The notes beneath the pieces were generated by a model, which saw only the letters and a list, made by a program, of their open reading frames with translations, was not told where the DNA came from and did not search any database. From an uncultured Bacteroidota bacterium (GTDB lineage Bacteria; Bacteroidota; Bacteroidia; Chitinophagales; Chitinophagaceae), in contig CAIVKC010000024.1 of the NCBI GenBank assembly GCA_903906365.1, positions 1 to 64,000 on the forward strand: a stretch of DNA of 64,000 nucleotides. The letters run 5' to 3'. Numbering within the stretch: the first letter of the stretch is position 1; each line of letters begins with the position of its first letter. Position numbers and translations under genes: made by a program. Positions 1 to 64,000 of the stretch are shown piece by piece.

Positions 1-1148
1 GTATCATTATTGGCAATACTCAGGGAAAACTGCATGATCGAAGTCTTAACGGGCATCAGGAGCAATTCCCCCAGGGAGGACAGCATACCGCCCAGAACGA
101 TCAGCTGGGGATTGAGCAGGTTAATGGTTACTGCCAGTCCTTTTCCCAGGCTATAAGCTATCTCCCGGACCCCTTCAATCGCCAGGTTGTCTCCATGCTC
201 CACGGCCTCCAGTATATCTTCGAGTTCCAGAAATCCTTTCTTTGATATGGCATGCTGCAGGCGGCTGCTGCTCCCTTCGCTCATGCGCCGGTTCAAAAAA
301 TCAACCAGGGCCAGACCGGAGGCTTCCGTTTCCAGGCATCCTTTCTTCCCGCAAAAACAAATCCTTTCATTGCTGAACATGGGAATATGGCCGATCTCCC
401 CGGCATAGCCCGAAGCCCCATAGATAGGGGTACCGCCGGCAAAAATTCCAATGGCCAGGCCGTAATCCAGGTTGACGATGCAGACGTCTTTTTCCCGGTA
501 GGGTGACCCTTCATGGCCGAAATAATATTCCCCGTAGGCAATGGTGCGGCTGTCATTGTCCATATATACCGGAAATCCGAGTTCTTCTTCGAGTTTAGAT
601 TTGACCGGGGCATTGCCAAAGTGATAGATACTTAAAATTTCGCTGGTCTTCACATTGATCCGGCCCGCCAGGCTCAGGCCCAGTCCGATGATTTTTTCCC
701 TGGGCACCTTGATCCGGTCCAGGAATTTACGGATTTCCAGGATGATCGCATCCAGGGACTCATGGGCATCCTGGAAGGAAAATGGAATGTTCAGGGAGGA
801 ATCGATGATCTCGGCCTTGAAACTCATCAGGCCAATATTGACTTTGTATTTTCTGATTTCTACCCCCAAAAAGTAGCAACTGTCGGGGTTGAGGCTGTAA
901 ATGGTGGCCTTTCTTCCCAGCCCCTCGGTTTTACGGCCGGTATCCATTACCATGCCTTCCTCTGTCATTTCAGCGAGTAGTTCGGAGGTCTTGGGAATAC
1001 TAATATTCAGCAGATCAGCCAATTCCGGAATGGTGGACTCCCCCTTTGCGCTGAGGTGGCCAATCACATTTTTCTTCCGGTTCTGGTCCTTAAAAGCCAC
1101 TCCGGACAATCCAGTTCCGTTCAAATAACTGAAAACAGAGTGAGGCAT
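1..1148 (-). CDS. ROK family transcriptional regulator (NagC/XylR-like), C-terminus cut by window edge
   Basis: Reading the minus strand from the ATG at 1146-1148 gives an open frame to base 1 with no stop, so the gene is partial. Residues about 25-66 look like a winged helix-turn-helix (TIPELADLLNIS, then a recognition helix). They are followed by an ROK sugar-kinase fold with the ROK zinc signature: GEIGHIPM, then CFCGKKGCLE near residues 260-275. ROK proteins of this layout usually repress sugar genes and are relieved by a sugar or sugar phosphate; NagC senses GlcNAc-6-phosphate. It is divergent from the susC gene across 185 bp, so it is the likely local regulator of the glycan locus. The effector is not readable from sequence. 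Confidence 0.9.
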   Translation of the reverse strand, partial: MPHSVFSYLNGTGLSGVAFKDQNRKKNVIGHLSAKGESTIPELADLLNISIPKTSELLAEMTEEGMVMDTGRKTEGLGRKATIYSLNPDSCYFLGVEIRKYKVNIGLMSFKAEIIDSSLNIPFSFQDAHESLDAIILEIRKFLDRIKVPREKIIGLGLSLAGRINVKTSEILSIYHFGNAPVKSKLEEELGFPVYMDNDSRTIAYGEYYFGHEGSPYREKDVCIVNLDYGLAIGIFAGGTPIYGASGYAGEIGHIPMFSNERICFCGKKGCLETEASGLALVDFLNRRMSEGSSSRLQHAISKKGFLELEDILEAVEHGDNLAIEGVREIAYSLGKGLAVTINLLNPQLIVLGGMLSSLGELLLMPVKTSIMQFSLSIANND

Positions 1149-1333
1149 GATGCATAAGTTATAAAGCGAAAATACTTATTTTATAAATAATTTTATCGTT
1201 TTGGCGGAAATAAATAATAAATTTTATTAATTGAGTTAAAGAAGATAAAATATTTTTTTTATTCCAAAATAAATAACAAATTTGTAACATAGAATCAGAC
1301 CAAAATTATTGTTAACTAACAAAAAACTGCATT
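1149..1333. promoter_or_regulatory. Divergent AT-rich control region between ROK regulator and susC
   Basis: The 185 bp are strongly AT-rich compared with their flanks. A perfect 10-bp palindrome, ACAAATTTGT, lies at 1276-1285, about 50 bp before the susC start, and is a candidate operator half-site region. On the minus strand TAATTTTG (complement of 1301-1308) fits the Bacteroidota -7 box TAnnTTTG and could drive the ROK gene with a leader of about 145 nt. No clear -7 box was found for susC. The assignment is tentative. Confidence 0.35.
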
Positions 1334-4300
1334 ATGAACAACTTGAAAAAGTTATCTGTTCTTTTCGCATTTCTGGCGATGTCTTTTCTAGGCATGGCAC
1401 AGAATGTACCAATCTCCGGAAAGGTAACAGATGCGAACGGAAGGGGTATTCCTGGAATCAACGTACTCATTAAAGGAAATACAAAAGGAACCGCCACCAA
1501 GGCAGATGGTTCTTTCAGTATTTCAGCTCCCGCCGAAGCCACCTTGGTTTTTAGTGGTGTTGGATATGCCGAGCAGGAAATTGCCCTCGGCGGCCGTTCT
1601 TCCATCACCGTTTCCCTGGTTGAAAAGCAGAATGAATTAAACACCGTGGTAGTAACCGCCCTGGGTATCAGCCGCCAGTCCAAGACACTGGTTTATGCTA
1701 CCCAGAGTGTCAAGCCGGCTGAACTGACAGGCGTCAGGGATCCCAACAACGTGTTGAATTCCCTGCAGGGAAAAGTTGCCAATGCAGTGATTACACAGGG
1801 TTCAGGCGGACCTGGTAGCGGTGCCAAGATCCTTCTTAGGGGTAACCGCTCCATCCAGGGTGAAAACAATGCCCTGATTGTTGTCGATGGTGTTCCCATC
1901 AACAACTCCACCTACAGCACAGCAGGCAGTGATTTTGGTTCTGTCCAGGGTTCCGATGGTGCTTCCAACATCAACCCCGATGATATTGAATCGGTAACCG
2001 TATTGCGCGGAGCTTCCGCTGCTGCTTTGTATGGCAGCCAGGCCGGTAACGGTGTACTGGTTATCACCACCAAAAAAGGCGGCAAGGATAAAGTTTCCGT
2101 GAATGTAAACTCCGGGGCTGTTTTTGAATCCCTGTTTGCTACGCCTAAAGTACAGAATACTTATGGCCAGGGTAACTCCGGCCAGCTTCCCGTTGATTTC
2201 ACCTTTGGTGACAGCTGGGGACCTAAAATGGCAGGCCAGTCCATCACAGACTTCCTGGGAAAACAAACTACTTATTCTGCCCAGCCCAATAATATCAAGG
2301 ATTTCTTCCGCACAGGCCTGAGCCTCAATAACGCCATCAGTGTTTCCGGCGGTTCAGACAAAGGACAGACTTACCTGAGCTATACCAACAACAGCATCCA
2401 GGGCATCGTACCCGGCAACAACCTGCTGCGTCACACAGTGACCCTGCGCCAGAGCAACCAGGTTAGCAAATTCTTCTCTACCGATGCTAAGGTGACTTAT
2501 ATCAGCCAGGACATCAAAAACAAGCCACGTACCGGTGAGGAAAACGCACCTACCATTGACATTTATAATATTCCGCGTAACGTGAGCACAGCAGAAGCTG
2601 AGCAGTACCAGTTCATCAATAATGTCGGTGTACCGGCTCCCAATCCTTATCCCTCTACGCTGAACTCTATTTATCAGAATCCTTACTGGCTTATCCACAA
2701 TACAGCCCTGAATGAAACCAGGGATCGTATCATGGGATTTGTTTCCGGTAAACTGCAGCTGACCAACTTTTTAAGTTTCACCGGCCGGGCCAACCTGGAC
2801 CGCACTTTCGACAAGCTGACCCAGCAATATGAGCAGGGTACACTGCTCTGGGCACATACGGGAGGTTTCTACTCCCAGGAAAGCATTATCACCACCCAGA
2901 AATGGTTTGATGGTATTTTCGAGGGAAACAACACCATCACCAAGGACCTGAAAATCAACTACCACGCGGGTGGCATTTTCCAGGACAATAAATTCGACAT
3001 CGTCCAGACCACCGCAGACGGGTTGAATGTCACAAATAAATTCAGCCTGAACTACGCCACCAACCCGTCTATCTACCAGACCGGTCAGGAAGTGCAGACC
3101 CAGGCTGTTTTCGGTCAGGCAAGCATCTCTTTTAAGGACGCCATCTTCCTGGATGCAAGTCTGCGTAATGACTGGGATTCCAGGCTTCCAAAGCCCTATT
3201 CCTTCCAGTATTATTCAGTGGGTGCTTCAGCCGTCTTAAGCGATCTGATGACACTGCCAACCAGCATCTCTTTTTTAAAGGCAAACGTAAACTATGCTGA
3301 AGTGGGTAACGGCGGCCAGTTTGGTCTGCTGACAAACACCTATAACTACAGCCAGGGCGCCGGAAACGGCTTCCTCAGCCGTGGTACCACACTGCCTTTC
3401 CCGGGCTTGAAGCCTGAGATCGTAAAGAGTCTGGAAGCCGGCTTTGATGCCCGTTTCATCGGCAACCGCCTTGGACTGACCATGACTTATTACAAGAGCA
3501 ACTCCTTCAACCAGCTGCTGGCCATCGGCCTGCCAACTGCGACAGGATATAACAGGAAATACATCAATGCAGGTAATATCCAAAACCAGGGTCTGGAAGT
3601 GGTAATCAATGCAACTCCTGTTAAGGGCAAGGACTTCAACTGGGACATCGCCTTCAACTTTGCACTGAACCGCAATAAGGTTGTTGCCCTGAGCGAGGAC
3701 CTGAAAGTGGTTTATTTGAGCGGTGGTTACGGACGCTCTGCAACCCCCCAGGTGGCAGAAGGTGGCAGTTATGGAGACATGATCGCCTACCAGTGGATCA
3801 AGAATTCAAAAGGACAATATGAAGTCAATGCAGACGGTACGCCTTTGACCACCGAAAAAACCGGTGCCAACCAGCAGCTGATCGGCAACTTCAACCCCAA
3901 AGAAAACCTGGGTATGACCAATACCTTCAAATACAAGGCATTCTCCCTGCGCCTGCTCATAGACGGCCGCATCGGCGGTACGCTGGTGGACGGAACAGAA
4001 ATGAACCTGGCTTACAGCGGAATTCCTGAAGTAACTGCCCAGCACCGCGATGGCGGATGGAACCTCGGTGGTGTGGATGCAAACGGCAATGCCGTTTCAC
4101 AGGGTATTACTTCCCAGCAGTTCTGGCAGACGGCCTCCGGCAAACGTTATGGCGTTGGCCAGTTTTTTGCCTACGACGCTACGAGTTTCCGTATAAGGGA
4201 ACTTTCTCTCGGATATGACATACCTTTACACAACAATCCGGTGATCAAGGCAGCCAGGCTTTCCTTCATCGCCCGGAACTTACTTTGGTTATACCGTGGA

Positions 4301-4450
4301 AAATCCATTCTTGATATCCCAGGACTTGGCAAGCGCAAGATGACTTTTGATCCGGATATGAGTCTGGGTAACGGTAATTTCCAGGGCGTATCCTATGGTA
4401 CTTTACCGGCTACACGCAGCTATGGTCTTAATCTGCAACTTACATTCTAA
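1334..4450 (+). CDS. SusC/RagA-family TonB-dependent outer-membrane transporter
   Basis: This 1038-residue protein starts with a signal peptide (about residues 1-22, ending FLGMAQ). A carboxypeptidase-regulatory-like domain follows (about 26-108, GKVTDANGRGIPGINVLIKG). Next are a TonB-box-like segment (NTVVVTALGI), a plug domain (residues about 120-245, with VVDGVPINN and VLRGASAAALYGSQ) and a beta-barrel to the C-terminal phenylalanine (LQLTF). SusC proteins import oligosaccharides through the outer membrane with a SusD lid. The length is normal for the family. It is followed 20 bp later by its SusD partner. Fucosidase and hexosaminidase genes nearby suggest a fucosylated glycan ligand, which is inference. 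Confidence 0.96.
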   Translation: MNNLKKLSVLFAFLAMSFLGMAQNVPISGKVTDANGRGIPGINVLIKGNTKGTATKADGSFSISAPAEATLVFSGVGYAEQEIALGGRSSITVSLVEKQNELNTVVVTALGISRQSKTLVYATQSVKPAELTGVRDPNNVLNSLQGKVANAVITQGSGGPGSGAKILLRGNRSIQGENNALIVVDGVPINNSTYSTAGSDFGSVQGSDGASNINPDDIESVTVLRGASAAALYGSQAGNGVLVITTKKGGKDKVSVNVNSGAVFESLFATPKVQNTYGQGNSGQLPVDFTFGDSWGPKMAGQSITDFLGKQTTYSAQPNNIKDFFRTGLSLNNAISVSGGSDKGQTYLSYTNNSIQGIVPGNNLLRHTVTLRQSNQVSKFFSTDAKVTYISQDIKNKPRTGEENAPTIDIYNIPRNVSTAEAEQYQFINNVGVPAPNPYPSTLNSIYQNPYWLIHNTALNETRDRIMGFVSGKLQLTNFLSFTGRANLDRTFDKLTQQYEQGTLLWAHTGGFYSQESIITTQKWFDGIFEGNNTITKDLKINYHAGGIFQDNKFDIVQTTADGLNVTNKFSLNYATNPSIYQTGQEVQTQAVFGQASISFKDAIFLDASLRNDWDSRLPKPYSFQYYSVGASAVLSDLMTLPTSISFLKANVNYAEVGNGGQFGLLTNTYNYSQGAGNGFLSRGTTLPFPGLKPEIVKSLEAGFDARFIGNRLGLTMTYYKSNSFNQLLAIGLPTATGYNRKYINAGNIQNQGLEVVINATPVKGKDFNWDIAFNFALNRNKVVALSEDLKVVYLSGGYGRSATPQVAEGGSYGDMIAYQWIKNSKGQYEVNADGTPLTTEKTGANQQLIGNFNPKENLGMTNTFKYKAFSLRLLIDGRIGGTLVDGTEMNLAYSGIPEVTAQHRDGGWNLGGVDANGNAVSQGITSQQFWQTASGKRYGVGQFFAYDATSFRIRELSLGYDIPLHNNPVIKAARLSFIARNLLWLYRGKSILDIPGLGKRKMTFDPDMSLGNGNFQGVSYGTLPATRSYGLNLQLTF

Positions 4451-4470
4451 AATATTAAACCGATAAGTAT

Positions 4471-6099
4471 ATGAAACTAGTAAGAATATTTTCGGAAAAA
4501 AGAATATACGCGGCGCTGCTGGGCAGTATCGTATTATTCGCTTCCTGTACCAAGAGTTATAAGGATATTAATATAGATAAAAACAGTGTGGCTACCATCG
4601 GTGCCGCACAATTGCCCTTCCTGTTCTCACAGGCCCTGGAAGCTGCACCCAATAGTTATTATAACTATCAGGTTGCCCAGAACCTGTTTGCAGACCAGTA
4701 CTGCCAGTATTTTGCCTGCGAAGCCACCTATTTCCCTTCCGACCGTCTGACCATCAGGCAGGACTGGGTAGGTGCCCAGTTTAACCCCATGTATACCAAC
4801 GTGGTTCCGCAGTTGCAATCCATCTTTTCAGCGAGTGATCCTACCTCCGCCGAATATGCCATGGCTTCTGTATGGTGGGTTTATACCTTTCACCGTGTAA
4901 CTGACTACTGGGGTCCGATCCCGTATTTCAATGCAGGTGTTCCGGGTAACTCCGTGCCTTACGATGCCCAGGATAAGATATATGATGACTTCTTCAAAAG
5001 ACTGGCTGCTGCTTCCGATGTACTCAAGGCCCATTCCAGCGAAAACCATTACGGAAGTTATGACCTGATCTATGGCGGAGACGTCAGCCGCTGGTTTAAA
5101 TTCTGTAACTCCCTTCGTCTCAGGCTGGCCCTGCGAATTTCCAAAGTGGACCCTGCCCGCGCCCAGTCAGAAGCCGAAGCAGCTGTTGCTGCCGGTGTCA
5201 TGACAACCAGCGCTGCCATTGCAGACCCCAGCGCCCAGACCTCCGGAGATGATGCATTTGTAAAACGCAGCGCCAAAAACAACGACGGAAACGGCCTGCA
5301 GTCCATGAGTGACTGGAATGAATTCAGAATGAGTGCCTCCATGGCCTCCGTGCTCAACGGTTATCAGGATCCACGCCTTCCCCAGTATTTCCTGCCTGCA
5401 TTCAACACAGGTGTTTATCAGGGATTGCGTAATGGCCTCTCCGTAGCGCAGCTGACCATGGCACCCAACCTGGCTGCCAACAATTCACATGTGGGACAGC
5501 GTTTTTCCTCTACCAACGTAACTGACAAGAACGGCAATGTGCTGGGATCCCCCAATTCCATTGCTACCGGTCAGAACGTAATGACTACCGCCGAAGTATA
5601 TTTCTGCCGCGCCGAAGGCGCCCTGCTTGGATGGAATATGGGTGGAACCGCCAAAGACCTCTACAATGCCGGTATCACCAATTCCATGACCCAGTGGAAT
5701 ATCACCGACCAGTCAAAAATCACGGCTTATATCAACAGCACAGCCACTCCAATAGCTCCTGGCGATGGTCTTTCCTCACCGGCAATGACCAATATTCCCG
5801 TATTGTTTGGCTCTGATCCTGCTACCCAGCTGGAACAGATCATGACCCAGAAATGGATCTCCATCTATCCTGACGGTGTGGAAGCATGGGCTGACTGGCG
5901 CAGGAGTCATGTTGTAAAACTGTACCCGGTTGTCAATTCTGACAATCCCGATATTCCAGATCCCACAACGCAGTGGATCAGAAGGATACCTTTCCTCACT
6001 TCAGAAGTGCAGACCAATGGCGCTGAGGTTACCAAAGCAGTTGGACTGCTGGGTGGCCCCGACAAGGTGACCACTCCGTTATGGTGGGATAAGAACTAA
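4471..6099 (+). CDS. SusD/RagB-family nutrient-binding lipoprotein
   Basis: This 542-residue protein has a lipoprotein signal peptide ending at the lipobox LFASC (Cys about residue 26). The mature start, TKSYKDINIDKNSV, is typical of the SusD-like type 2 group. The body is helical TPR-like, with the late WISIYPDGVEAWADWRRS block that this group carries. SusD is a surface lipoprotein that caps its SusC barrel and binds glycan. It sits 20 bp behind susC and is closed by a strong hairpin terminator at 6125-6160, so susCD form a transcription unit. Confidence 0.95.
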   Translation: MKLVRIFSEKRIYAALLGSIVLFASCTKSYKDINIDKNSVATIGAAQLPFLFSQALEAAPNSYYNYQVAQNLFADQYCQYFACEATYFPSDRLTIRQDWVGAQFNPMYTNVVPQLQSIFSASDPTSAEYAMASVWWVYTFHRVTDYWGPIPYFNAGVPGNSVPYDAQDKIYDDFFKRLAAASDVLKAHSSENHYGSYDLIYGGDVSRWFKFCNSLRLRLALRISKVDPARAQSEAEAAVAAGVMTTSAAIADPSAQTSGDDAFVKRSAKNNDGNGLQSMSDWNEFRMSASMASVLNGYQDPRLPQYFLPAFNTGVYQGLRNGLSVAQLTMAPNLAANNSHVGQRFSSTNVTDKNGNVLGSPNSIATGQNVMTTAEVYFCRAEGALLGWNMGGTAKDLYNAGITNSMTQWNITDQSKITAYINSTATPIAPGDGLSSPAMTNIPVLFGSDPATQLEQIMTQKWISIYPDGVEAWADWRRSHVVKLYPVVNSDNPDIPDPTTQWIRRIPFLTSEVQTNGAEVTKAVGLLGGPDKVTTPLWWDKN

Positions 6100-6124
6100 A
6101 GACTTCAAGTATTTTTTATACCTT

Positions 6125-6160
6125 AAAGATTCCATCCCTAAAAAAGATGGAATCTTTTTT
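6125..6160 (+). terminator. Rho-independent terminator after susCD
   Basis: A perfect 12-bp stem (AAAGATTCCATC at 6125-6136, GATGGAATCTTT at 6146-6157) with a 9-nt loop runs into a T tract at 6155-6160. It lies 25 bp after the susD stop. Because it overlaps the upstream edge of the next long frame, it argues that the next gene starts later, at 6199. Confidence 0.85.
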
Positions 6161-6198
6161 GTTTGGGCCATACCATCCCTATTATTAAAAATCAATAC

Positions 6199-9100
6199 AT
6201 GTTAAAATCCTGCCGAATTCCGGGTCTTTTAGTGCTGGCCATTTTGTTAGGCGCATGCCACCCGGACAGCAACCTGCAGTTCACCCCACTGGAGCCCAAA
6301 GAAACGGGTATCGACTTTCGCAACCAGCTTTTTGAAGACGAGGCCTTCAATGTGCTGAACTATATTTATTTCTACAACGGGGGTGGCGTGGCCATAGGAG
6401 ATATCAACAACGACGGACTGCCCGATATCCTTTTTACCGGCAATATGGTCAAAAACAGGCTGTTCCTCAATAAAGGCAATTTCCGGTTTGAAGACATTAC
6501 CGCCAAAAGCGGGATCGCCGATAAGCAGGGCTGGTGCACCGGGGCGACCATGGTTGACATCAACGGGGATGGCAAACTCGATATTTATATTTGCCGTTCG
6601 GCAGACGGCAATCCGCAGATGCGGCGTAATCTGCTTTTTATCAATAACGGAGACCTGACCTTCAGTGAAAAGGCGGCCGAGTATGGCCTCGATGACAAGG
6701 GATATTCCACCCAGGTATGTTTTGTGGACTATGACAAAGACGGTGACCTGGATATGTTCCTGATCAATCATTCCCTCCATGAATATACAACCGGCGTAAT
6801 CGAAAATACTTCCTGGAGACAGCAGCGTAACCCTGATTTTGCCTGCAAATTGTATAGAAACGACTGGAACGAAAGCCTCAGGCATCCGGTTTATACCGAT
6901 GTTTCGGAAGCAGCCGGAATCCGCTCCAATGTCCTGACTTTTGGCCTCGGCCTGGTGGCCACCGATATCAACAACGACGGATGGCCTGATTTGTATGTCA
7001 CCAATGATTTCAACGAACCAGATTACCTGTTCATCAACAACGGGAACGGGACTTTTACCGAGAAGCTGGGCGATTACATGGACCAGGCATCCCTGTATTC
7101 CATGGGCTGCGACGCAGCAGATTTCAACAATGACGGTCTGACGGACCTCATGACCCTGGACATGCTGCCGGAGGATAACCGGACCCAAAAAATGCACAGC
7201 GGTTCTGAGAATTTTGACAAATTTCAGATGTTGTTCAAAAAGGGCTTTTATTACCAATACAGCCGCAATATGCTCCAGAAAAACAACGGGGACGGCACAT
7301 TCAGTGAGATAGGCCAACTGGCCGGCGTTTCCAATACAGACTGGAGCTGGTCGGCCCTGTTTTCGGATTTTGATAACGATGGAAACAAGGATATCCTGGT
7401 TACCAATGGCTACGTAAAAGACTATACGGACATGGATTTTGTCAAATACACCATGGATAAATCCATTCAGCTGAAGGGCAGTGGTGAAAAACTGGCCGTG
7501 GAAGATTTCATTAAGAAAATGCCGGATAACCCGCTGCCCAATTACCTGTTTCACAACAACGGTGATTTGACCTTTACCAATAAGTCCGGGGATTGGGGGC
7601 TGAACCAGCCCACGGTGTCTGCCGGAGCTGCCTATGCGGACCTGGATAATGACGGGGACATGGACCTGGTCATTAACAATACCAACGACTTTGCGGGCAT
7701 TTTCCGCAACAACAATGAAAAACACGACAGCGCCCATTTTATGCGTGTCCGGTTGCACGGTGATCCGCGCAACTCCACAGGCATTGGAACTAAGGTGAGG
7801 CTTTACTGCAAAGGCCAGGTCTTTTACCAGGAGCAGTTCCCGGTAAGGGGTTTCCAGTCCAGTGTCGACCAGGTTCTCTCCTTTGGTCTTGGCCATAACG
7901 ATCTGGTGGATTCCGTGGTGGTGATTTGGCCCGATGACCGTCTGCAGAAACTCAGCCGGGTCAAGGTCAATCAAACCCTGGAGATCAGGCAGTCGGAGGC
8001 AACCGGGAAATGGATTTACCCCGTCTCCCAGGACCATGCAGTGGCCTATTACCAGCCCGCTGCGGCCCCCGCGGGCATGGAACATCACGAAAAGAATTTT
8101 GATGACTTCTCCCTGCAAAAACTGCTGACCAGTTACCTGACCAAAAGCGGGCCTTCCATGGCTGTGGCCGATATCAATCAGGACGGTCTGCCAGATATTT
8201 TTCTGGGTGGCGCGCGCAATCAGCCCTCCCGGATCTTTATCCAGGACAGGCAGGGCCGTTTTTCCGCCCTGCCCGAGCCAGCCTTTGTGGCCGATTCCTC
8301 CTACGAGGCCGGGGCCGCTGTCTTCCTGGACGTTGACCAGGACGGTGATTTGGATCTCTATATCGCCAGCAGCGGGTATGAACTGGAGCAAAACAATCCG
8401 GCCCTGCAGGACAGGTTGTACCTCAATGACGGCAAGGGGCATTTTAGCAGGAGCCCCTCAGCGCTGCCCTCCCTGCCGTTTTCCAAGAGTTGCGTTAAGG
8501 CTGCGGACCTGGACGGGGACGGGCATACCGATTTGTTCATCGGGGGCCGGGTGGTTCCCGGCAAATACCCCTTATCGCCCGGAAGCCGGATCCTGCTGGG
8601 GGATGGCAGGGGCCATTTTAGGGACGCGACGGCCACCGTAGCCCCGGCGCTCCTGGAGCTGGGTATGGTCACCGATGCTGGCTGGGCGGATTTGGACGGA
8701 GATAAAAAACCGGACCTGGTGGTAGTGGGGGAATATATGCCCATAGTGGTGATGATGAACCGTTCAGGGATACTCCGGAATGAATCAGATCATTATATTC
8801 ATTTTCCCAGCAGCGGCTGGTGGAACTCAGTACAGGTATCCGACCTGGACAATGACGGGCGACCCGACCTGGTCGTTGGCAATATGGGACTCAATACCCA
8901 GTTCCGGGCCAGCCGGCAGGAGCCTTTGAGCTTATATTATAAGGATTTTGACGGCAATGGCTCCATTGACCCCATTTTCTGCTATTATATCAACGGCCAG
9001 TCCTATCCCGCGGTTTCCAGGGATGACCTGACAGACCAGCTGCCCGGGCTTAAAAAGAAGTTCCTGGAATACAAGGATTACAGCAATGCCAAAATAACCG

Positions 9101-9507
9101 ACCTCTTTACCCAGGACCAGCTCAAGGACGCCGGTTTGTTGCAGGCCACCGAAATGCGCAGCCTGGTCCTGATGAACAGGGGAGCGGCCGGATTTGACAT
9201 GGAGGCACTCCCGCTGGAAGCGCAGTTCTCCCCGGTGTATGCGATCACCTCGCTGGATATCAACCATGATGGCAAGGCGGACCTGGTGCTGGCCGGCAAC
9301 AATGGCTGGAACCGGATACGCTACGGAAGATATGAGGCCAATCACGGAACCGTTTTACTTGGCGATGGCAAGGGTCACTTCAGCTTCCTGCCGCCACGTT
9401 TATCTGGCATTACGGTCCGGGGGGATGTCAGGAGCCTGCAGCAAATCAACCATAGACTGTATTTTGGCATCAATGACCAGCCGGTAAAGGTATTTAGCCC
9501 GAGGTAG
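6199..9507 (+). CDS. FG-GAP/VCBS repeat lipoprotein with ASPIC/UnbV domain
   Basis: The chosen ATG at 6199 gives 1102 residues beginning with a lipoprotein signal (LAILLGAC, Cys about residue 20). The frame is open upstream to 6163, but that start abuts the terminator. Repeated calcium-binding FG-GAP blades with D-x-N/D-x-D-G cores (for example DINNDGLPD, DINGDGKLD, DFDNDGNKD, DLDNDGDMD, DINQDGLPD, DINHDGKAD) indicate one or two beta-propellers. An ASPIC/UnbV-type segment (residues about 515-610, GDPRNSTGIGTKVRL, then RGFQSSVDQVLSFGLG) separates the two repeat sets. Such proteins often accompany SusCD pairs in Chitinophagaceae in place of SusE/F. A surface glycan-binding or assembly role is inferred; no catalytic motif was recognised. 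Confidence 0.9.
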   Translation: MLKSCRIPGLLVLAILLGACHPDSNLQFTPLEPKETGIDFRNQLFEDEAFNVLNYIYFYNGGGVAIGDINNDGLPDILFTGNMVKNRLFLNKGNFRFEDITAKSGIADKQGWCTGATMVDINGDGKLDIYICRSADGNPQMRRNLLFINNGDLTFSEKAAEYGLDDKGYSTQVCFVDYDKDGDLDMFLINHSLHEYTTGVIENTSWRQQRNPDFACKLYRNDWNESLRHPVYTDVSEAAGIRSNVLTFGLGLVATDINNDGWPDLYVTNDFNEPDYLFINNGNGTFTEKLGDYMDQASLYSMGCDAADFNNDGLTDLMTLDMLPEDNRTQKMHSGSENFDKFQMLFKKGFYYQYSRNMLQKNNGDGTFSEIGQLAGVSNTDWSWSALFSDFDNDGNKDILVTNGYVKDYTDMDFVKYTMDKSIQLKGSGEKLAVEDFIKKMPDNPLPNYLFHNNGDLTFTNKSGDWGLNQPTVSAGAAYADLDNDGDMDLVINNTNDFAGIFRNNNEKHDSAHFMRVRLHGDPRNSTGIGTKVRLYCKGQVFYQEQFPVRGFQSSVDQVLSFGLGHNDLVDSVVVIWPDDRLQKLSRVKVNQTLEIRQSEATGKWIYPVSQDHAVAYYQPAAAPAGMEHHEKNFDDFSLQKLLTSYLTKSGPSMAVADINQDGLPDIFLGGARNQPSRIFIQDRQGRFSALPEPAFVADSSYEAGAAVFLDVDQDGDLDLYIASSGYELEQNNPALQDRLYLNDGKGHFSRSPSALPSLPFSKSCVKAADLDGDGHTDLFIGGRVVPGKYPLSPGSRILLGDGRGHFRDATATVAPALLELGMVTDAGWADLDGDKKPDLVVVGEYMPIVVMMNRSGILRNESDHYIHFPSSGWWNSVQVSDLDNDGRPDLVVGNMGLNTQFRASRQEPLSLYYKDFDGNGSIDPIFCYYINGQSYPAVSRDDLTDQLPGLKKKFLEYKDYSNAKITDLFTQDQLKDAGLLQATEMRSLVLMNRGAAGFDMEALPLEAQFSPVYAITSLDINHDGKADLVLAGNNGWNRIRYGRYEANHGTVLLGDGKGHFSFLPPRLSGITVRGDVRSLQQINHRLYFGINDQPVKVFSPR

Positions 9508-9597
9508 GCTACCGGTCCGGACAGCGTGCAAAAATCAGACAACCGGTTGCGTAGTCTCCCCTGACAATTAATTGCTAGATTGCCATAAACACCCCAT

Positions 9598-10344
9598 ATG
9601 CAGATAAATTTTGATAACCGGGTTGCCCTGATTACGGGTGCCGCCTCCGGGCTTGGCCTGGCCATCGCCCGCAAATTGGCTTCTCTGGGAGCCAGGCTTT
9701 CCCTGTTGGACATGAATGAAGCAGCGCTGGCAGCGGCCTGGCCTGAGCAGCAGGAAGGCATCCTGCTTCAGGTGCTGGACATCACCCGGGAGCAGGAGGT
9801 TCAAAAGGCGGTGGAAGCAACCCTGGATAAATGGGGCCGGATCGATATCCTGGTCAACAGTGCCGGCATTACCGGCAAGACCAATATTCGCAGCCATGAA
9901 GTGGAATACCAAAACCTGCAGCGGGTATTTGACGTGAATTTTACCGGAAGCTTTCTTACCTCCAAGCACGTCCTGCCTTCCATGCTCAAAAACAATTACG
10001 GGCGCATCCTGCATATAGCCTCCATAGCCGGAAAGGAAGGCAATGCCGGCATGCTGGCCTATTCGGCATCCAAAGCCGCCGTGATAGCCATGGCCAAGGT
10101 GCAGGGCAAGGAGTATGCGCAGACAGGCATTTCCGTAAGTGCCCTGGCTCCGGCGGTCATTGAGACAGCCCTGGTCAAGGCCATGCCGGCAGAACAGGTA
10201 AGCTATATGACCGAAAAAATCCCGATGCGGCGCTGCGGTACCCTGGAAGAAGCAGCCAATATGGCGGCTTTCATCGTCTCTGAGGAAAACAGCTTTTCCA
10301 CGGGCTTCACCTTTGATTTGACCGGTGGACGGGCCACCTATTAA
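9598..10344 (+). CDS. Short-chain dehydrogenase/reductase (SDR), possible deoxy-sugar-acid dehydrogenase
   Basis: This is a classical 248-residue SDR. It has the nucleotide motif TGAASGLG (about residues 13-20), NSAGI, the catalytic serine region HIASIAG, the catalytic YSASKAA, and the C-terminal GGRATY. Asp in place of a basic residue after beta-2 (LLDMNEA) suggests NAD(H) preference. The GGRATY ending is one I associate with SDRs of non-phosphorylated L-fucose/L-rhamnose acid catabolism; this is recollection, not a search. Its place after the SusCD/FG-GAP genes and near a fucosidase is consistent with oxidation of a released sugar or sugar acid. 3-oxoacyl-ACP reductase is the usual automatic label and cannot be excluded. 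Confidence 0.85.
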   Translation: MQINFDNRVALITGAASGLGLAIARKLASLGARLSLLDMNEAALAAAWPEQQEGILLQVLDITREQEVQKAVEATLDKWGRIDILVNSAGITGKTNIRSHEVEYQNLQRVFDVNFTGSFLTSKHVLPSMLKNNYGRILHIASIAGKEGNAGMLAYSASKAAVIAMAKVQGKEYAQTGISVSALAPAVIETALVKAMPAEQVSYMTEKIPMRRCGTLEEAANMAAFIVSEENSFSTGFTFDLTGGRATY

Positions 10345-10388
10345 TGTTGAAAGGGCCGGGAGTAAACATGAAAAATAAAATTTAAACT

Positions 10389-11390
10389 ATGAGTGTTCAA
10401 AAAGATCAACTGGCTGGTATCAGCGTTGGGGTAGTGGGCCTTGGCCTGATGGGATGCAGCATTTCCACCTGCCTGCTGATTGCCGGCCATACGGTAGTGG
10501 CCCTGGCCCCGATACCCTCAGATATGGAACATGCCGAGCAGCGGATCCGCGGGCACCTGGAAAAATCCCGTCAGGAGGGGATGATCCAAGGGGCGGCCAG
10601 CGAATATATGGAGCGCTTAACGATCACCGAAAATTACGCGGCACTCTCCGGCTGCCGGCTGGTTATAGAATGCACCATTGAAAACCTCGATATCAAGCGG
10701 TCGGTCTATGCCAGGGTGGAAGCAGTAATTTCCGGCGATGCCCTGCTGGCCAGTAACACCTCTTCCATACCCATCAGTATATTGCAAAAACAGACCACTC
10801 ATCCGCGGCGCTTTTTTGGCCTCCACTGGGCAGAGCCTTCCCATACTACCCGTTTCCTGGAGATCATCTGCGGGGCAGACAGCGAGCTGGAACTGGGGGA
10901 ATACCTATATGAGCTTTCGCACCACTGGGGCAAGGAACCAACCCTGGTACGCCGAGATATACGCGGGTTTATTACCAACCGGCTGATGTATGCCCTATAC
11001 CGGGAAGGATTCTACCTGGTGGAAAACGGCTATGCCACTGTAGAGGATGTCGACCGGGCCTGCCGAAATAATGCCGGATACTGGATGACCCTGGTGGGCA
11101 TGTTCCGCTGGATGGACCTGACCGGTGTGGCTGCCTATCATACGGTAATGAAGGACCTGCTGCCCACGCTCTGCAACGATACGGCCGTACCCCGGCTCAT
11201 TGATGACATCGTCCAGGCCGGCGGCCGGGGTGTGTCTAATGCCCGGGGGTTTTACTCCTATACCGAACAGGAAGCGAAGCTCTGGGAGGAAACCTTCCAG
11301 GAATTCAGTTACGAGATCAGGGATCTGGCCCTCCGGTACCCGGCCGATGTGGTCAAAAAAAAGCTGCGCGGGGAACAGGAAAACGGCTGA
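10389..11390 (+). CDS. 3-hydroxyacyl-CoA dehydrogenase family NAD-dependent oxidoreductase
   Basis: This 333-residue protein has an N-terminal Rossmann domain (GVVGLGLMGCSIS, residues about 14-26). It carries family residues in ECTIENLDIK, ASNTSSIPIS and GLHWAEP (catalytic His), and an HCDH C-terminal domain after about residue 195 (GFITNRLMYALYREGFYLVE). Single-domain proteins of this family act on 3-hydroxyacyl-CoA, but also on L-gulonate or carnitine, so the fold alone does not set the substrate. It follows the SDR by 44 bp in the same direction and probably belongs to the same catabolic unit. It ends 17 bp before the convergent fucosidase gene. Confidence 0.85.
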   Translation: MSVQKDQLAGISVGVVGLGLMGCSISTCLLIAGHTVVALAPIPSDMEHAEQRIRGHLEKSRQEGMIQGAASEYMERLTITENYAALSGCRLVIECTIENLDIKRSVYARVEAVISGDALLASNTSSIPISILQKQTTHPRRFFGLHWAEPSHTTRFLEIICGADSELELGEYLYELSHHWGKEPTLVRRDIRGFITNRLMYALYREGFYLVENGYATVEDVDRACRNNAGYWMTLVGMFRWMDLTGVAAYHTVMKDLLPTLCNDTAVPRLIDDIVQAGGRGVSNARGFYSYTEQEAKLWEETFQEFSYEIRDLALRYPADVVKKKLRGEQENG

Positions 11391-11407
11391 CCCGTGGGCC
11401 GGCGCCC

Positions 11408-12844
11408 TTAGTGCCTGGTCGGATAAATAAAACGGAAAACCGCCGCATGGCGGGCCACCGGTTTATGCTGCAGGGATCCTGGAATCTTTAGGGTAAGGCG
11501 GTTGCCTTCCGCTTTCCAGGGTATTGGCTGGGAATAGCCCAGCAGGCTTATTTTTGTACCGGGGGGCGGCAGGAATCCTTCCAGGATCACCTCTTTATCC
11601 AGCAGGACTTCCGGCCCCTCAGCCAAATAAAAGGCGTAGCCTTTAGCGCCATCCCTGGACTGGGTAAAATAGCAGTTTTTATAGGAATAGGGAGCAACCG
11701 ATCTGCTGGCATAAATTCCTTCCCCGTTTATTTTCATCCAGTCCCCGATTTCCCGCAGCCTGGTATAAGCGGTGCTGTCCCAGTCCCCGTCAGGGCCGGG
11801 TCCGATATTGAGCAGGAAATTTCCTCCCCTGGAAACAACTTTGACCAGCAGCTGAATGAGTTCATGGGAACTTTTATAATGGTCACCCGGCACAAAACTC
11901 CAGGAATTACCCATCGTCATACAGGTCTCCCAGGGAAAGGCCAGGGGTTTTTCAGGTACTTCCTGTTCCGGGGTCTGGTAATTTTCAAAAGCTCCTCCCA
12001 CACTCCTGTCCACTACCAGCAGTCCGGGCTGGTGTGACCTGGCCATGGCCGCTATCTTTTTCATGTCAATGTCCTGGTTATAGGTGATGGACTTCTGCCA
12101 TTCCACCGAAGGGTCTACCGATTCCAGGGGCCTCACCCAGCCACCGTCCAGCCAGAGAATATCCATCTTGCCATAACCGGTCATCAGCTCCTCTATCTGG
12201 TTAAACGTAAATTGCTTAAAGGCTTCCCATTTTTGCGGGTATTTCGCGGGATCGTAGTTGACATTGCGGTCTTTGGGCGGAAAATAAGGCCACCAGTAAT
12301 TTTCATTGTGCCAGTCGGGTTTGGAAAAATAGGCCCCGGTCAGGAAATGTTGCTGACGGAAGGCCTCAAACACCTCCCTGGCTATATTGCTTCTTGGGTT
12401 GGCCGAAAAGGGAGTATGGGGCGAGGTAACACGGTAGTCTGTCTGATGGGTGTCAAACATGCAGAAACCATCGTGGTGCTTGGTGGTGAAGACCACATAT
12501 TTCATGCCGGCATCCCGGGCGGCCTGTGCCCATTTTTCAGGATGGAAATTTCCGGGATTGAAAGTGCCCTGCAGGTTTTCATAGGCTTTTTTATATTCAA
12601 AATAACTGGCCGCATAGGGTCCTTTGCGCTGTGTCCAGCCTTCATCCTCCGGGCAGATGCTCCAGCTTTCTACCACACCCCACTGGCTGTAGGTCCCCCA
12701 GTGCATAAAGAGTCCGAACTTGAGGTCCTGCCATTGTTCCAGTTTTGCCTGGACCAGCGGATCGGACGGAGCGACGTAATTATGCTGGGCCCTTGCGGAC
12801 AAAAACATCAGCAGCGTGCAGAGTAAAGACCATCTTTTGAGCAT
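11408..12844 (-). CDS. GH29 alpha-L-fucosidase, secreted
   Basis: This 478-residue protein has a signal peptide (about 1-20, ending SARAQ). A GH29 (beta/alpha)8 catalytic domain follows, with family blocks KFGLFMHWG (42-50), TKHHDGFCMFD (121-131) and DILWLDGGW, where Asp233 is the likely nucleophile. The later segment GNFLLNIGPGPDGDW is also a GH29 hallmark. The enzyme releases terminal L-fucose from glycans, probably in the periplasm. It lies 66 bp downstream of the GH20 gene on the same strand, so the two are likely co-transcribed and attack the same glycan. Confidence 0.95.
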   Translation of the reverse strand: MLKRWSLLCTLLMFLSARAQHNYVAPSDPLVQAKLEQWQDLKFGLFMHWGTYSQWGVVESWSICPEDEGWTQRKGPYAASYFEYKKAYENLQGTFNPGNFHPEKWAQAARDAGMKYVVFTTKHHDGFCMFDTHQTDYRVTSPHTPFSANPRSNIAREVFEAFRQQHFLTGAYFSKPDWHNENYWWPYFPPKDRNVNYDPAKYPQKWEAFKQFTFNQIEELMTGYGKMDILWLDGGWVRPLESVDPSVEWQKSITYNQDIDMKKIAAMARSHQPGLLVVDRSVGGAFENYQTPEQEVPEKPLAFPWETCMTMGNSWSFVPGDHYKSSHELIQLLVKVVSRGGNFLLNIGPGPDGDWDSTAYTRLREIGDWMKINGEGIYASRSVAPYSYKNCYFTQSRDGAKGYAFYLAEGPEVLLDKEVILEGFLPPPGTKISLLGYSQPIPWKAEGNRLTLKIPGSLQHKPVARHAAVFRFIYPTRH

Positions 12845-12910
12845 AGTTTATATTTTTTTTTCGGCCTAAGCCTCTGAGTATAAAAATTTCCGGGCAGGTC
12901 GCCAGAATCA

Positions 12911-14530
12911 TCAGTTCAGGGCCCGATTAAAGGTAACCTTCCAAAGTTGATACCGCTTGTACTGGGTCTGGAGCCGCTGGAGAAACTGATCGTAATTTCT
13001 GGTTTCTTTTTCTGACCAGAGCACTTCACTTAAGGCAGACAGGCGCGGGAAGAGCATGTATTCCACCTTGGCCGGGTTAGCCATGTACTCTGTCCACACA
13101 TTGCCCTGGGCGCCCAGTACATGCTTGCCTTCTTCGGGAGTCAGGACCGAGGGAATGGGCTCATAATTGTATACGGTTTCCAGGGGAAGGTATCCCCCGA
13201 TGGTAAGTGAATCTTCCTTTTTGGTCTGGGGATGATCCAGGTAAACATATTTGCCGGGCGTCATGACCACATCGTGGTTTTGCCTGGCTGCGTCAATTCC
13301 GCCTTCCTCTCCCCGCCAGCTCATGACGGTGGCATTGGGTGCCAGTCCGCCTTCCAGAATCTCATCCCAGCCAATGATGGAACGCCCCTTGCTATTGATG
13401 TATTTTTCCATGGTCTGAATAAAATAGCTTTGCAGGCCATGCTCATCCTTTAGCCCCCTGGCCTTGATCAGGCTCTGGCAGAAGGGGGATTTTTTCCAGA
13501 AATCCTTGGGGCATTCGTCCCCGCCGATGTGGATGTATTTGGAAGGGAACAGGGCCATGACTTCATCGAGTACGTCCTTCAGGAACCCAAAGGTGTAGTC
13601 GCTGGGACAATATACATCCCGGTAAACGCCCCAGGACTGTTGTACCTGCTTGCCGGAGGAAGTGCCTGCCCATACCACACCCTTGGCGATTTCGGTAGGC
13701 TCCTCCGGAAAGCAGCTCAATCCGGGATAGGCTGCGATGGCAGCCGAAGAATGCCCGGGCATCTCGATCTCCGGTATCACCGTAATGAAGCGGTCAGCGG
13801 CATACTTTACAATGTCCCGCACCTGATCCTGGGTATAGTAACCGCAATGAGGGGTATTGTCATTTCCGGTGCCCGGGTGATGGCCGATAATGGTTCCATT
13901 TCTGCAACCACCTGTTTGGGTAAGCAGGGGATACTTTTTTATTTCAATCCGCCATCCCTGGTCGTCGGTAAGGTGCCAGTGAAAGGTATTCATCTTGTGC
14001 AGGGCAATAAAATCGAGGTAGCGTTTGATGAAATCAACGCTGAAAAAATGCCGTCCCACATCCAGCATCAGTCCGCGGTAGCCGAAGCGCGGATAATCTT
14101 CGATGGAAACCACCGGAATGGCCAGATCCCCGGAGACTTCGGTGGGAAGCAGCTGTATGAGGGTCTGTATCCCGTAAAAGGTACCCTGGTAGGTATCTCC
14201 TTCAATACGGATGCCAGAAGCCGTGACCTCCAGGACATAGCGGCCCTCCCGGGCGGAAGCGGACGACGGGGTGGTGGATAAGGTGATGGCTCCGTTCTGG
14301 GGGGCTTGGGTGGTTTTTAAACGGAACCCGTAGCACTGCTGCAGGTATTCATTGAGGAAAGAGGCAGACCTGCCTTGTTCTTCGCTGGTCAGAACAAGTA
14401 CGGTATTGCGGTTGAGGGAAAACGATCCGGTTCCCCACTGACTGTGAACCGGTTTTGGAATAATGGCCAGTTCCTGAGAACGGGAGGCCAGGGCCATCAA
14501 TAGCAGCGAAAACAGGGTAAGCATCTTCAT
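12911..14530 (-). CDS. GH20 beta-N-acetylhexosaminidase, secreted
   Basis: The frame is open upstream to 14620, but the ATG at 14528-14530 yields a proper signal peptide (MKMLTLFSLLLMALASRSQ) and 539 residues. An N-terminal GH20b domain precedes the catalytic barrel (about residue 147 on, FGYRGLMLDVGRHF). The Asp-Glu catalytic pair is in HIGGDEC (Asp338/Glu339), where the Asp orients the substrate acetamido group and the Glu is the acid. FHWHLTDDQGWRIEI is a further family block. It removes terminal beta-GlcNAc or GalNAc. With the GH29 gene and a ROK regulator, it points to a fucosylated GlcNAc-containing substrate. Confidence 0.95.
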   Translation of the reverse strand: MKMLTLFSLLLMALASRSQELAIIPKPVHSQWGTGSFSLNRNTVLVLTSEEQGRSASFLNEYLQQCYGFRLKTTQAPQNGAITLSTTPSSASAREGRYVLEVTASGIRIEGDTYQGTFYGIQTLIQLLPTEVSGDLAIPVVSIEDYPRFGYRGLMLDVGRHFFSVDFIKRYLDFIALHKMNTFHWHLTDDQGWRIEIKKYPLLTQTGGCRNGTIIGHHPGTGNDNTPHCGYYTQDQVRDIVKYAADRFITVIPEIEMPGHSSAAIAAYPGLSCFPEEPTEIAKGVVWAGTSSGKQVQQSWGVYRDVYCPSDYTFGFLKDVLDEVMALFPSKYIHIGGDECPKDFWKKSPFCQSLIKARGLKDEHGLQSYFIQTMEKYINSKGRSIIGWDEILEGGLAPNATVMSWRGEEGGIDAARQNHDVVMTPGKYVYLDHPQTKKEDSLTIGGYLPLETVYNYEPIPSVLTPEEGKHVLGAQGNVWTEYMANPAKVEYMLFPRLSALSEVLWSEKETRNYDQFLQRLQTQYKRYQLWKVTFNRALN

Positions 14531-14750
14531 GAAACTGTCAAATTTAAATGGTATGAAATGGCCATCCGTGGCCATTGGGAGAAATGGCTGCTGCCAATAC
14601 AACGGGCAACTGACAGGCAATATAAAATATTTTTACGGCCTGCCTGAAAAAAAATTCCGGGGAAAGAAAAGTAATCCTGTAATCCGGGGGAGCCCCCGTA
14701 CTCTGGCCAGGCCGGATGGGCCTGGATCCGCATGGAGAGTTGTCATTTTC

Positions 14751-15128
14751 TTACATCCATTCCGCCTCAAACTGGTGGAATTCCTCCCTGACCTCTTCAT
14801 ATACCCTGCGAAACATATCCATTCTTTCCTGCAGGGCGTGTTTGGCCAGTTTGTCCAGCGGTTCGCGCTGATGGCCGTTGAAAATAGACTCCAGTTTGTG
14901 GCGTGAATCCGGAATATCATGTCGGAGGTTGTCGATGACTTCCTTGTGGCAGATAAACATGTTCTGGAAATGTTCGACCTGTGCCAGTACTTCCTTGGGC
15001 AGGTTTTTGGCGGCCAGGTTTTCAAGCTGGTTTTCGAAGTGGCGGATTTCCTGTTTGAAAGCGGAGAGCTGCTGCTTCCAGGCCTGCAACTCACCCTGAA
15101 AATGTTCAATGGAGGCGGTTGATTCCAT
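14751..15128 (-). CDS. Small coiled-coil protein of unknown function
   Basis: This 125-residue soluble protein has no signal peptide or membrane segment. The sequence is almost entirely amphipathic helix rich in Glu, Lys, Gln and His (FQGELQAWKQQLSAFKQEI, HFQNMFICHKEVIDNLRH), so a helical bundle or coiled coil is likely. I do not recognise a named family. Codon use matches the neighbours. It stands alone on the minus strand between the glycan locus and pfkA. No function is proposed. Confidence 0.7.
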   Translation of the reverse strand: MESTASIEHFQGELQAWKQQLSAFKQEIRHFENQLENLAAKNLPKEVLAQVEHFQNMFICHKEVIDNLRHDIPDSRHKLESIFNGHQREPLDKLAKHALQERMDMFRRVYEEVREEFHQFEAEWM

Positions 15129-15495
15129 ACCGTTCAGTTTTTAAGTGAGGAAAAAAAGAACTGCTTGGTTAAATGTAAGCAATTGGAGGGAGGGCATCAA
15201 AAAATTATTTGCCCCGCTGAATTTCCGGTTGCCTTGGTCCAACGGCGGCAAAGGCGGCTGTTTACAAGTTATTTAATCCATAACCCCCTGAGAGCATATC
15301 TGTTGAAGAAAATACAAAAAGGTCAGGGAATAATACCCTACCATTAAATTAGCCGGGTACTGGCGGCGGGGCGTTCGCGTATCAAAGCAAATCCTTATTT
15401 TTGAGCCTTGTTTTAAATAAGCTGAATAATTTTCAATGATATATGGCCGGGATTAGAACTTATTTAAGCAATAAACGACAGAACTTAATTTATTA
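15129..15495. other. Intergenic region with candidate pfkA promoter
   Basis: This 367-bp gap separates divergent genes. No credible coding frame was found. The only recognisable element is TATTTTTG at 15396-15403 (+), which fits the Bacteroidota -7 box and lies 92 bp before the pfkA start. No good -33 partner is visible (only TTCG about 18 bp upstream). Confidence 0.4.
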
Positions 15496-16479
15496 ATGGA
15501 AAAGAAAGTTACAAAAATCGGCGTACTCACTTCTGGTGGCGATGCCCCGGGAATGAATGCAGCCGTTCGGGCAGTGGTTCGCACAGGAATTTATTATGGA
15601 TTGGAAGTATTCGGTATCATGCGCGGCTACAGCGGCATGATTGAAAATGACATCATACCCATGCATTCCAGGAGCGTGGCCAATATCATACAGCGGGGCG
15701 GCACCATCCTAAAGACGGCCCGCTGCAAGGAATTCTTTGAATATGAAGGCAGAAAAAAGGCCCATAATAATCTTAAAAAATTGGGAATCAATGGTTTGGT
15801 AATTGTCGGCGGGGATGGATCCTTCCGGGGGGCGCATAAATTCTCCAACGAATTTGATATTCCCTGCATTGGATTGCCCGGCACCATTGACAAGGACATC
15901 GCAGGCACCGATTTTACCATAGGATTTGATACGGCGGTCAATACGGCGGTGGAAGCCATTGACAAGATCAGGGATACCGCCGATGCCCATGACCGGCTGT
16001 TTATCATTGAAGTGATGGGAAGGGACGCTGGATATATTGCCCTGCACAGCGGCATAGCCACCGGCGCGGAGAACATCCTGATCCCCGAGCGCAAAACCGA
16101 TATCGAGGAACTGGTAGGGGGCCTGCTGGAAAAGGAGCGGCGCAAAAAGCTTGTCAATCTGGTGGTAGTGGCTGAAGGGGATGGATTTGGCGGTGCCGAT
16201 GAAGTGGCCAAGATCATCAAGGAACGACTTCCTTCGGCAGATACCCGGGTTTGCGTGCTGGGACATATCCAGCGCGGCGGATCCCCCAGTTGTATGGACC
16301 GGCTCATTGCCAGCCGCATGGGATATTCCGCTGTGGAGTGCCTCATAGAAGGACGCAATAACGTCATGGTGGGCATCATGAATAACCGGATGCACTATAC
16401 CCCCCTGGAAAAAGCCGTTAAGGCCAAACAAAAAATCTCTGACGACTGGCTGAAGATCGTGAAAATACTGGCTTCCTGA
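15496..16479 (+). CDS. pfkA: ATP-dependent 6-phosphofructokinase
   Basis: This 327-residue protein has typical PfkA length and blocks. They are TSGGDAPGMNAAVRA (residues 12-26, nucleotide site), VIVGGDGSF (103-110), the catalytic PGTID (Asp132), EVMGRDAGYIA, and the signature LGHIQRGGSPSCMDR. It phosphorylates fructose-6-phosphate to fructose-1,6-bisphosphate in glycolysis. In the very conserved TIDND motif the Asn is replaced by Lys133 (TIDKD). A hairpin terminator separates it from pyk 72 bp downstream. Confidence 0.97.
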   Translation: MEKKVTKIGVLTSGGDAPGMNAAVRAVVRTGIYYGLEVFGIMRGYSGMIENDIIPMHSRSVANIIQRGGTILKTARCKEFFEYEGRKKAHNNLKKLGINGLVIVGGDGSFRGAHKFSNEFDIPCIGLPGTIDKDIAGTDFTIGFDTAVNTAVEAIDKIRDTADAHDRLFIIEVMGRDAGYIALHSGIATGAENILIPERKTDIEELVGGLLEKERRKKLVNLVVVAEGDGFGGADEVAKIIKERLPSADTRVCVLGHIQRGGSPSCMDRLIASRMGYSAVECLIEGRNNVMVGIMNNRMHYTPLEKAVKAKQKISDDWLKIVKILAS

Positions 16480-16493
16480 AAAAAGCCTTTTTG

Positions 16494-16521
16494 AGGCAGG
16501 ACGGATCGTTCCTGCTTTTTT
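16494..16521 (+). terminator. Terminator between pfkA and pyk
   Basis: A stem GCAGGA (16496-16501)/TCCTGC (16510-16515) with an 8-nt loop is followed by a T run from 16516. It lies 16 bp after the pfkA stop, so some pyk transcription probably depends on its own promoter or on read-through. Confidence 0.65.
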
Positions 16522-16551
16522 ATTCAATCATAAAATCAAACCAAACTGTTC

Positions 16552-18042
16552 ATGTCAAAACATTTATCCAAATACCTGCACCAGACCATGGATAAAAAAG
16601 CAGGTCTAGAGCATACCTTTCACAGAACAAAGATTGTGGCTACCGTTGGCCCGGCCTGCGATACGTATGAAAAATTACTGGACCTGGTCAAGGCCGGGGT
16701 AAACGTTTTCAGGCTTAATTTTTCCCATGGAGCCCATGAGGATAAGGCCAGAATCATTGAAAATATCCGTAAGATCAATTCGACGGAACCCTATAATATT
16801 GCCATCCTGGGCGACCTGCAGGGACCCAAGCTGAGGGTAGGGGAGATTGAAGGAGGCGCCATTGATGTGGTGGCTGGCGATATCCTTACTTTTACCAATG
16901 AGAAGCTCGTAGGCAATAAGGACAGGATCTATGTTTCCTATCCAAACCTGCACTCCGATGTCAAGATTGGCAACACCATCATGATTGATGACGGTAAGCT
17001 GGAAGTGAAGGTGGTGGGTATTGAAAAGAACAATGACGTTAAAGTCCAGGTAACCATGGGGGGTGTATTGTCCTCCAAAAAAGGGATCAACCTGCCCGAC
17101 ACCAAAATATCGCTGCCGGCCCTCACTGAAAAGGACCTGGTTGACCTTGAATTCATCATCGAACAGAAGCTGGACTGGGTGGCCCTTTCCTTTGTAAGGC
17201 ATGTAAAGGACATTGTGATTTTGCGCAGTAAACTCCAGGAGAAAAAGAGTAAGACCAAAATCATTGCCAAGATAGAAAAACCGGAAGCCCTCGTCAATAT
17301 CCGGGACATCATTCTGGAATCCGACGGTATCATGGTTGCCAGGGGCGACCTGGGGGTTGAACTGCCCATCGAGCAGGTTCCCCTTATCCAGCGCCAGCTC
17401 ATCCGCAAATGCCTGCACCGGGCCAAGCCGGTCATCGTCGCTACGCAGATGATGGAAAGTATGATCGATAGGACCAAACCCAACCGCAGTGAGATCACCG
17501 ATGTGGCCAATGCCGTTCTGGAAGGGGCCGATGCGGTGATGCTCAGCGCAGAGACCGCCGCCGGCCAGCACCCTACGCTGGTGGTGGAAACCATGCGCAA
17601 GATCATCATGGAGGTTGAAAGAAACGACTACCCATATAACCTGGAGGATAAACTGGTGCCGCAACCCCATTCGCCTTCTTTTTTGAGCGACGCCATTTGT
17701 TACAACGCCTGTAAACTGGCCAATGACGTCAGCGCCGATGCGCTGGTGGGTATGACTCAGAGCGGATATACGGCCTTCATGCTGTCCAGTTACCGGCCCA
17801 AATCGCCCCTTTATATCTTCTCCAAGGAAAAAAGCCTGATCAACCAGCTCAGCCTGAGTTGGGGTGTCCGCGCTTTCCATTATGCCGAAGAGGAGAGTGT
17901 CGACGACATCATCGGAGACCAGATGGAAATACTCAAAGAAAGGGGATTTGTAAAAACAGGGGATGTAGTGGTCAACACAGGAAGTCTTCCCGTCCAGTTG
18001 CATCTGCCTACCAATATGCTCAAGATTTCAAAAGTAGATTAA
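16552..18042 (+). CDS. pyk: Pyruvate kinase
   Basis: This 496-residue protein has classical blocks: TKIVATVGPAC (residues about 25-35), NVFRLNFSHG, GDLQGPKLRVGEIE, the active-site signature IIAKIEKPEAL, MVARGDLGVELP, and ATQMMESMI. The C-terminal allosteric-type domain begins near residue 365. It converts phosphoenolpyruvate and ADP to pyruvate and ATP. The first about 20 residues (to MDKKAGLEH) precede the conserved core, and an internal Met11 could be the real start. A strong terminator follows at 18072. Confidence 0.96.
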   Translation: MSKHLSKYLHQTMDKKAGLEHTFHRTKIVATVGPACDTYEKLLDLVKAGVNVFRLNFSHGAHEDKARIIENIRKINSTEPYNIAILGDLQGPKLRVGEIEGGAIDVVAGDILTFTNEKLVGNKDRIYVSYPNLHSDVKIGNTIMIDDGKLEVKVVGIEKNNDVKVQVTMGGVLSSKKGINLPDTKISLPALTEKDLVDLEFIIEQKLDWVALSFVRHVKDIVILRSKLQEKKSKTKIIAKIEKPEALVNIRDIILESDGIMVARGDLGVELPIEQVPLIQRQLIRKCLHRAKPVIVATQMMESMIDRTKPNRSEITDVANAVLEGADAVMLSAETAAGQHPTLVVETMRKIIMEVERNDYPYNLEDKLVPQPHSPSFLSDAICYNACKLANDVSADALVGMTQSGYTAFMLSSYRPKSPLYIFSKEKSLINQLSLSWGVRAFHYAEEESVDDIIGDQMEILKERGFVKTGDVVVNTGSLPVQLHLPTNMLKISKVD

Positions 18043-18071
18043 CTCATACAGGCCCGTTCGGGTTCTTTACA

Positions 18072-18108
18072 GGGAAGGTTTTCAAATAGAAAGCCTTCCC
18101 TTTTTTTT
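18072..18108 (+). terminator. Rho-independent terminator of pyk
   Basis: A 12-bp stem (18072-18083 with 18089-18100, one G-T wobble) has a 5-nt AAATA loop and is followed by eight T residues. It is among the strongest terminators in the window. Confidence 0.9.
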
Positions 18109-18360
18109 GCCCGCCTGCCTTTTGCCGGTACCCCGGATGGGACTAATTCTTTATTTCCCAGGGACCCGGCCCGCAGGGTTTCAGGTGGAATGCGACCTGG
18201 GGTCAGGCCTTTTCAATCCTGCCCGTCAGGCTCCCTGAGTGTATGAGATCGGGGGCCGGCGGGCAGGCCGGCACGTAGCCGCAAACATAAACTGGGGCCT
18301 CCATCCGCTTGTATAAAGCCATCCCCAATAAAAAAGCGTACCTTTGCCGAAATTACAAGC
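18109..18360. other. Intergenic GC-rich spacer with -7 box for the next gene
   Basis: No coding frame is credible here. A GC-rich stretch with short inverted repeats (around CCGGCGGGCAGGCCGG near 18254-18270) has no T run. TACCTTTG at 18339-18346 (+) fits the TAnnTTTG -7 box and ends 14 bp before the ATG of the small gene at 18361. A TTG lies 27 bp upstream of it, too far for a normal -33 element. Confidence 0.5.
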
Positions 18361-18618
18361 ATGACCAATGACCAGATCGGTAAATTTGTAGAAGGTGGAT
18401 ATCTAGCAAAAGACGCCGTCAAAATAGATTTCAAAGGCAGACAATCCATAGTAGGTCTCTTTATCAAGCTTACCGACTACGACGAACTCAAAAAGAAAAA
18501 CTTCTGGCGCATTGTTTCGGAAGTGCATATTCCCAAATGGAAGGATTCCCACGATAATAACCTGGCCAGGATTTTCAACGGCACGGAATTTACCCGAATC
18601 ACCAAGATCAGCAACTAA
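18361..18618 (+). CDS. Small conserved cytosolic protein of unknown function (85 aa)
   Basis: The protein has 85 residues, with no signal peptide or membrane helix. Its sequence is balanced and folded-looking (KIDFKGRQSIVGLFIKL, NFWRIVSEVHIPKW). It has its own -7 box 14 bp upstream and its own terminator downstream, which supports a real monocistronic gene. I recognise it only as a conserved hypothetical of Chitinophagaceae type. No function is proposed. Confidence 0.75.
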   Translation: MTNDQIGKFVEGGYLAKDAVKIDFKGRQSIVGLFIKLTDYDELKKKNFWRIVSEVHIPKWKDSHDNNLARIFNGTEFTRITKISN

Positions 18619-18679
18619 GTCCCCGGATGCCCCTGCAATGATTTGCCGGGCATCCCGGGTTGGATGATTTCAGGGAAAA

Positions 18680-18728
18680 GGGCCAGGCAGGCCTACTTTT
18701 AGCAGCCTGACCGGCCCTTTTTCTTTTT
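18680..18728 (+). terminator. Terminator after the 85-aa gene
   Basis: The interrupted hairpin GGGCC/GGCCC (18680-18684 with 18713-18717) has an inner CAGGC/GCCTG pairing and is followed by TTTTTC and a second T tract. Confidence 0.6.
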
Positions 18729-18842
18729 TGACTAGCCCTGCTTTCCCCCGGTGGAATTCCCCCCAACTGTTACAACCCTCACCGATCTTCCTTCAAATAG
18801 TCCGCAGCCGTAAGCAGCCTGCTTTACTTGCGGCGGTAATGC

Positions 18843-18850
18843 TACCTTTG
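18843..18850 (+). promoter_or_regulatory. -7 promoter box (TACCTTTG) for the Kir channel gene
   Basis: This matches the Bacteroidota TAnnTTTG consensus. It lies 41 bp upstream of the ATG at 18892. No clear -33 TTTG is seen at the usual spacing. Confidence 0.5.
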
Positions 18851-18891
18851 CGCCGGCAGAAGACTATTGTTTCAAAATCTGGAAATTGCTT

Positions 18892-19857
18892 ATGGCACTG
18901 CACAAAAGGGTGAATCCATTTTTAAAGATCAACAACGATACTGGATTTGGTACCAATGCCAACAGTTATGGAGGCCGGTTTATCAACCGGGATGGTACTT
19001 TCAACATACGCAAGGAAGGGGTTCCCTTTATGACCCGTTTCAGTATCTATCACAGTATGCTGAACCTGCCCCGGTGGAAATTCATCGGAGTAATTGTAGT
19101 ATTCTATTTTTCCATCAACCTGTTTTATACCCTGCTTTACCTGCTGGCCGGTACCGACCAGCTGCAGGGGCTCATTGCGGAGAGCCCCTGGAGGACTTTC
19201 AAGGAAGTCTATTTCTTTTCCACCGAAACCTTTACCACGGTAGGGTATGGTAGGGTAAACCCCGTCGGGGACTGGGCCAACCTGATTGCAGCCATTGAAG
19301 CGATGAGCGGTTTTTTGTCCTTTGCCATCGCCACAGGTCTTATATATGGACGTTTTGCCAAGCCCCGGGCTTACCTGGTTTTCTCTGACTTTGCCCTGGT
19401 ATCCCCCTATCAGGACAAAACCGCCCTGATGTTCCGGTTTGCTTCCTACAAAGAAAACCACATGCTGACCAATGTGGAGGTCATAGTCACCATTGGCCTG
19501 CAGGCCATTGAAAATGACAAGCCGGTTTTTAAGTTTTATTCCCTTAACCTGGAACGCAGCCGGGTGGACAGCCTGCCCATGAACTTTACGGTGGTTCATC
19601 CCATTGACGAAAACAGTCCCTTGAACGGTTTTGGGTTTGAGGACATGAAAACGGCCGATGTGGAGCTGTATGTCCTGATCCGGGGATTTGACGATGTCTA
19701 TTCCAATGTGGTGATTCAGCGTACCTCCTATATCTATGACGAGATCCTGTTCAACCGGAAATTCATGCCGATGTACCGGGAAAGCGATGACGGCAAAACC
19801 ACCATCCTGGAACTGAGCAAACTCAATGAAACCATGGAAACGGACCCGCCAGCCTGA
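18892..19857 (+). CDS. Inward-rectifier potassium channel (KirBac-type)
   Basis: The first ATG of the frame is at 18892 (321 residues; a TTG lies two codons earlier). Layout: cytoplasmic N-terminus with a slide-helix region, TM1 about 62-84, pore helix and selectivity filter TTVGYGR (115-121), TM2 about 128-152, then an immunoglobulin-like cytoplasmic Kir domain to the end (ALMFRFASYKENHMLTNVEV). The filter TVGYG is K+-selective. KirBac channels are tetramers in the inner membrane and respond to lipids. It precedes a TetR regulator and the inositol-lipid genes on the same strand, separated by about 80-760 bp. Confidence 0.93.
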   Translation: MALHKRVNPFLKINNDTGFGTNANSYGGRFINRDGTFNIRKEGVPFMTRFSIYHSMLNLPRWKFIGVIVVFYFSINLFYTLLYLLAGTDQLQGLIAESPWRTFKEVYFFSTETFTTVGYGRVNPVGDWANLIAAIEAMSGFLSFAIATGLIYGRFAKPRAYLVFSDFALVSPYQDKTALMFRFASYKENHMLTNVEVIVTIGLQAIENDKPVFKFYSLNLERSRVDSLPMNFTVVHPIDENSPLNGFGFEDMKTADVELYVLIRGFDDVYSNVVIQRTSYIYDEILFNRKFMPMYRESDDGKTTILELSKLNETMETDPPA

Positions 19858-19897
19858 AAAGGGGCGTAAAAAATATTTTTTGGTAGCATTAATTTGG

Positions 19898-19905
19898 TAT
19901 TTTTG
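19898..19905 (+). promoter_or_regulatory. -7 promoter box (TATTTTTG) for the TetR gene
   Basis: This fits TAnnTTTG, 30 bp before the TetR start. A TTTG ends at 19882, only 15 bp upstream and shorter than the usual 19-21 bp spacer, so the -33 assignment is weak. Confidence 0.45.
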
Positions 19906-19935
19906 GACTCAAATACGAAATCGGTCTAAAATTTT

Positions 19936-20535
19936 ATGATGGAAATTACCCAGAAAGACGAAGTAGTCATCAGCGAGATCATTGCTGGTGCCAGAAACCT
20001 TTTTGAGAAATTCGGTCTGAAAAAGACCACCATGGAAGACATTGCCCGTGAAGTAGGGAAGGGAAAAAGCTCACTGTATTATTATTTTCAAAGTAAATAC
20101 GAAATATTTGAGGCTGTCATTGACCAGGAAGCCCGGGAACTTTTCGCACAGGCAGAAAGGGCCATTGAGGAAGCCGGAACCGCCAAGGGTAAATTGAAGG
20201 CCTACAGCCGTATCCGGCTTTGCAATATCAATAAGATGGGGAACTTGTCCCAGATTGTGAAGGATGACCTGATGGATAATATTAGTATCTTATTCAATAT
20301 TAAAAGAAAGCATGAAATTACCCAGCTCGCCATGGTCCGGAAGATCATCGCCGAAGGGGTAGCCAGCGGTGAATTCAAACAGGTGGAAGCCTCTGACATT
20401 GACCTGCTTGCTTTTCTTTTCATGGCTGCATTCCGGGGAATAGCCCTACCGTTTTGTACCGATGGTTCCTTTCCGGATCTCAGCCAGCGGGTCGATACGA
20501 TTGTGGATGTGATGGTGGAGGGAATCGGCCGGTAA
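19936..20535 (+). CDS. TetR/AcrR-family transcriptional regulator
   Basis: The protein has 199 residues. The N-terminal TetR helix-turn-helix spans about residues 15-60 (ARNLFEKFGLKKTTMEDIA, VGKGKSSLYYYFQSK), the most conserved part of the family. The C-terminal ligand domain is all helical and not typeable. Two adjacent ATGs (19936, 19939) could start it. It lies directly upstream of myo-inositol-phosphate synthase on the same strand, with a 7-bp inverted repeat in the 81-bp gap. Local control of the inositol-lipid genes is plausible but not shown. Confidence 0.93.
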   Translation: MMEITQKDEVVISEIIAGARNLFEKFGLKKTTMEDIAREVGKGKSSLYYYFQSKYEIFEAVIDQEARELFAQAERAIEEAGTAKGKLKAYSRIRLCNINKMGNLSQIVKDDLMDNISILFNIKRKHEITQLAMVRKIIAEGVASGEFKQVEASDIDLLAFLFMAAFRGIALPFCTDGSFPDLSQRVDTIVDVMVEGIGR

Positions 20536-20581
20536 CCGGGGGCCGTACCCCAAAAATAGAACAACCCTGCCCCCCGGGGCG

Positions 20582-20603
20582 GGATAAATGAGAGTTTTTA
20601 TCC
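20582..20603. promoter_or_regulatory. Inverted repeat before inositol-phosphate synthase (candidate operator or leader hairpin)
   Basis: GGATAAA (20582-20588) and TTTATCC (20597-20603) form a perfect 7-bp inverted repeat with an 8-bp spacer, centred about 24 bp before the ATG at 20617. It could be a TetR operator or a 5' leader hairpin. There is no direct evidence for either. Confidence 0.35.
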
Positions 20604-20616
20604 TAAAACTAGACAT

Positions 20617-21942
20617 ATGCAAGAGAAAATTCAACAAGCAGATGGGAAATTGGGTATCCTTATTCCCGGTCTGGGCGCCGTCGCTACCACACTCATTGCC
20701 GGGGTTGAGGCAATCAGGCAGGGTTTATCCCAGCCCATCGGATCCCTTACCCAGATGGGAAATATCCGATTGGGAAAGCGGACCGAAAACAGGTACCCGC
20801 TGATCCGGGAATTTGTCCCGCTGGCCGATCTGAAAGATATTGTATTTGGGGGATGGGATGTATATGCAGACAATGTGTTTGAGGCAGCCTCCAAGGCCAA
20901 GGTGCTGGAACCTTCCCTGCTGGCAGCCATCAAACCGAATTTGCAGGCCCTTGTGCCGATGAAAGCGGTCTTTGATAAGTCCTATGTCAGGAACCTGGAC
21001 GGCTCCAATGTGAAACAGGCAGCTACCAAATATGACCTCGCCAAAGCGGTGATGGATGATATAGAGAACTTCCGGGAAGCCAACGACTGCAGCCGGGTCG
21101 TGGTGGTCTGGTGCGGCTCCACCGAACGTTATATTGAAACCGGCAGGGTTCATGAAACGATTGAACAGTTTGAAGAGGGGCTTCGCGAAAATGACCCCAT
21201 GATCTCTCCCAGCATGATTTATGCCTATGCGGCCATCCGGTTGGGTGTGCCCTTTGCCAACGGGGCCCCCAACCTGACCTGTGATATCCCCGCCCTGATG
21301 GAACTGGCCAGAAGGACCGAGACCCCCATTGCCGGAAAAGACTTTAAAACGGGACAGACCCTGATGAAGACCATACTGGCCCCCGGTCTGCATGCCCGCG
21401 CCCTTGGTATCCGGGGCTGGTTTTCCACCAATATCCTGGGCAACCGGGACGGACTGGTACTGGATGATCCCGATAATTTTAAGACCAAGGAGGTCTCCAA
21501 ACTCAGTGTACTCGATGATATTCTGCGGCCGGAACTCAACCCGGAATTATATGGCGAGCTCTATCATAAGGTAAGGATCAATTATTATCCCCCTCATGGT
21601 GACAATAAGGAAAGCTGGGATAATATCGACATTTTCGGCTGGCTGGGATATCCCATGCAGATCAAAATCAATTTCCTGTGCCGAGATTCCATACTGGCCG
21701 CACCCATTGTACTGGACCTGGCCCTGTTTATGGACCTGTCCAAACGGGCAGGTATGTCCGGCATACAGGAATGGCTCTCGTTTTATTTTAAATCTCCCCA
21801 GACTGCTCCCGGCCTGAGACCGGAGCATGACATATTCAAGCAGCTGATCAAACTGCAAAATACCCTGCGCCATATGATGGGAGAGGACCTGATCACCCAC
21901 CTGGGCCTGGATTATTACCAGGACCTGGTTGAAGCCCTATGA
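20617..21942 (+). CDS. ino1: Myo-inositol-1(3)-phosphate synthase
   Basis: The protein has 441 residues. The N-terminal Rossmann segment is LGILIPGLGAVATT (residues about 12-25). Family blocks follow: VVVVWCGSTER, SMIYAYAAIRLGVPFANG, GKDFKTGQTLMKT, GWFSTNILGNRDG, and NYYPPHGDNKESWDN. It isomerises glucose-6-phosphate to inositol-3-phosphate using NAD as a recycled cofactor, the committed step to inositol lipids. Its stop overlaps the start of the next gene (ATGATGA at 21939), so translation is coupled to the PgpA-like gene. Confidence 0.95.
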   Translation: MQEKIQQADGKLGILIPGLGAVATTLIAGVEAIRQGLSQPIGSLTQMGNIRLGKRTENRYPLIREFVPLADLKDIVFGGWDVYADNVFEAASKAKVLEPSLLAAIKPNLQALVPMKAVFDKSYVRNLDGSNVKQAATKYDLAKAVMDDIENFREANDCSRVVVVWCGSTERYIETGRVHETIEQFEEGLRENDPMISPSMIYAYAAIRLGVPFANGAPNLTCDIPALMELARRTETPIAGKDFKTGQTLMKTILAPGLHARALGIRGWFSTNILGNRDGLVLDDPDNFKTKEVSKLSVLDDILRPELNPELYGELYHKVRINYYPPHGDNKESWDNIDIFGWLGYPMQIKINFLCRDSILAAPIVLDLALFMDLSKRAGMSGIQEWLSFYFKSPQTAPGLRPEHDIFKQLIKLQNTLRHMMGEDLITHLGLDYYQDLVEAL

Positions 21943-22394
21943 TGACCTTTCACCGGGTGGTTTGTACCTGCTTTGGCATCGGCTACGCCGGGCGGGGCGG
22001 CGGCACCCTGGCCGCCCTGGCGGCCCTGGTGGGCTGGTTCCTGCTTTTCAGGGCAGGGGACGGTCTGACCCAGCAGGTCCTGTTGACGATGGGAATCACC
22101 CTGCTGGGCATCTTGTCAGCCAGCCAGGTGGAAAGGGATTGGGGCAAGGACAGCAACCGGGTGGTTATTGATGAGGTGGCGGGTATGTGCCTCAGCCTGT
22201 GGCTGGTTCCCGTGGAAGGCAGGTATCTGATTTGCGCCTTCGTTCTGTTTCGTTTTTTTGATATATATAAGCCATTTTTCATCCGGCGTTTGGAAAAATT
22301 GCCCGGAGGTTGGGGCGTCATGGCCGATGATTTGCTGGCAGGTATTTATGCCAACCTCGTGGTCCAGGGCGTCCTTATATTAAAATTGTTTTAA
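21939..22394 (+). CDS. pgpA: PgpA-family phosphatidylglycerophosphatase-like lipid phosphatase
   Basis: The protein has 151 residues. PgpA motifs are present: GIGYAGRGGGTLAAL (residues about 14-28), DSNRVVIDEVAGM (catalytic acidic cluster), LFRFFDIYKPF, and the late WGVMADDLLAGIYAN. The family dephosphorylates phosphatidylglycerophosphate. In this operon, directly overlapping inositol-phosphate synthase, a phosphatidylinositol-phosphate phosphatase role is more likely (inference from context). There are three to four membrane segments. It is 4 bp before gtrA. Confidence 0.93.
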   Translation: MMTFHRVVCTCFGIGYAGRGGGTLAALAALVGWFLLFRAGDGLTQQVLLTMGITLLGILSASQVERDWGKDSNRVVIDEVAGMCLSLWLVPVEGRYLICAFVLFRFFDIYKPFFIRRLEKLPGGWGVMADDLLAGIYANLVVQGVLILKLF

Positions 22395-22398
22395 GTCC

Positions 22399-22770
22399 AT
22401 GCGAGTATTTTTCAAAGCGCAGCTGGCCTCCCTGACGGCTACGGCCATTGATTTTTTGGTAACGATCCTGCTGGTAAACCTCTTTGGATTTTACCCCGTG
22501 CCCGCCAGCGCCATCGGCACCATTACCGGCGGGGCCGTCTACTTCCGGATGGGCAGGAACTGGGTTTTTGAAGCAGCGCAGGGACCAGGCAGCGAGCAGG
22601 CTGTAAAATATATTGCCGTCTGGATCGTCTATCTCTTACTGAATACCGGGTTTCTCTACCTGATCACCCGGTACACGGGGGTCAATTACATCCTGGCAAA
22701 GGTGGGGGTGGCCATAACCATGAGCGTTAGTTATAATTTTGTGCTGCACAAGAAATTTGTTTTTAAATAA
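22399..22770 (+). CDS. GtrA-family membrane protein
   Basis: The protein has 123 residues with four predicted membrane helices and the GtrA shape: short, with a basic loop after helix 2 (YFRMGRNWVFE) and a C-terminal SYNFVLHKKFVFK. GtrA-like proteins are associated with moving polyprenyl-linked sugars across the inner membrane or with glycosyltransferases. It starts 4 bp after the PgpA-like gene, so it belongs to the same operon. It might translocate or support decoration of inositol lipids, but nothing in its sequence shows this. Confidence 0.9.
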   Translation: MRVFFKAQLASLTATAIDFLVTILLVNLFGFYPVPASAIGTITGGAVYFRMGRNWVFEAAQGPGSEQAVKYIAVWIVYLLLNTGFLYLITRYTGVNYILAKVGVAITMSVSYNFVLHKKFVFK

Positions 22771-22783
22771 TATAAGGGAAATT

Positions 22784-25489
22784 ATGTTTATATCGGATAG
22801 GAAGGGCATCAAATGGATGGTTTTGTTGGGTATGCTGATCTCCCTGCACGGATTTGCCCAGACCACTACGGTAAACGGTGTGGTCAGGGATGCTGTCACC
22901 CGGTTGCCGCTTTCATCGGTTACTGTGAGCATCCGCAATGTAAAAGGAGGGGTTATGACCGATTCGCTGGGACAGTTCTCCATCCGTTATTTCAAACCGT
23001 TTTCCCAGCTGGTTTTTACCAGTGTCGGCTATAAAAACCAAACCCTGACCCTGCGAAAGGATCAGTTTGCCCGGGCATCCCAGGATGATTCCCTGCAGCG
23101 GACCACTTCCCCTGTGGGCGCCCTTTCAAATACCCCGGCAGATTCCCTGTCCCGCCCCACTGCCGCAGCCCCCGGGTCATCGGCCGATTCCGGCCGGAGC
23201 CGTGCGGACGGGTCCTCCCCGGACCTGCGGCTGATCGAAGTCTACCTGCAACCCAACAGCAGCCTGCTGGGGACCGTTACGGTCAGGAACAAAAAGCAGA
23301 AATACCGCAATAAGGATAACCCCGCCGTGGAACTGATCAGGCACGTTATAGAGAATAAGGCGAAAAACCGGATGGAAGCCTATGAATTTGCCGAATACGA
23401 GAAGTATGAAAAAATGCAGCTGTCCCTCAACAACGTCTCTGAAAAGGTGAGGAACTCCAAACTGACCCGCAAATACCATTTTTTGTTCGACAATGCCGAT
23501 ACCACCATCATTGAGGGGAAGTCCCTGTTGCCCGTATACCTGGAGGAAAAATTATCCCATAATTATTACCGCAGCAACCCCCAGAAAAACAAGACCGTGA
23601 TACTGGCGCAGAAGAAAGTGGATTTCGGTGAATTCGTGGATATGCGCGGGGTCAGTTCCTATCTCAACCGGCTCTATGAGGAGGTCAATATCTACGACAA
23701 CAATATCTCCCTGTTTACCAATCTTTTTTTGAGTCCCATTGCAGATATGGCGCCCACTTTTTATATGTTTTTTATTGCTGACACGGTGGTGGTCAATAAC
23801 CAGCCGCTGGTCAGATTGACTTTTCGCCCACGCAACCCCAATGATTTTCTGTTCCGGGGCACCATGTATATTACGTTGGATGGCAACTATGCTGTGCAGA
23901 AACTGAACATCATCACCAGTAAGAACATCAATTTGAACTTTGTCCGCGAATTGAAAATAAACCAGGATTTTGAAAGACGCGAAGACGGCAGGTACCTGCT
24001 GACCAAAAGCGACGTGATCGGGGATTTCGGGATTCTCAAAAAAGGCAGCGGCATATTTGGGGAAAGGGTTATTTCTTTCAAGAATTTTGTAACCAACCGG
24101 CCCATCGCCGACAGTATTTTCAAAGGCCCGGTCCTGGTCACCCTGCAACAGGCCGGCACCGAACAGGACAGCTTCTGGCTTTCCCACCGGCATGATTCCC
24201 TTTCCACGGCTGAATCCAAAGTATATGCCAATATCGACAGCCTCAAGAACATGCCCTCCTTTCGCCGGGTGATGGATTATGCCACCCTGCTGCTGGCAGG
24301 CTACAAACAGGCAGGCATCTTTGAAATCGGTCCCGCCAGCACCTTTTACAGTTTCAATCCCGTGGAGGGGTTCCGCCTCCGCTTCGGCGGCAGGACCACC
24401 CCTAAGTTTTCCAACCGGTATTATTTTGAAACCTATGGCGCCTACGGATTCAAGGACCAGAAATGGAAATATTTTTTCTCATCGACCTATTCGCTCAACA
24501 ATAAATCCGTTTATGGATTTCCACTAAACTATATACGGGCCAGCTACCAGCGGGAAACAAAAATACCAGGCCAGGAATTGCAGTTTGTCCAGGAGGACAA
24601 TTTCCTGCTTTCCTTCAAAAGGGGTAATAACGATAAATGGTTATACAATAACTATTTCAAGCTGAACTACGTCTATGAATTCGGTAACCATTTTTCCTAT
24701 GATTTTGGCCTCAAATACTGGAAGCAGCAGCCGGCCGGAACCATATACTACGTCCAGCCCTCCCAGACCGGCCTTGATACCTTGCGCGACCTGACCACCG
24801 GCGAACTGTCCGTCCAGTTCCGTTGGGCCCCCAACGAACAGTTCTACCAGGGCAAACTATACCGGATTCCCATTGTGAACAAATACCCCATTTTTACCCT
24901 GCGGTATATTGCGGGGATCAAGGGGCTCCTGGGAGGACAGTACAATTATCAGAATCTAACGCTCAATATCTTCAAAAGGGTATACCTTTCCCAGCTGGGA
25001 TATTCCGATATCACCCTGGAGGGCGGTGCTCTTTTTGGAAATGTCCCCTTCCCCTTAATGGAGATCCATCACGCCAACCAGACCTATGCCTATCAGCTCA
25101 ATTCCTATAATCTGATGAACTTCCTGGAATTCGTGAGTGATCATTACGTCAGCGTGGATGTGGACCACTACTTCAACGGGTTCTTCTTTAATAAAATCCC
25201 CCTGTTCAAGAAGCTCAAATGGAGGGAGGTGGTGGAAGGCAAACTCCTGTATGGGGGCGTTCGCAGTGAAAATGATCCCGATGTCAATACCGGGCAAATC
25301 AAGTACCCGCTGACCGACGGGGTGAAGACTACCTTTGGCCTGAAAAACCAGCCTTATATAGAGGCCGGTTTCGGGATAGCCAATATTTTCAAGCTGGTGA
25401 GGGTGGATTTTATCAAGCGGTTCACCTACCTGGACCACCCCGGACTATCGACCTTCGGGATCCGGGCCAGATTAAAATTTGATTTTTAA
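22784..25489 (+). CDS. DUF5686 outer-membrane protein with carboxypeptidase-regulatory-like domain
   Basis: The ATG at 22784 is chosen (901 residues); the frame is open upstream only through a TTG inside gtrA. A signal peptide ends near HGFAQ. A regulatory-like Ig domain follows (about 27-95, VNGVVRDAVTRLPLSSVTV). Next comes a Ser/Ala/Pro-rich low-complexity stretch (about 98-146), then a long DUF5686 body with aromatic-rich strands ending in LKFDF, typical of an outer-membrane barrel. The start is 13 bp after gtrA. Its function is unknown; its presence in a lipid operon is notable. Confidence 0.88.
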   Translation: MFISDRKGIKWMVLLGMLISLHGFAQTTTVNGVVRDAVTRLPLSSVTVSIRNVKGGVMTDSLGQFSIRYFKPFSQLVFTSVGYKNQTLTLRKDQFARASQDDSLQRTTSPVGALSNTPADSLSRPTAAAPGSSADSGRSRADGSSPDLRLIEVYLQPNSSLLGTVTVRNKKQKYRNKDNPAVELIRHVIENKAKNRMEAYEFAEYEKYEKMQLSLNNVSEKVRNSKLTRKYHFLFDNADTTIIEGKSLLPVYLEEKLSHNYYRSNPQKNKTVILAQKKVDFGEFVDMRGVSSYLNRLYEEVNIYDNNISLFTNLFLSPIADMAPTFYMFFIADTVVVNNQPLVRLTFRPRNPNDFLFRGTMYITLDGNYAVQKLNIITSKNINLNFVRELKINQDFERREDGRYLLTKSDVIGDFGILKKGSGIFGERVISFKNFVTNRPIADSIFKGPVLVTLQQAGTEQDSFWLSHRHDSLSTAESKVYANIDSLKNMPSFRRVMDYATLLLAGYKQAGIFEIGPASTFYSFNPVEGFRLRFGGRTTPKFSNRYYFETYGAYGFKDQKWKYFFSSTYSLNNKSVYGFPLNYIRASYQRETKIPGQELQFVQEDNFLLSFKRGNNDKWLYNNYFKLNYVYEFGNHFSYDFGLKYWKQQPAGTIYYVQPSQTGLDTLRDLTTGELSVQFRWAPNEQFYQGKLYRIPIVNKYPIFTLRYIAGIKGLLGGQYNYQNLTLNIFKRVYLSQLGYSDITLEGGALFGNVPFPLMEIHHANQTYAYQLNSYNLMNFLEFVSDHYVSVDVDHYFNGFFFNKIPLFKKLKWREVVEGKLLYGGVRSENDPDVNTGQIKYPLTDGVKTTFGLKNQPYIEAGFGIANIFKLVRVDFIKRFTYLDHPGLSTFGIRARLKFDF

Positions 25490-25528
25490 CAGCATTACAT
25501 TGAAATTGCAAAAGATATAATTTCCGTG

Positions 25529-26863
25529 ATGAAACAGAACGATCTCAGGGTGAGCATTCAGCGGGGTATTTATACCTTGATCAACCCCTTTGTCAGGTTG
25601 CTCATCCGCGCAGGCCTGACCCCCAATGCGGTGACCACCATCGGGCTGATACTAAATATGGGGGTGGCTGTCATTTTTATTTCCGGTGCGGAGGAAGGCA
25701 ACCGGGGAGACTTCCGCTATGTGGGTTGGGCCGGGGTCCTTGTGTTGCTGGCGGGACTCTTCGATATGCTGGACGGGCAGGTTGCCAGGTTGGGTAACAT
25801 GAGTTCCCGGTTCGGGGCCCTGTATGATTCGGTACTTGACCGATATAGCGAACTCATCCTGTTCCTGGGTATCTGCTATTACCTGGTGGCACATCATTAT
25901 TTTTTGGGATCCCTCATCGCTTTTATAGGCATGATCGGCTCCATGATGGTTTCCTATACGCGGGCGCGTGCAGAAAGCCTGGGTATAGAATGCCGCGGAG
26001 GCCTGATGCAGCGCCCTGAAAGGATCATCCTCATTGGACTGGCCGCGCTGGCCAGCGGTATTACCGCCCATTACCTGGGCGGGGATTATAAACTCTTTAT
26101 CCCCGGGATTCCTTTTCATGTTTTTGAAACCATGTCCGTTTTCATTTTTCCGCTGACTGTCCTGGCCCTGCTGACCAATATCACGGCCCTGGGCAGGCTG
26201 AGGGATGCCAAAAAAGCGCTGGACCGCCAGGACAAAGAAAAGCAGCAGGTACTTTCCATGAGCGCCAAACCCGAATCCAAGATACGGGTACTTCCCCTGC
26301 TGCTGCTGGCCACCTTCGCACTCAGTGCCTACCATCTTCCCCGGCAAAGTCTCTCGGACCGTCAGATGATCCACCGGATGATTGATCCGCAGGATACTTT
26401 TCCCGTGCCCCAGGGCATCAAAAACCAGTTGTTCTACCTGCAGCGTACCCCCAATGTAAATACCATCATCTGTGAACTGAATTACCTCACCGATGGAAAG
26501 CTCGATGAACAAAATCCAGTGCATGTATTTTGGATCCGCTACCAGGATGCCGGTAAGAAAGTGGAATTGTCCTTTATCCAGCGGACCTTTGCCTATGGTA
26601 TCAAAACAAGACAGATCGGTCAGGACAAATATGAACTGCGTTTTGTCTCCTATAAGAAATTTCCTTTTTACCTCTACCGTTCGGCGGCCGACAAAAAGTT
26701 TCATGTATATGCCTCCATCGGGCAAAAGGAAGCCATCCTCAACCGCATCTTCATCAAAATCAACAGCGGCGGCACTTTCTGGTCACCCAATGTAGAATAC
26801 ATTGAATACAAAGGCGTTGATCCGGCCACCGGCAAGGAAGTGATGGAACGCAGGAAAGTCTGA
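25529..26863 (+). CDS. CDP-alcohol phosphatidyltransferase fused to a DUF4833 domain (predicted phosphatidylinositol-phosphate synthase)
   Basis: The ATG at 25529 (a GTG lies just before) gives 444 residues. Residues about 1-225 are a multi-helix CDP-alcohol transferase with the complete catalytic motif D79-x2-D82-G83-x2-A86-R87-x8-G96-x3-D100-x3-D104. After a charged linker (DAKKALDRQDKEKQQ) a second hydrophobic segment (about 254-270) leads to a C-terminal soluble domain resembling DUF4833 (NPVHVFWIRYQDAGKK, KFHVYASIGQ). Family enzymes attach an alcohol to CDP-diacylglycerol. Next to inositol-phosphate synthase, the acceptor is probably inositol phosphate. An internal ATG (26258) precedes the second half, so a separate product is possible. 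Confidence 0.9.
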   Translation: MKQNDLRVSIQRGIYTLINPFVRLLIRAGLTPNAVTTIGLILNMGVAVIFISGAEEGNRGDFRYVGWAGVLVLLAGLFDMLDGQVARLGNMSSRFGALYDSVLDRYSELILFLGICYYLVAHHYFLGSLIAFIGMIGSMMVSYTRARAESLGIECRGGLMQRPERIILIGLAALASGITAHYLGGDYKLFIPGIPFHVFETMSVFIFPLTVLALLTNITALGRLRDAKKALDRQDKEKQQVLSMSAKPESKIRVLPLLLLATFALSAYHLPRQSLSDRQMIHRMIDPQDTFPVPQGIKNQLFYLQRTPNVNTIICELNYLTDGKLDEQNPVHVFWIRYQDAGKKVELSFIQRTFAYGIKTRQIGQDKYELRFVSYKKFPFYLYRSAADKKFHVYASIGQKEAILNRIFIKINSGGTFWSPNVEYIEYKGVDPATGKEVMERRKV

Positions 26864-26882
26864 TCTTTTCAAATCATTGGCC

Positions 26883-27827
26883 ATGGAAATTAACCCCCAG
26901 ATACGTCGAATGGAAGTTTACAGTGGCAGAAACGTGCTGCTGATTGCCTCCCTGGGAGCGGTCTATCTGGCACTTTCCTACTTCCTGATCGGCTTTAAGC
27001 CCGAACAGGTATTTCTGGTGGGCCTTTTTTTCCTGCTTTATTTTTTGTCCGCGCCCACCCGCAGGTTTATTCTCGGGTTTTCGATATTTATCGTGTACTG
27101 GATTGTATTTGATTACATGAAGGCCTTTCCCAACTACCATTACAACCCGGTGCATATTGAAAGCATGTACCAGGCTGAAAAAAATATATTCGGTATTTTT
27201 TACCAGGGCAGCCATATGACCCTCAATGAGTTTTTCCTGCGTAAGGGCAATACCCCACTGGACATTACCGCCGGATTGTTTTATCTGACCTGGATCCCGG
27301 TACCCCTGCTCTTCGGGGCCTTCCTGTTCTACCGGGACCGGCAGCGCTTTTTTCATTTTTCACTGACTTTTTTCCTGGTCAATATCCTGGGTTTTGTCAT
27401 CTATTACCTCTATCCGGCTGCCCCTCCCTGGTATGTACAGCAGCACGGTTTTACCTTCCTGGAAGGTACGGGGGGCAATACGGCCGGCCTCTCCAAATTT
27501 GACCAGTTCTTTCATACCGGTATCTTCCGGTCCATATACGCCAAAAGCTCCAACGTCTTTGCGGCCCTGCCTTCCCTGCATTCAGCCTATCCGGCCATTG
27601 TATTGTATTTTGGGATCAAAAGCAGGGTGGGGCTGATTAACCTGCCATTGGCCATTATAATGGCAGGCGTTTGGTTTTCAGCAGTTTATACCAGCCATCA
27701 TTATGTCATCGACGTGCTCTGTGGCATCGGCTGTGGCATAGCGGGCATGGCCCTTTTCGAATGGCTCCTTGTTAAAAGCAGTCGGCTGAACAGTTTTGTC
27801 GATCATATGGTCCGGCTGACCACCTGA
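26883..27827 (+). CDS. Aur1-like PAP2 membrane protein (predicted inositol phosphoceramide synthase)
   Basis: The ATG at 26883 (314 residues) is preferred to an upstream TTG. There are about six to eight membrane helices. PAP2-superfamily motifs of the Aur1/Ipt1 type are present: YLYPAAPPWY (175-184), LPSLHSAYP (229-237, His233) and SHHYVIDVLCG (271-281, His273 and Asp277). Fungal Aur1 moves phosphoinositol from phosphatidylinositol to ceramide using the same His/His/Asp triad. Bacteroidota make ceramide-type lipids. The position 19 bp after the phosphatidyltransferase supports inositol phosphoceramide synthesis. A simple lipid phosphatase remains the alternative. Confidence 0.9.
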   Translation: MEINPQIRRMEVYSGRNVLLIASLGAVYLALSYFLIGFKPEQVFLVGLFFLLYFLSAPTRRFILGFSIFIVYWIVFDYMKAFPNYHYNPVHIESMYQAEKNIFGIFYQGSHMTLNEFFLRKGNTPLDITAGLFYLTWIPVPLLFGAFLFYRDRQRFFHFSLTFFLVNILGFVIYYLYPAAPPWYVQQHGFTFLEGTGGNTAGLSKFDQFFHTGIFRSIYAKSSNVFAALPSLHSAYPAIVLYFGIKSRVGLINLPLAIIMAGVWFSAVYTSHHYVIDVLCGIGCGIAGMALFEWLLVKSSRLNSFVDHMVRLTT

Positions 27828-27873
27828 TCGGGGAGCCGCCCTCCCGGCAGGTGCTGATACAGACAAACAATCC

Positions 27874-27881
27874 TAACTTTG
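27874..27881 (+). promoter_or_regulatory. -7 promoter box (TAACTTTG) only 4 bp from the next ATG
   Basis: This matches TAnnTTTG. It ends 4 bp before the ATG at 27886, so initiation about 6-8 bp downstream would give a leaderless or nearly leaderless mRNA. No -33 element is obvious. Confidence 0.5.
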
Positions 27882-27885
27882 CAAT

Positions 27886-28359
27886 ATGGCAGAAGATCTT
27901 ACCGTCATAGCAGGCTCCCGGCAGGAGCAGTATCTTTCCCTGATACCCCAGATCAGGGCCCTCCTGGAAGGGGAAGAAGACCTGGTGGCCAACCTCGCCA
28001 ATACGGCGGCCGCCCTCAAGGAACAGTTTGGTTGGTTCTGGGTGGGTTTTTACCTGGTTCGAAGGGATGAACTGGTGCTGGGACCCTTTCAGGGGCCGGT
28101 AGCCTGTACCAGGATCCGGAAAGGAAGGGGTGTCTGCGGCAGCAGCTGGGCCCAGGAAAAAACCCTGATCGTTCCGGATGTGGAGGCTTTTCCTGGCCAT
28201 ATTGCCTGCAGCAGTCTGTCGAAGTCCGAAATCGTGGTTCCGGTGATCCGTCATGGGGAAGTGGTGGCGGTCCTGGATGTGGACAGCGAAATGCCCGACC
28301 ATTTTGGCCCTACCGACCAACAATATCTGGAGGAAATCGTCTCCCTGATCACATTTTAA
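27886..28359 (+). CDS. msrC: Free methionine-(R)-sulfoxide reductase (GAF domain)
   Basis: The protein is 157 residues, a single GAF domain. The three cysteines of the fRMsr family are present at Cys74 (PVACTRI), Cys84 (GRGVCGSSW) and Cys108 (GHIACSS). WFWVGFYLV and AVLDVDSE are also family blocks. It reduces free methionine-R-sulfoxide in the cytoplasm with thioredoxin. It has its own -7 box and is therefore probably separate from the lipid operon, although only 58 bp away. Confidence 0.92.
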   Translation: MAEDLTVIAGSRQEQYLSLIPQIRALLEGEEDLVANLANTAAALKEQFGWFWVGFYLVRRDELVLGPFQGPVACTRIRKGRGVCGSSWAQEKTLIVPDVEAFPGHIACSSLSKSEIVVPVIRHGEVVAVLDVDSEMPDHFGPTDQQYLEEIVSLITF

Positions 28360-28450
28360 CCCTCCTGGGACAATGGGATATTTTTTTTTTCGTTAATAGC
28401 TCTCAACCAGCCAAAACGGCCATTTCAACGACAAATAAAACCCGCTCGAT

Positions 28451-28855
28451 ATGAAAAGGTTCCTGCTTTTATCCATTCTGTTATATTGCCTCCAACCCCA
28501 AGGTTTCAGCCAGCAGAACGGCCGGCCAAGCCTGATTGGTACCTGGGACCAAAGCAACGGAAAACACCCAGCCACCATAATTTTTGAGGACCATGAAAAA
28601 GTCCGTTATTCCTATAAGGGGCACACCGGAACCACCCGGAGCTATTATTACCTACTCAACGACGCTGCCACCCCGTCTTTACTGACCGTGGATTATTCCA
28701 AGTCTCACAAAAAGCACCGCAATGAATACCTCATAGAATTCCTGGGGGCCAATACCCTCAAGATCCAGGTGCTGTATAAAAAAGACTCCAGGGAGCATTT
28801 TGACGAAAATAAGAAAAGCCAGATTGTCCTGTTGAACAGGAGAATGGACCTTTAA
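28451..28855 (+). CDS. Small secreted protein of unknown function (134 aa)
   Basis: A signal peptide (about 1-20, LLYCLQPQGFSQ) precedes about 110 residues predicted as beta-rich (SLIGTWDQSNGKHPATIIFE, KVRYSYKGHTG), reminiscent of small lipocalin-like secreted proteins of Bacteroidota. I cannot assign a family firmly. It is alone between msrC and another secreted protein. No function is proposed. Confidence 0.75.
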   Translation: MKRFLLLSILLYCLQPQGFSQQNGRPSLIGTWDQSNGKHPATIIFEDHEKVRYSYKGHTGTTRSYYYLLNDAATPSLLTVDYSKSHKKHRNEYLIEFLGANTLKIQVLYKKDSREHFDENKKSQIVLLNRRMDL

Positions 28856-29040
28856 GGCTGGTTCTCCAAAAAACCGGTCTCCGGGACCCTTTCCCCGTGT
28901 CCGCCAGCAGTCATCCTACCATCATATAATGGATTTTTTCCAGGCGAAATCACCCGAAAGACCAGGGGAGCCCGTATATGGAATTCTAGCAAGGATTTTG
29001 CTGGTCTTTCCTTGGTATGCACCCGGTAAAGTCCCAGAAA

Positions 29041-29541
29041 ATGAAAAAAAACATCATGGCAGTCCTGATGATGAGCCTCAGTCTGGCTGCCAGCGCCCAT
29101 CTAAAGGCAAAGCCCAGTTGCGGTACCCTGGTCGTGGATATCCTCAACGGGTCGGTAAACCAGGTAAAGCCTGATTTTTCCGTATCAGAAATCAAAGAAA
29201 AACTTCCCTGCTTCACCGATGCCCAGGAGGAGTCACCCACGGCCCGTTGCGGGGGTGGTGTCTTTTTCTCCAACCTGGACATATACTTTTACACCCAGCG
29301 GGATTACGTGGAAATCGGGGAGAAATTCAAGGGCAAACTCACTATACCGCTGATGGGCGCCAACCGCAAGAACCTCTTTAACTGGCTGGGCAACCCCAAG
29401 ATCAGGGATGAAAACTGGGATGCCTTTGAAATGGCCTACGGGACGCTGGTACTTCACTATAATGCCAAAGGAAACGTTCGCCTGATCCAGTTCAGCTCAA
29501 AGGGGACCGATGCCCTGAGCCTCTGTAATTCAACCCCCTGA
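29041..29541 (+). CDS. Secreted protein of unknown function (166 aa)
   Basis: The ATG at 29041 places a standard signal peptide first (MKKNIMAVLMMSLSLAASA); an upstream ATG at 29017 adds eight residues and is less likely. The mature part is soluble with several cysteines (PSCGTLVVD, EKLPCFTD, TARCGGG), which may form disulfides in the periplasm, and ends SLCNSTP. I do not recognise a named family. Confidence 0.75.
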   Translation: MKKNIMAVLMMSLSLAASAHLKAKPSCGTLVVDILNGSVNQVKPDFSVSEIKEKLPCFTDAQEESPTARCGGGVFFSNLDIYFYTQRDYVEIGEKFKGKLTIPLMGANRKNLFNWLGNPKIRDENWDAFEMAYGTLVLHYNAKGNVRLIQFSSKGTDALSLCNSTP

Positions 29542-29935
29542 TTGTGCTGCTGTTTCGGGTTAAAGCCAGGTAAGGCCGCAACACTTAGTTGGATGCGATG
29601 TTGGTTTTCCCGGTTATGGGTAACGGTGGTATCCAATGGGGAAAAACCCGCCGGGATTAAACCGGGGACCCAACCAACAGCCAGGGATAGCCGCATTCCC
29701 TGATGCCATGATGCAGCGCGGTGGTTTCCCCCTGGAATCGCTCCTTCTCCTCCTCCATATTGTTATTACTAAGTGCCCATGGGTTGATCAGTGTAACATA
29801 CCCACGGGATCAATCATCCGTGGGCAAAAAAAACCTGTCTGAGGAAAATCAGACAGGTTTTGTCTTAAAACAGGTTGCAGCGCTTTTTCCGCGACCAGCC
29901 TGGACAACCAGGCGGTGTCCCGACTGAGGGGTTTT
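29542..29935. other. Intergenic region between convergent genes with two hairpins
   Basis: No credible gene was found. A 33-codon minus-strand frame (MEEEKERFQG...) around 29650-29760 has no support. Two structures stand out: CCCACGG/CCGTGGG (29801-29807 with 29818-29824), and the strong terminator at 29826-29861. Confidence 0.5.
29826..29861 (-). terminator. Rho-independent terminator of gcvP
   Basis: A perfect 13-bp stem (AAAACCTGTCTGA 29830-29842, TCAGACAGGTTTT 29849-29861) has a 6-nt loop. On the minus strand it is followed by an eight-T run, about 75 bp past the gcvP stop. Confidence 0.88.
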
Positions 29936-32845
29936 CTAGGAGGCGGATTCGGCATAACTGCTCACCGGTTCACAGGTACAGATCAGGTGCCTGTCCCCGT
30001 AAGTATTGTTTACCCTGGCGATCGAGGGCCAGAATTTGTGTTGTTTCAGATACTCCAGCGGAAAAGCCGCCTGCTCGCGGGAATAAGGATGATTCCACTG
30101 ATCTGCGCAGATCACCTGCTGGGTGTGCGGGGCATTTTTAAGGGCATTGTCCGTCCTGTCTGATTTACCCTGTTCCACATCCAGGATTTCCCCGTGGATA
30201 CTGATGAGCGCTTCGCAGAAGCGATCGAGTTCAGACTTATCCTCGCTTTCAGTGGGTTCAATCATGATGGTGCCCGGCACCGGGAAGCTTAGGGTCGGGG
30301 CGTGAAAGCCGTAATCCATGAGTCTTTTGGCGACATCCTCTGCCTCAATGCCCGCGCTGGCTTTGAAGGGACGCAGGTCAACAATGAATTCATGGGCGCA
30401 GGTCCCGTTGGCACCGCTGTAAAGGATCTTATAATATTCTTCCAGCCTGGCCTTCATGTAATTGGCATTAAGGATGGCATATTTGGTGGCTTTGGCGATG
30501 CCTGCCGAACCCAGCATTTTGATATAGGCATAGCTGATCAAAAGGATGCTGGCTGAGCCGTAGGCCGCAGCGCTGACCGCCCCGCTGGCTGGAAGCGCTC
30601 CTTTTTTAGAAAGCAATCCATCATGTACATGTCCTGGCAAAAAAGGCCTGAGTTTCTCATTGACACAAATGGGTCCCATGCCAGGGCCGCCGCCGCCATG
30701 TGGAATGGCGAAGGTCTTGTGCAGGTTGAGGTGACATACATCGGCTCCAATGAAACCCGGGCTAGTCAGCCCGACCTGCGCGTTCATATTGGCTCCGTCC
30801 ATATAGACCAGCCCTCCGTTTGCGTGAATGACTGCGCATATCTCCCGGATGCTTTCTTCAAAAACGCCGTGGGTGGAAGGATAGGTGACCATCAGTCCTG
30901 CGAGGCTGTCGCTGTATTGGTGGGCTTTTTCCCGAAGGTCGGCCACATCAATATGACCTTCCTCGTCACTTTTGACCACCACGACCTTCATGCCTGCCAT
31001 GACGGCGCTGGCCGGATTGGTGCCATGGGCTGAAATGGGAATCAGCATCACCTCGCGGTGGTCTTCCCCGCGGGAGGCGTGATAGGCCCTGATGGTAAGC
31101 AGGCCGCTGTATTCACCCTGGGCGCCGCTGTTGGGTTGCAGGGAAGTGGCTGAAAAACCGGTTATTTTACTCAGCCAGTCTTCCAGCTCGGTCAATATCT
31201 GGCGGTATCCTTCCCATTGTCCGGCCGGTGCAAAGGGATGGAGCCCGGAGAACTCCGGCCAGCTCACCGGGATCAGTTCGGTGGCGGCATTTAACTTCAT
31301 GGTACAGGAACCCAGGCAAATCATAGAGGTATTGAGGGAAAGGTCCTTGTTTTCCAGCCGCTTCAGGTAACGCATCATTTCCGTTTCGGAATGGTGGCTG
31401 TTGAAAACCGGGTGCGTGAGGAAGGGCGAAGTCCTGGTGGCAAAATCGGGAATATTGGGCAGGGTCAGTGCGCTGGTATTCACTTCGGGGGCGGGGCAGT
31501 CCACGACCTGGGCAAAGATCCTGGATAGCTCTCTGATATCGTTTAGTGTGGTGGTTTCGTCCAGGCTGACGGATACATACCGGGTACCGGGGAAATAGCG
31601 CAGGTTGATGCCTGCCCGCTCCGTAAAGGACCGGATGGCCTCCGGGTCGATGACACGAACCTTGATGGTATCGAAATAATTTTGATGTTCCACCCGGTAG
31701 AGGCTGCTGCCAATCTTTTGCAGCGCGGTTGCCAGGCTGTGGGTCAGCAAGGAGACCCGCTTTGCAATATTTTTGAGGCCTTCCGGACCGTGATAGACTG
31801 CATACATGGCGGCCATATTGGCCAGCAGCGCCTGGGCGGTGCAGATATTGGAGGTTGCCTTTTCCCTTTTGATGTGCTGCTCCCTGGTCTGCAGGGCCAT
31901 GCGAAGGGCGCGGTTGTTTTGGGCGTCAACACTTACACCGATGATCCGTCCCGGTATGGCCCGTTTAAAATCATCCCTGGTGGCAAAAAAAGCGGCATGA
32001 GGCCCGCCAAAACCCATGGGAACACCCAGGCGCTGGGAAGACCCGACCGCTACATCGGCTCCGAGTTCACCAGGGGGCGTCAGCAGGGTTAATGCCAGCA
32101 GGTCGGTTGCCATTACAACAAAGCCGCCGGCCGCATGCACCGCGCCGATAAAGTCCCGGTAATCCTCCACCGAACCGGATGCGTTGGGATACTGGATCAT
32201 GGCCCCGAAATAGGTGCTGTCTAGGGAGGCCTGCCGGTAATCGCCGAAAACCAGCTCAATGCCAATGGGTTTTGCACGGGTGATGAGCAGGTCCCGGGTC
32301 TGGTCAAATACCTCGTGGTCCACAAAAAACCGCGGCTGGCTGGAGAGGCCGGCCTTATTGACATGATGGAAGAACATGGCCATGGCTTCGGCCGCTGCCG
32401 TTCCTTCATCCAACAGGGAGGCATTGGCCAGCGGGAGGCCCGTCAGATCGCATACCATAGTCTGGAAATTGAGCAGGCTCTCCAGCCTGCCCTGGGATAT
32501 TTCGGCCTGATAGGGAGTATACTGGGTGTACCATCCCGGGTTTTCGAAAACATTACGCAGGATCACACTGGGAACAATGGTATTGTAATATCCCTGTCCG
32601 ATATAGGATTTGAATACTTTGTTTTTGGAAGCGATGCTTTTGAGGGTGCTCAGGTATTCGTATTCACTCACCGGTCCGGCTATGTCCAGGGGCTGGTCGT
32701 TACGAATGGAGGCAGGAATGGTTTTTCCGATGAGTTCCTCCAGCGAGGAAATTCCGATGGTCTGCAACATCTGCTCGGTCTCAAGAGGGTTTGGTCCGAT
32801 ATGTCTGTCAGCAAATTCATTGGACTGTTGTTCAAAAAGATTCAT
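29936..32845 (-). CDS. gcvP: Glycine dehydrogenase (decarboxylating), P protein
   Basis: The frame is open to 32977, but the ATG at 32843-32845 starts the family-typical [19 protein letters not shown] and gives 969 residues, the normal length of the single-chain P protein. Both halves are present: the N-terminal half with [15 protein letters not shown] and [14 protein letters not shown], and the C-terminal half with the PLP lysine in [18 protein letters not shown]. It decarboxylates glycine and passes the aminomethyl group to lipoyl-GcvH. No other gcv gene is in the window. A -7 box lies 30 bp upstream. Confidence 0.97.
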
Positions 32846-32875
32846 ATTTGTTGGGTTGACCTTTAAAAAGATGCG

Positions 32876-32883
32876 CAAAGTTA
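32876..32883 (-). promoter_or_regulatory. -7 promoter box of gcvP
   Basis: The minus strand reads TAACTTTG (TAnnTTTG), 30 bp upstream of the chosen ATG. This supports the start at 32845 and leaves no room for a glycine riboswitch. Confidence 0.5.
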
Positions 32884-32965
32884 CGGGGAGGGGGGGAGAA
32901 AAAATCAGTTTTGTGGAGGGGTGGAAAAGCTGGGGGAAATTAATGGGTCCGGCGGAGGCTCCCAT

Positions 32966-32997
32966 AAAAACAGGCACCCCCGGACGGTAGGTGCCTG
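32966..32997 (-). terminator. Terminator of the Lys/Asp-rich secreted protein gene
   Basis: The stem is CAGGCACC (32971-32978)/GGTGCCTG (32990-32997). The minus strand continues with TTTTTATGGG. It lies just after the gene ending at 33026. Confidence 0.7.
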
Positions 32998-33025
32998 CGC
33001 TGTGGTGAGATAAGGTTTGTCAGAT

Positions 33026-33361
33026 TTAATGCGGATGGGAATGCTGGTGAATCTGATGGCGGGCTTTCCTTTCCGGATGCTTTACGCCGTCTTCTTTCAG
33101 GTCCTTTTTATCAGCCTGGATGTCTTTTTTATCCGCCTTGATCTCCTTGGATTCCTGCCTGGCGGCTGCTTTCTTGCCATCCTTGAGGTCTTCTGCCTTC
33201 TGGCGTTCATCCTTGTTCTTTTCCTTGATGTCCTTTCGCAGGTCCTTCATGTCGGCCTTTTTGTCTGCTGCGCTGGCAGGAGTGGCCGGGGCCGGACTGG
33301 TCTGGGCATACATGGCACTGGCAAAAACCAGGGTAAGGCCGAGTAAAATTGCTTTTTTCAT
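33026..33361 (-). CDS. Secreted Lys/Asp/Glu-rich helical protein with His-rich tail
   Basis: The protein is 111 residues. The signal peptide (about 1-20, ending SAMYAQ) is followed by a short Ala/Pro segment, then about 60 residues of alternating charges (ADMKDLRKDIKEKNKDERQ, EIKADKKDIQADKKDLKED), predicted as a single long helix. The protein ends in a His-rich HQIHQHSHPH tail that could bind metal. Small proteins of this composition are common in Chitinophagaceae and are unassigned. Its own terminator supports it as a real gene. Confidence 0.75.
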   Translation of the reverse strand: MKKAILLGLTLVFASAMYAQTSPAPATPASAADKKADMKDLRKDIKEKNKDERQKAEDLKDGKKAAARQESKEIKADKKDIQADKKDLKEDGVKHPERKARHQIHQHSHPH

Positions 33362-33501
33362 GATTGTTGTTTTATGTAAGTTTTCAATGATGGGTTGGAG
33401 TTTAAATAATAGGAAAAGTTTAACAGTCGCTAATAATATTTCTTTACTTCATGGGACAGGGAGAAAATTTCCCATTCAATCTGTTCATTTATAGGAAATT
33501 A

Positions 33502-33509
33502 TATTTTTG
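33502..33509 (+). promoter_or_regulatory. -7 promoter box (TATTTTTG) upstream of threonine aldolase
   Basis: This fits TAnnTTTG and implies a leader of roughly 100 nt to the ATG at 33615. No -33 element was recognised. Confidence 0.4.
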
Positions 33510-33614
33510 CCGGAACCTGGTATGATCCTCACCCCTGAACCGGAAGGGCCGCGGCACAGACCCCTGCACGGAAGTTTGTTAAAATCAGGTAATTTGCGCT
33601 GAACAAAATAACAG

Positions 33615-34634
33615 ATGACCATGATAGATTTCCGGTCCGATACGGTCACCCGCCCCACCCGGGGCATGCTGGAGGCCATGATCAATGCCCCGGTCGGGGA
33701 TGACGTATTTGGGGAAGATCCATCCATTAACCAACTGGAATCAGCTGCTGCCGGTATGTTTGGCATGGAAGCGGCCCTGTACTGCCCCAGTGGAACCATG
33801 TCCAACCAGATTGCCATAAAATGCCATACCCGTCCGGGGGATGAAGTGATTTGTGCTTCCAACGCCCATGTCTATATATACGAGGGGGGTGGCATTGCGG
33901 CCAATGCAGGCTCCCAGGTCAGGGCCCTGGAAGGGGACCAGGGCAGGATAACCGCGACCCAGGTATCCGGGGCCATCAACCCGGACGACGTGCACAAGGC
34001 CCGCACATCGCTGGTTTGCCTGGAAAATACCTCCAACAGGGGAGGGGGCAGCTGTTATGATTTCCAGGAGATCCTGCGCATCAGGCAGCTCTGCCAGGAC
34101 CATGGACTGGCCCTGCACCTGGATGGCGCCCGGCTTTTTAATGCCCTGGTGCACAAAGGGGAAAGCCCCGCCCAATACGGAGAAGTATTTCACAGCATAT
34201 CGATCTGCCTCAACAAGGGACTGGGCTGCCCCATCGGAAGTATACTGATGGGAAGCCGGGATTTTATCCGCCAGGCCCGCCGTGTGAGAAAAGTATTTGG
34301 CGGGGGCCTGCGACAGGCCGGCTATATGGCGGCCTGCGGTCTTTATGCCCTGGAAAACCATATTGACCGGCTCTCCGAGGACCACCTGCATGCTCGCCGC
34401 ATTGCGGAAGGATTGTCCCGGAAATCCTTCATCGACCACATCCTGCCCGTAGAAACCAATATCGTCATTGCTGAAGTCCGCAAACCCGACACCGCGGCCG
34501 GGATAGCCGGCAGGCTTCACCAGCTTGGTATCCGGGTCATTGCCATTTCACCGGCGCAATTGCGCTTCGTGACCCACCTGGATATTTCGGCTGCCATGGT
34601 GGAAAAGGCCCTGGACATTATAGAGGACCTGTGA
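33615..34634 (+). CDS. ltaE: Low-specificity L-threonine aldolase family PLP enzyme
   Basis: The protein is 339 residues. It starts MTMIDFRSDTVTRPT, and an ATG two codons later would match the family start MIDFRSDT better. Motifs: DDVFGEDPSINQLE, CPSGTMSNQIA, HLDGARLFNA and the PLP-lysine segment SICLNKGLGCPIGS. It cleaves L-threonine or L-allo-threonine to glycine and acetaldehyde. Near gcvP, it may feed or share the glycine pool, though the two are divergent and not an operon. Confidence 0.93.
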   Translation: MTMIDFRSDTVTRPTRGMLEAMINAPVGDDVFGEDPSINQLESAAAGMFGMEAALYCPSGTMSNQIAIKCHTRPGDEVICASNAHVYIYEGGGIAANAGSQVRALEGDQGRITATQVSGAINPDDVHKARTSLVCLENTSNRGGGSCYDFQEILRIRQLCQDHGLALHLDGARLFNALVHKGESPAQYGEVFHSISICLNKGLGCPIGSILMGSRDFIRQARRVRKVFGGGLRQAGYMAACGLYALENHIDRLSEDHLHARRIAEGLSRKSFIDHILPVETNIVIAEVRKPDTAAGIAGRLHQLGIRVIAISPAQLRFVTHLDISAAMVEKALDIIEDL

Positions 34635-34712
34635 GGAAGGTGCCAAGGGCTCCGGCTCCAGCACCCTTTTGCCGCTGTGTTCACCCATTATAAATTTTAA
34701 TTCCGACTTTTT

Positions 34713-36341
34713 ATGTTTCCCCATCTCTCCCCCGTTCAGACCAAAGCCTGGCAGCAACTGCAGGATCATTTTCGAGTTGATATGAAACAAACCAGCATGC
34801 GCCAACTGTTTGCGCAGGATCCGGATCGTTTCCGGAAATTTTCCCTCACCACCGGGGATATCCTCTTTGATTATTCCAAGAACATAATCACCGATAGGAC
34901 CCTGGCCCTGCTGCTGGAACTGGCCCGGGAGTGCCGGGTGCCTGATGCCATCGAAGCCATGTTCAGCGGGGAAAAAATAAACCATACCGAAAACAGAAGC
35001 GTACTGCATGTGGCTCTGCGGAATTTTTCAGGCCAGCCCGTCTTTTCGGACGGTAAGGATGTCATGGGTGAGGTGATGGCCGTACTTCAGCAGATGAAAT
35101 CCTTCTGCCAGCGGATTCATTCCGGTGATTGGAAAGGATATACCGGAAAGAAGATAAAATACATCGTCAATATCGGAATAGGCGGCAGTGACCTGGGGCC
35201 CGTGATGGTGACCGAAGCCCTTAAGCCCTACTGGGTAAAAGGCATATCCACTTATTTTGTATCCAATGTGGACGGGACCCATATAGCCGAGACCCTTAAG
35301 AAAGTCACACCCGATGAAACCCTTTTTCTGATCGCCTCCAAGACCTTTACCACCCAGGAGACCATGACCAATGCCCAGACGGCCAGGAACTGGTTTCTGG
35401 AATCGGCCGGGGACCCCTCCCATATAGCCACTCATTTTGCCGCTCTCTCCACCAATGAAAAGGCCGTCGTAACCTTCGGAATCGACCGGGAGAATATGTT
35501 TGCCTTTTGGGATTGGGTAGGGGGCCGCTATTCCCTGTGGAGTGCCATCGGCCTTTCCATAGCCCTGACCATCGGATACGAACATTTCGAATCCCTGCTG
35601 AAGGGTGCCCATGAAACCGACCAGTATTTCCGCCAAACCCCTCCGGAACAAAATATCCCCATCCTGATGGCCCTGATCGGACTGTGGTATACCAACTTTT
35701 TCGGTTCACAGACGGAGGCCATCCTTCCCTATGACCAGTATATGCACCGCTTTGCCGCCTATTTTCAACAGGGCAATATGGAAAGCAACGGCAAGAGCGC
35801 GGACAGGAACGGCCTTCCGGTTTCCTACGCTACGGGACCGGTGGTTTGGGGTGAACCGGGTACCAACGGCCAGCATGCTTTCTACCAGCTGATTCACCAG
35901 GGCACCACCATGATCCCCTGCGATTTTATTGCCCCAGCCATCAGCCACAACCCGCTGGGTGACCACCATGTGAAACTGCTATCCAATTTCTTTGCCCAGA
36001 CAGAAGCCCTGATGAACGGAAAAACGAAGGAAGAGCTCCTGGCAGAGCAGGTTGCCCCGGAGCTGATCCCTTACCGTTCCTTCGCTGGCAACCGCCCCAC
36101 GAATTCCATTCTCTTAAAGCGGATTACCCCTTTTAGCCTGGGCAGGCTCATCGCCCTGTATGAACATAAAATATTTGTTCAGGGGGTCATTTGGAATATC
36201 TATTCCTTTGACCAATGGGGAGTTGAACTGGGAAAACAACTGGCAGGCCGCATCCTGCCGGAACTCCTGGATGACCAACCGGTCGCTTCCCATGATGCCT
36301 CCACCAACGGGTTGATCAATTGGTTCAAATCTATGAGGTAA
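34713..36341 (+). CDS. pgi: Glucose-6-phosphate isomerase
   Basis: The protein is 542 residues, the normal length of the long PGI form. Signatures: [55 protein letters not shown], and the C-terminal [13 protein letters not shown]. It interconverts glucose-6-phosphate and fructose-6-phosphate in the cytoplasm. It starts 78 bp after ltaE. Confidence 0.97.
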
Positions 36342-36373
36342 GCTCCGCCCAAGCACCTTACAACACCCGGCTG

Positions 36374-36392
36374 CCTGTGCTTCCAGCACAGG
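36374..36392. other. Perfect hairpin downstream of pgi without T run
   Basis: CCTGTGCT/AGCACAGG with a 3-nt loop lies 32 bp after the pgi stop. No T tract follows on the plus strand, so it is not a standard terminator. It may stabilise the pgi 3' end. Confidence 0.3.
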
Positions 36393-36576
36393 GTAATCAA
36401 CACCTGTTTATAAGTTGGGTGACCGGCCCTGTCCGCCATGCGGTAACTTTACGGCTGATTTTCCTTGTGGCCCCAATAAAATCATAAAACTGAAAATCTG
36501 CCAAAATAAAATGAATCCAGACACGTTGTTAGCTCGGATATTCCAACACAGCCATCCCAAAAAAAATCCAACCCTC

Positions 36577-37683
36577 ATGATTAATGTGCTCTCTTTCAAT
36601 GGATTTTCTGCTTCAGGGGAAAATGCGGTCCGCATCACCCGTATCAGCCGCCTGATACTGCCGGTTTTCCTTTTCATCGCCTGCGGCCATCTCTGTGCCT
36701 GCAATAACGGCTACTCAGAAAACAATAAAAAAGATACCGCCATCATTCAAAAAGGCGTTGCTGTCAATAGGGATTCCCCGGGCATTAGCATGTCCCTGGC
36801 CCCCCTGGATACCCTGGCTTATGACCAAAGGATAAAAAAAATCACCAACGGGGATTCCTCCGGCCGCTGGCCGGTAAAGACTGCCTATCCGGAAGCGGGG
36901 GCGATTTTACCCTTTAAACGGATTGTGGCCTATTACGGGAATTTCTATTCCAAACGCATGGGAGTACTTGGGGAATATCCTGCGCCTGAAATGCTCAAAA
37001 GACTCGATGTTGAAGTAAAAAAATGGGCGGCGGCAGATTCCACCATGCCCGTACAGCCTGCCCTGCATTATATTGCCGTCACCGCCCAGGGCAGTCCCGG
37101 CAAAGGCAATAAATACCGCATGCGCATGCCTTTCACCCAGATTGATTCGGTAATCCGTCTGGCTGCCAGGATCAACGCCATCGTCTTTTTGGACATACAG
37201 GTTGGATTCAGCAATGTGCAGGAGGAAATTCCGCTGCTGGAAAAATACCTAAAGATGCCCCAGGTTCATTTGGGCATAGATCCGGAATTTTCCATGAAAA
37301 CCGGCAAAAAACCCGGAACGGTGATTGGGACCATGGATGCTGCCGACATCAATTTCGGGGTCAATTACCTGGCCCATCTGGTCAAAACCTACAACCTGCC
37401 ACCCAAAATATTTGTCGTTCACCGCTTTACGCAGGCCATGGTGACCAATTACCGCAATATCCGGACCGCTCCTCAGGTTCAGGTGGTCATGGATATGGAC
37501 GGATGGGGCGCCCAGTCAAGAAAAATTTCTACCTACCGTTCCTTTATAGCCAGGGAGCCCGTACAATTTACCGGCTTTAAACTCTTTTACAAAAACGATT
37601 ACCGGGAGCCAAACAGCCGTATGCTTACTCCGGCTGAAGTCCTGAAATTAAAACCCCAGCCTGTATATATCCAATACCAGTAG
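36577..37683 (+). CDS. Putative lipoprotein, TIM-barrel-like, unknown function
   Basis: The frame is open from 36415 with several ATGs. The start at 36577 (368 residues) puts the hydrophobic segment LILPVFLFIAC nearest the N-terminus, giving a plausible lipoprotein. The mature part alternates strands and helices with acidic residues at strand ends (RIVAYYGNF, IVFLDIQVGF, VHLGIDPEFSM, VVMDMDGWG, FTGFKLFYKND). This suggests a (beta/alpha)8 fold like glycoside hydrolases, but no named family is recognised. It is convergent with the M61 peptidase (16 bp apart). Confidence 0.7.
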   Translation: MINVLSFNGFSASGENAVRITRISRLILPVFLFIACGHLCACNNGYSENNKKDTAIIQKGVAVNRDSPGISMSLAPLDTLAYDQRIKKITNGDSSGRWPVKTAYPEAGAILPFKRIVAYYGNFYSKRMGVLGEYPAPEMLKRLDVEVKKWAAADSTMPVQPALHYIAVTAQGSPGKGNKYRMRMPFTQIDSVIRLAARINAIVFLDIQVGFSNVQEEIPLLEKYLKMPQVHLGIDPEFSMKTGKKPGTVIGTMDAADINFGVNYLAHLVKTYNLPPKIFVVHRFTQAMVTNYRNIRTAPQVQVVMDMDGWGAQSRKISTYRSFIAREPVQFTGFKLFYKNDYREPNSRMLTPAEVLKLKPQPVYIQYQ

Positions 37684-37699
37684 GGCCGCGCTTTTCATA

Positions 37700-39520
37700 T
37701 TATTTTAACCTTGTTCCCAGCCAGTTTCGGCGGAACTGCCGCATCTGCTCATTGACGGGAAGTCCGGCCGATTCGTAGGTCACGACCTTCCAGTACGGGT
37801 TTTCCGACAGGGTGATGCGGCTCGTTTTTTCTACTCCATGGTGCATATAGGTCAGCCAATGGGTTTCACCCGGTTTATGGACTGAAAGCCAATCATTGAG
37901 TTCACGCTGATTTTTTAAGGGGGTATCCCCCAGCTTAAGGATCCGGTCGTCGGCATCCGCCCCGGCCTCATAAAGGGGGGTGGTCCGGATGGTGGCTGAT
38001 GCGAGGGTGAGTCCTTCCTTATCGGTGAAGCGCAGATTGCCTATCCAGCTTTTTCCTTCCCCTGGCCTGATTAGCAGAAAACCCGCCTGCGCCAGCAGCG
38101 GCTTATAATCCGGGGCCTGGTGGCCGGTTATGTATTTGCTGAAGAATGCCGCGGCAAATTTCCCGTCCCCCGTCAGGGTGGCGAGCGTTTCCTGCAGGCC
38201 TTCCAGGGTATAGGGGATTTCGGGTTTGCCAAAACGTTTCCAGGCAGCCTGCATCAGCTCATCAAGGGTCTTTCCAAACTGCTGGCGCAGCTGCAGGTCG
38301 AGTGCCAGTGCCACAGAAGCCCCGTAGGGATAATAGGAGGCAAACATGTTGGGGTAATTGGTCTTATCCACGGCCACGCCGGCATCGGTGTAAACCGCGT
38401 GGCGGCTGGCATCCACCGGCGAATAAAATTTCGCCCCCGCCGTGTTGAGTTTGGTATTGATATAACCGGTCATGGCATCAGAAAAACTGGTATCCTCCTG
38501 CATGCCGGAACGAACCACCACCAGTTCCCCATAATACTGCGTGAACCCTTCAGCAAACCAGAGTTCATCGCTCATATTGCTTTTTTCAAAATTAAAAGGC
38601 TCCAGGGAGCGGGGCCTGATGCGTTTGACATTCCAGCAGTGAAAAAATTCATGGGCAAATACTTCCAGGAGGAAGTCCTCCCCATGAAATTCCGCCGGAA
38701 TACTGATCATGGTGGAATTGCGGTGCTCCATGCCGTCTCCGTGCACAAAGGGATTGATGGAGGCAAGGAAGGTGTAATTTCCGAAGTCATAGGCCGGGGT
38801 CTCCGAAAAAATGGCCTGCTCTTCCCTGACCATGCGCGCGACCTTCTGGCTGAAGGCGGTCAGAACGGAATCATCCGACTTTCCGTCAAAGGCCAGACGA
38901 AATTGATAGGTCTTGCCATCGGGGTTGCGCAGTTCCCAGTTCCTATAGCTGAGGTTGCCGATTTTGGTGGGACAGTCCATAAAATACTGCAGACCTGGCG
39001 CCCAAAAGGTCCAGGGATCGGAGGTTGGTTTGAGCTGGGTGGCAATCGTCCAGTGCAGATCCTGTGGAATATCAAAATGTATGGTAATGGGCATTTTATC
39101 GGCTCCTTTCAGCCACATAAACATGGCCGGCATGTTGATATGAATATCCTCCTGATCCAGTCCCAGGTAGGTGCCATCGGCATAATTGCCGAAAATAGTA
39201 TACACCAGCCTGATATATCCGCCTGAACGGGGTACCTCGTATACATCCCCATCGCGGCGAAGCACTTCCAGTGATCCGGATTTTTCGTCGAAGGCCTTCA
39301 CATCGTAAACATTCTTACCGAATTCATGGGTGGCATACCTGCCAGGGGAAGAACGGCTCATCCGGAATACGGCGCTGCGGGTGGGCAGGTCGCTTACTAT
39401 CAGGCTCACCTGCGCCTCATGGTGGGCCAGGTTGGGGAAGGAAACAAAATAGCTGATCCGCTGGGATAGCGCAAAAAAGCCAGCCAGCAGTAAGGAAACA
39501 AGCAGGGGTATTTTTCTCAT
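37700..39520 (-). CDS. M61-family (glycyl) aminopeptidase with C-terminal PDZ domain
   Basis: The ATG at 39518-39520 gives 606 residues with a signal peptide (MRKIPLLVSLLLAGFFALSQ). The N-terminal beta domain has SSPGRYATHEFGKNV. The gluzincin motif HEFFH is at about 290-294, with the downstream glutamate in WFAEGFTQYY. The C-terminal PDZ-like part is about 490-580 (ILKLGDTPLKNQRELNDWL). M61 enzymes are periplasmic metallo-aminopeptidases with preference for glycine or alanine. It appears monocistronic. Confidence 0.93.
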   Translation of the reverse strand: MRKIPLLVSLLLAGFFALSQRISYFVSFPNLAHHEAQVSLIVSDLPTRSAVFRMSRSSPGRYATHEFGKNVYDVKAFDEKSGSLEVLRRDGDVYEVPRSGGYIRLVYTIFGNYADGTYLGLDQEDIHINMPAMFMWLKGADKMPITIHFDIPQDLHWTIATQLKPTSDPWTFWAPGLQYFMDCPTKIGNLSYRNWELRNPDGKTYQFRLAFDGKSDDSVLTAFSQKVARMVREEQAIFSETPAYDFGNYTFLASINPFVHGDGMEHRNSTMISIPAEFHGEDFLLEVFAHEFFHCWNVKRIRPRSLEPFNFEKSNMSDELWFAEGFTQYYGELVVVRSGMQEDTSFSDAMTGYINTKLNTAGAKFYSPVDASRHAVYTDAGVAVDKTNYPNMFASYYPYGASVALALDLQLRQQFGKTLDELMQAAWKRFGKPEIPYTLEGLQETLATLTGDGKFAAAFFSKYITGHQAPDYKPLLAQAGFLLIRPGEGKSWIGNLRFTDKEGLTLASATIRTTPLYEAGADADDRILKLGDTPLKNQRELNDWLSVHKPGETHWLTYMHHGVEKTSRITLSENPYWKVVTYESAGLPVNEQMRQFRRNWLGTRLK

Positions 39521-39719
39521 AAAACAGGTGTGCATGCAATGGACAAATAGGGGTTAAAAGCGGAAATTACCCCTAATTTATTACATAAAGAAAAGCGGCT
39601 TTTCACCCATTGACCAGGTGGAAGAGGGCGGCAGGCCCCCGGGGCACATCCTATAGGCAACCTATGTTTTTATTGACCCGGCGCCAAGGCAAACAAGGGA
39701 CAGCCAGGGCGCATGGCGT

Positions 39720-40088
39720 TTAATGGGGAATGCGCAAAAATTGTCTGATCATGAAAAATCCAACCAGGCAAATCAGGATGATGAGCAGGATGGTAAAATA
39801 AATCCAGGGATATTCCCGGAGACGTCTTTTTTCACGCCGGTTTTTTTTCTTTTCGAGCTGGGACTGGAGGTTCTTATTGAGCTGCTCGACATATTGCTGA
39901 ATGTGATTTTTATTCCCGACCCGGCCGAGTCCTTCCATGGCTTCCTGCATGAAGGCATTTTCCCGCATCATCTCCTCCACTTCCTGCCGCTGGGCAGCCG
40001 AAAGGTTGCCGCAGAGGTAATCAACCAGTTTCTGGTTGTCAATGCCCTGGTTGCCGTCGGATAATATGTCAAGTAAATCCTGGTTCAT
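39720..40088 (-). CDS. Predicted single-pass anti-sigma-like membrane protein
   Basis: The protein is 122 residues. The N-terminal cytosolic part (DYLCGNLSAAQRQEVEEMM) resembles the zinc-less anti-sigma-type segment of Bacteroidota. A basic coiled region (QLEKKKNRREKRRLRE) is followed by one C-terminal membrane helix (about 95-115) and almost no periplasmic tail. It starts 5 bp after the sigma-factor gene, so it is co-transcribed and probably restrains it at the membrane. The lack of a sensor domain outside is unusual. Confidence 0.75.
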   Translation of the reverse strand: MNQDLLDILSDGNQGIDNQKLVDYLCGNLSAAQRQEVEEMMRENAFMQEAMEGLGRVGNKNHIQQYVEQLNKNLQSQLEKKKNRREKRRLREYPWIYFTILLIILICLVGFFMIRQFLRIPH

Positions 40089-40093
40089 ATAAT

Positions 40094-40669
40094 TTAAGTC
40101 CTGGCATTCATTTTTCGTTCAAAAAGCAGCTTGAGATTTCTCTTGCCGTTCTGGATATGGCTCTTTACCTGCATCATGGAAAAACCGGTGGAGTCCCTGA
40201 TTTCCTGGTAGGACTTTTTTTCCAGGTAAAACAAAGTTACACAGAGTTTCTGTTCTTCATTGAGTTCCTGCAATGCGGTCTCCATCATTTGAAGGGCTTC
40301 CTCTTTTTCATGCATCATTTTCTTTCCCTGGCTTTCATCGGGGGCCGCTATGGACTGTTCACTGATATCCAGGGGTTTTTTACCCGGGCGGTTGCGAAGC
40401 TTCATCAGGCAGTGGTTGCGGGCAACCATGTAAATCCATGATTTGAAATAGTCTACCCTGTATTTATGTAATTCGGTGATTGCTTTGAGAAAAATCTGCT
40501 GCACCGCATCCTTGGATTCCTCCTCATTCTTGAGGTACTTCATACAAACCCCAAAGAGAAGCAGCGTATACCTCCCCAGGACAATTCCCAGCCATTCGTT
40601 GTTATGGTCCTCATAAAAACGCTCCAGCAATTCCTGGTCCGTGATGTGATTATACCGGTTTGTATTCAC
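40094..40669 (-). CDS. RNA polymerase sigma-70 family (ECF-type) sigma factor
   Basis: Region 2 (LFGVCMKYLKNEEESKDAVQQIFLKAI, here split by position about 40-70) and region 4 (LEKKSYQEIRDSTGFSMMQVKSHIQNGKRNLK) are clear. No ATG exists near the start: an in-frame TAG lies just upstream. The likely start is GTG at 40669 (191 residues, VNTNRYNHITDQELLERFY); TTG at 40687 is the alternative (197). It directs RNA polymerase to a stress or envelope regulon that is not visible here. It is coupled to the anti-sigma-like gene 5 bp downstream. Confidence 0.92.
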   Translation of the reverse strand: MNTNRYNHITDQELLERFYEDHNNEWLGIVLGRYTLLLFGVCMKYLKNEEESKDAVQQIFLKAITELHKYRVDYFKSWIYMVARNHCLMKLRNRPGKKPLDISEQSIAAPDESQGKKMMHEKEEALQMMETALQELNEEQKLCVTLFYLEKKSYQEIRDSTGFSMMQVKSHIQNGKRNLKLLFERKMNART

Positions 40670-40781
40670 GTGTGGTAAAGTAGTCAATTTATCATCCTAT
40701 GATGCAAAAGCCGGAAAATTTCACATTTTGTTTGAGGGTTGTTTACAGGATGGTTAATTTCATGGCCATAAACCAGGGGCT

Positions 40782-41555
40782 ATGTTATTTGCGATTTGTT
40801 GCGTTTCGGCCAGTCCGATGCGGGCGGCTGCTTCCCATAAAAGTGAGATGGTGAGCCAGCTATTGTTTGGTGAATATTGCCGGGTCACCCAGTCAGGGGA
40901 CGAACAGTGGCTCAGGATTGCCTGCCGTCAGGATGGCTATGAGGGTTGGTGCCAGCGCAGTCATCTTTTGGCCATTTCTGAGGACCAGTACCTGGGCCCG
41001 GGAAATATACTGACCATGGAGCGGTCGGGTCTGCTTGAAACCTCCGAGGGGCCCATGATGCTACCCATGGGCAGCCTGCTTGCGGGTCCTGCATTGGACC
41101 TGAAGGACTGGCCGGGGACCCCATCCCGGTTCGGAGGAAGGATTTGGGACAGTCTGCAGGCGGAGATGACCCCCCAACATCTCCGGGAGGTTGCCTTCCA
41201 GTTTTTGAATACCCCCTATTTGTGGGGCGGGCGCAGTGTTTTTGGAACTGATTGCAGCGGCTTTACCCAAACCGTTTTTCGATTTTTCAATATATCCCTG
41301 CTGAGGGATGCATGGCAACAGGTTTCCCAGGGCTTTGAACCCGACAGCAGCGGCAAGGTTTGCTGCGGGGACCTGGCTTTTTTTGACAATGAATCCGGAA
41401 GGATTACCCATGTGGGGATCATGCTGGGGGAAGATGAGATCATACATGCATCCGGCAAGGTAAGAATCGACCCGATGGACCCTGAAGGCATCATTCATTC
41501 CGAAAGCGGACAGCGGACCCACCGGCTGCGCAGCATCAGGCGGTTTTTCCCCTAA
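40782..41555 (+). CDS. C40 (NlpC/P60) peptidase with SH3-like domain
   Basis: The protein is 257 residues. An in-frame TAA just upstream fixes the start region at 40782. The N-terminal SH3-like segment is SEMVSQLLFGEYC (21-33) and DGYEGWCQRSHL. The catalytic domain follows from about 132, with Cys158 in FGTDCSGFTQ, His210 in RITHVGIM and the third polar residue in HASGKV. It cleaves peptidoglycan stem peptides (D-Glu-diaminopimelate bond type). There is a weak N-terminal hydrophobic stretch and no clear signal peptide, so it may recycle cytosolic murein peptides or be exported otherwise. Confidence 0.92.
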   Translation: MLFAICCVSASPMRAAASHKSEMVSQLLFGEYCRVTQSGDEQWLRIACRQDGYEGWCQRSHLLAISEDQYLGPGNILTMERSGLLETSEGPMMLPMGSLLAGPALDLKDWPGTPSRFGGRIWDSLQAEMTPQHLREVAFQFLNTPYLWGGRSVFGTDCSGFTQTVFRFFNISLLRDAWQQVSQGFEPDSSGKVCCGDLAFFDNESGRITHVGIMLGEDEIIHASGKVRIDPMDPEGIIHSESGQRTHRLRSIRRFFP

Positions 41556-41564
41556 AGGCCTGGC

Positions 41565-41936
41565 TTATTTGTCCATTAACAGCATCTTACCGGCAATGAG
41601 GACCAGCACCACCGCAAAAATCTTTTTGACGGTCGCCTCTGACATATTTAATGAAAATTTACTGCCCAGATAACCGCCGATGACAAAACCCACGAACAGG
41701 ATCAATACTACCTTTAAGTCAATGAATCCTTTTTTGTAATAATTCATAACGGCAAAAATTCCGGCCGGTAACAGCAGGATACCCAGGGAAGTTCCCTGTG
41801 CCTCGTGCTGGGTAAAACCAAGAAAAAACACCAGGGCCGGCACGATGATAATACCACCACCAACTCCCACCAGGCCGCTAAGGAGTCCTGCCGCAAGGCC
41901 AATGAGTATAATCAGTAGCATAGTTTGAACAGACAT
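41565..41936 (-). CDS. TauE/SafE-family permease, short (half-length) form
   Basis: The ATG at 41934-41936 (123 residues) is preferred over a TTG two codons earlier. About four membrane helices carry the TauE motif GLLSGLVGVGGGIIIVPAL and a second block GFVIGGYLGSKFS. Classical TauE/SafE proteins have about 250 residues in two halves; this is one half and may act as a dimer. The family exports sulfite, organosulfonates or other anions; the substrate here is unknown. It is 24 bp after the pyrophosphatase. Confidence 0.88.
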   Translation of the reverse strand: MSVQTMLLIILIGLAAGLLSGLVGVGGGIIIVPALVFFLGFTQHEAQGTSLGILLLPAGIFAVMNYYKKGFIDLKVVLILFVGFVIGGYLGSKFSLNMSEATVKKIFAVVLVLIAGKMLLMDK

Positions 41937-41960
41937 ATACAAGGGATTTATGATGCTGGA

Positions 41961-42518
41961 CTATTCGTGTTTGGCTTGGCCAAAATGATGCTTGTAGGAA
42001 GCGATGGCTTCCTCGATGATTTTGAGGGCAGTGGTTTTGTCACCGAACTCTTCCACCACCACTGTTTTATTCTCCAGGGTCTTGTATTCCTCGAAGAAAT
42101 GCCGCATTTCATCAAAGAAATGCTTGGGAAGTTCTTCGATATTATTGTAATAGTTGATGCCCGGATCATTGGCTGCCACCGCAATGATTTTGTCGTCGGC
42201 ATCCCCTCCGTCTATCATTTGCATTACACCGATAACCTTTGCCTCCACCAGGCAAAGGGGCTGGATGGAAATAGTGGAAATCACAAGGATATCAAGGGGG
42301 TCTTTATCATCGCCGTAAGTCTGTGGGATAAATCCGTAATTGGCCGGGTAATAAAAGGAGGAATAGATGACGCGGTCAAGTTTAAGCAGCCCGGTTGGTT
42401 TGTCAATCTCATACTTGGCCCTGGAACCCTGCGGGATTTCAATGATGGCATTGACGGTGCGGGGGGCATGATCTCCAAATTCCACGCCATGCCAGGGATG
42501 CGATACTGTAGTTGTCAT
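41961..42518 (-). CDS. ppa: Inorganic pyrophosphatase (family I)
   Basis: The ATG at 42516-42518 gives 185 residues (the upstream frame extension lacks support and crosses the promoter). The signature [10 protein letters not shown] and blocks [13 protein letters not shown] and [15 protein letters not shown] are typical of soluble family I enzymes. It hydrolyses pyrophosphate to drive biosynthesis. An excellent promoter lies 20-50 bp upstream. Confidence 0.96.
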
Positions 42519-42537
42519 CGATAAGAATTTAAGTATA

Positions 42538-42568
42538 CAAACGTAGTGGAAAAGCCGCATTGCGCAAA
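42538..42568 (-). promoter_or_regulatory. Consensus Bacteroidota promoter of ppa (TTTG-N19-TACGTTTG)
   Basis: On the minus strand TTTG (complement of 42565-42568) is followed by 19 bp and TACGTTTG (complement of 42538-42545), an exact match to TTTG-N19/21-TAnnTTTG. It lies 19 bp upstream of the ppa ATG. This is the best promoter in the window. Confidence 0.8.
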
Positions 42569-42676
42569 GAAAATGCCTATCAGGCCCTTTGAACGGGCAG
42601 GGGCTTTTCCCTAGGATGGGCTTACTTTGTTCCGGGGGGGACCCCCGGGCCGGCAGGCTATGTCAGCTAAGCGTGT

Positions 42677-43054
42677 TTACAGGGCCCTGAGGGCTGCAAT
42701 GGCGCCGGCGGTGGCCGCAATTCCCAGGACCATGCTGCCGGCAGTATACAATCCGGCGTACAGGAAATCACCCGCCCTGAGCAAATTCACATTTTCATAG
42801 GCAAAGGTGGAAAAGGTGGTGAAGCCTCCGCAGAGGCCGGTGGTGAGCAGCAGACGCCAGTCCGGGGTGAGGATATTGCCCCGCTCGGAAAGTCCGTAGA
42901 AGATGCCGATCAGCAGGCAGCCGGTAATATTTACCAGAAAAGTGCCAAAGGGGAAGGGGTGGGGATGGATGGAGTAAACATAGCGCTGGCCCAGGAACCG
43001 GGCCACGGAGCCCACTGCCCCGCCGAGTCCTACCAGGATGATGTTTTTAATCAT
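42677..43054 (-). CDS. crcB: Fluoride ion channel CrcB/Fluc
   Basis: The protein is 125 residues with four membrane helices. Fluc motifs: GGAVGSVARFLGQR (residues about 11-24), FGTFLVNITGC with the pore asparagine, and the Phe-box GFTTFSTFAYE. Dual-topology dimers export fluoride through the inner membrane. Its start overlaps the upstream gene's stop by one base (TAATG), so translation is probably coupled. No fluoride riboswitch was seen. Confidence 0.95.
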   Translation of the reverse strand: MIKNIILVGLGGAVGSVARFLGQRYVYSIHPHPFPFGTFLVNITGCLLIGIFYGLSERGNILTPDWRLLLTTGLCGGFTTFSTFAYENVNLLRAGDFLYAGLYTAGSMVLGIAATAGAIAALRAL

Positions 43055-43449
43055 TATTTAATCATTTCTTTTAGGTCCACCAGCCATTCTCCGTTCAGCT
43101 TGAGGATTTTGATGGTGGTCGTATCCTTCTTGTAGGTATTGAGGTACCGGAATTTGGTGACCGAATCATTTTCAGCATGATTATCCAGCACGATGATATT
43201 TGCCTGTTTGTAGAGCTGGCGCTCCTCCAGGGTCAGCTGGGTATAATTCTTCTTCCATCTTTCCAGCAGGAACTGGTTGGTGGAATCGGCATATAGGTAA
43301 AAATTGGCTTTGTCGTAGTCCCCATCCAGGGAGGCCCGTATAAATTCGCGGGCGGCATCCTGGGCATCCTCGGCTTTTTTATATCCGGCCTGGTTGTTAC
43401 AGGCCAGGACCGAAAACACTAAAACGGGCAATATTAATTTTCTTGTCAT
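43054..43449 (-). CDS. Small lipoprotein, DUF4878-like
   Basis: The protein is 131 residues with a lipobox (LVFSVLAC, Cys about 17). The mature part has AREFIRASLDGDYDKANFYL and ends with KILKLNGEWLVDLKEM, the pattern of DUF4878/NTF2-like lipoproteins. Its role is unknown. A -7 box ends 4 bp before the ATG, overlapping the phoH terminator region. The gene runs into crcB with a one-base overlap. Confidence 0.82.
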   Translation of the reverse strand: MTRKLILPVLVFSVLACNNQAGYKKAEDAQDAAREFIRASLDGDYDKANFYLYADSTNQFLLERWKKNYTQLTLEERQLYKQANIIVLDNHAENDSVTKFRYLNTYKKDTTTIKILKLNGEWLVDLKEMIK

Positions 43450-43453
43450 GGTA

Positions 43454-43461
43454 CAAATATA
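43454..43461 (-). promoter_or_regulatory. -7 promoter box (TATATTTG) 4 bp from ATG
   Basis: The minus strand reads TATATTTG, then GTAC-ATG spacing of 4 bp to the start at 43449. It overlaps the T tract of the phoH terminator and implies a leaderless or nearly leaderless transcript. Confidence 0.5.
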
Positions 43462-43489
43462 AAAAAGCCTGTAGACAAATCTACAGGCT
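43461..43489 (-). terminator. Rho-independent terminator of phoH
   Basis: The stem AGCCTGTAG/CTACAGGCT (43466-43474 with 43481-43489) is extended by an A-T pair around a CAAA loop. On the minus strand it is followed by TTTTTT. It lies between phoH and the next gene. Confidence 0.88.
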
Positions 43490-43524
43490 CCGGCAGTTTA
43501 TGTCAAAGGGGTGAGATTAACTTT

Positions 43525-44499
43525 TCAAACAACAGGGCCGTTATCCGTATTTTTATCCCTTTCATATGCCTTAATGATGGCTTTCACCAGGCGGTGACGC
43601 ACCACGTCATCCTCATCCAGCTCAATATGGGAAATTCCGTCGATGTTTTTCAGGATATACAGCGCCTTTGCCAGGCCGCTTTTCTGATTTTTGGGTAAAT
43701 CCACCTGCGTCAGGTCTCCGGTTATGATGGCCTTGGCATTTGGTCCGATGCGGGTCAAAAACATTTTAATCTGCAGGTCAGTGGTATTTTGCGCCTCATC
43801 CAGGATAATGAATGCATTGTCCAGGGTACGTCCGCGCATATAAGCCAGCGGTGCAATCTCAATGGTTCTGGTACTCATGTAATAACCCAGCTTATCGGCC
43901 GGTATCATGTCATCGAGGGCATCATAGAGCGGCCGGAGATAGGGGTCGATTTTTTCTTTCAGGTCACCCGGAAGAAATCCCAGGTTTTCCCCAGCCTCCA
44001 CGGCCGGACGGGTAAGAATGATTTTTTTTACCATTTTATTTTTCAGCGCCCGGACGGCCAAAGCAACCGCCGTATAGGTTTTACCGGTACCGGCCGGCCC
44101 GATGGCAAAAACAATGTCATTTTTATCGGCGCTGGCCACCATTTTTTTCTGGTTGACCGTCCTGGCTCTCACGGTCTTTCCGTTGGGACCGAAGACCAGG
44201 ATATCATTGGGGTTCCGGTCGACAAAATGGTCTACTGTTTCAGCGTCATCACCTCCGAGGATCTGCTCAAAATAATTCTCACTGACATGACCATTTCGCT
44301 CCAGGAACTGAACGAGTAAATCAATTTTTTCCTTGGCTGATTCTATTTGCTCAGGGGCACCACTCAGTTTGATCTGGGTGCCTCTTGACAATATTTTCAG
44401 AAGGGGGAATTTCTTTTTAAGAATATCTAACTTACCGTTGTTTACACCAAAAAATTCAATAGGGTTAACTGTCTCCAGATTAATGATAGTCTCTGTCAA
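43525..44499 (-). CDS. phoH: PhoH-family ATPase
   Basis: The protein is 324 residues. Only a TTG (44497-44499) can start the family-typical N-terminus [17 protein letters not shown]; an in-frame TAA lies a few codons upstream. Walker A is [11 protein letters not shown] and Walker [10 protein letters not shown], with [17 protein letters not shown] and [10 protein letters not shown] as PhoH blocks. PhoH proteins are cytosolic RNA-associated ATPases, often linked to YbeY and rRNA or stress functions. A promoter and a terminator frame it as a single gene. Confidence 0.95.
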
Positions 44500-44563
44500 A
44501 TTTGAGTTCTTTTAGAGTTTACAATAAGCCGTACCGGTTAATAAACTGACTTTTTACTCTGTT

Positions 44564-44595
44564 CAAATGTAACCTTAGAATTGAATTTGCTCCAA
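44564..44595 (-). promoter_or_regulatory. Promoter of phoH (TTG-N21-TACATTTG)
   Basis: On the minus strand TTG (complement of 44593-44595), 21 bp, then TACATTTG (complement of 44564-44571). It lies about 65 bp upstream of the TTG start codon. Confidence 0.6.
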
Positions 44596-44718
44596 GTTAT
44601 TTATTCACAAGTTGTGAATATTAACATATGATTGAAAACCTTATTTGAATCCATTCCAGGCCGTCTTATGGGGTTTTGGGTAGCAGGCAGAAAACGGGCA
44701 GCATAGGCCAGTAAATAA

Positions 44719-44742
44719 GCAGGCACTCCAAAAAGTGCCTGC
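44719..44742 (-). terminator. Probable terminator hairpin of the Ycf48-like gene
   Basis: GCAGGCACT (44719-44727)/AGTGCCTGC (44734-44742) forms a perfect 9-bp stem with a 6-nt loop. The following T content is poor on either strand (TTATTTA on minus), so termination strength is uncertain. Confidence 0.45.
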
Positions 44743-44856
44743 CCGTTTCATAATGCAGAATTATATATTTTCACGAGTACCAAACAAATAAAGTTAATTC
44801 GCCATGGTATGATAGACTCGCAAACCTGGAACTGGTTTAATCCGTTGTGAATACTT

Positions 44857-45879
44857 TTACCAGATAAGTTTACCCAGGGCACCCGAGGCGCCAGCCAGAA
44901 AGACAGCTTTGCCTTTCTTGGCTTTCCTGCAGACATGAAAGCTCTGGTGAGAAATGAGCTGCCAATGCATACCGCCGTCCCGGGAAACATCCACCCCGCT
45001 GGTGCCGCAGGTAATCAGCCGGTCTGGGCCAATATATTCCACACAGCTCCGGTATCCATGGGGAGGGGTCTCGGGCTTGATCCATGTTTTTCCACCGTCA
45101 TGGCTCAGGCAGGCATTTTGCACAGAAGAGCTGTCTGCTTTGAAATCTCCGCCCACCACCATGATCCGCTTACCTCCTTTTAATTGATGATTATCTTCAA
45201 CCGCCACTGAATTGGCTCCGGTGGATGACTGCCCCTGGATTATGGGCAGCTGGATTTTGCGGTCCTGTATGAAGAGCCTGGATTTGCTTCCCCCGCTGAT
45301 AAAGCAGGCCTGCTGCCGGTCCAGTGCCCGGACATTGGTGCCGCTCGACGCAAAGCAGGCTTCCCCCGAATCGGCTTGGGGGAGTTTATCAAAGGCAATT
45401 GGCTGCCAATGGTCACCGCCATCAAAAGTGCGGATGATGTAAAATCTGCCCTGTACCGGGTCTCCAAGGGCAATACCACTTTGGTCGTTCCAAAATTCCA
45501 TGGCATCCAGGAACATGCCTTGGGAAGAATCAGTGAAAACCGTTTTCCAGGTTTTGCCTCCGTCGGTTGTTTTGAGGATATTGGCAGGTTCGGTAATGGC
45601 CATGATGATGGCGGTCCTGGCATCAAAGGCCTCAATGTCCCTGAAATCCCGTTCTTCAAAATGGCTGACCTTCATCCATTCCCAGGTTTTACCCCCATCC
45701 AGCGATCTGCCCACCGTACCATGACTTCCGCTAACCCAGACTATCCGGTCAGAGACAACGCTCAGGCCACGCAGGGATGAGTTGTTTGCACTGGCGATCA
45801 TTTCGATCTGCTGGGCCTGGCCCTGCCTGAATATGGTCAGGTTGCAAAAGAGCCACAAAGTAAAATAGAGAAGTTTCAT
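44857..45879 (-). CDS. Secreted Ycf48/BNR-type beta-propeller protein
   Basis: The protein is 340 residues. The signal peptide (about 1-22) is followed by repeated Asp-box motifs of sialidase/Ycf48-type propellers: SLDGGKTWEW, TTDGGKTWKT, TFDGGDHWQP, SHDGGKTWIK, SRDGGMHWQL. Ycf48-like proteins assist assembly of membrane complexes in cyanobacteria. In Bacteroidota they are usually exported proteins labelled oxidoreductase without proof. No sialidase catalytic residues (FRIP arginine block) are visible. The gene is alone. Confidence 0.85.
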   Translation of the reverse strand: MKLLYFTLWLFCNLTIFRQGQAQQIEMIASANNSSLRGLSVVSDRIVWVSGSHGTVGRSLDGGKTWEWMKVSHFEERDFRDIEAFDARTAIIMAITEPANILKTTDGGKTWKTVFTDSSQGMFLDAMEFWNDQSGIALGDPVQGRFYIIRTFDGGDHWQPIAFDKLPQADSGEACFASSGTNVRALDRQQACFISGGSKSRLFIQDRKIQLPIIQGQSSTGANSVAVEDNHQLKGGKRIMVVGGDFKADSSSVQNACLSHDGGKTWIKPETPPHGYRSCVEYIGPDRLITCGTSGVDVSRDGGMHWQLISHQSFHVCRKAKKGKAVFLAGASGALGKLIW

Positions 45880-46718
45880 GTGCCCGGGGTATTGAAGTTC
45901 AATGGAAGTGGTAAGTAATGTACCTGCTCATCAATACGGGTTGGCAGGTTTTCCGTTGCAATAATAATTAACATTGTCCGATCAGCATGAAATTCTTGCC
46001 CACACCGAACATATTGCCTTCATGGGGATTAATGGCAGGTTCAGCCGGCCCTGCAGCGCAGATTTCCGGTAGTCTTTCCGGCTTAGTTTCAGGAAAAAGG
46101 AAAAACCTGTCCCGGCTCCTGCTTTTTTTTCTGATTCATCATTGTTTACCTGATTTTTAAGGGGAGGGTGGATGTGTTGGATTCTATAAATAAATAAGGT
46201 CAGCCAGGTTCATTGGCATAATCATCGCGAACCATCCGCCATTTTTTCTAAGCAAAATGTTTTTTTACCAAATGGTTCCTTTGCTGAAAAAGGGGGTGAT
46301 GGCCTGTTCGCGCTTTTTTAAGCCTGTGGGGACAGACCCGGAAAACAGCCAGTATGCGGGTACCGCCGGGGGATGACCGCAGCGCAGGTAGTCATTCCAT
46401 CTTTTAGAGAAGCCGTTTTTTGATGCCTGTCATGGATCCTGCGTGCCGGATATTGGAAAATGAATAGAACCCGTTACAGAAGCCTCGCCGCTCCGGTTCC
46501 AAGCCGAATCATGGCGGCAGTCCCGGTTTCCGGGGTGCCGCTATCTTCTGGACGTATTTGCAGCTTAAAAAAAACGAAGGCCCGGCATATCCTGCCTGCA
46601 GGGGCCTGCCCCGCAAGGGTTGACCTCCTGGCTGGTTTGGGTTTGATCTACCCTTGAAGAGATCCGGCACTGGATTACCTGTTCATCCTATTGATGCAGC
46701 AATAAGACCCAAACCCGT
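45880..46718. other. About 840 bp without a recognisable gene
   Basis: Only short frames occur: a 57-codon plus-strand frame 45987-46160 (MKFLPTPNILP..., hydrophobic end) and a 65-codon frame near 46460. Neither has a ribosome site, a promoter box or protein-like composition. There is no strong repeat, tRNA or inverted repeat. It is the longest non-coding stretch in the window and may be a decayed gene. Confidence 0.5.
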
Positions 46719-47294
46719 TTATTGGTTTTCCGGCTTGGATAGGTAAAAGAGGACTGTAATTCCATTGGCAAATGACTGACTGCCTGCCAGGGAAAGTTTC
46801 CGGTTCCCTTTCAATTGGCCGAAGATGGATTTTCCCTGGCCGATGGCGGTCGGGTTAACAAAAAGGTGGTACTCATCGATGAGCCCTTCCCCGATTAAAG
46901 CCGCGGCCAGGGAGGCTCCCCCATACACCAATATATCCCCTCCGGGCAGTTGTTTCAGCCTGGCGATGGTCCCAGGCAGGTCTTCTCCCGCCATGGTGAC
47001 GTTGTCCCATGGGGAAGCCGGCAGGGAACGTGAAAAAACAATTTTGGGTGTCTCGGTCATTTTCCTGCCAAAATCATCCGCAGTGGCCGGGTTGTCCACA
47101 TGGGCTTTCCAATGGGGAATGAACCCTTCTGCCAGCTTACGGCCCAGCAAAATGGTATCAGCCGGTGCTGTTAGTTCCTGCACATAGCGCTTAATATCGT
47201 CGCCCCAGTCCCAGGACATCCAGTCCATTTCCCCGTTCGGACCGCATACATACCCGTCCAAACTAATCTGCATCTGCAGCTTTATTGTTCTCAT
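46719..47294 (-). CDS. Dihydrofolate reductase-like family protein (RibD C-terminal type)
   Basis: The ATG at 47292-47294 starts the family N-terminus (MRTIKLQMQISLDGYV) and gives 191 residues; the longer frame upstream has no support. Blocks: PADTILLGRKLAEGF, KIVFSRSL, LPGGDILVYGGASLAAALI, and DEYHLFVNPTAIGQGKSIF. The group (YwjB/YyaP-like) has the DHFR fold and is probably an NADPH-dependent reductase; the substrate is unknown. It does not look like the housekeeping FolA. Confidence 0.9.
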   Translation of the reverse strand: MRTIKLQMQISLDGYVCGPNGEMDWMSWDWGDDIKRYVQELTAPADTILLGRKLAEGFIPHWKAHVDNPATADDFGRKMTETPKIVFSRSLPASPWDNVTMAGEDLPGTIARLKQLPGGDILVYGGASLAAALIGEGLIDEYHLFVNPTAIGQGKSIFGQLKGNRKLSLAGSQSFANGITVLFYLSKPENQ

Positions 47295-47513
47295 GGTTGT
47301 CGTTTTTACCCCCTGTAATCCAGGCCAATTTCCAGGCATTGTAAAGCGCCCTTTGCACCGCTGAGCATCCTGTTCGGTCATCCCAAAACTTACCACCTAT
47401 AGGAAAACGACCGGTCTTTGCCCTCACTGCAGTACAAAAACCTATACAGGGGTAAGCGAATTATGTCAGGCCGTTTGGTCTGCCATGTTCACCCAATTCC
47501 CATCCGGGGCTAT

Positions 47514-49481
47514 TTATTTACGGTGCAGCTTTATAACGGCTCCGCCGCCACCGGCCAGGTTCAGCTGGATGCTGTCCCTTTTGGTAAAGGTCCTTTCCTC
47601 CCTGACCAGATTATTGGGGTGCAGGTTCACATCCCCCGCATCGCTGTATATTTCAGCCTGGTAGTCGCCCTCATCCAGAAATGACAGGGAAAAAAGGACT
47701 TTTCTCGGCTGGTGATTGTTGATGGATCCGATATACCAGTCTGACTTGCTTTTTCTGGCGATTACCACGTATTCATCCACCTTGGCAGCGGGTACAACCG
47801 TCCGGTCCCAAACGGTTGGAACCTCGCGTATAAATTCAAAGCCAGGCTGATTCTCATAGGCGGCGGGGTAGTCACAGACCATGGCCAGGTAGTTTTCCAG
47901 TACCACATACATAGCCAGCATGTGACAGCGGGTACCCAGCATCAGCGGACGGGTGTATTGGACGACAAACAGGGAATCCGGTACTGCCCGAAAACCGCCC
48001 AGGTGATAGTCGGTAGAACCGGCCAGCATCCTGGTGAATGGCATATAAATGTCATGGTCAGGGTACATCCTTTTGTCCCATTTATTGACTTCATAATTCA
48101 TGGTCCCCTCCCTTGTGTACTCGTTGGGGTAGGTGCGGCTGAGCCCGGTGGGTTTATAGGCTCCGTGAAACTGGATATGCAGATGATGCAAGGCCGCCTT
48201 TTCCAATATTTCGGTCTGGATATTTACCATCTCCTGGTCATCGCGGTCCAGGAAATCAACCATCATCCCTTCGATGCCCCACTGCTCAAACTGGTTAAAG
48301 GCAGCATCCAGGTTCTTATATAAAGCGGTCCAGTATACCCAGACCCGGATTCCGACCCCTTTTGAACGGGCATAATCGCAGATTTCCTTCATATCCAGAC
48401 CGGCAACGGGTTTGGTTACATCGGCATGCGGACCTGGGACAAAGCCCGCCCCGTCGTTGGTGTACCATTCGTGAAGCCCGTATTCCACCACAGAATGATA
48501 GGTGATGTTATTGCGGGCACAGAAATCGATGTAATATTTGTTGGTGACAAAATTATTGCCGGGGGCATTGATGGTGTCGGGAACCACGTTGCCGTTCCAC
48601 CACGGGAAGGTCGTTTTACCCGGCTTGATCCAGCTCAGGTCCTGGATCCGGCAGGGTTCAGCCAGGTTGGTGACCAGGTTGGATTCGATCAGGGCCCCAA
48701 TGCGGTCGCTGATCATCATCACGCGCCAGGGGCTGTGATGGGGCAGGGATGCTTTGACTTTAATATCCGTCTGCCCGGGCAGAGGCGACAGTCTGGTGCG
48801 CAAAATCCCATTGACCCTGGACAGGTACATGCCGGCATAGTCCAGCAGGTTGGATTCGGTGATGGCGACGTAAACATGACCGGGTGTTTCAAAGAGCGCC
48901 GGAAGGTCAGCCAGGGTATCGGCCGGCATGTCCTTCAGCGCTACGGTATGGTAGGGACCTTCGTGGGAGGTTGTATAATTGGGAAGAAACAGCGCCCGGA
49001 TCAGGGTGTTAGAATCGAAGCCGAAGGAACTGTTCTCCTCTGTTAGTACAAGACGATGATTTTCCCCCTGGTCGGGAAATTCATAGCGGAATGCCAGCCC
49101 ATCGTTGAAGACACGGACGGCGATAATGACCCTGCGCCCGCTGTTGGTTTTTTGTTTCAGGGGCAGCAACACCTCATTGAACCTTTCAGCCACCTGGCTG
49201 GTCTTACCAACGATCAGCCGGTAGGACTCTTCCGCCTGGCGGAAAACCGGTTTTTCCAACGCCAGATTTTCCGAGAAATCCCCTTCGGCAAACCGCAGAC
49301 CCAGACGGCAATTGTCCATAATGACCTGCCCTTTGTAGGATATGCGGTAGCTGGCCCCATGATCTTTGAGACCAAAGGTGAAAACAAGGGAACCCTCCGG
49401 TGAAGCAAGCCGGACAGTTTTTTGGCTCCTGGCAGGCAGCATGGCAATGACCAGCAGCAGGGAGGAAAACAGTTTCATCAT
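47514..49481 (-). CDS. GH97 glycoside hydrolase, retaining type (alpha-galactosidase-like)
   Basis: Two adjacent ATGs at 49476-49481 precede a signal peptide (MKLFSSLLLVIAMLPARSQ); the length is 655 residues. An N-terminal GH97 beta-sandwich precedes the barrel (about 285-560) and a C-terminal sheet. The barrel has MVDFLDRDDQEMV, with Asp409 in the position of the nucleophile of retaining GH97 enzymes such as BtGal97b; inverting SusB-type enzymes use glutamates instead. QFHGAYKPTGLSRTYPN is another GH97 block. It likely releases alpha-linked galactose (or related sugar). It is 95 bp after the DUF885 gene on the same strand; no SusCD pair is beside it. Confidence 0.93.
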   Translation of the reverse strand: MMKLFSSLLLVIAMLPARSQKTVRLASPEGSLVFTFGLKDHGASYRISYKGQVIMDNCRLGLRFAEGDFSENLALEKPVFRQAEESYRLIVGKTSQVAERFNEVLLPLKQKTNSGRRVIIAVRVFNDGLAFRYEFPDQGENHRLVLTEENSSFGFDSNTLIRALFLPNYTTSHEGPYHTVALKDMPADTLADLPALFETPGHVYVAITESNLLDYAGMYLSRVNGILRTRLSPLPGQTDIKVKASLPHHSPWRVMMISDRIGALIESNLVTNLAEPCRIQDLSWIKPGKTTFPWWNGNVVPDTINAPGNNFVTNKYYIDFCARNNITYHSVVEYGLHEWYTNDGAGFVPGPHADVTKPVAGLDMKEICDYARSKGVGIRVWVYWTALYKNLDAAFNQFEQWGIEGMMVDFLDRDDQEMVNIQTEILEKAALHHLHIQFHGAYKPTGLSRTYPNEYTREGTMNYEVNKWDKRMYPDHDIYMPFTRMLAGSTDYHLGGFRAVPDSLFVVQYTRPLMLGTRCHMLAMYVVLENYLAMVCDYPAAYENQPGFEFIREVPTVWDRTVVPAAKVDEYVVIARKSKSDWYIGSINNHQPRKVLFSLSFLDEGDYQAEIYSDAGDVNLHPNNLVREERTFTKRDSIQLNLAGGGGAVIKLHRK

Positions 49482-49576
49482 GGCAATTTTTTTAATCAAA
49501 TCAATGGTTGCATTCCCTGAAGGATAGGGCGGCGGCTTACTAATCCGCCCTTCCAAATTCAGGACGGCCCCTCCTG

Positions 49577-51307
49577 TCATTTACCGTAAAACTTCCAGGA
49601 AGTTTCGAAGTCTTTTTTTAGCTGCTGGCCTGTTAAAATGGCCCGGAGCATTTCAATGGGCATGGCATTTTCATGTAAAATGGCATCGTGATATTGTTTG
49701 AAAGTCATTTTGCCGCTGTCCACCAGCTCCTTTTTGAGTGCCCAGAACTGGAACGCCCCAATCATGTAACCGATCTGGTATAAGGGTGGATACCCGCCTG
49801 TAAAGGACCGCCGGACTTCCCCTTCTGCGTTGGCCCGTTCATGACCTACTCGGTCTACCAAAAAATCAATGCACTGCCTGGGGCTCCATTTTCCCAGATG
49901 GTAATTGAGGGAAAAAATTATCCTGGCACAGCGATGCATCCTCCAGAACAGCATGCCGATGCGGTCTTCCGGGGATTGAGGGAATTTTTTGTCCCATAGC
50001 AGGAATTCCCAGTATACGGCATTCCCTTCTACCCAAAACGGAGTATCAAAATTACGGTAAGCCTTATAGCGGCTGTTCATGTATCCCTGCAAATGATGAC
50101 CGGCAATTAATTCATGGTGAACTGTAGCCCGGGAAAAATGGGGGTTATTACCGCGCATGCTCATCATTTTATCATCCTGACCCATGGTGTTGGTCGGGTA
50201 AGAAATGATCAGTTCTTCGCCGCCCAGGAAAAAAGGGGAAAACAACTGGTTTTGTGGTGACATCATTTCCATGCCCCAGTCTTCCTCGGCCCCGGGAGGA
50301 ATGGTCAGCAGGTCATTCTTTTTTAAAAAATCCACCGACTCATTGTAAAGTTTGAGGATGGCCTGCGGCTGCTCGCCGGCCGGGACATAGGTGTTTTTTA
50401 CTTTCTCCTGGGCTGCTTTCCAGTTATCACCAAACCCCATTTCACGGGACGCCTTGAGCAATTCCCCGTCGCACCAGGCGAATTCCCGGTTCGCTATATC
50501 GATGAGCTCTTCCGGAGAATAGGGGATCATCTCGAAGCTGAGTTGTCTGAGGATTTCTTCCCTGCCTATGGGATTACCCACTATGCCGCTGCCGTCCTCT
50601 TTCTGGGAACTGGCCAGGCGGCCCTTGTTTTTCAGGCTCACCGCATAAGCCCCCAACAGGCTGTCCGCGGCCCGGTAGGGCAATGGGACCCACCAGCTGA
50701 ACAGGGGGTCGTACCCGTTATAGAACTCATTGACGCTTTTTAGGGCCGCCTGCAGTCCCTGGACGGCCTCGGAGGCCCTTTTGCCCAGGGTCATGTCCAG
50801 GGTTTTGTCCTGCTCCAGTTTCCCGGACAGGATGATTACTTGTTTTTGAATATGGGTGAGTTCCATGGCCCATTGCATGGCATCGATGGCTCCGCCCCTG
50901 CGCCGCAGCTTTTCCACAGCATAAATGCTGTCACAAAACGGGATCCAGGGGAGGATTTGGCTGTATTCCGATTCTTCCTTGGAAAGCAGGCGCAACTCTT
51001 CGCGCAGATTGCGTCTGAATAGGATATAATCCACCCGGCTGCCGACGGGAAGCCTGTCAAAGTCCATGGATTCCAGTTCCTGCAGGTAGGCGGTATTGAG
51101 CTTCTTTAACCGTTCCCTTCTCTCCGGGGAATCGTGTATAAAGTAAAACCGGTGAATGCTCGAATTGTCGGCATTATATCGGACCATCAGGTTGTTTACC
51201 TCGCTGGTCTGATCATACAGGGACGCTTCCCTGATTTGTGCGGGAGAACTCAGAAAACAAAATGAAGCTGCGCAGCAGCAAATCAGGTTAAGTAGGTATT
51301 TTCTCAT
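49577..51307 (-). CDS. DUF885 family secreted metallopeptidase-like protein
   Basis: The ATG at 51305-51307 starts a signal peptide (MRKYLLNLICCCAASFCFLSSPAQ); the length is 576 residues. The zinc-type helix HHELIAGHHLQGY with the later glutamate block FWVEGNAVYWEF is the DUF885 signature and resembles gluzincin carboxypeptidases. RIGMLFWRMHRCARII and GGYPPLYQIGYMIG are further conserved blocks. It is probably a periplasmic peptidase, with substrate unknown. It may be co-transcribed with the GH97 gene. Confidence 0.9.
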   Translation of the reverse strand: MRKYLLNLICCCAASFCFLSSPAQIREASLYDQTSEVNNLMVRYNADNSSIHRFYFIHDSPERRERLKKLNTAYLQELESMDFDRLPVGSRVDYILFRRNLREELRLLSKEESEYSQILPWIPFCDSIYAVEKLRRRGGAIDAMQWAMELTHIQKQVIILSGKLEQDKTLDMTLGKRASEAVQGLQAALKSVNEFYNGYDPLFSWWVPLPYRAADSLLGAYAVSLKNKGRLASSQKEDGSGIVGNPIGREEILRQLSFEMIPYSPEELIDIANREFAWCDGELLKASREMGFGDNWKAAQEKVKNTYVPAGEQPQAILKLYNESVDFLKKNDLLTIPPGAEEDWGMEMMSPQNQLFSPFFLGGEELIISYPTNTMGQDDKMMSMRGNNPHFSRATVHHELIAGHHLQGYMNSRYKAYRNFDTPFWVEGNAVYWEFLLWDKKFPQSPEDRIGMLFWRMHRCARIIFSLNYHLGKWSPRQCIDFLVDRVGHERANAEGEVRRSFTGGYPPLYQIGYMIGAFQFWALKKELVDSGKMTFKQYHDAILHENAMPIEMLRAILTGQQLKKDFETSWKFYGK

Positions 51308-51473
51308 AATTGACAATGACAGGTGAATGAATGGAATCTCTAAGCCGGAGGCCATGCAAATATGGGATATGTGGCTGGTAATTCCTTTCCCTAAATTAAC
51401 CAGTTCCCTGCGCATTTTAATAAACTCACCCAAAGCACCTGTCTGCCGGTTGGCAGCCATTGACAGGCGGGAG

Positions 51474-51510
51474 GCTAAAAAAAGAAGCCACTGCCTGCTG
51501 GCAGTGGCTT
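51474..51510 (-). terminator. Rho-independent terminator of the M1 peptidase gene
   Basis: A perfect 11-bp stem AAGCCACTGCC/GGCAGTGGCTT (51485-51495 with 51500-51510) has a 4-nt loop and is followed on the minus strand by CTTTTTTTAG. It lies 24 bp after the stop at 51534. Confidence 0.9.
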
Positions 51511-51533
51511 TGGTTAAATAACCGGTAAGTTGA

Positions 51534-53915
51534 TCAGAATGCTTTCTTATCCTTTTCAGCAGCTTTCTGCATGGGGTTATTGGTCTGTGGGATGCTTCTC
51601 AGCAGCTGTTGCTTGGCCTTAAATGCCTGGAATTTGCTTTCCGTGGTGATTTTGGGCCAGCTGTTGTTGGACTCATCGATATCTGCTGTCTCGCGGTTGG
51701 GATCCAGTTTGATGGAAGCCACTTCCTTTTCCTTCATGAAAACCTTGGTCAGGTGGTTTTCATTTTTACGCCAGACCTGGGCGGGAATCCTTTCCACTTC
51801 CTTGGTCCCGTCCTGGTAGGTCCATTCGATGATCAGGGGCATGACCAGTCCGCCTTTATTGCTGAACTGCAGCTCATAGAACTGTTTGCCGGCAATTTTC
51901 TGTTTGGTGGCCTCATCCAGTGGCTCGTCGTACATGGTATTGTGAACCGGGAATTTGGTGGTGTCATAGGGTATTATCCCGCGGGTATACTTCCAGTAGA
52001 AATCGCGCAGGGTAGTGTCCGCATCGGTGGCAAAAGTGATGGACTTGTCTTCCCTGTTACGGTCCTTGGAAACATCCTGGGGATATTTGCTGGTCATGGG
52101 CTTATCGATACTCCTCATAATGGTCGTGTCGATTTTGGCAGGCGGGTTGGCAAAATCAGCCGTATAATGTTTCACGCTGTCCAGGGAAATATCCACCGCA
52201 TCTGTACCATAGAACCAGCCGCGCCAAAACCAGTCGAGGTTTTCCGCACTGGCATCGTTCATGGTCCTGAAAAAATCAGCAGGCGTCGGGTGCTTAAAAG
52301 CCCAGCGGCGCGCATATTCCTTGAATGCATAGTCAAACAGTTCGCGGCCCATGATGGTCTCACGCAGTATGTTGAGGCCGGTAGCAGGCTTGGTATAGGC
52401 ATTCGGCCCAAAGCCAATGATATTTTCAGAATTGGTCATAATGGGCTCAAGCTGGTCCTTGGGGAGTTTCATGTAATCAATGATGGCCCAGGCCGGCCCC
52501 TTACCCCGGACAGGGAATTTATTATCCCAGAGCTCTTCGGTGAGGTATTCAACAAAGGAATTCAGCCCTTCGTCCATCCAGCTCCACTGTCTTTCATCGC
52601 TGTTGACGATCATGGGGAAAAAGTTATGTCCGACTTCATGAATCACAACCCCGAGCATGCCATATTTGGTGGCTTCGCTGTAGGTGCCGTCCTTTTCGGC
52701 CCTTCCGTAATTAAAGCAGATCATTGGGTATTCCATTCCGTTGGAAGCTTCCACACTCTGGGCAACCGGATAGGGATAGGGTATCGTGAAATGGGAATAG
52801 GACTTGATGGTATGGGCTACGGCCTTGGTGGAAAACTTGCGATACAGCGGGTAGGCTTCCTTTCCATAAAAACTCATGCACATCACCTTTTTGCCCTCAA
52901 CCATGGCAGGCATGCCATCCCAGACAAATCGGCGGGAGGATCCCCACGCAAAATCCCTGACATTATCTGCCTTAAAGATCCATGTCTTTTTTTCTTTGCT
53001 CTTATTAACCATCCTGGCTTTGGCCTCCTCCAGGGTAACGATTTCCACGGGTTCCTTGGAATTCTGGGCCTGCTGCCAGCGTGCAAACTGGGCCGGGGAA
53101 AGCACCTGCTGATAGTTCTGACATTCGCCGGTCGCTCCAACCACGTGGTCGGCCGGAACGGTCATCTGAACCTTGAAATTTCCGAAAGTCAGGGCAAACT
53201 CCCCGCGTCCGGTAAACTGGTTGTTCTGCCAGCCCTGAAAATCGCTGTATACGCAGAGTCTTGGATACCATTGGGTGATGGTGAACAGGTAATTACCGTC
53301 CTCCGGGAAATATTCATATCCTCCGCGACCTCCGATTTTCATGCGGTCGGATATATGGTAGTTCCAGTTTATATTGAATATGAATTTCTGACCTGGTTTG
53401 AGTACAGCAGGCAATTCCACACGCATCATGGTTTTATTGATGGTGTAATGGAGCGGTTTACCGAGGGCATCGGTAATTTTGGTGATGTTTTCCCCATAGT
53501 CGTTGTCCTTGGTCTGCCTTTCCATCTGGTCAATGGTCTGATCGCTCACGATCTTGCGCATGGTGCTCGCATCCTGGTAATTGGCATTGTATTTTGAACT
53601 GTGTTCGTTTTCATCCAGTTGCAGCCAGAGGTAGGTCAGTTCGTTGGGAGAGTTGTTGTAATAGGTGATGGTTTCGCTGCCGGTCAAATGCTGATTGTCC
53701 TCGTTTAAGTCTGCCTTAATATCATAATCGGCACGCTGTTGCCAGTATTTGGGACCTGGCGCACCACTGGCCGTGCGGTATTCGTTGGGGGTCGGCAGGG
53801 TGGTGCCCAGCCCTTCGAATTTGTTCGCATGATTGGAACCCGGGTTGTTTTGCGAGTTCTGTGCCCATAGATGGAGGGAACAGATACATAGTAACATCAT
53901 TAATAATTTTCTCAT
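51534..53915 (-). CDS. M1-family metallopeptidase, secreted
   Basis: The protein is 793 residues. The signal peptide is about 1-19 (ending LHLWAQ). The N-terminal M1 beta domain is followed by the substrate-site block NGMEYPM (392-398, in place of GAMEN), then HEVGH (426-430) with Glu449 in WMDEGLNSF. The C-terminal region is about 590-793. It is a zinc aminopeptidase-like enzyme, probably periplasmic. Its ATG overlaps the HupE-like stop by 3 bp (ATGA), so the two are translationally coupled. Confidence 0.95.
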   Translation of the reverse strand: MRKLLMMLLCICSLHLWAQNSQNNPGSNHANKFEGLGTTLPTPNEYRTASGAPGPKYWQQRADYDIKADLNEDNQHLTGSETITYYNNSPNELTYLWLQLDENEHSSKYNANYQDASTMRKIVSDQTIDQMERQTKDNDYGENITKITDALGKPLHYTINKTMMRVELPAVLKPGQKFIFNINWNYHISDRMKIGGRGGYEYFPEDGNYLFTITQWYPRLCVYSDFQGWQNNQFTGRGEFALTFGNFKVQMTVPADHVVGATGECQNYQQVLSPAQFARWQQAQNSKEPVEIVTLEEAKARMVNKSKEKKTWIFKADNVRDFAWGSSRRFVWDGMPAMVEGKKVMCMSFYGKEAYPLYRKFSTKAVAHTIKSYSHFTIPYPYPVAQSVEASNGMEYPMICFNYGRAEKDGTYSEATKYGMLGVVIHEVGHNFFPMIVNSDERQWSWMDEGLNSFVEYLTEELWDNKFPVRGKGPAWAIIDYMKLPKDQLEPIMTNSENIIGFGPNAYTKPATGLNILRETIMGRELFDYAFKEYARRWAFKHPTPADFFRTMNDASAENLDWFWRGWFYGTDAVDISLDSVKHYTADFANPPAKIDTTIMRSIDKPMTSKYPQDVSKDRNREDKSITFATDADTTLRDFYWKYTRGIIPYDTTKFPVHNTMYDEPLDEATKQKIAGKQFYELQFSNKGGLVMPLIIEWTYQDGTKEVERIPAQVWRKNENHLTKVFMKEKEVASIKLDPNRETADIDESNNSWPKITTESKFQAFKAKQQLLRSIPQTNNPMQKAAEKDKKAF

Positions 53916-54526
53916 TGCTGTGCTGTTTGATTAGGTATTTTATTGTGAGGAAATCTTTCAAAGGCCATTTTCAGGGAAACCGAAAGTATGATTACCGATG
54001 AAATCCTGATCCACCAAATTCTCGGTATCCTGAAAAACTGTACGAATATAAATGAAACCGACAGTATTATAAGCACAACCAGGAGCTGGGCCACCTCGAT
54101 GCCCACATTAAAAGCCAGGAGGTGCCCTATCAGCCCTTCACTGCCTTCCAGGCTCAGGAAGCTGCTGGCAAAGGCCAGGCCATGGATCAGCCCGAAAAAC
54201 AGGGCATAAAAATAGATCAGGGGCAGTCGGTGTTGTTTTTGGGGCAAAAGATCCTTTTGCCACAGATTGTTGGCGGCGGTCAAAATGATGGTTACGGGAA
54301 TGAGGAATTCTATCCATCGGGTGGGAAACTGCACTGTCCCCGTCGCGCTCAGGGCCAAGGTGAGGGAATGCCCGATGGTAAAAGCCGTCACCAGCACGAC
54401 CACCTTTTTCCAGTCCTTTAGCATGTACCGCAGACAGAGGGCTGCTACAAATAAGATATGATCCAGGGCTGCCCAGGTCAGAATATGCTCTGTACCCATC
54501 CCGAAGTAAAGGTTAAAATCTTGCAT
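53912..54526 (-). CDS. HupE/UreJ-family membrane protein
   Basis: The ATG at 54524-54526 gives 204 residues with about six membrane helices and the family blocks GTEHILTWAALDHILFV, AFTIGHSLTLALS and FGLIHGLAFASSF with conserved histidines, which suggest metal (nickel or other divalent ion) passage. It is the first gene of an operon with the M1 metallopeptidase and faces the DUF6702-like gene. A -7 box TAAATTTG (complement of 54542-54549) is 15 bp upstream. Confidence 0.9.
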   Translation of the reverse strand: MQDFNLYFGMGTEHILTWAALDHILFVAALCLRYMLKDWKKVVVLVTAFTIGHSLTLALSATGTVQFPTRWIEFLIPVTIILTAANNLWQKDLLPQKQHRLPLIYFYALFFGLIHGLAFASSFLSLEGSEGLIGHLLAFNVGIEVAQLLVVLIILSVSFIFVQFFRIPRIWWIRISSVIILSVSLKMAFERFPHNKIPNQTAQQ

Positions 54527-54541
54527 GCTAATCAGAATGAT

Positions 54542-54549
54542 CAAATTTA
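54542..54549 (-). promoter_or_regulatory. -7 promoter box of the HupE-M1 operon
   Basis: The minus strand reads TAAATTTG, which fits TAnnTTTG, 15 bp upstream of the HupE ATG. No -33 element is clear. Confidence 0.45.
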
Positions 54550-54584
54550 TTCAGACTTTTGGGGAACTAAAATTTTATTGTTAA

Positions 54585-55121
54585 ATGGCTGCATCTCTAT
54601 TTAAGTGGTCCCTGTTATATACAGTTTTTGTAATATATAACCACCCCGGGATCGGATGGTCCTACAAACCGGCCCCGATCCGGCATCCCCTTTTTGTTAC
54701 CGTCACCGAGATCAACCACAATGCCAAAGATAAAACCTTGGAAATCAGCTGTAAGATATTTACCAATGACCTGGAAGGAGCCCTGAAAAAATCAGTCCGG
54801 TCCAGCGTTGACCTGGGGGATCCCCGCAATAAGAAAATAACCGACCAATACATCCGGGATTACATCACCCGCCACCTGGAAATTAAGGTGGATGACAAAC
54901 CGGTGGCCCTTCAGTTTGTAGGCAGCGAAAAGGAAACGGATGCCACCTGGTCCTATTTTCAGGTTACCCAGGTGGAAAGCGTTCATAAACTCGGAGTTAC
55001 CAACACCCTGCTGTATGAGTCTTTTGACAATGAACTCAATATCATGCATGTCACTGTGGGGGGGAACCGAAAGAGCGGGAGGCTGAATAACCCCGAATCC
55101 ACCACGGTCTTTGAATTTTAA
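54585..55121 (+). CDS. DUF6702-like exported protein
   Basis: The protein is 178 residues. It has an N-terminal hydrophobic segment (about 5-22, possibly a signal peptide), then HPLFVTVTEINHNAKDKTLEISCKIFTNDLE, typical of DUF6702 proteins found beside HupE and M1-peptidase genes in Bacteroidota. It ends NNPESTTVFEF. It is divergent from hupE across 58 bp, so the three genes likely form one functional group. Its role is unknown. Confidence 0.82.
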   Translation: MAASLFKWSLLYTVFVIYNHPGIGWSYKPAPIRHPLFVTVTEINHNAKDKTLEISCKIFTNDLEGALKKSVRSSVDLGDPRNKKITDQYIRDYITRHLEIKVDDKPVALQFVGSEKETDATWSYFQVTQVESVHKLGVTNTLLYESFDNELNIMHVTVGGNRKSGRLNNPESTTVFEF

Positions 55122-55208
55122 ACGCCGGCTTCCCCTGTGCCTGCCTTGGCATCGCCTTTTATTTATAAATTACTTTATTCCAGGGGGTTGTTTTATTTTT
55201 AAAAAATT

Positions 55209-56528
55209 ATGCAAAAGAACATCATATCTAATTTGCTGGATGCCCTGAATGTATCCCCTTCCAATATTCCGCTGCGTCTGCAGGTGGCCTCCATGATGCT
55301 ACAGGAAAAGATGTTTGAGGAGGCGGCCGGACAATTCAGCGCCGTTCTGGAGCAGAGCTATGGCAATATCCCGGCCAGGCTGGGACTTGCGGAGTGTTAC
55401 TTTTACCTGCAGAAATATTCCGCTGCCATTATTATTTATGAGCAGCTTTCCTCCTCGCTGGGAAATGATGACCGGGTGAGGTATGTCAAGTGCCTGATCC
55501 AGGAAAATTCCATTGCCGAGGCCAGGGAAGTGTATAACCATCTGCTGGCCGCCCATCCGCAATTCCGGGAGGAAGAAATTGACAGGTTGCTCAGGTCACC
55601 AGCCGGGGGAGACCCTATCGGCGATGAGCCCGGGGAAGATGGCCGGGAGGACGAAAAATGGTTTATGGAAAAGCCCAGCCTCCGATTTGAAGACGTAGGC
55701 GGTATGCAGAAGGTGAAAGAAGAGATTTCCATCAAGATCATTCAGCCTTTGGCCAATCCGGAACTGTATAAGGCCTTTGGAAAAAAGATCGGGGGCGGTA
55801 TCCTTCTTTATGGCCCTCCGGGCTGCGGAAAGACCTATATCGCAAAGGCTACCGCAGGCCAGATCAATGCAAAATTCATCAATATCGGTCTGCATGATAT
55901 TTTGGATATGTGGGTTGGCAACAGTGAAAAGAACCTGCACGAAATATTTGAACTGGCCAGGAGAAATACACCCTGCGTCCTGTTTTTTGATGAAGTGGAT
56001 GCCATGGGTGCCAGCCGCAGTGAATTAAAGCAGTCGGCCATGCGCCATGTCATCAATCAGTTTTTGGCTGAATTGGACGGGGCCGAGTCCAGCAACGAGG
56101 GTGTGTTGATTCTCGCGGCCACCAATGCTCCCTGGAGTGTGGATGGGGCATTCAGAAGGCCGGGCCGCTTTGACCGGATTATTTTTGTTGAACCCCCTGA
56201 TGAGGCTGCCAGGCAGGAAATCATAAAATCCCTGCTGCAGGGTAAGCCTTCCGGTGATATTGACCTGCGTAAGCTGGCAGCTGCCACGGCTGATTTCTCC
56301 GGGGCCGATTTAAAGGCGGTGGTGGACATTGCCACCGAGGAGAAACTGCGGGAGTCCATGCGGGCCGGGTCCATTCAACCACTGCAAACCAGGGACCTGC
56401 TGCAATCGGCCAAGCAACATCGTCCCTCCACCGCCGAATGGTTTGCCTCGGCCAGGAATTATGCCCTGTATGCCAATGAATCCGGGTTATACGACGATAT
56501 CCTGAAGTACTTAAAAATCCGCCGCTAA
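55209..56528 (+). CDS. AAA+ ATPase (CDC48-like) with N-terminal TPR domain
   Basis: The protein is 439 residues. Residues 1-125 form TPR-like repeats (PLRLQVASMMLQEKMFEEA, ARLGLAECYFYLQKYSAAI). After an acidic linker comes one AAA domain of the CDC48/VPS4 type: Walker A GPPGCGKT (202-209), Walker B LFFDE (258-262), sensor-1 Asn305, and Arg-finger block FRRPGRFD (316-322). A small C-terminal helical domain ends the protein. It probably remodels or unfolds protein partners selected by the TPRs. It is 4 bp upstream of a TPR-membrane protein gene, a probable partner. No known pathway is assigned. Confidence 0.92.
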   Translation: MQKNIISNLLDALNVSPSNIPLRLQVASMMLQEKMFEEAAGQFSAVLEQSYGNIPARLGLAECYFYLQKYSAAIIIYEQLSSSLGNDDRVRYVKCLIQENSIAEAREVYNHLLAAHPQFREEEIDRLLRSPAGGDPIGDEPGEDGREDEKWFMEKPSLRFEDVGGMQKVKEEISIKIIQPLANPELYKAFGKKIGGGILLYGPPGCGKTYIAKATAGQINAKFINIGLHDILDMWVGNSEKNLHEIFELARRNTPCVLFFDEVDAMGASRSELKQSAMRHVINQFLAELDGAESSNEGVLILAATNAPWSVDGAFRRPGRFDRIIFVEPPDEAARQEIIKSLLQGKPSGDIDLRKLAAATADFSGADLKAVVDIATEEKLRESMRAGSIQPLQTRDLLQSAKQHRPSTAEWFASARNYALYANESGLYDDILKYLKIRR

Positions 56529-56532
56529 ATTC

Positions 56533-57789
56533 ATGGATAGTTCGCCCCAAATCCAGCGTGCCTCCCTGTTGCTCGAACAGGGCCGGGTCAATGATGCCAT
56601 CCGTGAGCTGAAAACCCTGCTGCAACTGGAGCCCGAAAATGCACAGGCCCTTTGCCTGTATGGCAGGTGTTTTTTCAAAAAAAAGGACTATGAACAGGGA
56701 ATGGAAATGATTCGTTCTGCCTTGAGGATCCATCCGCTCAGCAGCTACTGTTTTTACCTGCTCGGGTTTGGTTATTACCGTATGGACATGCATGCCGCAG
56801 CCCTGGAGAATCTTGAGCGCGCCATTAGCCTGAGTCCCCATAGCGCCGAATATTATGGCATGAGCGCCCATGTGCTCATCGCGGAAAAACAGTTCCAGCA
56901 GGCCCTGGACAAAGCCAATGAGGGTCTTGCACTGGATGCGGAAAGCATCAACTGTCTCAATGCCAGGTCTATTGCCCTCAATAAACTCAAGCGGACCGAT
57001 GCGGCCATACAAACCATGCAGGATGCACTTGCCAAGGATCCCGAAAATGAAATGACGCACCTCACCATTGGCTGGAATCTGCTGGAAAAAGGGGATCATA
57101 ACCAGGCGGCGGTTCATTTCAGGGAGGCCCTGCGGATCAACCCCGATAATGAAAACGCCCGAATCGGACTCAAGGAAGCGCTCAAATCCAGGATTCCGCC
57201 CTACAAATGGCTGCTTTCCTATAGTTTCTGGGTCAATAACAGGGGTAAAAAGGCCCGGCGGATTGCGCCTGTGGTGACCTTCCTGCTTTTTAGGCTGGTA
57301 ATCGCCGTGATGAGGTCCAATGAATATACGGCAGCGGCAGGCGGCATTATTGTCGGCATTTACCTGCTGTTCGTAATTAGCTCATGGATCATCAATCCGC
57401 TGGCTAATTTCTTCCTGCTTTTCCACCGGGATGGCAAATATGCCCTTGACCTCACTGAGAAAAGGACCGCGGTCAGCGTGGTGGCTTCCCTGGTTTTGGG
57501 CCTGGTCTTGTGCACCCTTGGGTTCATGGTGGCTGAATCCGCCTTTCGCAACGGACTGTGGCTGTCGGGTGCAGCCTGTCTGGCTATGGCCATTCCGCTG
57601 GGTCACCTGGTCTACCCGCTGGCCTGGTCCGGGCATGGTTCTTTAAACAAAATCAGCCTGGTTCTGGTCACGTTGGGACTCCTTACGTTTTGCTTGGCCT
57701 TTATTTATCTGCCGCTGGGACTATTAACAGGTGGGATATTCCTGGTGCTTTTTGTACTTAACAGCTGGTTCAGGGTCTTCAGGGACTAA
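56533..57789 (+). CDS. TPR protein with C-terminal membrane domain
   Basis: The protein is 418 residues. About six TPR units span residues 1-215 (ASLLLEQGRVNDAIRELKTLLQ, NAQALCLYGRCFFKKKDYE, EMTHLTIGWNLLEKGDHNQA). A basic stretch (NRGKKARRI) follows, then about five hydrophobic helices from 245 to 415. No catalytic motif was recognised. The TPRs face the cytosol if the basic stretch is inside. It starts 4 bp after the AAA+ gene, so the two are one operon and likely one complex at the inner membrane. Confidence 0.9.
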   Translation: MDSSPQIQRASLLLEQGRVNDAIRELKTLLQLEPENAQALCLYGRCFFKKKDYEQGMEMIRSALRIHPLSSYCFYLLGFGYYRMDMHAAALENLERAISLSPHSAEYYGMSAHVLIAEKQFQQALDKANEGLALDAESINCLNARSIALNKLKRTDAAIQTMQDALAKDPENEMTHLTIGWNLLEKGDHNQAAVHFREALRINPDNENARIGLKEALKSRIPPYKWLLSYSFWVNNRGKKARRIAPVVTFLLFRLVIAVMRSNEYTAAAGGIIVGIYLLFVISSWIINPLANFFLLFHRDGKYALDLTEKRTAVSVVASLVLGLVLCTLGFMVAESAFRNGLWLSGAACLAMAIPLGHLVYPLAWSGHGSLNKISLVLVTLGLLTFCLAFIYLPLGLLTGGIFLVLFVLNSWFRVFRD

Positions 57790-57809
57790 ATCTCCTGATG
57801 GGTCTTTCA

Positions 57810-59114
57810 TCAGGCATCCCCTTCCGGATTGCCCGGCATGGGCTTGATGACGGTTACCAGTACCTTATCAATACGCTGTGCATCCATATCAATGACTTCA
57901 AACGTAAAATCTTTCCAGGTGAGTTTTTCTCCGGTTTCCGGAATCCTTTCCAACTGGTGGAGGATGAATCCGGCCAGGGTATCAAATTCATGGGCCCCTT
58001 CATTCATCCAGTCCGCCCGGTCAAAGTGGGTCAGGAAATCATAGAAAGGAATCTGGGCATCCACCAAAAAACTGCCGTCCTCCCTTTCTTTGATTTCATA
58101 GTCCTGCACATCAGGCTGAGGGATATCCCCCACGATGGCCTGCAGGATATCGTTAAAGGTAATCATACCCAGCAGGCTTCCGTATTCATCGACTATGAAA
58201 CAACAGTGGATCTTTTCCTCCTTGAATATTTCCAGTACCTTATAGGCACTGTTATTTTCAGGAACGAACATGGCCGGTGTCATCAGGTCTCCCAGACTCT
58301 TATGGGTGCCGGAGACGTAGAGGTCCTTGATGCTGACCACCCCTTTTATATCATCAATTTGCCCCTCGCAGATGGGATAGACAGAATGGGGCTCCCTGAG
58401 AATTTTCTCTTTGACGGTATCCTGGTCTTCCTGCAGGCTAAACCACACGATATCGCTGCGGTGGGTCATCAGGGAAGTGATGTTGCGGTCGCCAAGGTGG
58501 AATACCCGTTCTATGATTTCCTGTTCCGCTTCCTCAATGGTTCCCTGTTCGGTTCCTTCATTGATGATGGCCTTAATTTCCTCCTCAGTCACATTGCTTT
58601 CCTGGGAGGATTTCATGGGGTAGATCTTAAAGAAAAGATTACTGGTGAAATTAAGCAGGGAAACAATGGGGTAGCCCACGCGGGAAAGGAACTTCATGGG
58701 TGCTGCCGCATACAGGGCAATTTTTTCAGCCCTGATGAGCCCGATACGTTTGGGGATCAATTCCCCGAAAATGATGGAAAGGAAGGTGACGATGATTACG
58801 ATGAGTGCCGTTGAAATACTGGCCGCATAAGGCTTTAAGAAGTAAACCTGCTCCACATAGGGTTTCAGGTCGCCGCTGAATTTTTCCCCCGAATAATAAC
58901 CGGTCAGAATGGCAATCAGTGTAATGCCCAACTGGGCGGCGGGCAGGAACAATTCGGGATTTTCGGCCAGTTTGAGCGCAGACCTTGCCCTGTCATCACC
59001 TTTGTCCGACATGCTTTCCAGGCGGGTCTTTCTCACGGAAACCAGGGCGATTTCAGCCATAACAAATAATCCGTTGAGAAAGATAAGACACAGTAAAATG
59101 ATAAACTCGATCAT
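57810..59114 (-). CDS. CNNM/CorC (hemolysin C-like) transporter with CBS pair
   Basis: The protein is 434 residues. The N-terminal CNNM membrane domain is about 1-180 (FLNGLFVMAEIALVSVRKTRLE, with SIIFGELIPKRIGL). The two CBS domains span about 205-330 (SIKDLYVSGTHKSLGDLM, FIVDEYGSLLGMITFNDIL). The CorC/HlyC C-terminal domain covers about 345-425 (DYEIKEREDGSFLVDA). Members move Mg2+ or other divalent ions across the inner membrane; the hemolysin name is historical. It is convergent with the TPR gene, 20 bp apart. Confidence 0.94.
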   Translation of the reverse strand: MIEFIILLCLIFLNGLFVMAEIALVSVRKTRLESMSDKGDDRARSALKLAENPELFLPAAQLGITLIAILTGYYSGEKFSGDLKPYVEQVYFLKPYAASISTALIVIIVTFLSIIFGELIPKRIGLIRAEKIALYAAAPMKFLSRVGYPIVSLLNFTSNLFFKIYPMKSSQESNVTEEEIKAIINEGTEQGTIEEAEQEIIERVFHLGDRNITSLMTHRSDIVWFSLQEDQDTVKEKILREPHSVYPICEGQIDDIKGVVSIKDLYVSGTHKSLGDLMTPAMFVPENNSAYKVLEIFKEEKIHCCFIVDEYGSLLGMITFNDILQAIVGDIPQPDVQDYEIKEREDGSFLVDAQIPFYDFLTHFDRADWMNEGAHEFDTLAGFILHQLERIPETGEKLTWKDFTFEVIDMDAQRIDKVLVTVIKPMPGNPEGDA

Positions 59115-59130
59115 GAATAGGGGATTTCTA

Positions 59131-59736
59131 TTACAGGGGGATGAATGCCCCGATTTGTTTATGGAAAAAAATACTCATCCCATAGCCAATACAACATCCA
59201 ACAGCGGCGCCTCCCAAAATATCTAGGGGATAATGCACGCCAACATAAACCTGCGCATAGGAAATCAGCGCCGCCCAGGCAAACACCAGGCGCCACCAGC
59301 CGCTGGTTTTTTTCAGGGTCAGGAATATAAACATGGAAACCGAAAAATGATTGCAAGCATGGGACGAAGTAAAACTGGAACTGCCCGGGCAATAAGTTAC
59401 CAGTAAGCGTACGGTCTGTGCCATCAGTGGCTCGTGGCAGGGTCGCAGCCTGACAATGGAGCCCTTGATCAGGGAACTGCTGACCAGGTCGCTGATAACG
59501 GCTGTCATGATGAAACCCAGGGTCCACCACCAGCCTTTTTTGCCGAAATTCATGACCGAGAAAATGATAAGGAACAGGTAAAACGGCACCCATATTTCGG
59601 CTTCACGCACAAATGGAAGGACAAGATCCAGGAAGGGGTTGGTCCATTGCTGGTTAATTTTGGAGAACAGCCAATAATCAAAGTGAATAATATGTTGTAA
59701 AAAGCTTAAATGGGAATTACCGTCGAGTAAAATCAT
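59131..59736 (-). CDS. PAP2-family membrane phosphatase
   Basis: The protein is 201 residues with about five membrane helices. The PAP2 motifs are KGSIVRLRPC, SSFTSSHACNHF and YVGVHYPLDILGG (catalytic His and Asp). Such enzymes dephosphorylate phosphatidic acid, PG-phosphate or undecaprenyl pyrophosphate. It lies 16 bp behind the CorC-like start on the same strand, and faces the LtaS-like gene. A -7 box ends 5 bp before its ATG. Confidence 0.92.
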   Translation of the reverse strand: MILLDGNSHLSFLQHIIHFDYWLFSKINQQWTNPFLDLVLPFVREAEIWVPFYLFLIIFSVMNFGKKGWWWTLGFIMTAVISDLVSSSLIKGSIVRLRPCHEPLMAQTVRLLVTYCPGSSSFTSSHACNHFSVSMFIFLTLKKTSGWWRLVFAWAALISYAQVYVGVHYPLDILGGAAVGCCIGYGMSIFFHKQIGAFIPL

Positions 59737-59741
59737 GGTTA

Positions 59742-59749
59742 CAAAAATA
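59742..59749 (-). promoter_or_regulatory. -7 promoter box (TATTTTTG) 5 bp from the PAP2 ATG
   Basis: On the minus strand TATTTTTG is followed by TAACC and the ATG at 59736. The spacing implies a leaderless or nearly leaderless transcript. Confidence 0.5.
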
Positions 59750-59774
59750 ATTGCTCTAATTTTAAGCCCAATTT

Positions 59775-61790
59775 ATGAGGACAGCTATGAAATCTGGACT
59801 AAAGATACCTAAATTGATCCGTTGGATTTTTTCCACCGGTATTATTTTTTTGTTGATAATGATGGTGCTCAGGGTGATCCTTTTCGTTGTTTTCAGCAAG
59901 CAGGGTAACCATACTTCGCAATTGGCGGATTCCTTTGTGCTGGGTCTTCGGTATGACCTGCGGGATGTTTGTATACTTTGCCTGCTGCTGATGATACTGG
60001 GCAGTTTTCCGGCGCTGCATCCTTTCCAGACAACAAGGGGCCGGAAACTGGCTTTTATTTTGGTTGGACTCGCTGCTTTTTTGCTTGTATTTTTTTATAC
60101 GGTAGATTTTGCACACTACAGCTACCTCTCTTCCCGTCTCAACGCCAGCGTGCTCAATTATATGCGTGATGCGGCCATTTCGGCCGGTATGGTCTGGCAG
60201 ACCTATCCGGTGTTGCGCATCATACTGCTGTTGATAACAGGCACCTGGTTGATAAGCTTCATTATCAGGCGCCAGTTCCGCCGCATCGAAAATGCGCCCT
60301 CCGTGGTTTTGAAGAAATCAAACCGGGTGTTCTGGTTCATTGGCTGTTTCCTGCTTTTTGGATTGGCCATTTTTGGCCGGGCAGGTCAGTTCCCCCTTCG
60401 GTGGAGCGACGCCTTTTCCCTGGGAAACGATTACAAAGCCAACCTGGCCCTCAACCCATTTCAGTCTTTTGCCAGCAGCCTGAAATTCCTGCACAGCACC
60501 TATGACCAGGCCAAAGTAAAAAAAGCCTTTCCCCTGCTGGCCCCCTATTATGGTTATCCTCCTGAAGATTCAGCCCGCTTGAATTTCAGCCGGAACGTAT
60601 CGCCGCGCAGCGGCGCGCTTTCAGGCAGGCCCAATGTGGTAGTGGTGATATGCGAATCCTTCAGCGCCTACAAAAGCAGTATGTGGGGGAACCCCCTGAA
60701 CACCACCCCCTATTTTGCGGGCATGTGCAACCAGGGTATCTTCTTTGATCATTGCTTTACCCCAAGCTATGGAACGGCCAGGGGAGTTTGGGCCGTCATC
60801 ACCGGCATCCCGGATGTGGAGATTGCCACCACCACCTCCAGCCGCAACCCGGCTGCTGTCGATCAGCAAACCATCATAAACAGCTTTACCGGATACAATA
60901 AGTTCTATTTCATAGGAGGCAGTACCAGCTGGGCCAATGTGCGCGGGTTGCTTACCAATAACATCAGGGGCCTGCACCTCTATGAACAGGATGATTACAG
61001 TGCACCCAAAATCGACGTTTGGGGCGTCAGCGACAAGAACCTTTTCCTGGAAGCCAATAAGGTGCTTGGAAGGCAGGAAAGTCCATTTTTTGCGGTCATC
61101 CAGACGGCCGACAATCACCGGCCCTATTCCATTCCCAAGGAGGACCTGCAGGCCTTTCATAAAATAACCCTTCCCCAGGATTCCCTGAGCCGGTGCGGCT
61201 TCCAGTCCAATGATGAAATGAACGCCTTCCGGTACACCGACTTTGGCTACCAGACATTTATAGAAGCTGCTAAAAAGGAAAAATACTTTAACAATACCAT
61301 CTTTCTTTTTGTGGGTGATCACGGCATTGTCGGCGATGCAGGCAACATGTTTCCCAGGGCATGGACCGACCAGCGACTCACCATGGAGCACGTTCCCCTC
61401 CTTATTTATGCGCCCGGAATGCTCCAGGCCAGGCGGATCTCCGATATCTGCTCGCAGACTGATGTCCTGCCGACCCTGGCCGGCCTCTGCCATATCCCCT
61501 ACACCAATTCCACCCTGGGCAGGGACATACTGGATTCCGCCAGTTACCGGGACAGGGCCCTTTCCTTTATTTATAACCCGGACCAGGATTACATTGGGCT
61601 GATAAGGGGGGATTATTTTTACCGCAGACAAACCAAAACAGGACGGGAGGAGATGGTTTCCATACGCAACAACCTGCCGGTGCCTGGCACGCTCATCAAA
61701 GGGCCGGTCGGATCACAAATGGCAGCGCTGACGGAAAGTATCTATGAGACGGCCAAATACATGCTGCTCACCAACAAGAAAACACAGTAA
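59775..61790 (+). CDS. LtaS-like sulfatase-fold membrane enzyme
   Basis: The protein is 671 residues. Four to five N-terminal membrane helices (about 1-200) precede a large periplasmic alkaline-phosphatase/sulfatase domain (about 290-610). Metal-site blocks: NVVVVICESFSAY, the nucleophile region SYGTARGVWA, HRPYSIP and FVGDHGIVGD. In Firmicutes LtaS polymerises glycerol phosphate; in Gram-negatives relatives transfer phosphoglycerol or phosphoethanolamine to glycans or lipids. Lipoteichoic acid is not expected here, so the acceptor is unknown. The start could also be the ATG at 59787. It is 15 bp before the next lipoprotein gene. Confidence 0.92.
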   Translation: MRTAMKSGLKIPKLIRWIFSTGIIFLLIMMVLRVILFVVFSKQGNHTSQLADSFVLGLRYDLRDVCILCLLLMILGSFPALHPFQTTRGRKLAFILVGLAAFLLVFFYTVDFAHYSYLSSRLNASVLNYMRDAAISAGMVWQTYPVLRIILLLITGTWLISFIIRRQFRRIENAPSVVLKKSNRVFWFIGCFLLFGLAIFGRAGQFPLRWSDAFSLGNDYKANLALNPFQSFASSLKFLHSTYDQAKVKKAFPLLAPYYGYPPEDSARLNFSRNVSPRSGALSGRPNVVVVICESFSAYKSSMWGNPLNTTPYFAGMCNQGIFFDHCFTPSYGTARGVWAVITGIPDVEIATTTSSRNPAAVDQQTIINSFTGYNKFYFIGGSTSWANVRGLLTNNIRGLHLYEQDDYSAPKIDVWGVSDKNLFLEANKVLGRQESPFFAVIQTADNHRPYSIPKEDLQAFHKITLPQDSLSRCGFQSNDEMNAFRYTDFGYQTFIEAAKKEKYFNNTIFLFVGDHGIVGDAGNMFPRAWTDQRLTMEHVPLLIYAPGMLQARRISDICSQTDVLPTLAGLCHIPYTNSTLGRDILDSASYRDRALSFIYNPDQDYIGLIRGDYFYRRQTKTGREEMVSIRNNLPVPGTLIKGPVGSQMAALTESIYETAKYMLLTNKKTQ

Positions 61791-61805
61791 TAATCGTTAC
61801 CTGAT

Positions 61806-63854
61806 ATGCTCAAACATATTGCCGTGCTGGCCCTGTTACCCCTCGTATTTTTTGCCTGCAAAAGCGGTGCACAGGGTACCCATGGAGCATCCATGTCCTG
61901 CCCGGAGCCGCACAAAATTGTTGTGTATAAAGAAAATGTATATGACCTGAGCGGTTATGAGGCCCAGGGTAACAACCAGCCTTATAACCTCTTTGATGAA
62001 AACGCCCTGGTGGACCCCAGGAACGAAAATGCGCTTTCCTTTCCCTATACCCCGAGCACCGACCCACAGCCCAGGGATCATCCCGCCCTGTATTTTCCAC
62101 CGGGCCGCGGAAGCCGGATCGTCTGCGACCTGCAGACCCAACACCGCATTTCAGAGGTTTACCTCTACGACCGTTCCTATACCAGCGACAGCGTATGGAT
62201 TTATACCGGCACGATGTCCCATTGGCTCCTGAAAGCGGCCTTTACCACAAGGGGTATACCCGGATTGTGGGGCTGGCGGAAATTCTCGCTCGATGACAGC
62301 TCGCAGTATGTCATGATCCGTTTCAGCAGTTACCAGACCACCATTACAGAAATGGTCCTCTACGGCTGCCCTGTCGGTAAGGAACTTCCTGCTCCCATCC
62401 ACCCTTTTATAGCCCCCCCTTTTGCCAAAATACCCATGAAGGAATTCCTGGGTGTCAACGATTTCAGCGGCACTTCCCCGGAATGGCTGAAACCTTTTTA
62501 CTACAGTAGGATGTATGCATTTACCACCGACTTCGACAACGATACGGTGCATCCCTATCCGGGGGTAAAATACAGCATGCTTCGTTTCGGTTACTGGCAT
62601 ACCGGGCTCAACGATTATTATTATGTGACCGAGGACAATGAGAGGAAATACAATCATAAAGTCTGGTATACGATGATCGGGTTGCCACTTTGGCTCAGTC
62701 ATGGGGAGTACGGTGCCAAGGGCCGTCCGGTTACCCTGCCGGGGATGGATCCGGAAGACCCGCAGAGCTATGCCCGCCACGCCAATATGATGTGGAACCT
62801 GGCCGCTTTTTTTGGTAACACCAAAGTGGATACCAACCTGATGTCCCTGTCGCACAGCCCCCGCCGATCGGGAAGGGGAACGCTGAGTGTATATGAAAAC
62901 GGCAGCGAGGATGACGCTTTTTGGATAGGGGATAAGTATTGCAACCCGCTGGAATATTTTGCGCAGAGCAGCGCCGATTATGATGGAAATGAAAACAGAC
63001 TGGGCCCCCTTTGCGGCATCAGGCATGCCGACAGCACCAGTTCGCTGATGACCGGAGGGCTTGTCGGACTGGATACCAACCGGATTCGTATTTATAAGTT
63101 CCTGTGCAATACCTTGAGAAAGGATAAGACCTTCCTGTGGAAAGGAGGGATCCAGTACCATTATTATTCAAGCAGGGACAACCACGGAATTACGCCAGAA
63201 GAGGATTCCATGCGATGGAAACTTGCCCGTGTCAGGGAATTTACCGGTCGGACCGCCCCCGGGGTTCCATGTATTCTGGGGGAAAACGGGTACGACAAAT
63301 CCCAGCGGTCCAGGCAGTCTACCCCGCTGGTGCCGGGCCTTTCTGCGGAGGAGTGCCAGGCGGTTTTTTTACTGCGGGCCATCAATGCCACGGCTTTTTC
63401 GGGTTTCGATTCCTATATCCTCTACTGGCTGAAGGATACCAACCCGGCTGACGATCCCGGAGTGTTCCTCACCAGCGGGATTATCCGTCAGATGCCGGAT
63501 GGTAGTTACAAACCATATCCAGCCTGGTATTATATCAATACATTCGAAGGCAGGCTGGCCAATTATGCCCCCGACCGGATTATACGGGAAACAGGCAATA
63601 CCTGGGTGTATAAATACCGCAACCTGCAATCCCCGGATTCAGTGGCCTATTTCCTTTATACGCCTTCCCATAACGGAACCAGGGTGGAGCATTACCAGCT
63701 TCCGGTGGACCGAGTGGCCGATGGAATGGCCCAGGAAGTTCAGTTTGCCCCTGACAGACTGGAGGGCATCCTGGTAGACAGGCCAATCAGCCAGGGTAAG
63801 GTGGATTTGACGGTCACCGAAAAGCCTAGCCTGCTGCTAGTGAAGGAAAAATAA
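61806..63854 (+). CDS. Large lipoprotein, probable clan GH-A-like glycoside hydrolase, unassigned
   Basis: The protein is 682 residues. The lipoprotein signal ends LVFFAC (Cys about 18). Residues about 40-195 look like a carbohydrate-binding or discoidin-like beta domain (SRIVCDLQTQHRISEVYLYD, YVMIRFSSYQTTITEMVLYG). From about 215 a barrel-like region carries paired candidate acids: YENGSEDD near 365 and CILGENGYD near 495, plus LWKGGIQYHYYSS. This arrangement recalls clan GH-A enzymes, but I cannot name a family. It follows the LtaS-like gene by 15 bp and is probably co-transcribed. It ends 2 bp before a convergent gene. Confidence 0.8.
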   Translation: MLKHIAVLALLPLVFFACKSGAQGTHGASMSCPEPHKIVVYKENVYDLSGYEAQGNNQPYNLFDENALVDPRNENALSFPYTPSTDPQPRDHPALYFPPGRGSRIVCDLQTQHRISEVYLYDRSYTSDSVWIYTGTMSHWLLKAAFTTRGIPGLWGWRKFSLDDSSQYVMIRFSSYQTTITEMVLYGCPVGKELPAPIHPFIAPPFAKIPMKEFLGVNDFSGTSPEWLKPFYYSRMYAFTTDFDNDTVHPYPGVKYSMLRFGYWHTGLNDYYYVTEDNERKYNHKVWYTMIGLPLWLSHGEYGAKGRPVTLPGMDPEDPQSYARHANMMWNLAAFFGNTKVDTNLMSLSHSPRRSGRGTLSVYENGSEDDAFWIGDKYCNPLEYFAQSSADYDGNENRLGPLCGIRHADSTSSLMTGGLVGLDTNRIRIYKFLCNTLRKDKTFLWKGGIQYHYYSSRDNHGITPEEDSMRWKLARVREFTGRTAPGVPCILGENGYDKSQRSRQSTPLVPGLSAEECQAVFLLRAINATAFSGFDSYILYWLKDTNPADDPGVFLTSGIIRQMPDGSYKPYPAWYYINTFEGRLANYAPDRIIRETGNTWVYKYRNLQSPDSVAYFLYTPSHNGTRVEHYQLPVDRVADGMAQEVQFAPDRLEGILVDRPISQGKVDLTVTEKPSLLLVKEK

Positions 63855-63856
63855 GC

Positions 63857-64000
63857 TTACAGCGGGGATTCTCCCGGCTGGCCGGATTTGCGGGCCACCA
63901 GGATAAGGCGGGGGGACCGATCCAGGCTAAAGGGCTCCAGCCTGTAATTACCAAACAGGGAAACGATCCTGAGTCCGGAGCGGGAAAACATGCTTTCAAA
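63857..64000 (-). CDS. Partial gene at right edge, C-terminus of a probable SAM-dependent methyltransferase
   Basis: The minus strand reads 47 codons from the window edge to a TAA at 63857-63859. The segment GLRIVSLFGNYRLEPFSL followed by RLILVARK has the shape of the last strands of class I methyltransferases (a small barrel-edge hairpin with a terminal ARK). The 5' part is outside the window, so the assignment is tentative. Confidence 0.5.
   Translation of the reverse strand, partial: FESMFSRSGLRIVSLFGNYRLEPFSLDRSPRLILVARKSGQPGESPL

Follow-up and report, generated by a model that had tools for sequence, protein, structure and literature searches.

A predicted inositol-lipid biosynthesis operon in a Bacteroidota genome: a variant of the Bacteroides thetaiotaomicron type

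Introduction

The bacterial inositol-sphingolipid genes for which we found experimental backing are those of Bacteroides thetaiotaomicron (PMC9246714; PMC8791184, in the part cited here). In one study each of the genes BT_1522-1526 was knocked out, and deletion of BT_1525 caused phosphatidylinositol-phosphate (PIP) to accumulate and left other glycerophospholipids unaffected (PMC9246714). The cited part of the other study reports knockouts of the same set except BT1525, whose deletion was not achieved (PMC8791184). A carboxypeptidase-regulatory-like neighbour, BT_1527, is named beside this cluster, and a putative alternative cluster, comprising an NTP transferase, a CDP-alcohol transferase and a HAD protein, is given for B. 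vulgatus/Prevotella (PMC9246714). As far as the cited sections of two further reports go, sphingolipid-producing Bacteroidota were observed to have the three ceramide genes apart from one another (PMC11334938, 2024), and no sphingolipid flippase or transporter had been identified in Caulobacter (PMC11087976).

Here we describe a locus in which the genes for MIPS, PgpA, GtrA, PIPS and a predicted inositol phosphoceramide (IPC) synthase follow the order of BT_1526 to BT_1522 (PMC9246714), which bears out the likeness to the B. thetaiotaomicron cluster proposed in an earlier note on this DNA. Judging from the protein families and by analogy with B. thetaiotaomicron, we consider it very probable that the locus is an inositol-lipid biosynthesis operon of the BT type, in variant form. 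Its predicted products would be inositol lipids akin to those of yeast and gut Bacteroides.

Results

Coordinates are positions in the window, the whole 64,000-nt stretch of DNA that was analysed, and all six operon genes are on the + strand. The features are as follows.

19936..20535, + strand: TetR-family regulator (TetR_N, 1.5e-15), a possible local regulator
20617..21942, + strand: myo-inositol-phosphate synthase (MIPS), predicted step 1 (NAD_binding_5, PF07994, 3.2e-104; Inos-1-P_synth, PF01658, 2.3e-33)
21939..22394, + strand: PgpA-family phosphatase of the BT_1525 type, predicted phosphatidylinositol-phosphate phosphatase (PF04608, 1.2e-39)
22399..22770, + strand: GtrA-family small membrane protein of the BT_1524 type, candidate flippase (PF04138, 8e-18)
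22784..25489, + strand: CarboxypepD_reg-like domain plus DUF5686, predicted Omp85-like outer-membrane beta-barrel (DUF5686, PF18939, 1.7e-57; CarbopepD_reg_2, PF13715, 5.3e-9)
25529..26863, + strand: phosphatidylinositol-phosphate synthase (PIPS) fused to DUF4833 (CDP-OH_P_transf, 6.7e-17; DUF4833, 3.4e-49; NF052561, 381.7 bits)
26282..26338, + strand: hydrophobic segment between transferase and DUF4833 (residues 253-271, numbered from the GTG at 25526; Kyte-Doolittle mean 1.65)
26432..26851, + strand: DUF4833 domain (170.4 bits), the only DUF4833 match in the genome
26883..27827, + strand: Aur1-like PAP2 protein, BT_1522-like, predicted inositol-phosphoceramide synthase (PAP2_3, PF14378, 3e-23; NF052609, 318.1 bits)

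With starts taken at the first ATG (DUF5686, 22784; PIPS, 25529; Aur1-like, 26883), the intergenic gaps are -4 nt (an overlap) for MIPS/PgpA, 4 nt for PgpA/GtrA, 13 nt for GtrA/DUF5686, 39 nt for DUF5686/PIPS and 19 nt for PIPS/Aur1-like. These values, from -4 to +39 nt over 20617-27827, agree with the earlier description of six co-directional, tightly packed genes with one overlap. Scans for promoters (14, against a shuffled mean of 9.6, sd 3.2) and for terminators (10, against 10.8, sd 3.3) gave results near the shuffled expectation.

We compared the locus with 60 related loci, found by similarity to the window PIPS, and with a class-wide sample of 295 genomes, 16 of which hold a strong PIPS (15 over the cut-off and one at 346 against 350). 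The related loci, which include those of Chitinophaga, Niastella, Pontibacter, Dyadobacter, Mucilaginibacter and others, were found with six peptide patterns, of which three derive from the DUF4833 part, so the frequency of DUF4833 among them is inflated and the class sample (12/16) is the fairer guide. Chitinophaga japonensis and a Pontibacter are examples of relatives that carry this operon. Profiles of the operon proteins were built from the window and these 60 loci, whose own scores run high by construction, and the rows compared were those left out. Gene order was unbroken in all 60 related loci, some of them shortened and holding two to four genes, and was kept in 12 of 15 class-sample loci; it was rearranged in L144, L145 and L146 (L149, flagged by the script merely because its two domains share one frame, was not counted as rearranged). 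Such recurrence argues that the arrangement is beyond chance. Near PIPS, three Rufibacter loci lack both PgpA and an Aur1-like gene, and two of them are cut short upstream. The TetR gene ends 81 nt upstream of MIPS and may be part of the locus; a relative scoring at least 60 bits was found in 24 of the 60 related loci and in 2 of the 16 class-sample loci, one of which is the window.

The transferase scores 381.7 bits against NF052561, the NCBI equivalog for the B. thetaiotaomicron PIP synthase BT_1523, above its cut-off of 350. The CDP-alcohol motif DX2DGX2AR...GX3DX3D, reported earlier as intact, is indeed intact in this protein and in 75/75 PIPS rows, window included (L071, 1 of 76 rows, was omitted from the trees and from the 75-row counts under an identical-sequence rule). 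Membership in a common superfamily could suggest that the protein is instead a phosphatidylglycerophosphate or phosphatidylserine synthase, a grouping that the earlier note had named as telling against its proposal. However, the PgsA and PssA models give only 33.6 and 25.8 bits, and in a quick tree 16 other CDP-alcohol transferases fall beyond one branch from PIPS (SH-aLRT 92, with long-branch warnings). We reject a PgsA or PssA identity on these scores and give that reading almost no credence.

The window MIPS is the sole PF01658 match in its genome, and its only NCBIfam match of MIPS type is to the mycothiol INO1 model, at 27 against a cut-off of 638. MIPS occurs in 15 of the 16 strong-PIPS genomes, G290 being the one without it, and in 20 of 295 overall. 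PgpA exceeded its cut-off in 16/16 strong-PIPS genomes and 8/279 others (Fisher 7e-21, relatedness ignored), an association that favours a role as PIP phosphatase, which we predict for the operon protein. Alternatively, this PgpA could serve the whole cell as its general phosphatidylglycerophosphatase, within a cluster for phospholipids in general. It is the only PgpA match in a genome that is 99.94% complete, and this, together with the failure to delete BT1525 reported in the cited part of PMC8791184, makes an extra role in phosphatidylglycerol synthesis possible. Against a general cluster, just 24 of the 295 class genomes have a PgpA over the cut-off and 16 of these are the PIPS genomes, 271 of the 279 non-PIPS genomes having none, and loss of BT_1525 led to build-up of PIP with other glycerophospholipids unchanged (PMC9246714). 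We regard that alternative as very improbable.

In the window genome the SPT gene (666.4 bits against the NF047600 cut-off of 640) lies outside the operon, on contig C30, where it is directly followed by relatives of the GNAT acyltransferase and epimerase-family reductase of locus L057 (131 bits, a weak match, and 224 bits, respectively). The GNAT protein is a candidate bCerS and the reductase a candidate CerR. The earlier note had claimed a full route for the operon; this stands for the inositol-lipid genes, but SPT, GNAT and reductase are elsewhere. Among the related loci, SPT and the GNAT acyltransferase lie just upstream in 38 of 60, joined by the reductase in 35 of those 38; the same 38 amount to 38/52 of the loci that either reach SPT or were counted as spanning about 9 kb ahead of PIPS. 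Five of the 15 class-sample loci also have SPT upstream. The complete set of eleven genes, running from SPT to the Aur1-like gene and including the hydroxylase, is found in 20 of the 60 related loci. This joining of SPT to the candidate acyltransferase, and in 35 loci also to the candidate reductase, contrasts with the separation described in the cited part of PMC11334938.

The Aur1-like protein carries PSLH and HHYxxD, a motif pair shared by 57 of 58 aligned rows, the window among them. Its 318.1 bits against NF052609, the PI-dihydroceramide synthase equivalog, fall below the cut-off of 480, and for this reason we only infer the ceramide acceptor and describe the protein as one that may work like, rather than is, that equivalog. 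The inositol-phosphoceramide step proposed earlier agrees with the family match and stays a prediction. In 35 of the 60 related loci a gene for a fatty-acid hydroxylase separates DUF4833 from the Aur1-like gene. A FA_desaturase/Lipid_DES protein is encoded in L054.

The operon could make phosphatidylinositol (PI) while the Aur1-like PAP2 protein uses another acceptor, such as a surface glycan or a different amino lipid, or acts simply as a lipid phosphatase. A score so far under the cut-off fits this, as does the finding that two relatives score alike (313.6 and 329.1) while the L141 protein passes (543.5). Nevertheless, SPT stands in one gene string with the Aur1-like gene in 38/60 loci, the hydroxylase gene adjoins it, and the desaturase-type protein of L054 points the same way; we judge a different acceptor distinctly unlikely, and a ceramide remains our predicted acceptor.

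We found no literature on DUF4833 or DUF5686 in a search that spanned part of the literature, and profile searches of PDB sequences with both gave nothing up to E 1. The DUF5686 model has a pLDDT of 68.8, with residues 1-174 below 50; its best Foldseek match is BamA (3.9e-8), and the TamA barrel matches with a TMt of 0.68, query-normalised TM being at most 0.28 among the best 50 matches listed. The protein is therefore predicted to fold like an Omp85 barrel (BamA/TamA-like), a match of fold only. POTRA domains and a conserved loop-6 motif characterize the Omp85 superfamily. The DUF4833 domain was modelled with a pLDDT of 91.1, and its fold search gave 868 matches at E up to 10, none at or below 0.001 (best 0.039), with query-normalised TM at most 0.35 among the best 50 listed. 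The hydrophobic segment preceding DUF4833 would place the domain in the periplasm, where it probably resides. Fusion of PIPS to DUF4833 has changed state at least seven times on a weakly supported tree, and we claim no direction for these changes. L067 was filed as fused in the hydrophobic-segment analysis, its stop-to-stop frame running upstream of the start, and as separate in the tree.

At the PIPS gene of the strong-PIPS class-sample genomes, DUF4833 is fused or adjacent in 12/16 and DUF5686 present in 11/16, so the extra members pointed out earlier are present but are not peculiar to this genome. Across 75 rows, 62 have both, 8 neither, 3 only DUF4833 and 2 only DUF5686 (Fisher 4e-7); allowing for relatedness, 3 independent pairs on supported branches gave a median sign-test p of 0.5, and the class sample alone gave p 0.063. 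Relatives of both also occur in an alternative, CDP-inositol-type cluster in genome G242 (L122), which suggests that DUF4833 and DUF5686 may have to do with the lipid once it is made, perhaps with exporting it.

On one possible reading, GtrA, DUF4833 and the operon-type DUF5686 work together as a route devoted to exporting the inositol lipid. GtrA would flip the lipid from one face of the inner membrane to the other; DUF4833, either secreted or tethered to PIPS, would receive or hold it on the periplasmic side; and DUF5686, whose Omp85-type barrel is accompanied by a carboxypeptidase-regulatory domain, would install it in the outer membrane or at the cell surface. This proposal is tentative and, in our estimate, unlikely. 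A somewhat better, if still doubtful, prospect is that neither DUF4833 nor DUF5686 handles inositol lipid, DUF5686 being an outer-membrane factor of general function that has ended up in the operon and DUF4833 a periplasmic domain of similarly general function. The DUF5686 family occurs in 288 of the 295 class genomes; 14 of 30 listed DUF4833 matches stand outside the three lipid contexts seen (their neighbours were scanned with Pfam in L126, 2 ORFs, and L127, 7 ORFs, and otherwise compared with the operon profiles and each other); co-occurrence of the two loses significance once relatedness is allowed for; L140-L142 hold the biosynthetic genes and lack both; and TamL, another Bacteroidota protein resembling TamA, was considered most likely uninvolved in lipid transport in F. 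johnsoniae (PMC12045153, cited part). On the other hand, the operon-type DUF5686 is distinct (with the operon profile, the genome's two other copies score 391 and 93 bits, whereas operon copies left out of building reach 966-1292 and the G242 copy 1249), DUF4833 keeps its place at PIPS, and both recur in the G242 cluster.

Discussion

Our model rests on family membership, conserved order, intact motifs and the co-occurrence of PIPS, MIPS and PgpA; the individual reactions would be those carried over from experiments in B. thetaiotaomicron. MIPS would convert glucose-6-phosphate to inositol-phosphate, the PIPS domain would join this with CDP-diacylglycerol to give PI-phosphate, the PgpA-like enzyme would remove a phosphate to give PI, and the Aur1-like enzyme would move phosphoinositol from PI to ceramide. 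The ceramide would be supplied from the other contig by SPT, the GNAT acyltransferase (candidate bCerS) and the epimerase-family reductase (candidate CerR). For GtrA, for DUF4833 in the periplasm and for DUF5686 in the outer membrane we infer a part in handling the completed inositol lipid, most likely in moving it or placing it in the outer membrane.

The window locus and its relatives place the predicted pathway in one gene string in other Bacteroidota. New here are the conserved order across relatives, the SPT, GNAT and reductase genes upstream in many of them, the co-occurrence of PgpA with PIPS, and the predictions of an Omp85-like DUF5686 and a periplasmic DUF4833. The locus offers three candidate lipid movers (GtrA, DUF4833 and DUF5686) that are approachable by gene deletion. 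If the export route were true, one operon would combine the making of a bacterial inositol sphingolipid with its delivery, and an Omp85-type protein would insert lipid instead of protein.

Compared with BT_1522-BT_1526 (PMC9246714; PMC8791184), the locus has MIPS, a PgpA-like predicted PIP phosphatase, GtrA, PIP synthase and a predicted PI-dihydroceramide/IPC synthase in the same order, with an intact PIPS motif. It differs in that DUF5686 lies between GtrA and PIPS, DUF4833 is fused to PIPS, the Aur1-like protein is divergent and a TetR gene lies upstream, and many of its relatives add SPT, GNAT, reductase and fatty-acid hydroxylase. DUF5686 is not equated here with BT_1527. L141 and L142, which have a BT-like set without DUF5686, gave no match to the DUF5686 profile in 19.5 kb, and among five L141/L142 ORFs scanned the only CarbopepD_reg_2 protein was in L141. 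The G242 cluster has the content of the B. vulgatus/Prevotella alternative type and carries DUF5686 and DUF4833 relatives, but it differs from the operon in having an NTP transferase and a CDP-alcohol transferase that scores 26 bits to the operon PIPS profile, with no match to the operon MIPS, PgpA or Aur1-like profiles within 19.5 kb. Like Caulobacter, for which spt, bcerS and cerR are described (PMC11087976, cited part), relatives of the window locus have SPT, an acyltransferase (GNAT) and a reductase (epimerase-family), here next to one another; the GNAT and epimerase-family proteins are candidates for bCerS and CerR, and in these relatives, in contrast to that system, the ceramide genes are joined to genes for the inositol head group.

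Organization of the operon and identity of its transferase

The window covers bases 1-64000 of a 186-kb contig from a 4.66-Mb genome that is 99.94% complete. An earlier note had read six genes at 20617-27827 as an operon for inositol phospholipids and inositol sphingolipids; the observation was confirmed, and Pfam upheld the family named for each gene.

Genes of the operon and the gene preceding it
19936-20535, +, TetR; upstream of MIPS, gap 81 nt
20617-21942, +, myo-inositol-phosphate synthase (MIPS), Pfam family; gap to next gene -4 nt
21939-22394, +, PgpA, Pfam family; gap 4 nt
22399-22770, +, GtrA, Pfam family; gap 13 nt
22784-25489, +, DUF5686, Pfam family; gap 39 nt
25529-26863, +, phosphatidylinositol-phosphate synthase (PIPS)-DUF4833 fusion, Pfam and NCBIfam PIP synthase; gap 19 nt
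26883-27827, +, Aur1-like PAP2 protein, Pfam; NCBIfam PI-dihydroceramide synthase below cut-off

Upstream of the TetR gene, 18886-19857 encodes an inward-rectifier potassium-channel-like protein. The pathway reading was likewise supported: its predicted synthesis steps are carried over from Bacteroides thetaiotaomicron, with protein families and co-occurrence in support.

PIPS scored 381.7 bits with the NCBIfam equivalog model of the BT_1523 PIP synthase, above its cut-off of 350, and the next models, archaetidylinositol-phosphate synthase (134 bits) and PIP synthase (118 bits), fell below their own cut-offs. PgsA and PssA were rejected as identities, at 33.6 and 25.8 bits versus 381.7 for the BT_1523 type. 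The CDP-alcohol catalytic motif is intact in all 75 PIPS rows, and one branch (SH-aLRT 92) of a quick tree that carries a long-branch warning parts 16 other CDP-alcohol transferases from them. Neither the bit scores nor this split bears out a grouping with phosphatidylglycerophosphate or phosphatidylserine synthases, the placement that the earlier note had set against its reading. A quick tree placed PIPS of the window genome with Bacteroidota.

Co-occurrence of PIPS, PgpA, and MIPS

Deletion of the PgpA-like BT_1525 of B. thetaiotaomicron leads to a build-up of PIP, the ground on which the protein was assigned as PIP phosphatase, according to the available text of PMC9246714. In an evenly drawn sample of 295 genomes of the class, PIPS matches of at least 346 bits occurred in 16 genomes of eight family codes (next-best match, 41 bits). 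PgpA exceeded its cut-off in 24 genomes, comprising all 16 with PIPS and 8 of the 279 others (Fisher 7e-21 across the 295 genomes, uncorrected for relatedness). It lies within the fetched PIPS neighborhood in 11 of the 16 and elsewhere in the genome in the other five; the window genome has a single copy. MIPS follows nearly the same pattern (15/16 PIPS genomes, 20/295 overall). The sole exception, G290, has no MIPS match in its whole genome and carries a gene string with fused PIPS-DUF4833 (L149; G290:C1:4893000-4912500), and the Dyadobacter and Segetibacter loci also hold the string without MIPS. Seven of the eight non-PIPS genomes with PgpA (G043, G082, G116, G177, G233, G258, and G282) belong to one genus code, which could mean that these phosphatases serve a second purpose in the class.

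Gene order and ceramide supply in relatives

One scan of genome contigs by similarity to the window protein returned 60 related loci, which are near kin of the window because they were found in this way; named genera include Chitinophaga, Niastella, Segetibacter, Hymenobacter, Pontibacter, Dyadobacter, Mucilaginibacter, and Rufibacter. All 60 are consistent with the order serine palmitoyltransferase (SPT)-GNAT-reductase-MIPS-PgpA-GtrA-DUF5686-PIPS-DUF4833-hydroxylase-Aur1-like: genes are absent or lost at contig ends but never change places, and the seven operon genes always share one strand. All eleven genes occur together in 20 loci, the Aur1-like gene in 57, and the hydroxylase in 35. The class sample is looser, with order kept in 12 of the 15 loci besides the window; the Aur1-like gene of L144 is on the other strand, and MIPS follows PIPS in L145 and L146. 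The order script also flagged L149, where PIPS and DUF4833 share one frame. Three Rufibacter loci (L072, L079, and L082) hold reduced strings of GtrA and PIPS, with MIPS in two and no PgpA, DUF5686, DUF4833, or Aur1-like gene within the stretch covered; L072 and L082 end early upstream. L055, on a contig titled Azovibrio restrictus (Pseudomonadota), and L054, titled uncultured Bacteroides, have nearly identical PIPS sequences, so that the placement of L055 is probably a binning error.

Ceramide synthesis is joined to the operon in 38 of the 60 near relatives, which carry SPT and GNAT (35 of them with the reductase), and not in the window genome; SPT is upstream in 5 of the 15 class-sample loci. 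The upstream SPT of the relative L057, beside GNAT and an NAD-epimerase-family protein, passed its equivalog (750 bits; cut-off 640), as did an SPT on contig C30 of the window genome (666.4 bits), which is followed by GNAT and epimerase relatives (131 and 224 bits). Because the Aur1-like protein scored below the PI-dihydroceramide synthase cut-off (318 versus 480 bits), the case for ceramide as its substrate rests mainly on the tie of ceramide genes to the string in relatives. A protein with FA_desaturase and Lipid_DES (sphingolipid Delta4-desaturase) matches lies inside the string of L054 (9911-10885); its relatives are part of the string at L036 and L055 but lie outside at L080 and L090. Together with the hydroxylase, this protein is a hint that the ceramides are hydroxylated or desaturated. 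In the window genome, a relative of the hydroxylase is encoded on another contig (143 bits).

Two predicted envelope proteins accompany the operon

Of the 295 class genomes, 27 encode DUF4833, and 12 of the 16 with PIPS have it at that gene. Among the 75 rows, 25 show a fusion with PIPS, 40 carry a separate DUF4833, and 10 lack it. Hydrophobic segments with a 19-residue mean >1.5 lie ahead of DUF4833 in 20 of the 24 frames classed as fusions (one, L067, wrongly) and 22 of 30 separate frames, and the frames below this threshold peak at 1.16-1.49. Judged by eye, separate copies have secreted-protein-like starts. Both ends of the CDP-alcohol transferase are cytoplasmic in known structures, and the fusion has one hydrophobic segment between transferase and DUF4833; the DUF4833 domain is therefore probably periplasmic. 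Its confident structure model (pLDDT 91.1) had no significant match in a fold search of the PDB. Of the 30 DUF4833 matches listed, PIPS loci account for 12, a cluster in genome G242 for one, and strings that include a GtrA relative for three; no lipid context was seen for the other 14, few of whose neighbors were Pfam-scanned. The three strings (L123:5595-9537, L124:9685-13386, and L132:6302-9972; Pfam was run on L123, and similarity placed the other two with it) combine SDR, PhyH dioxygenase, CDP-alcohol transferase, GtrA, and DUF4833, and possibly serve another head-group lipid.

The DUF5686 family is present in 288 of the 295 class genomes, and finding it is thus hardly informative by itself. 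The operon type is distinct from other copies in the genome: against the operon profile, the two other copies of the window genome scored 391 and 93 bits, versus 966-1292 bits for class-sample operon copies left out of profile building and 1249 bits for the G242 copy. A quick tree joined the G242 copy with a Dyadobacter operon copy (SH-aLRT 100) and placed one long-branched paralogue inside the operon set. In a fold search with a partial model (pLDDT 68.8; residues 1-174 unreliable), the barrel resembled Omp85 proteins (BamA, 3.9e-8; TamA barrel, TMt 0.68). There were 104 matches at or below 0.001; among the 50 listed, TM normalized to the whole query was at most 0.28 and none was by name a porin or TonB-dependent receptor.

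We hypothesize that the operon's envelope proteins deliver the inositol lipid. In favor, two uncharacterized envelope proteins, DUF4833 and DUF5686, go with the operon and, in one genome, with an alternative cluster. The GtrA (BT1524) mutant points the same way: the portions of PMC8791184 at hand report less inositol phosphoceramide and more phosphatidylinositol in total membranes, a rise absent in vesicles. Against delivery, deletion of BT_1524 left TLC unchanged in the available text of PMC9246714, L140-L142 hold the biosynthetic genes but neither DUF4833 nor DUF5686, and the accessible part of PMC12045153 considers TamL, a TamA-like protein, most likely uninvolved in lipid transport.

Comparison with known inositol-lipid clusters

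The G242 cluster (L122:9524-18187, on G242:C23), an inositol-lipid-like cluster of the alternative type, encodes DUF5686, an NTP transferase, a CDP-alcohol transferase, an LPG-synthase-like protein, HAD, a PfkB kinase, and DUF4833. Because G242 falls outside the 20 of 295 genomes with MIPS, its kinase may phosphorylate imported inositol. This cluster has the gene content of the putative alternative cluster described in the available text of PMC9246714. The window locus is a variant of the B. thetaiotaomicron inositol-lipid cluster with two added predicted envelope proteins.
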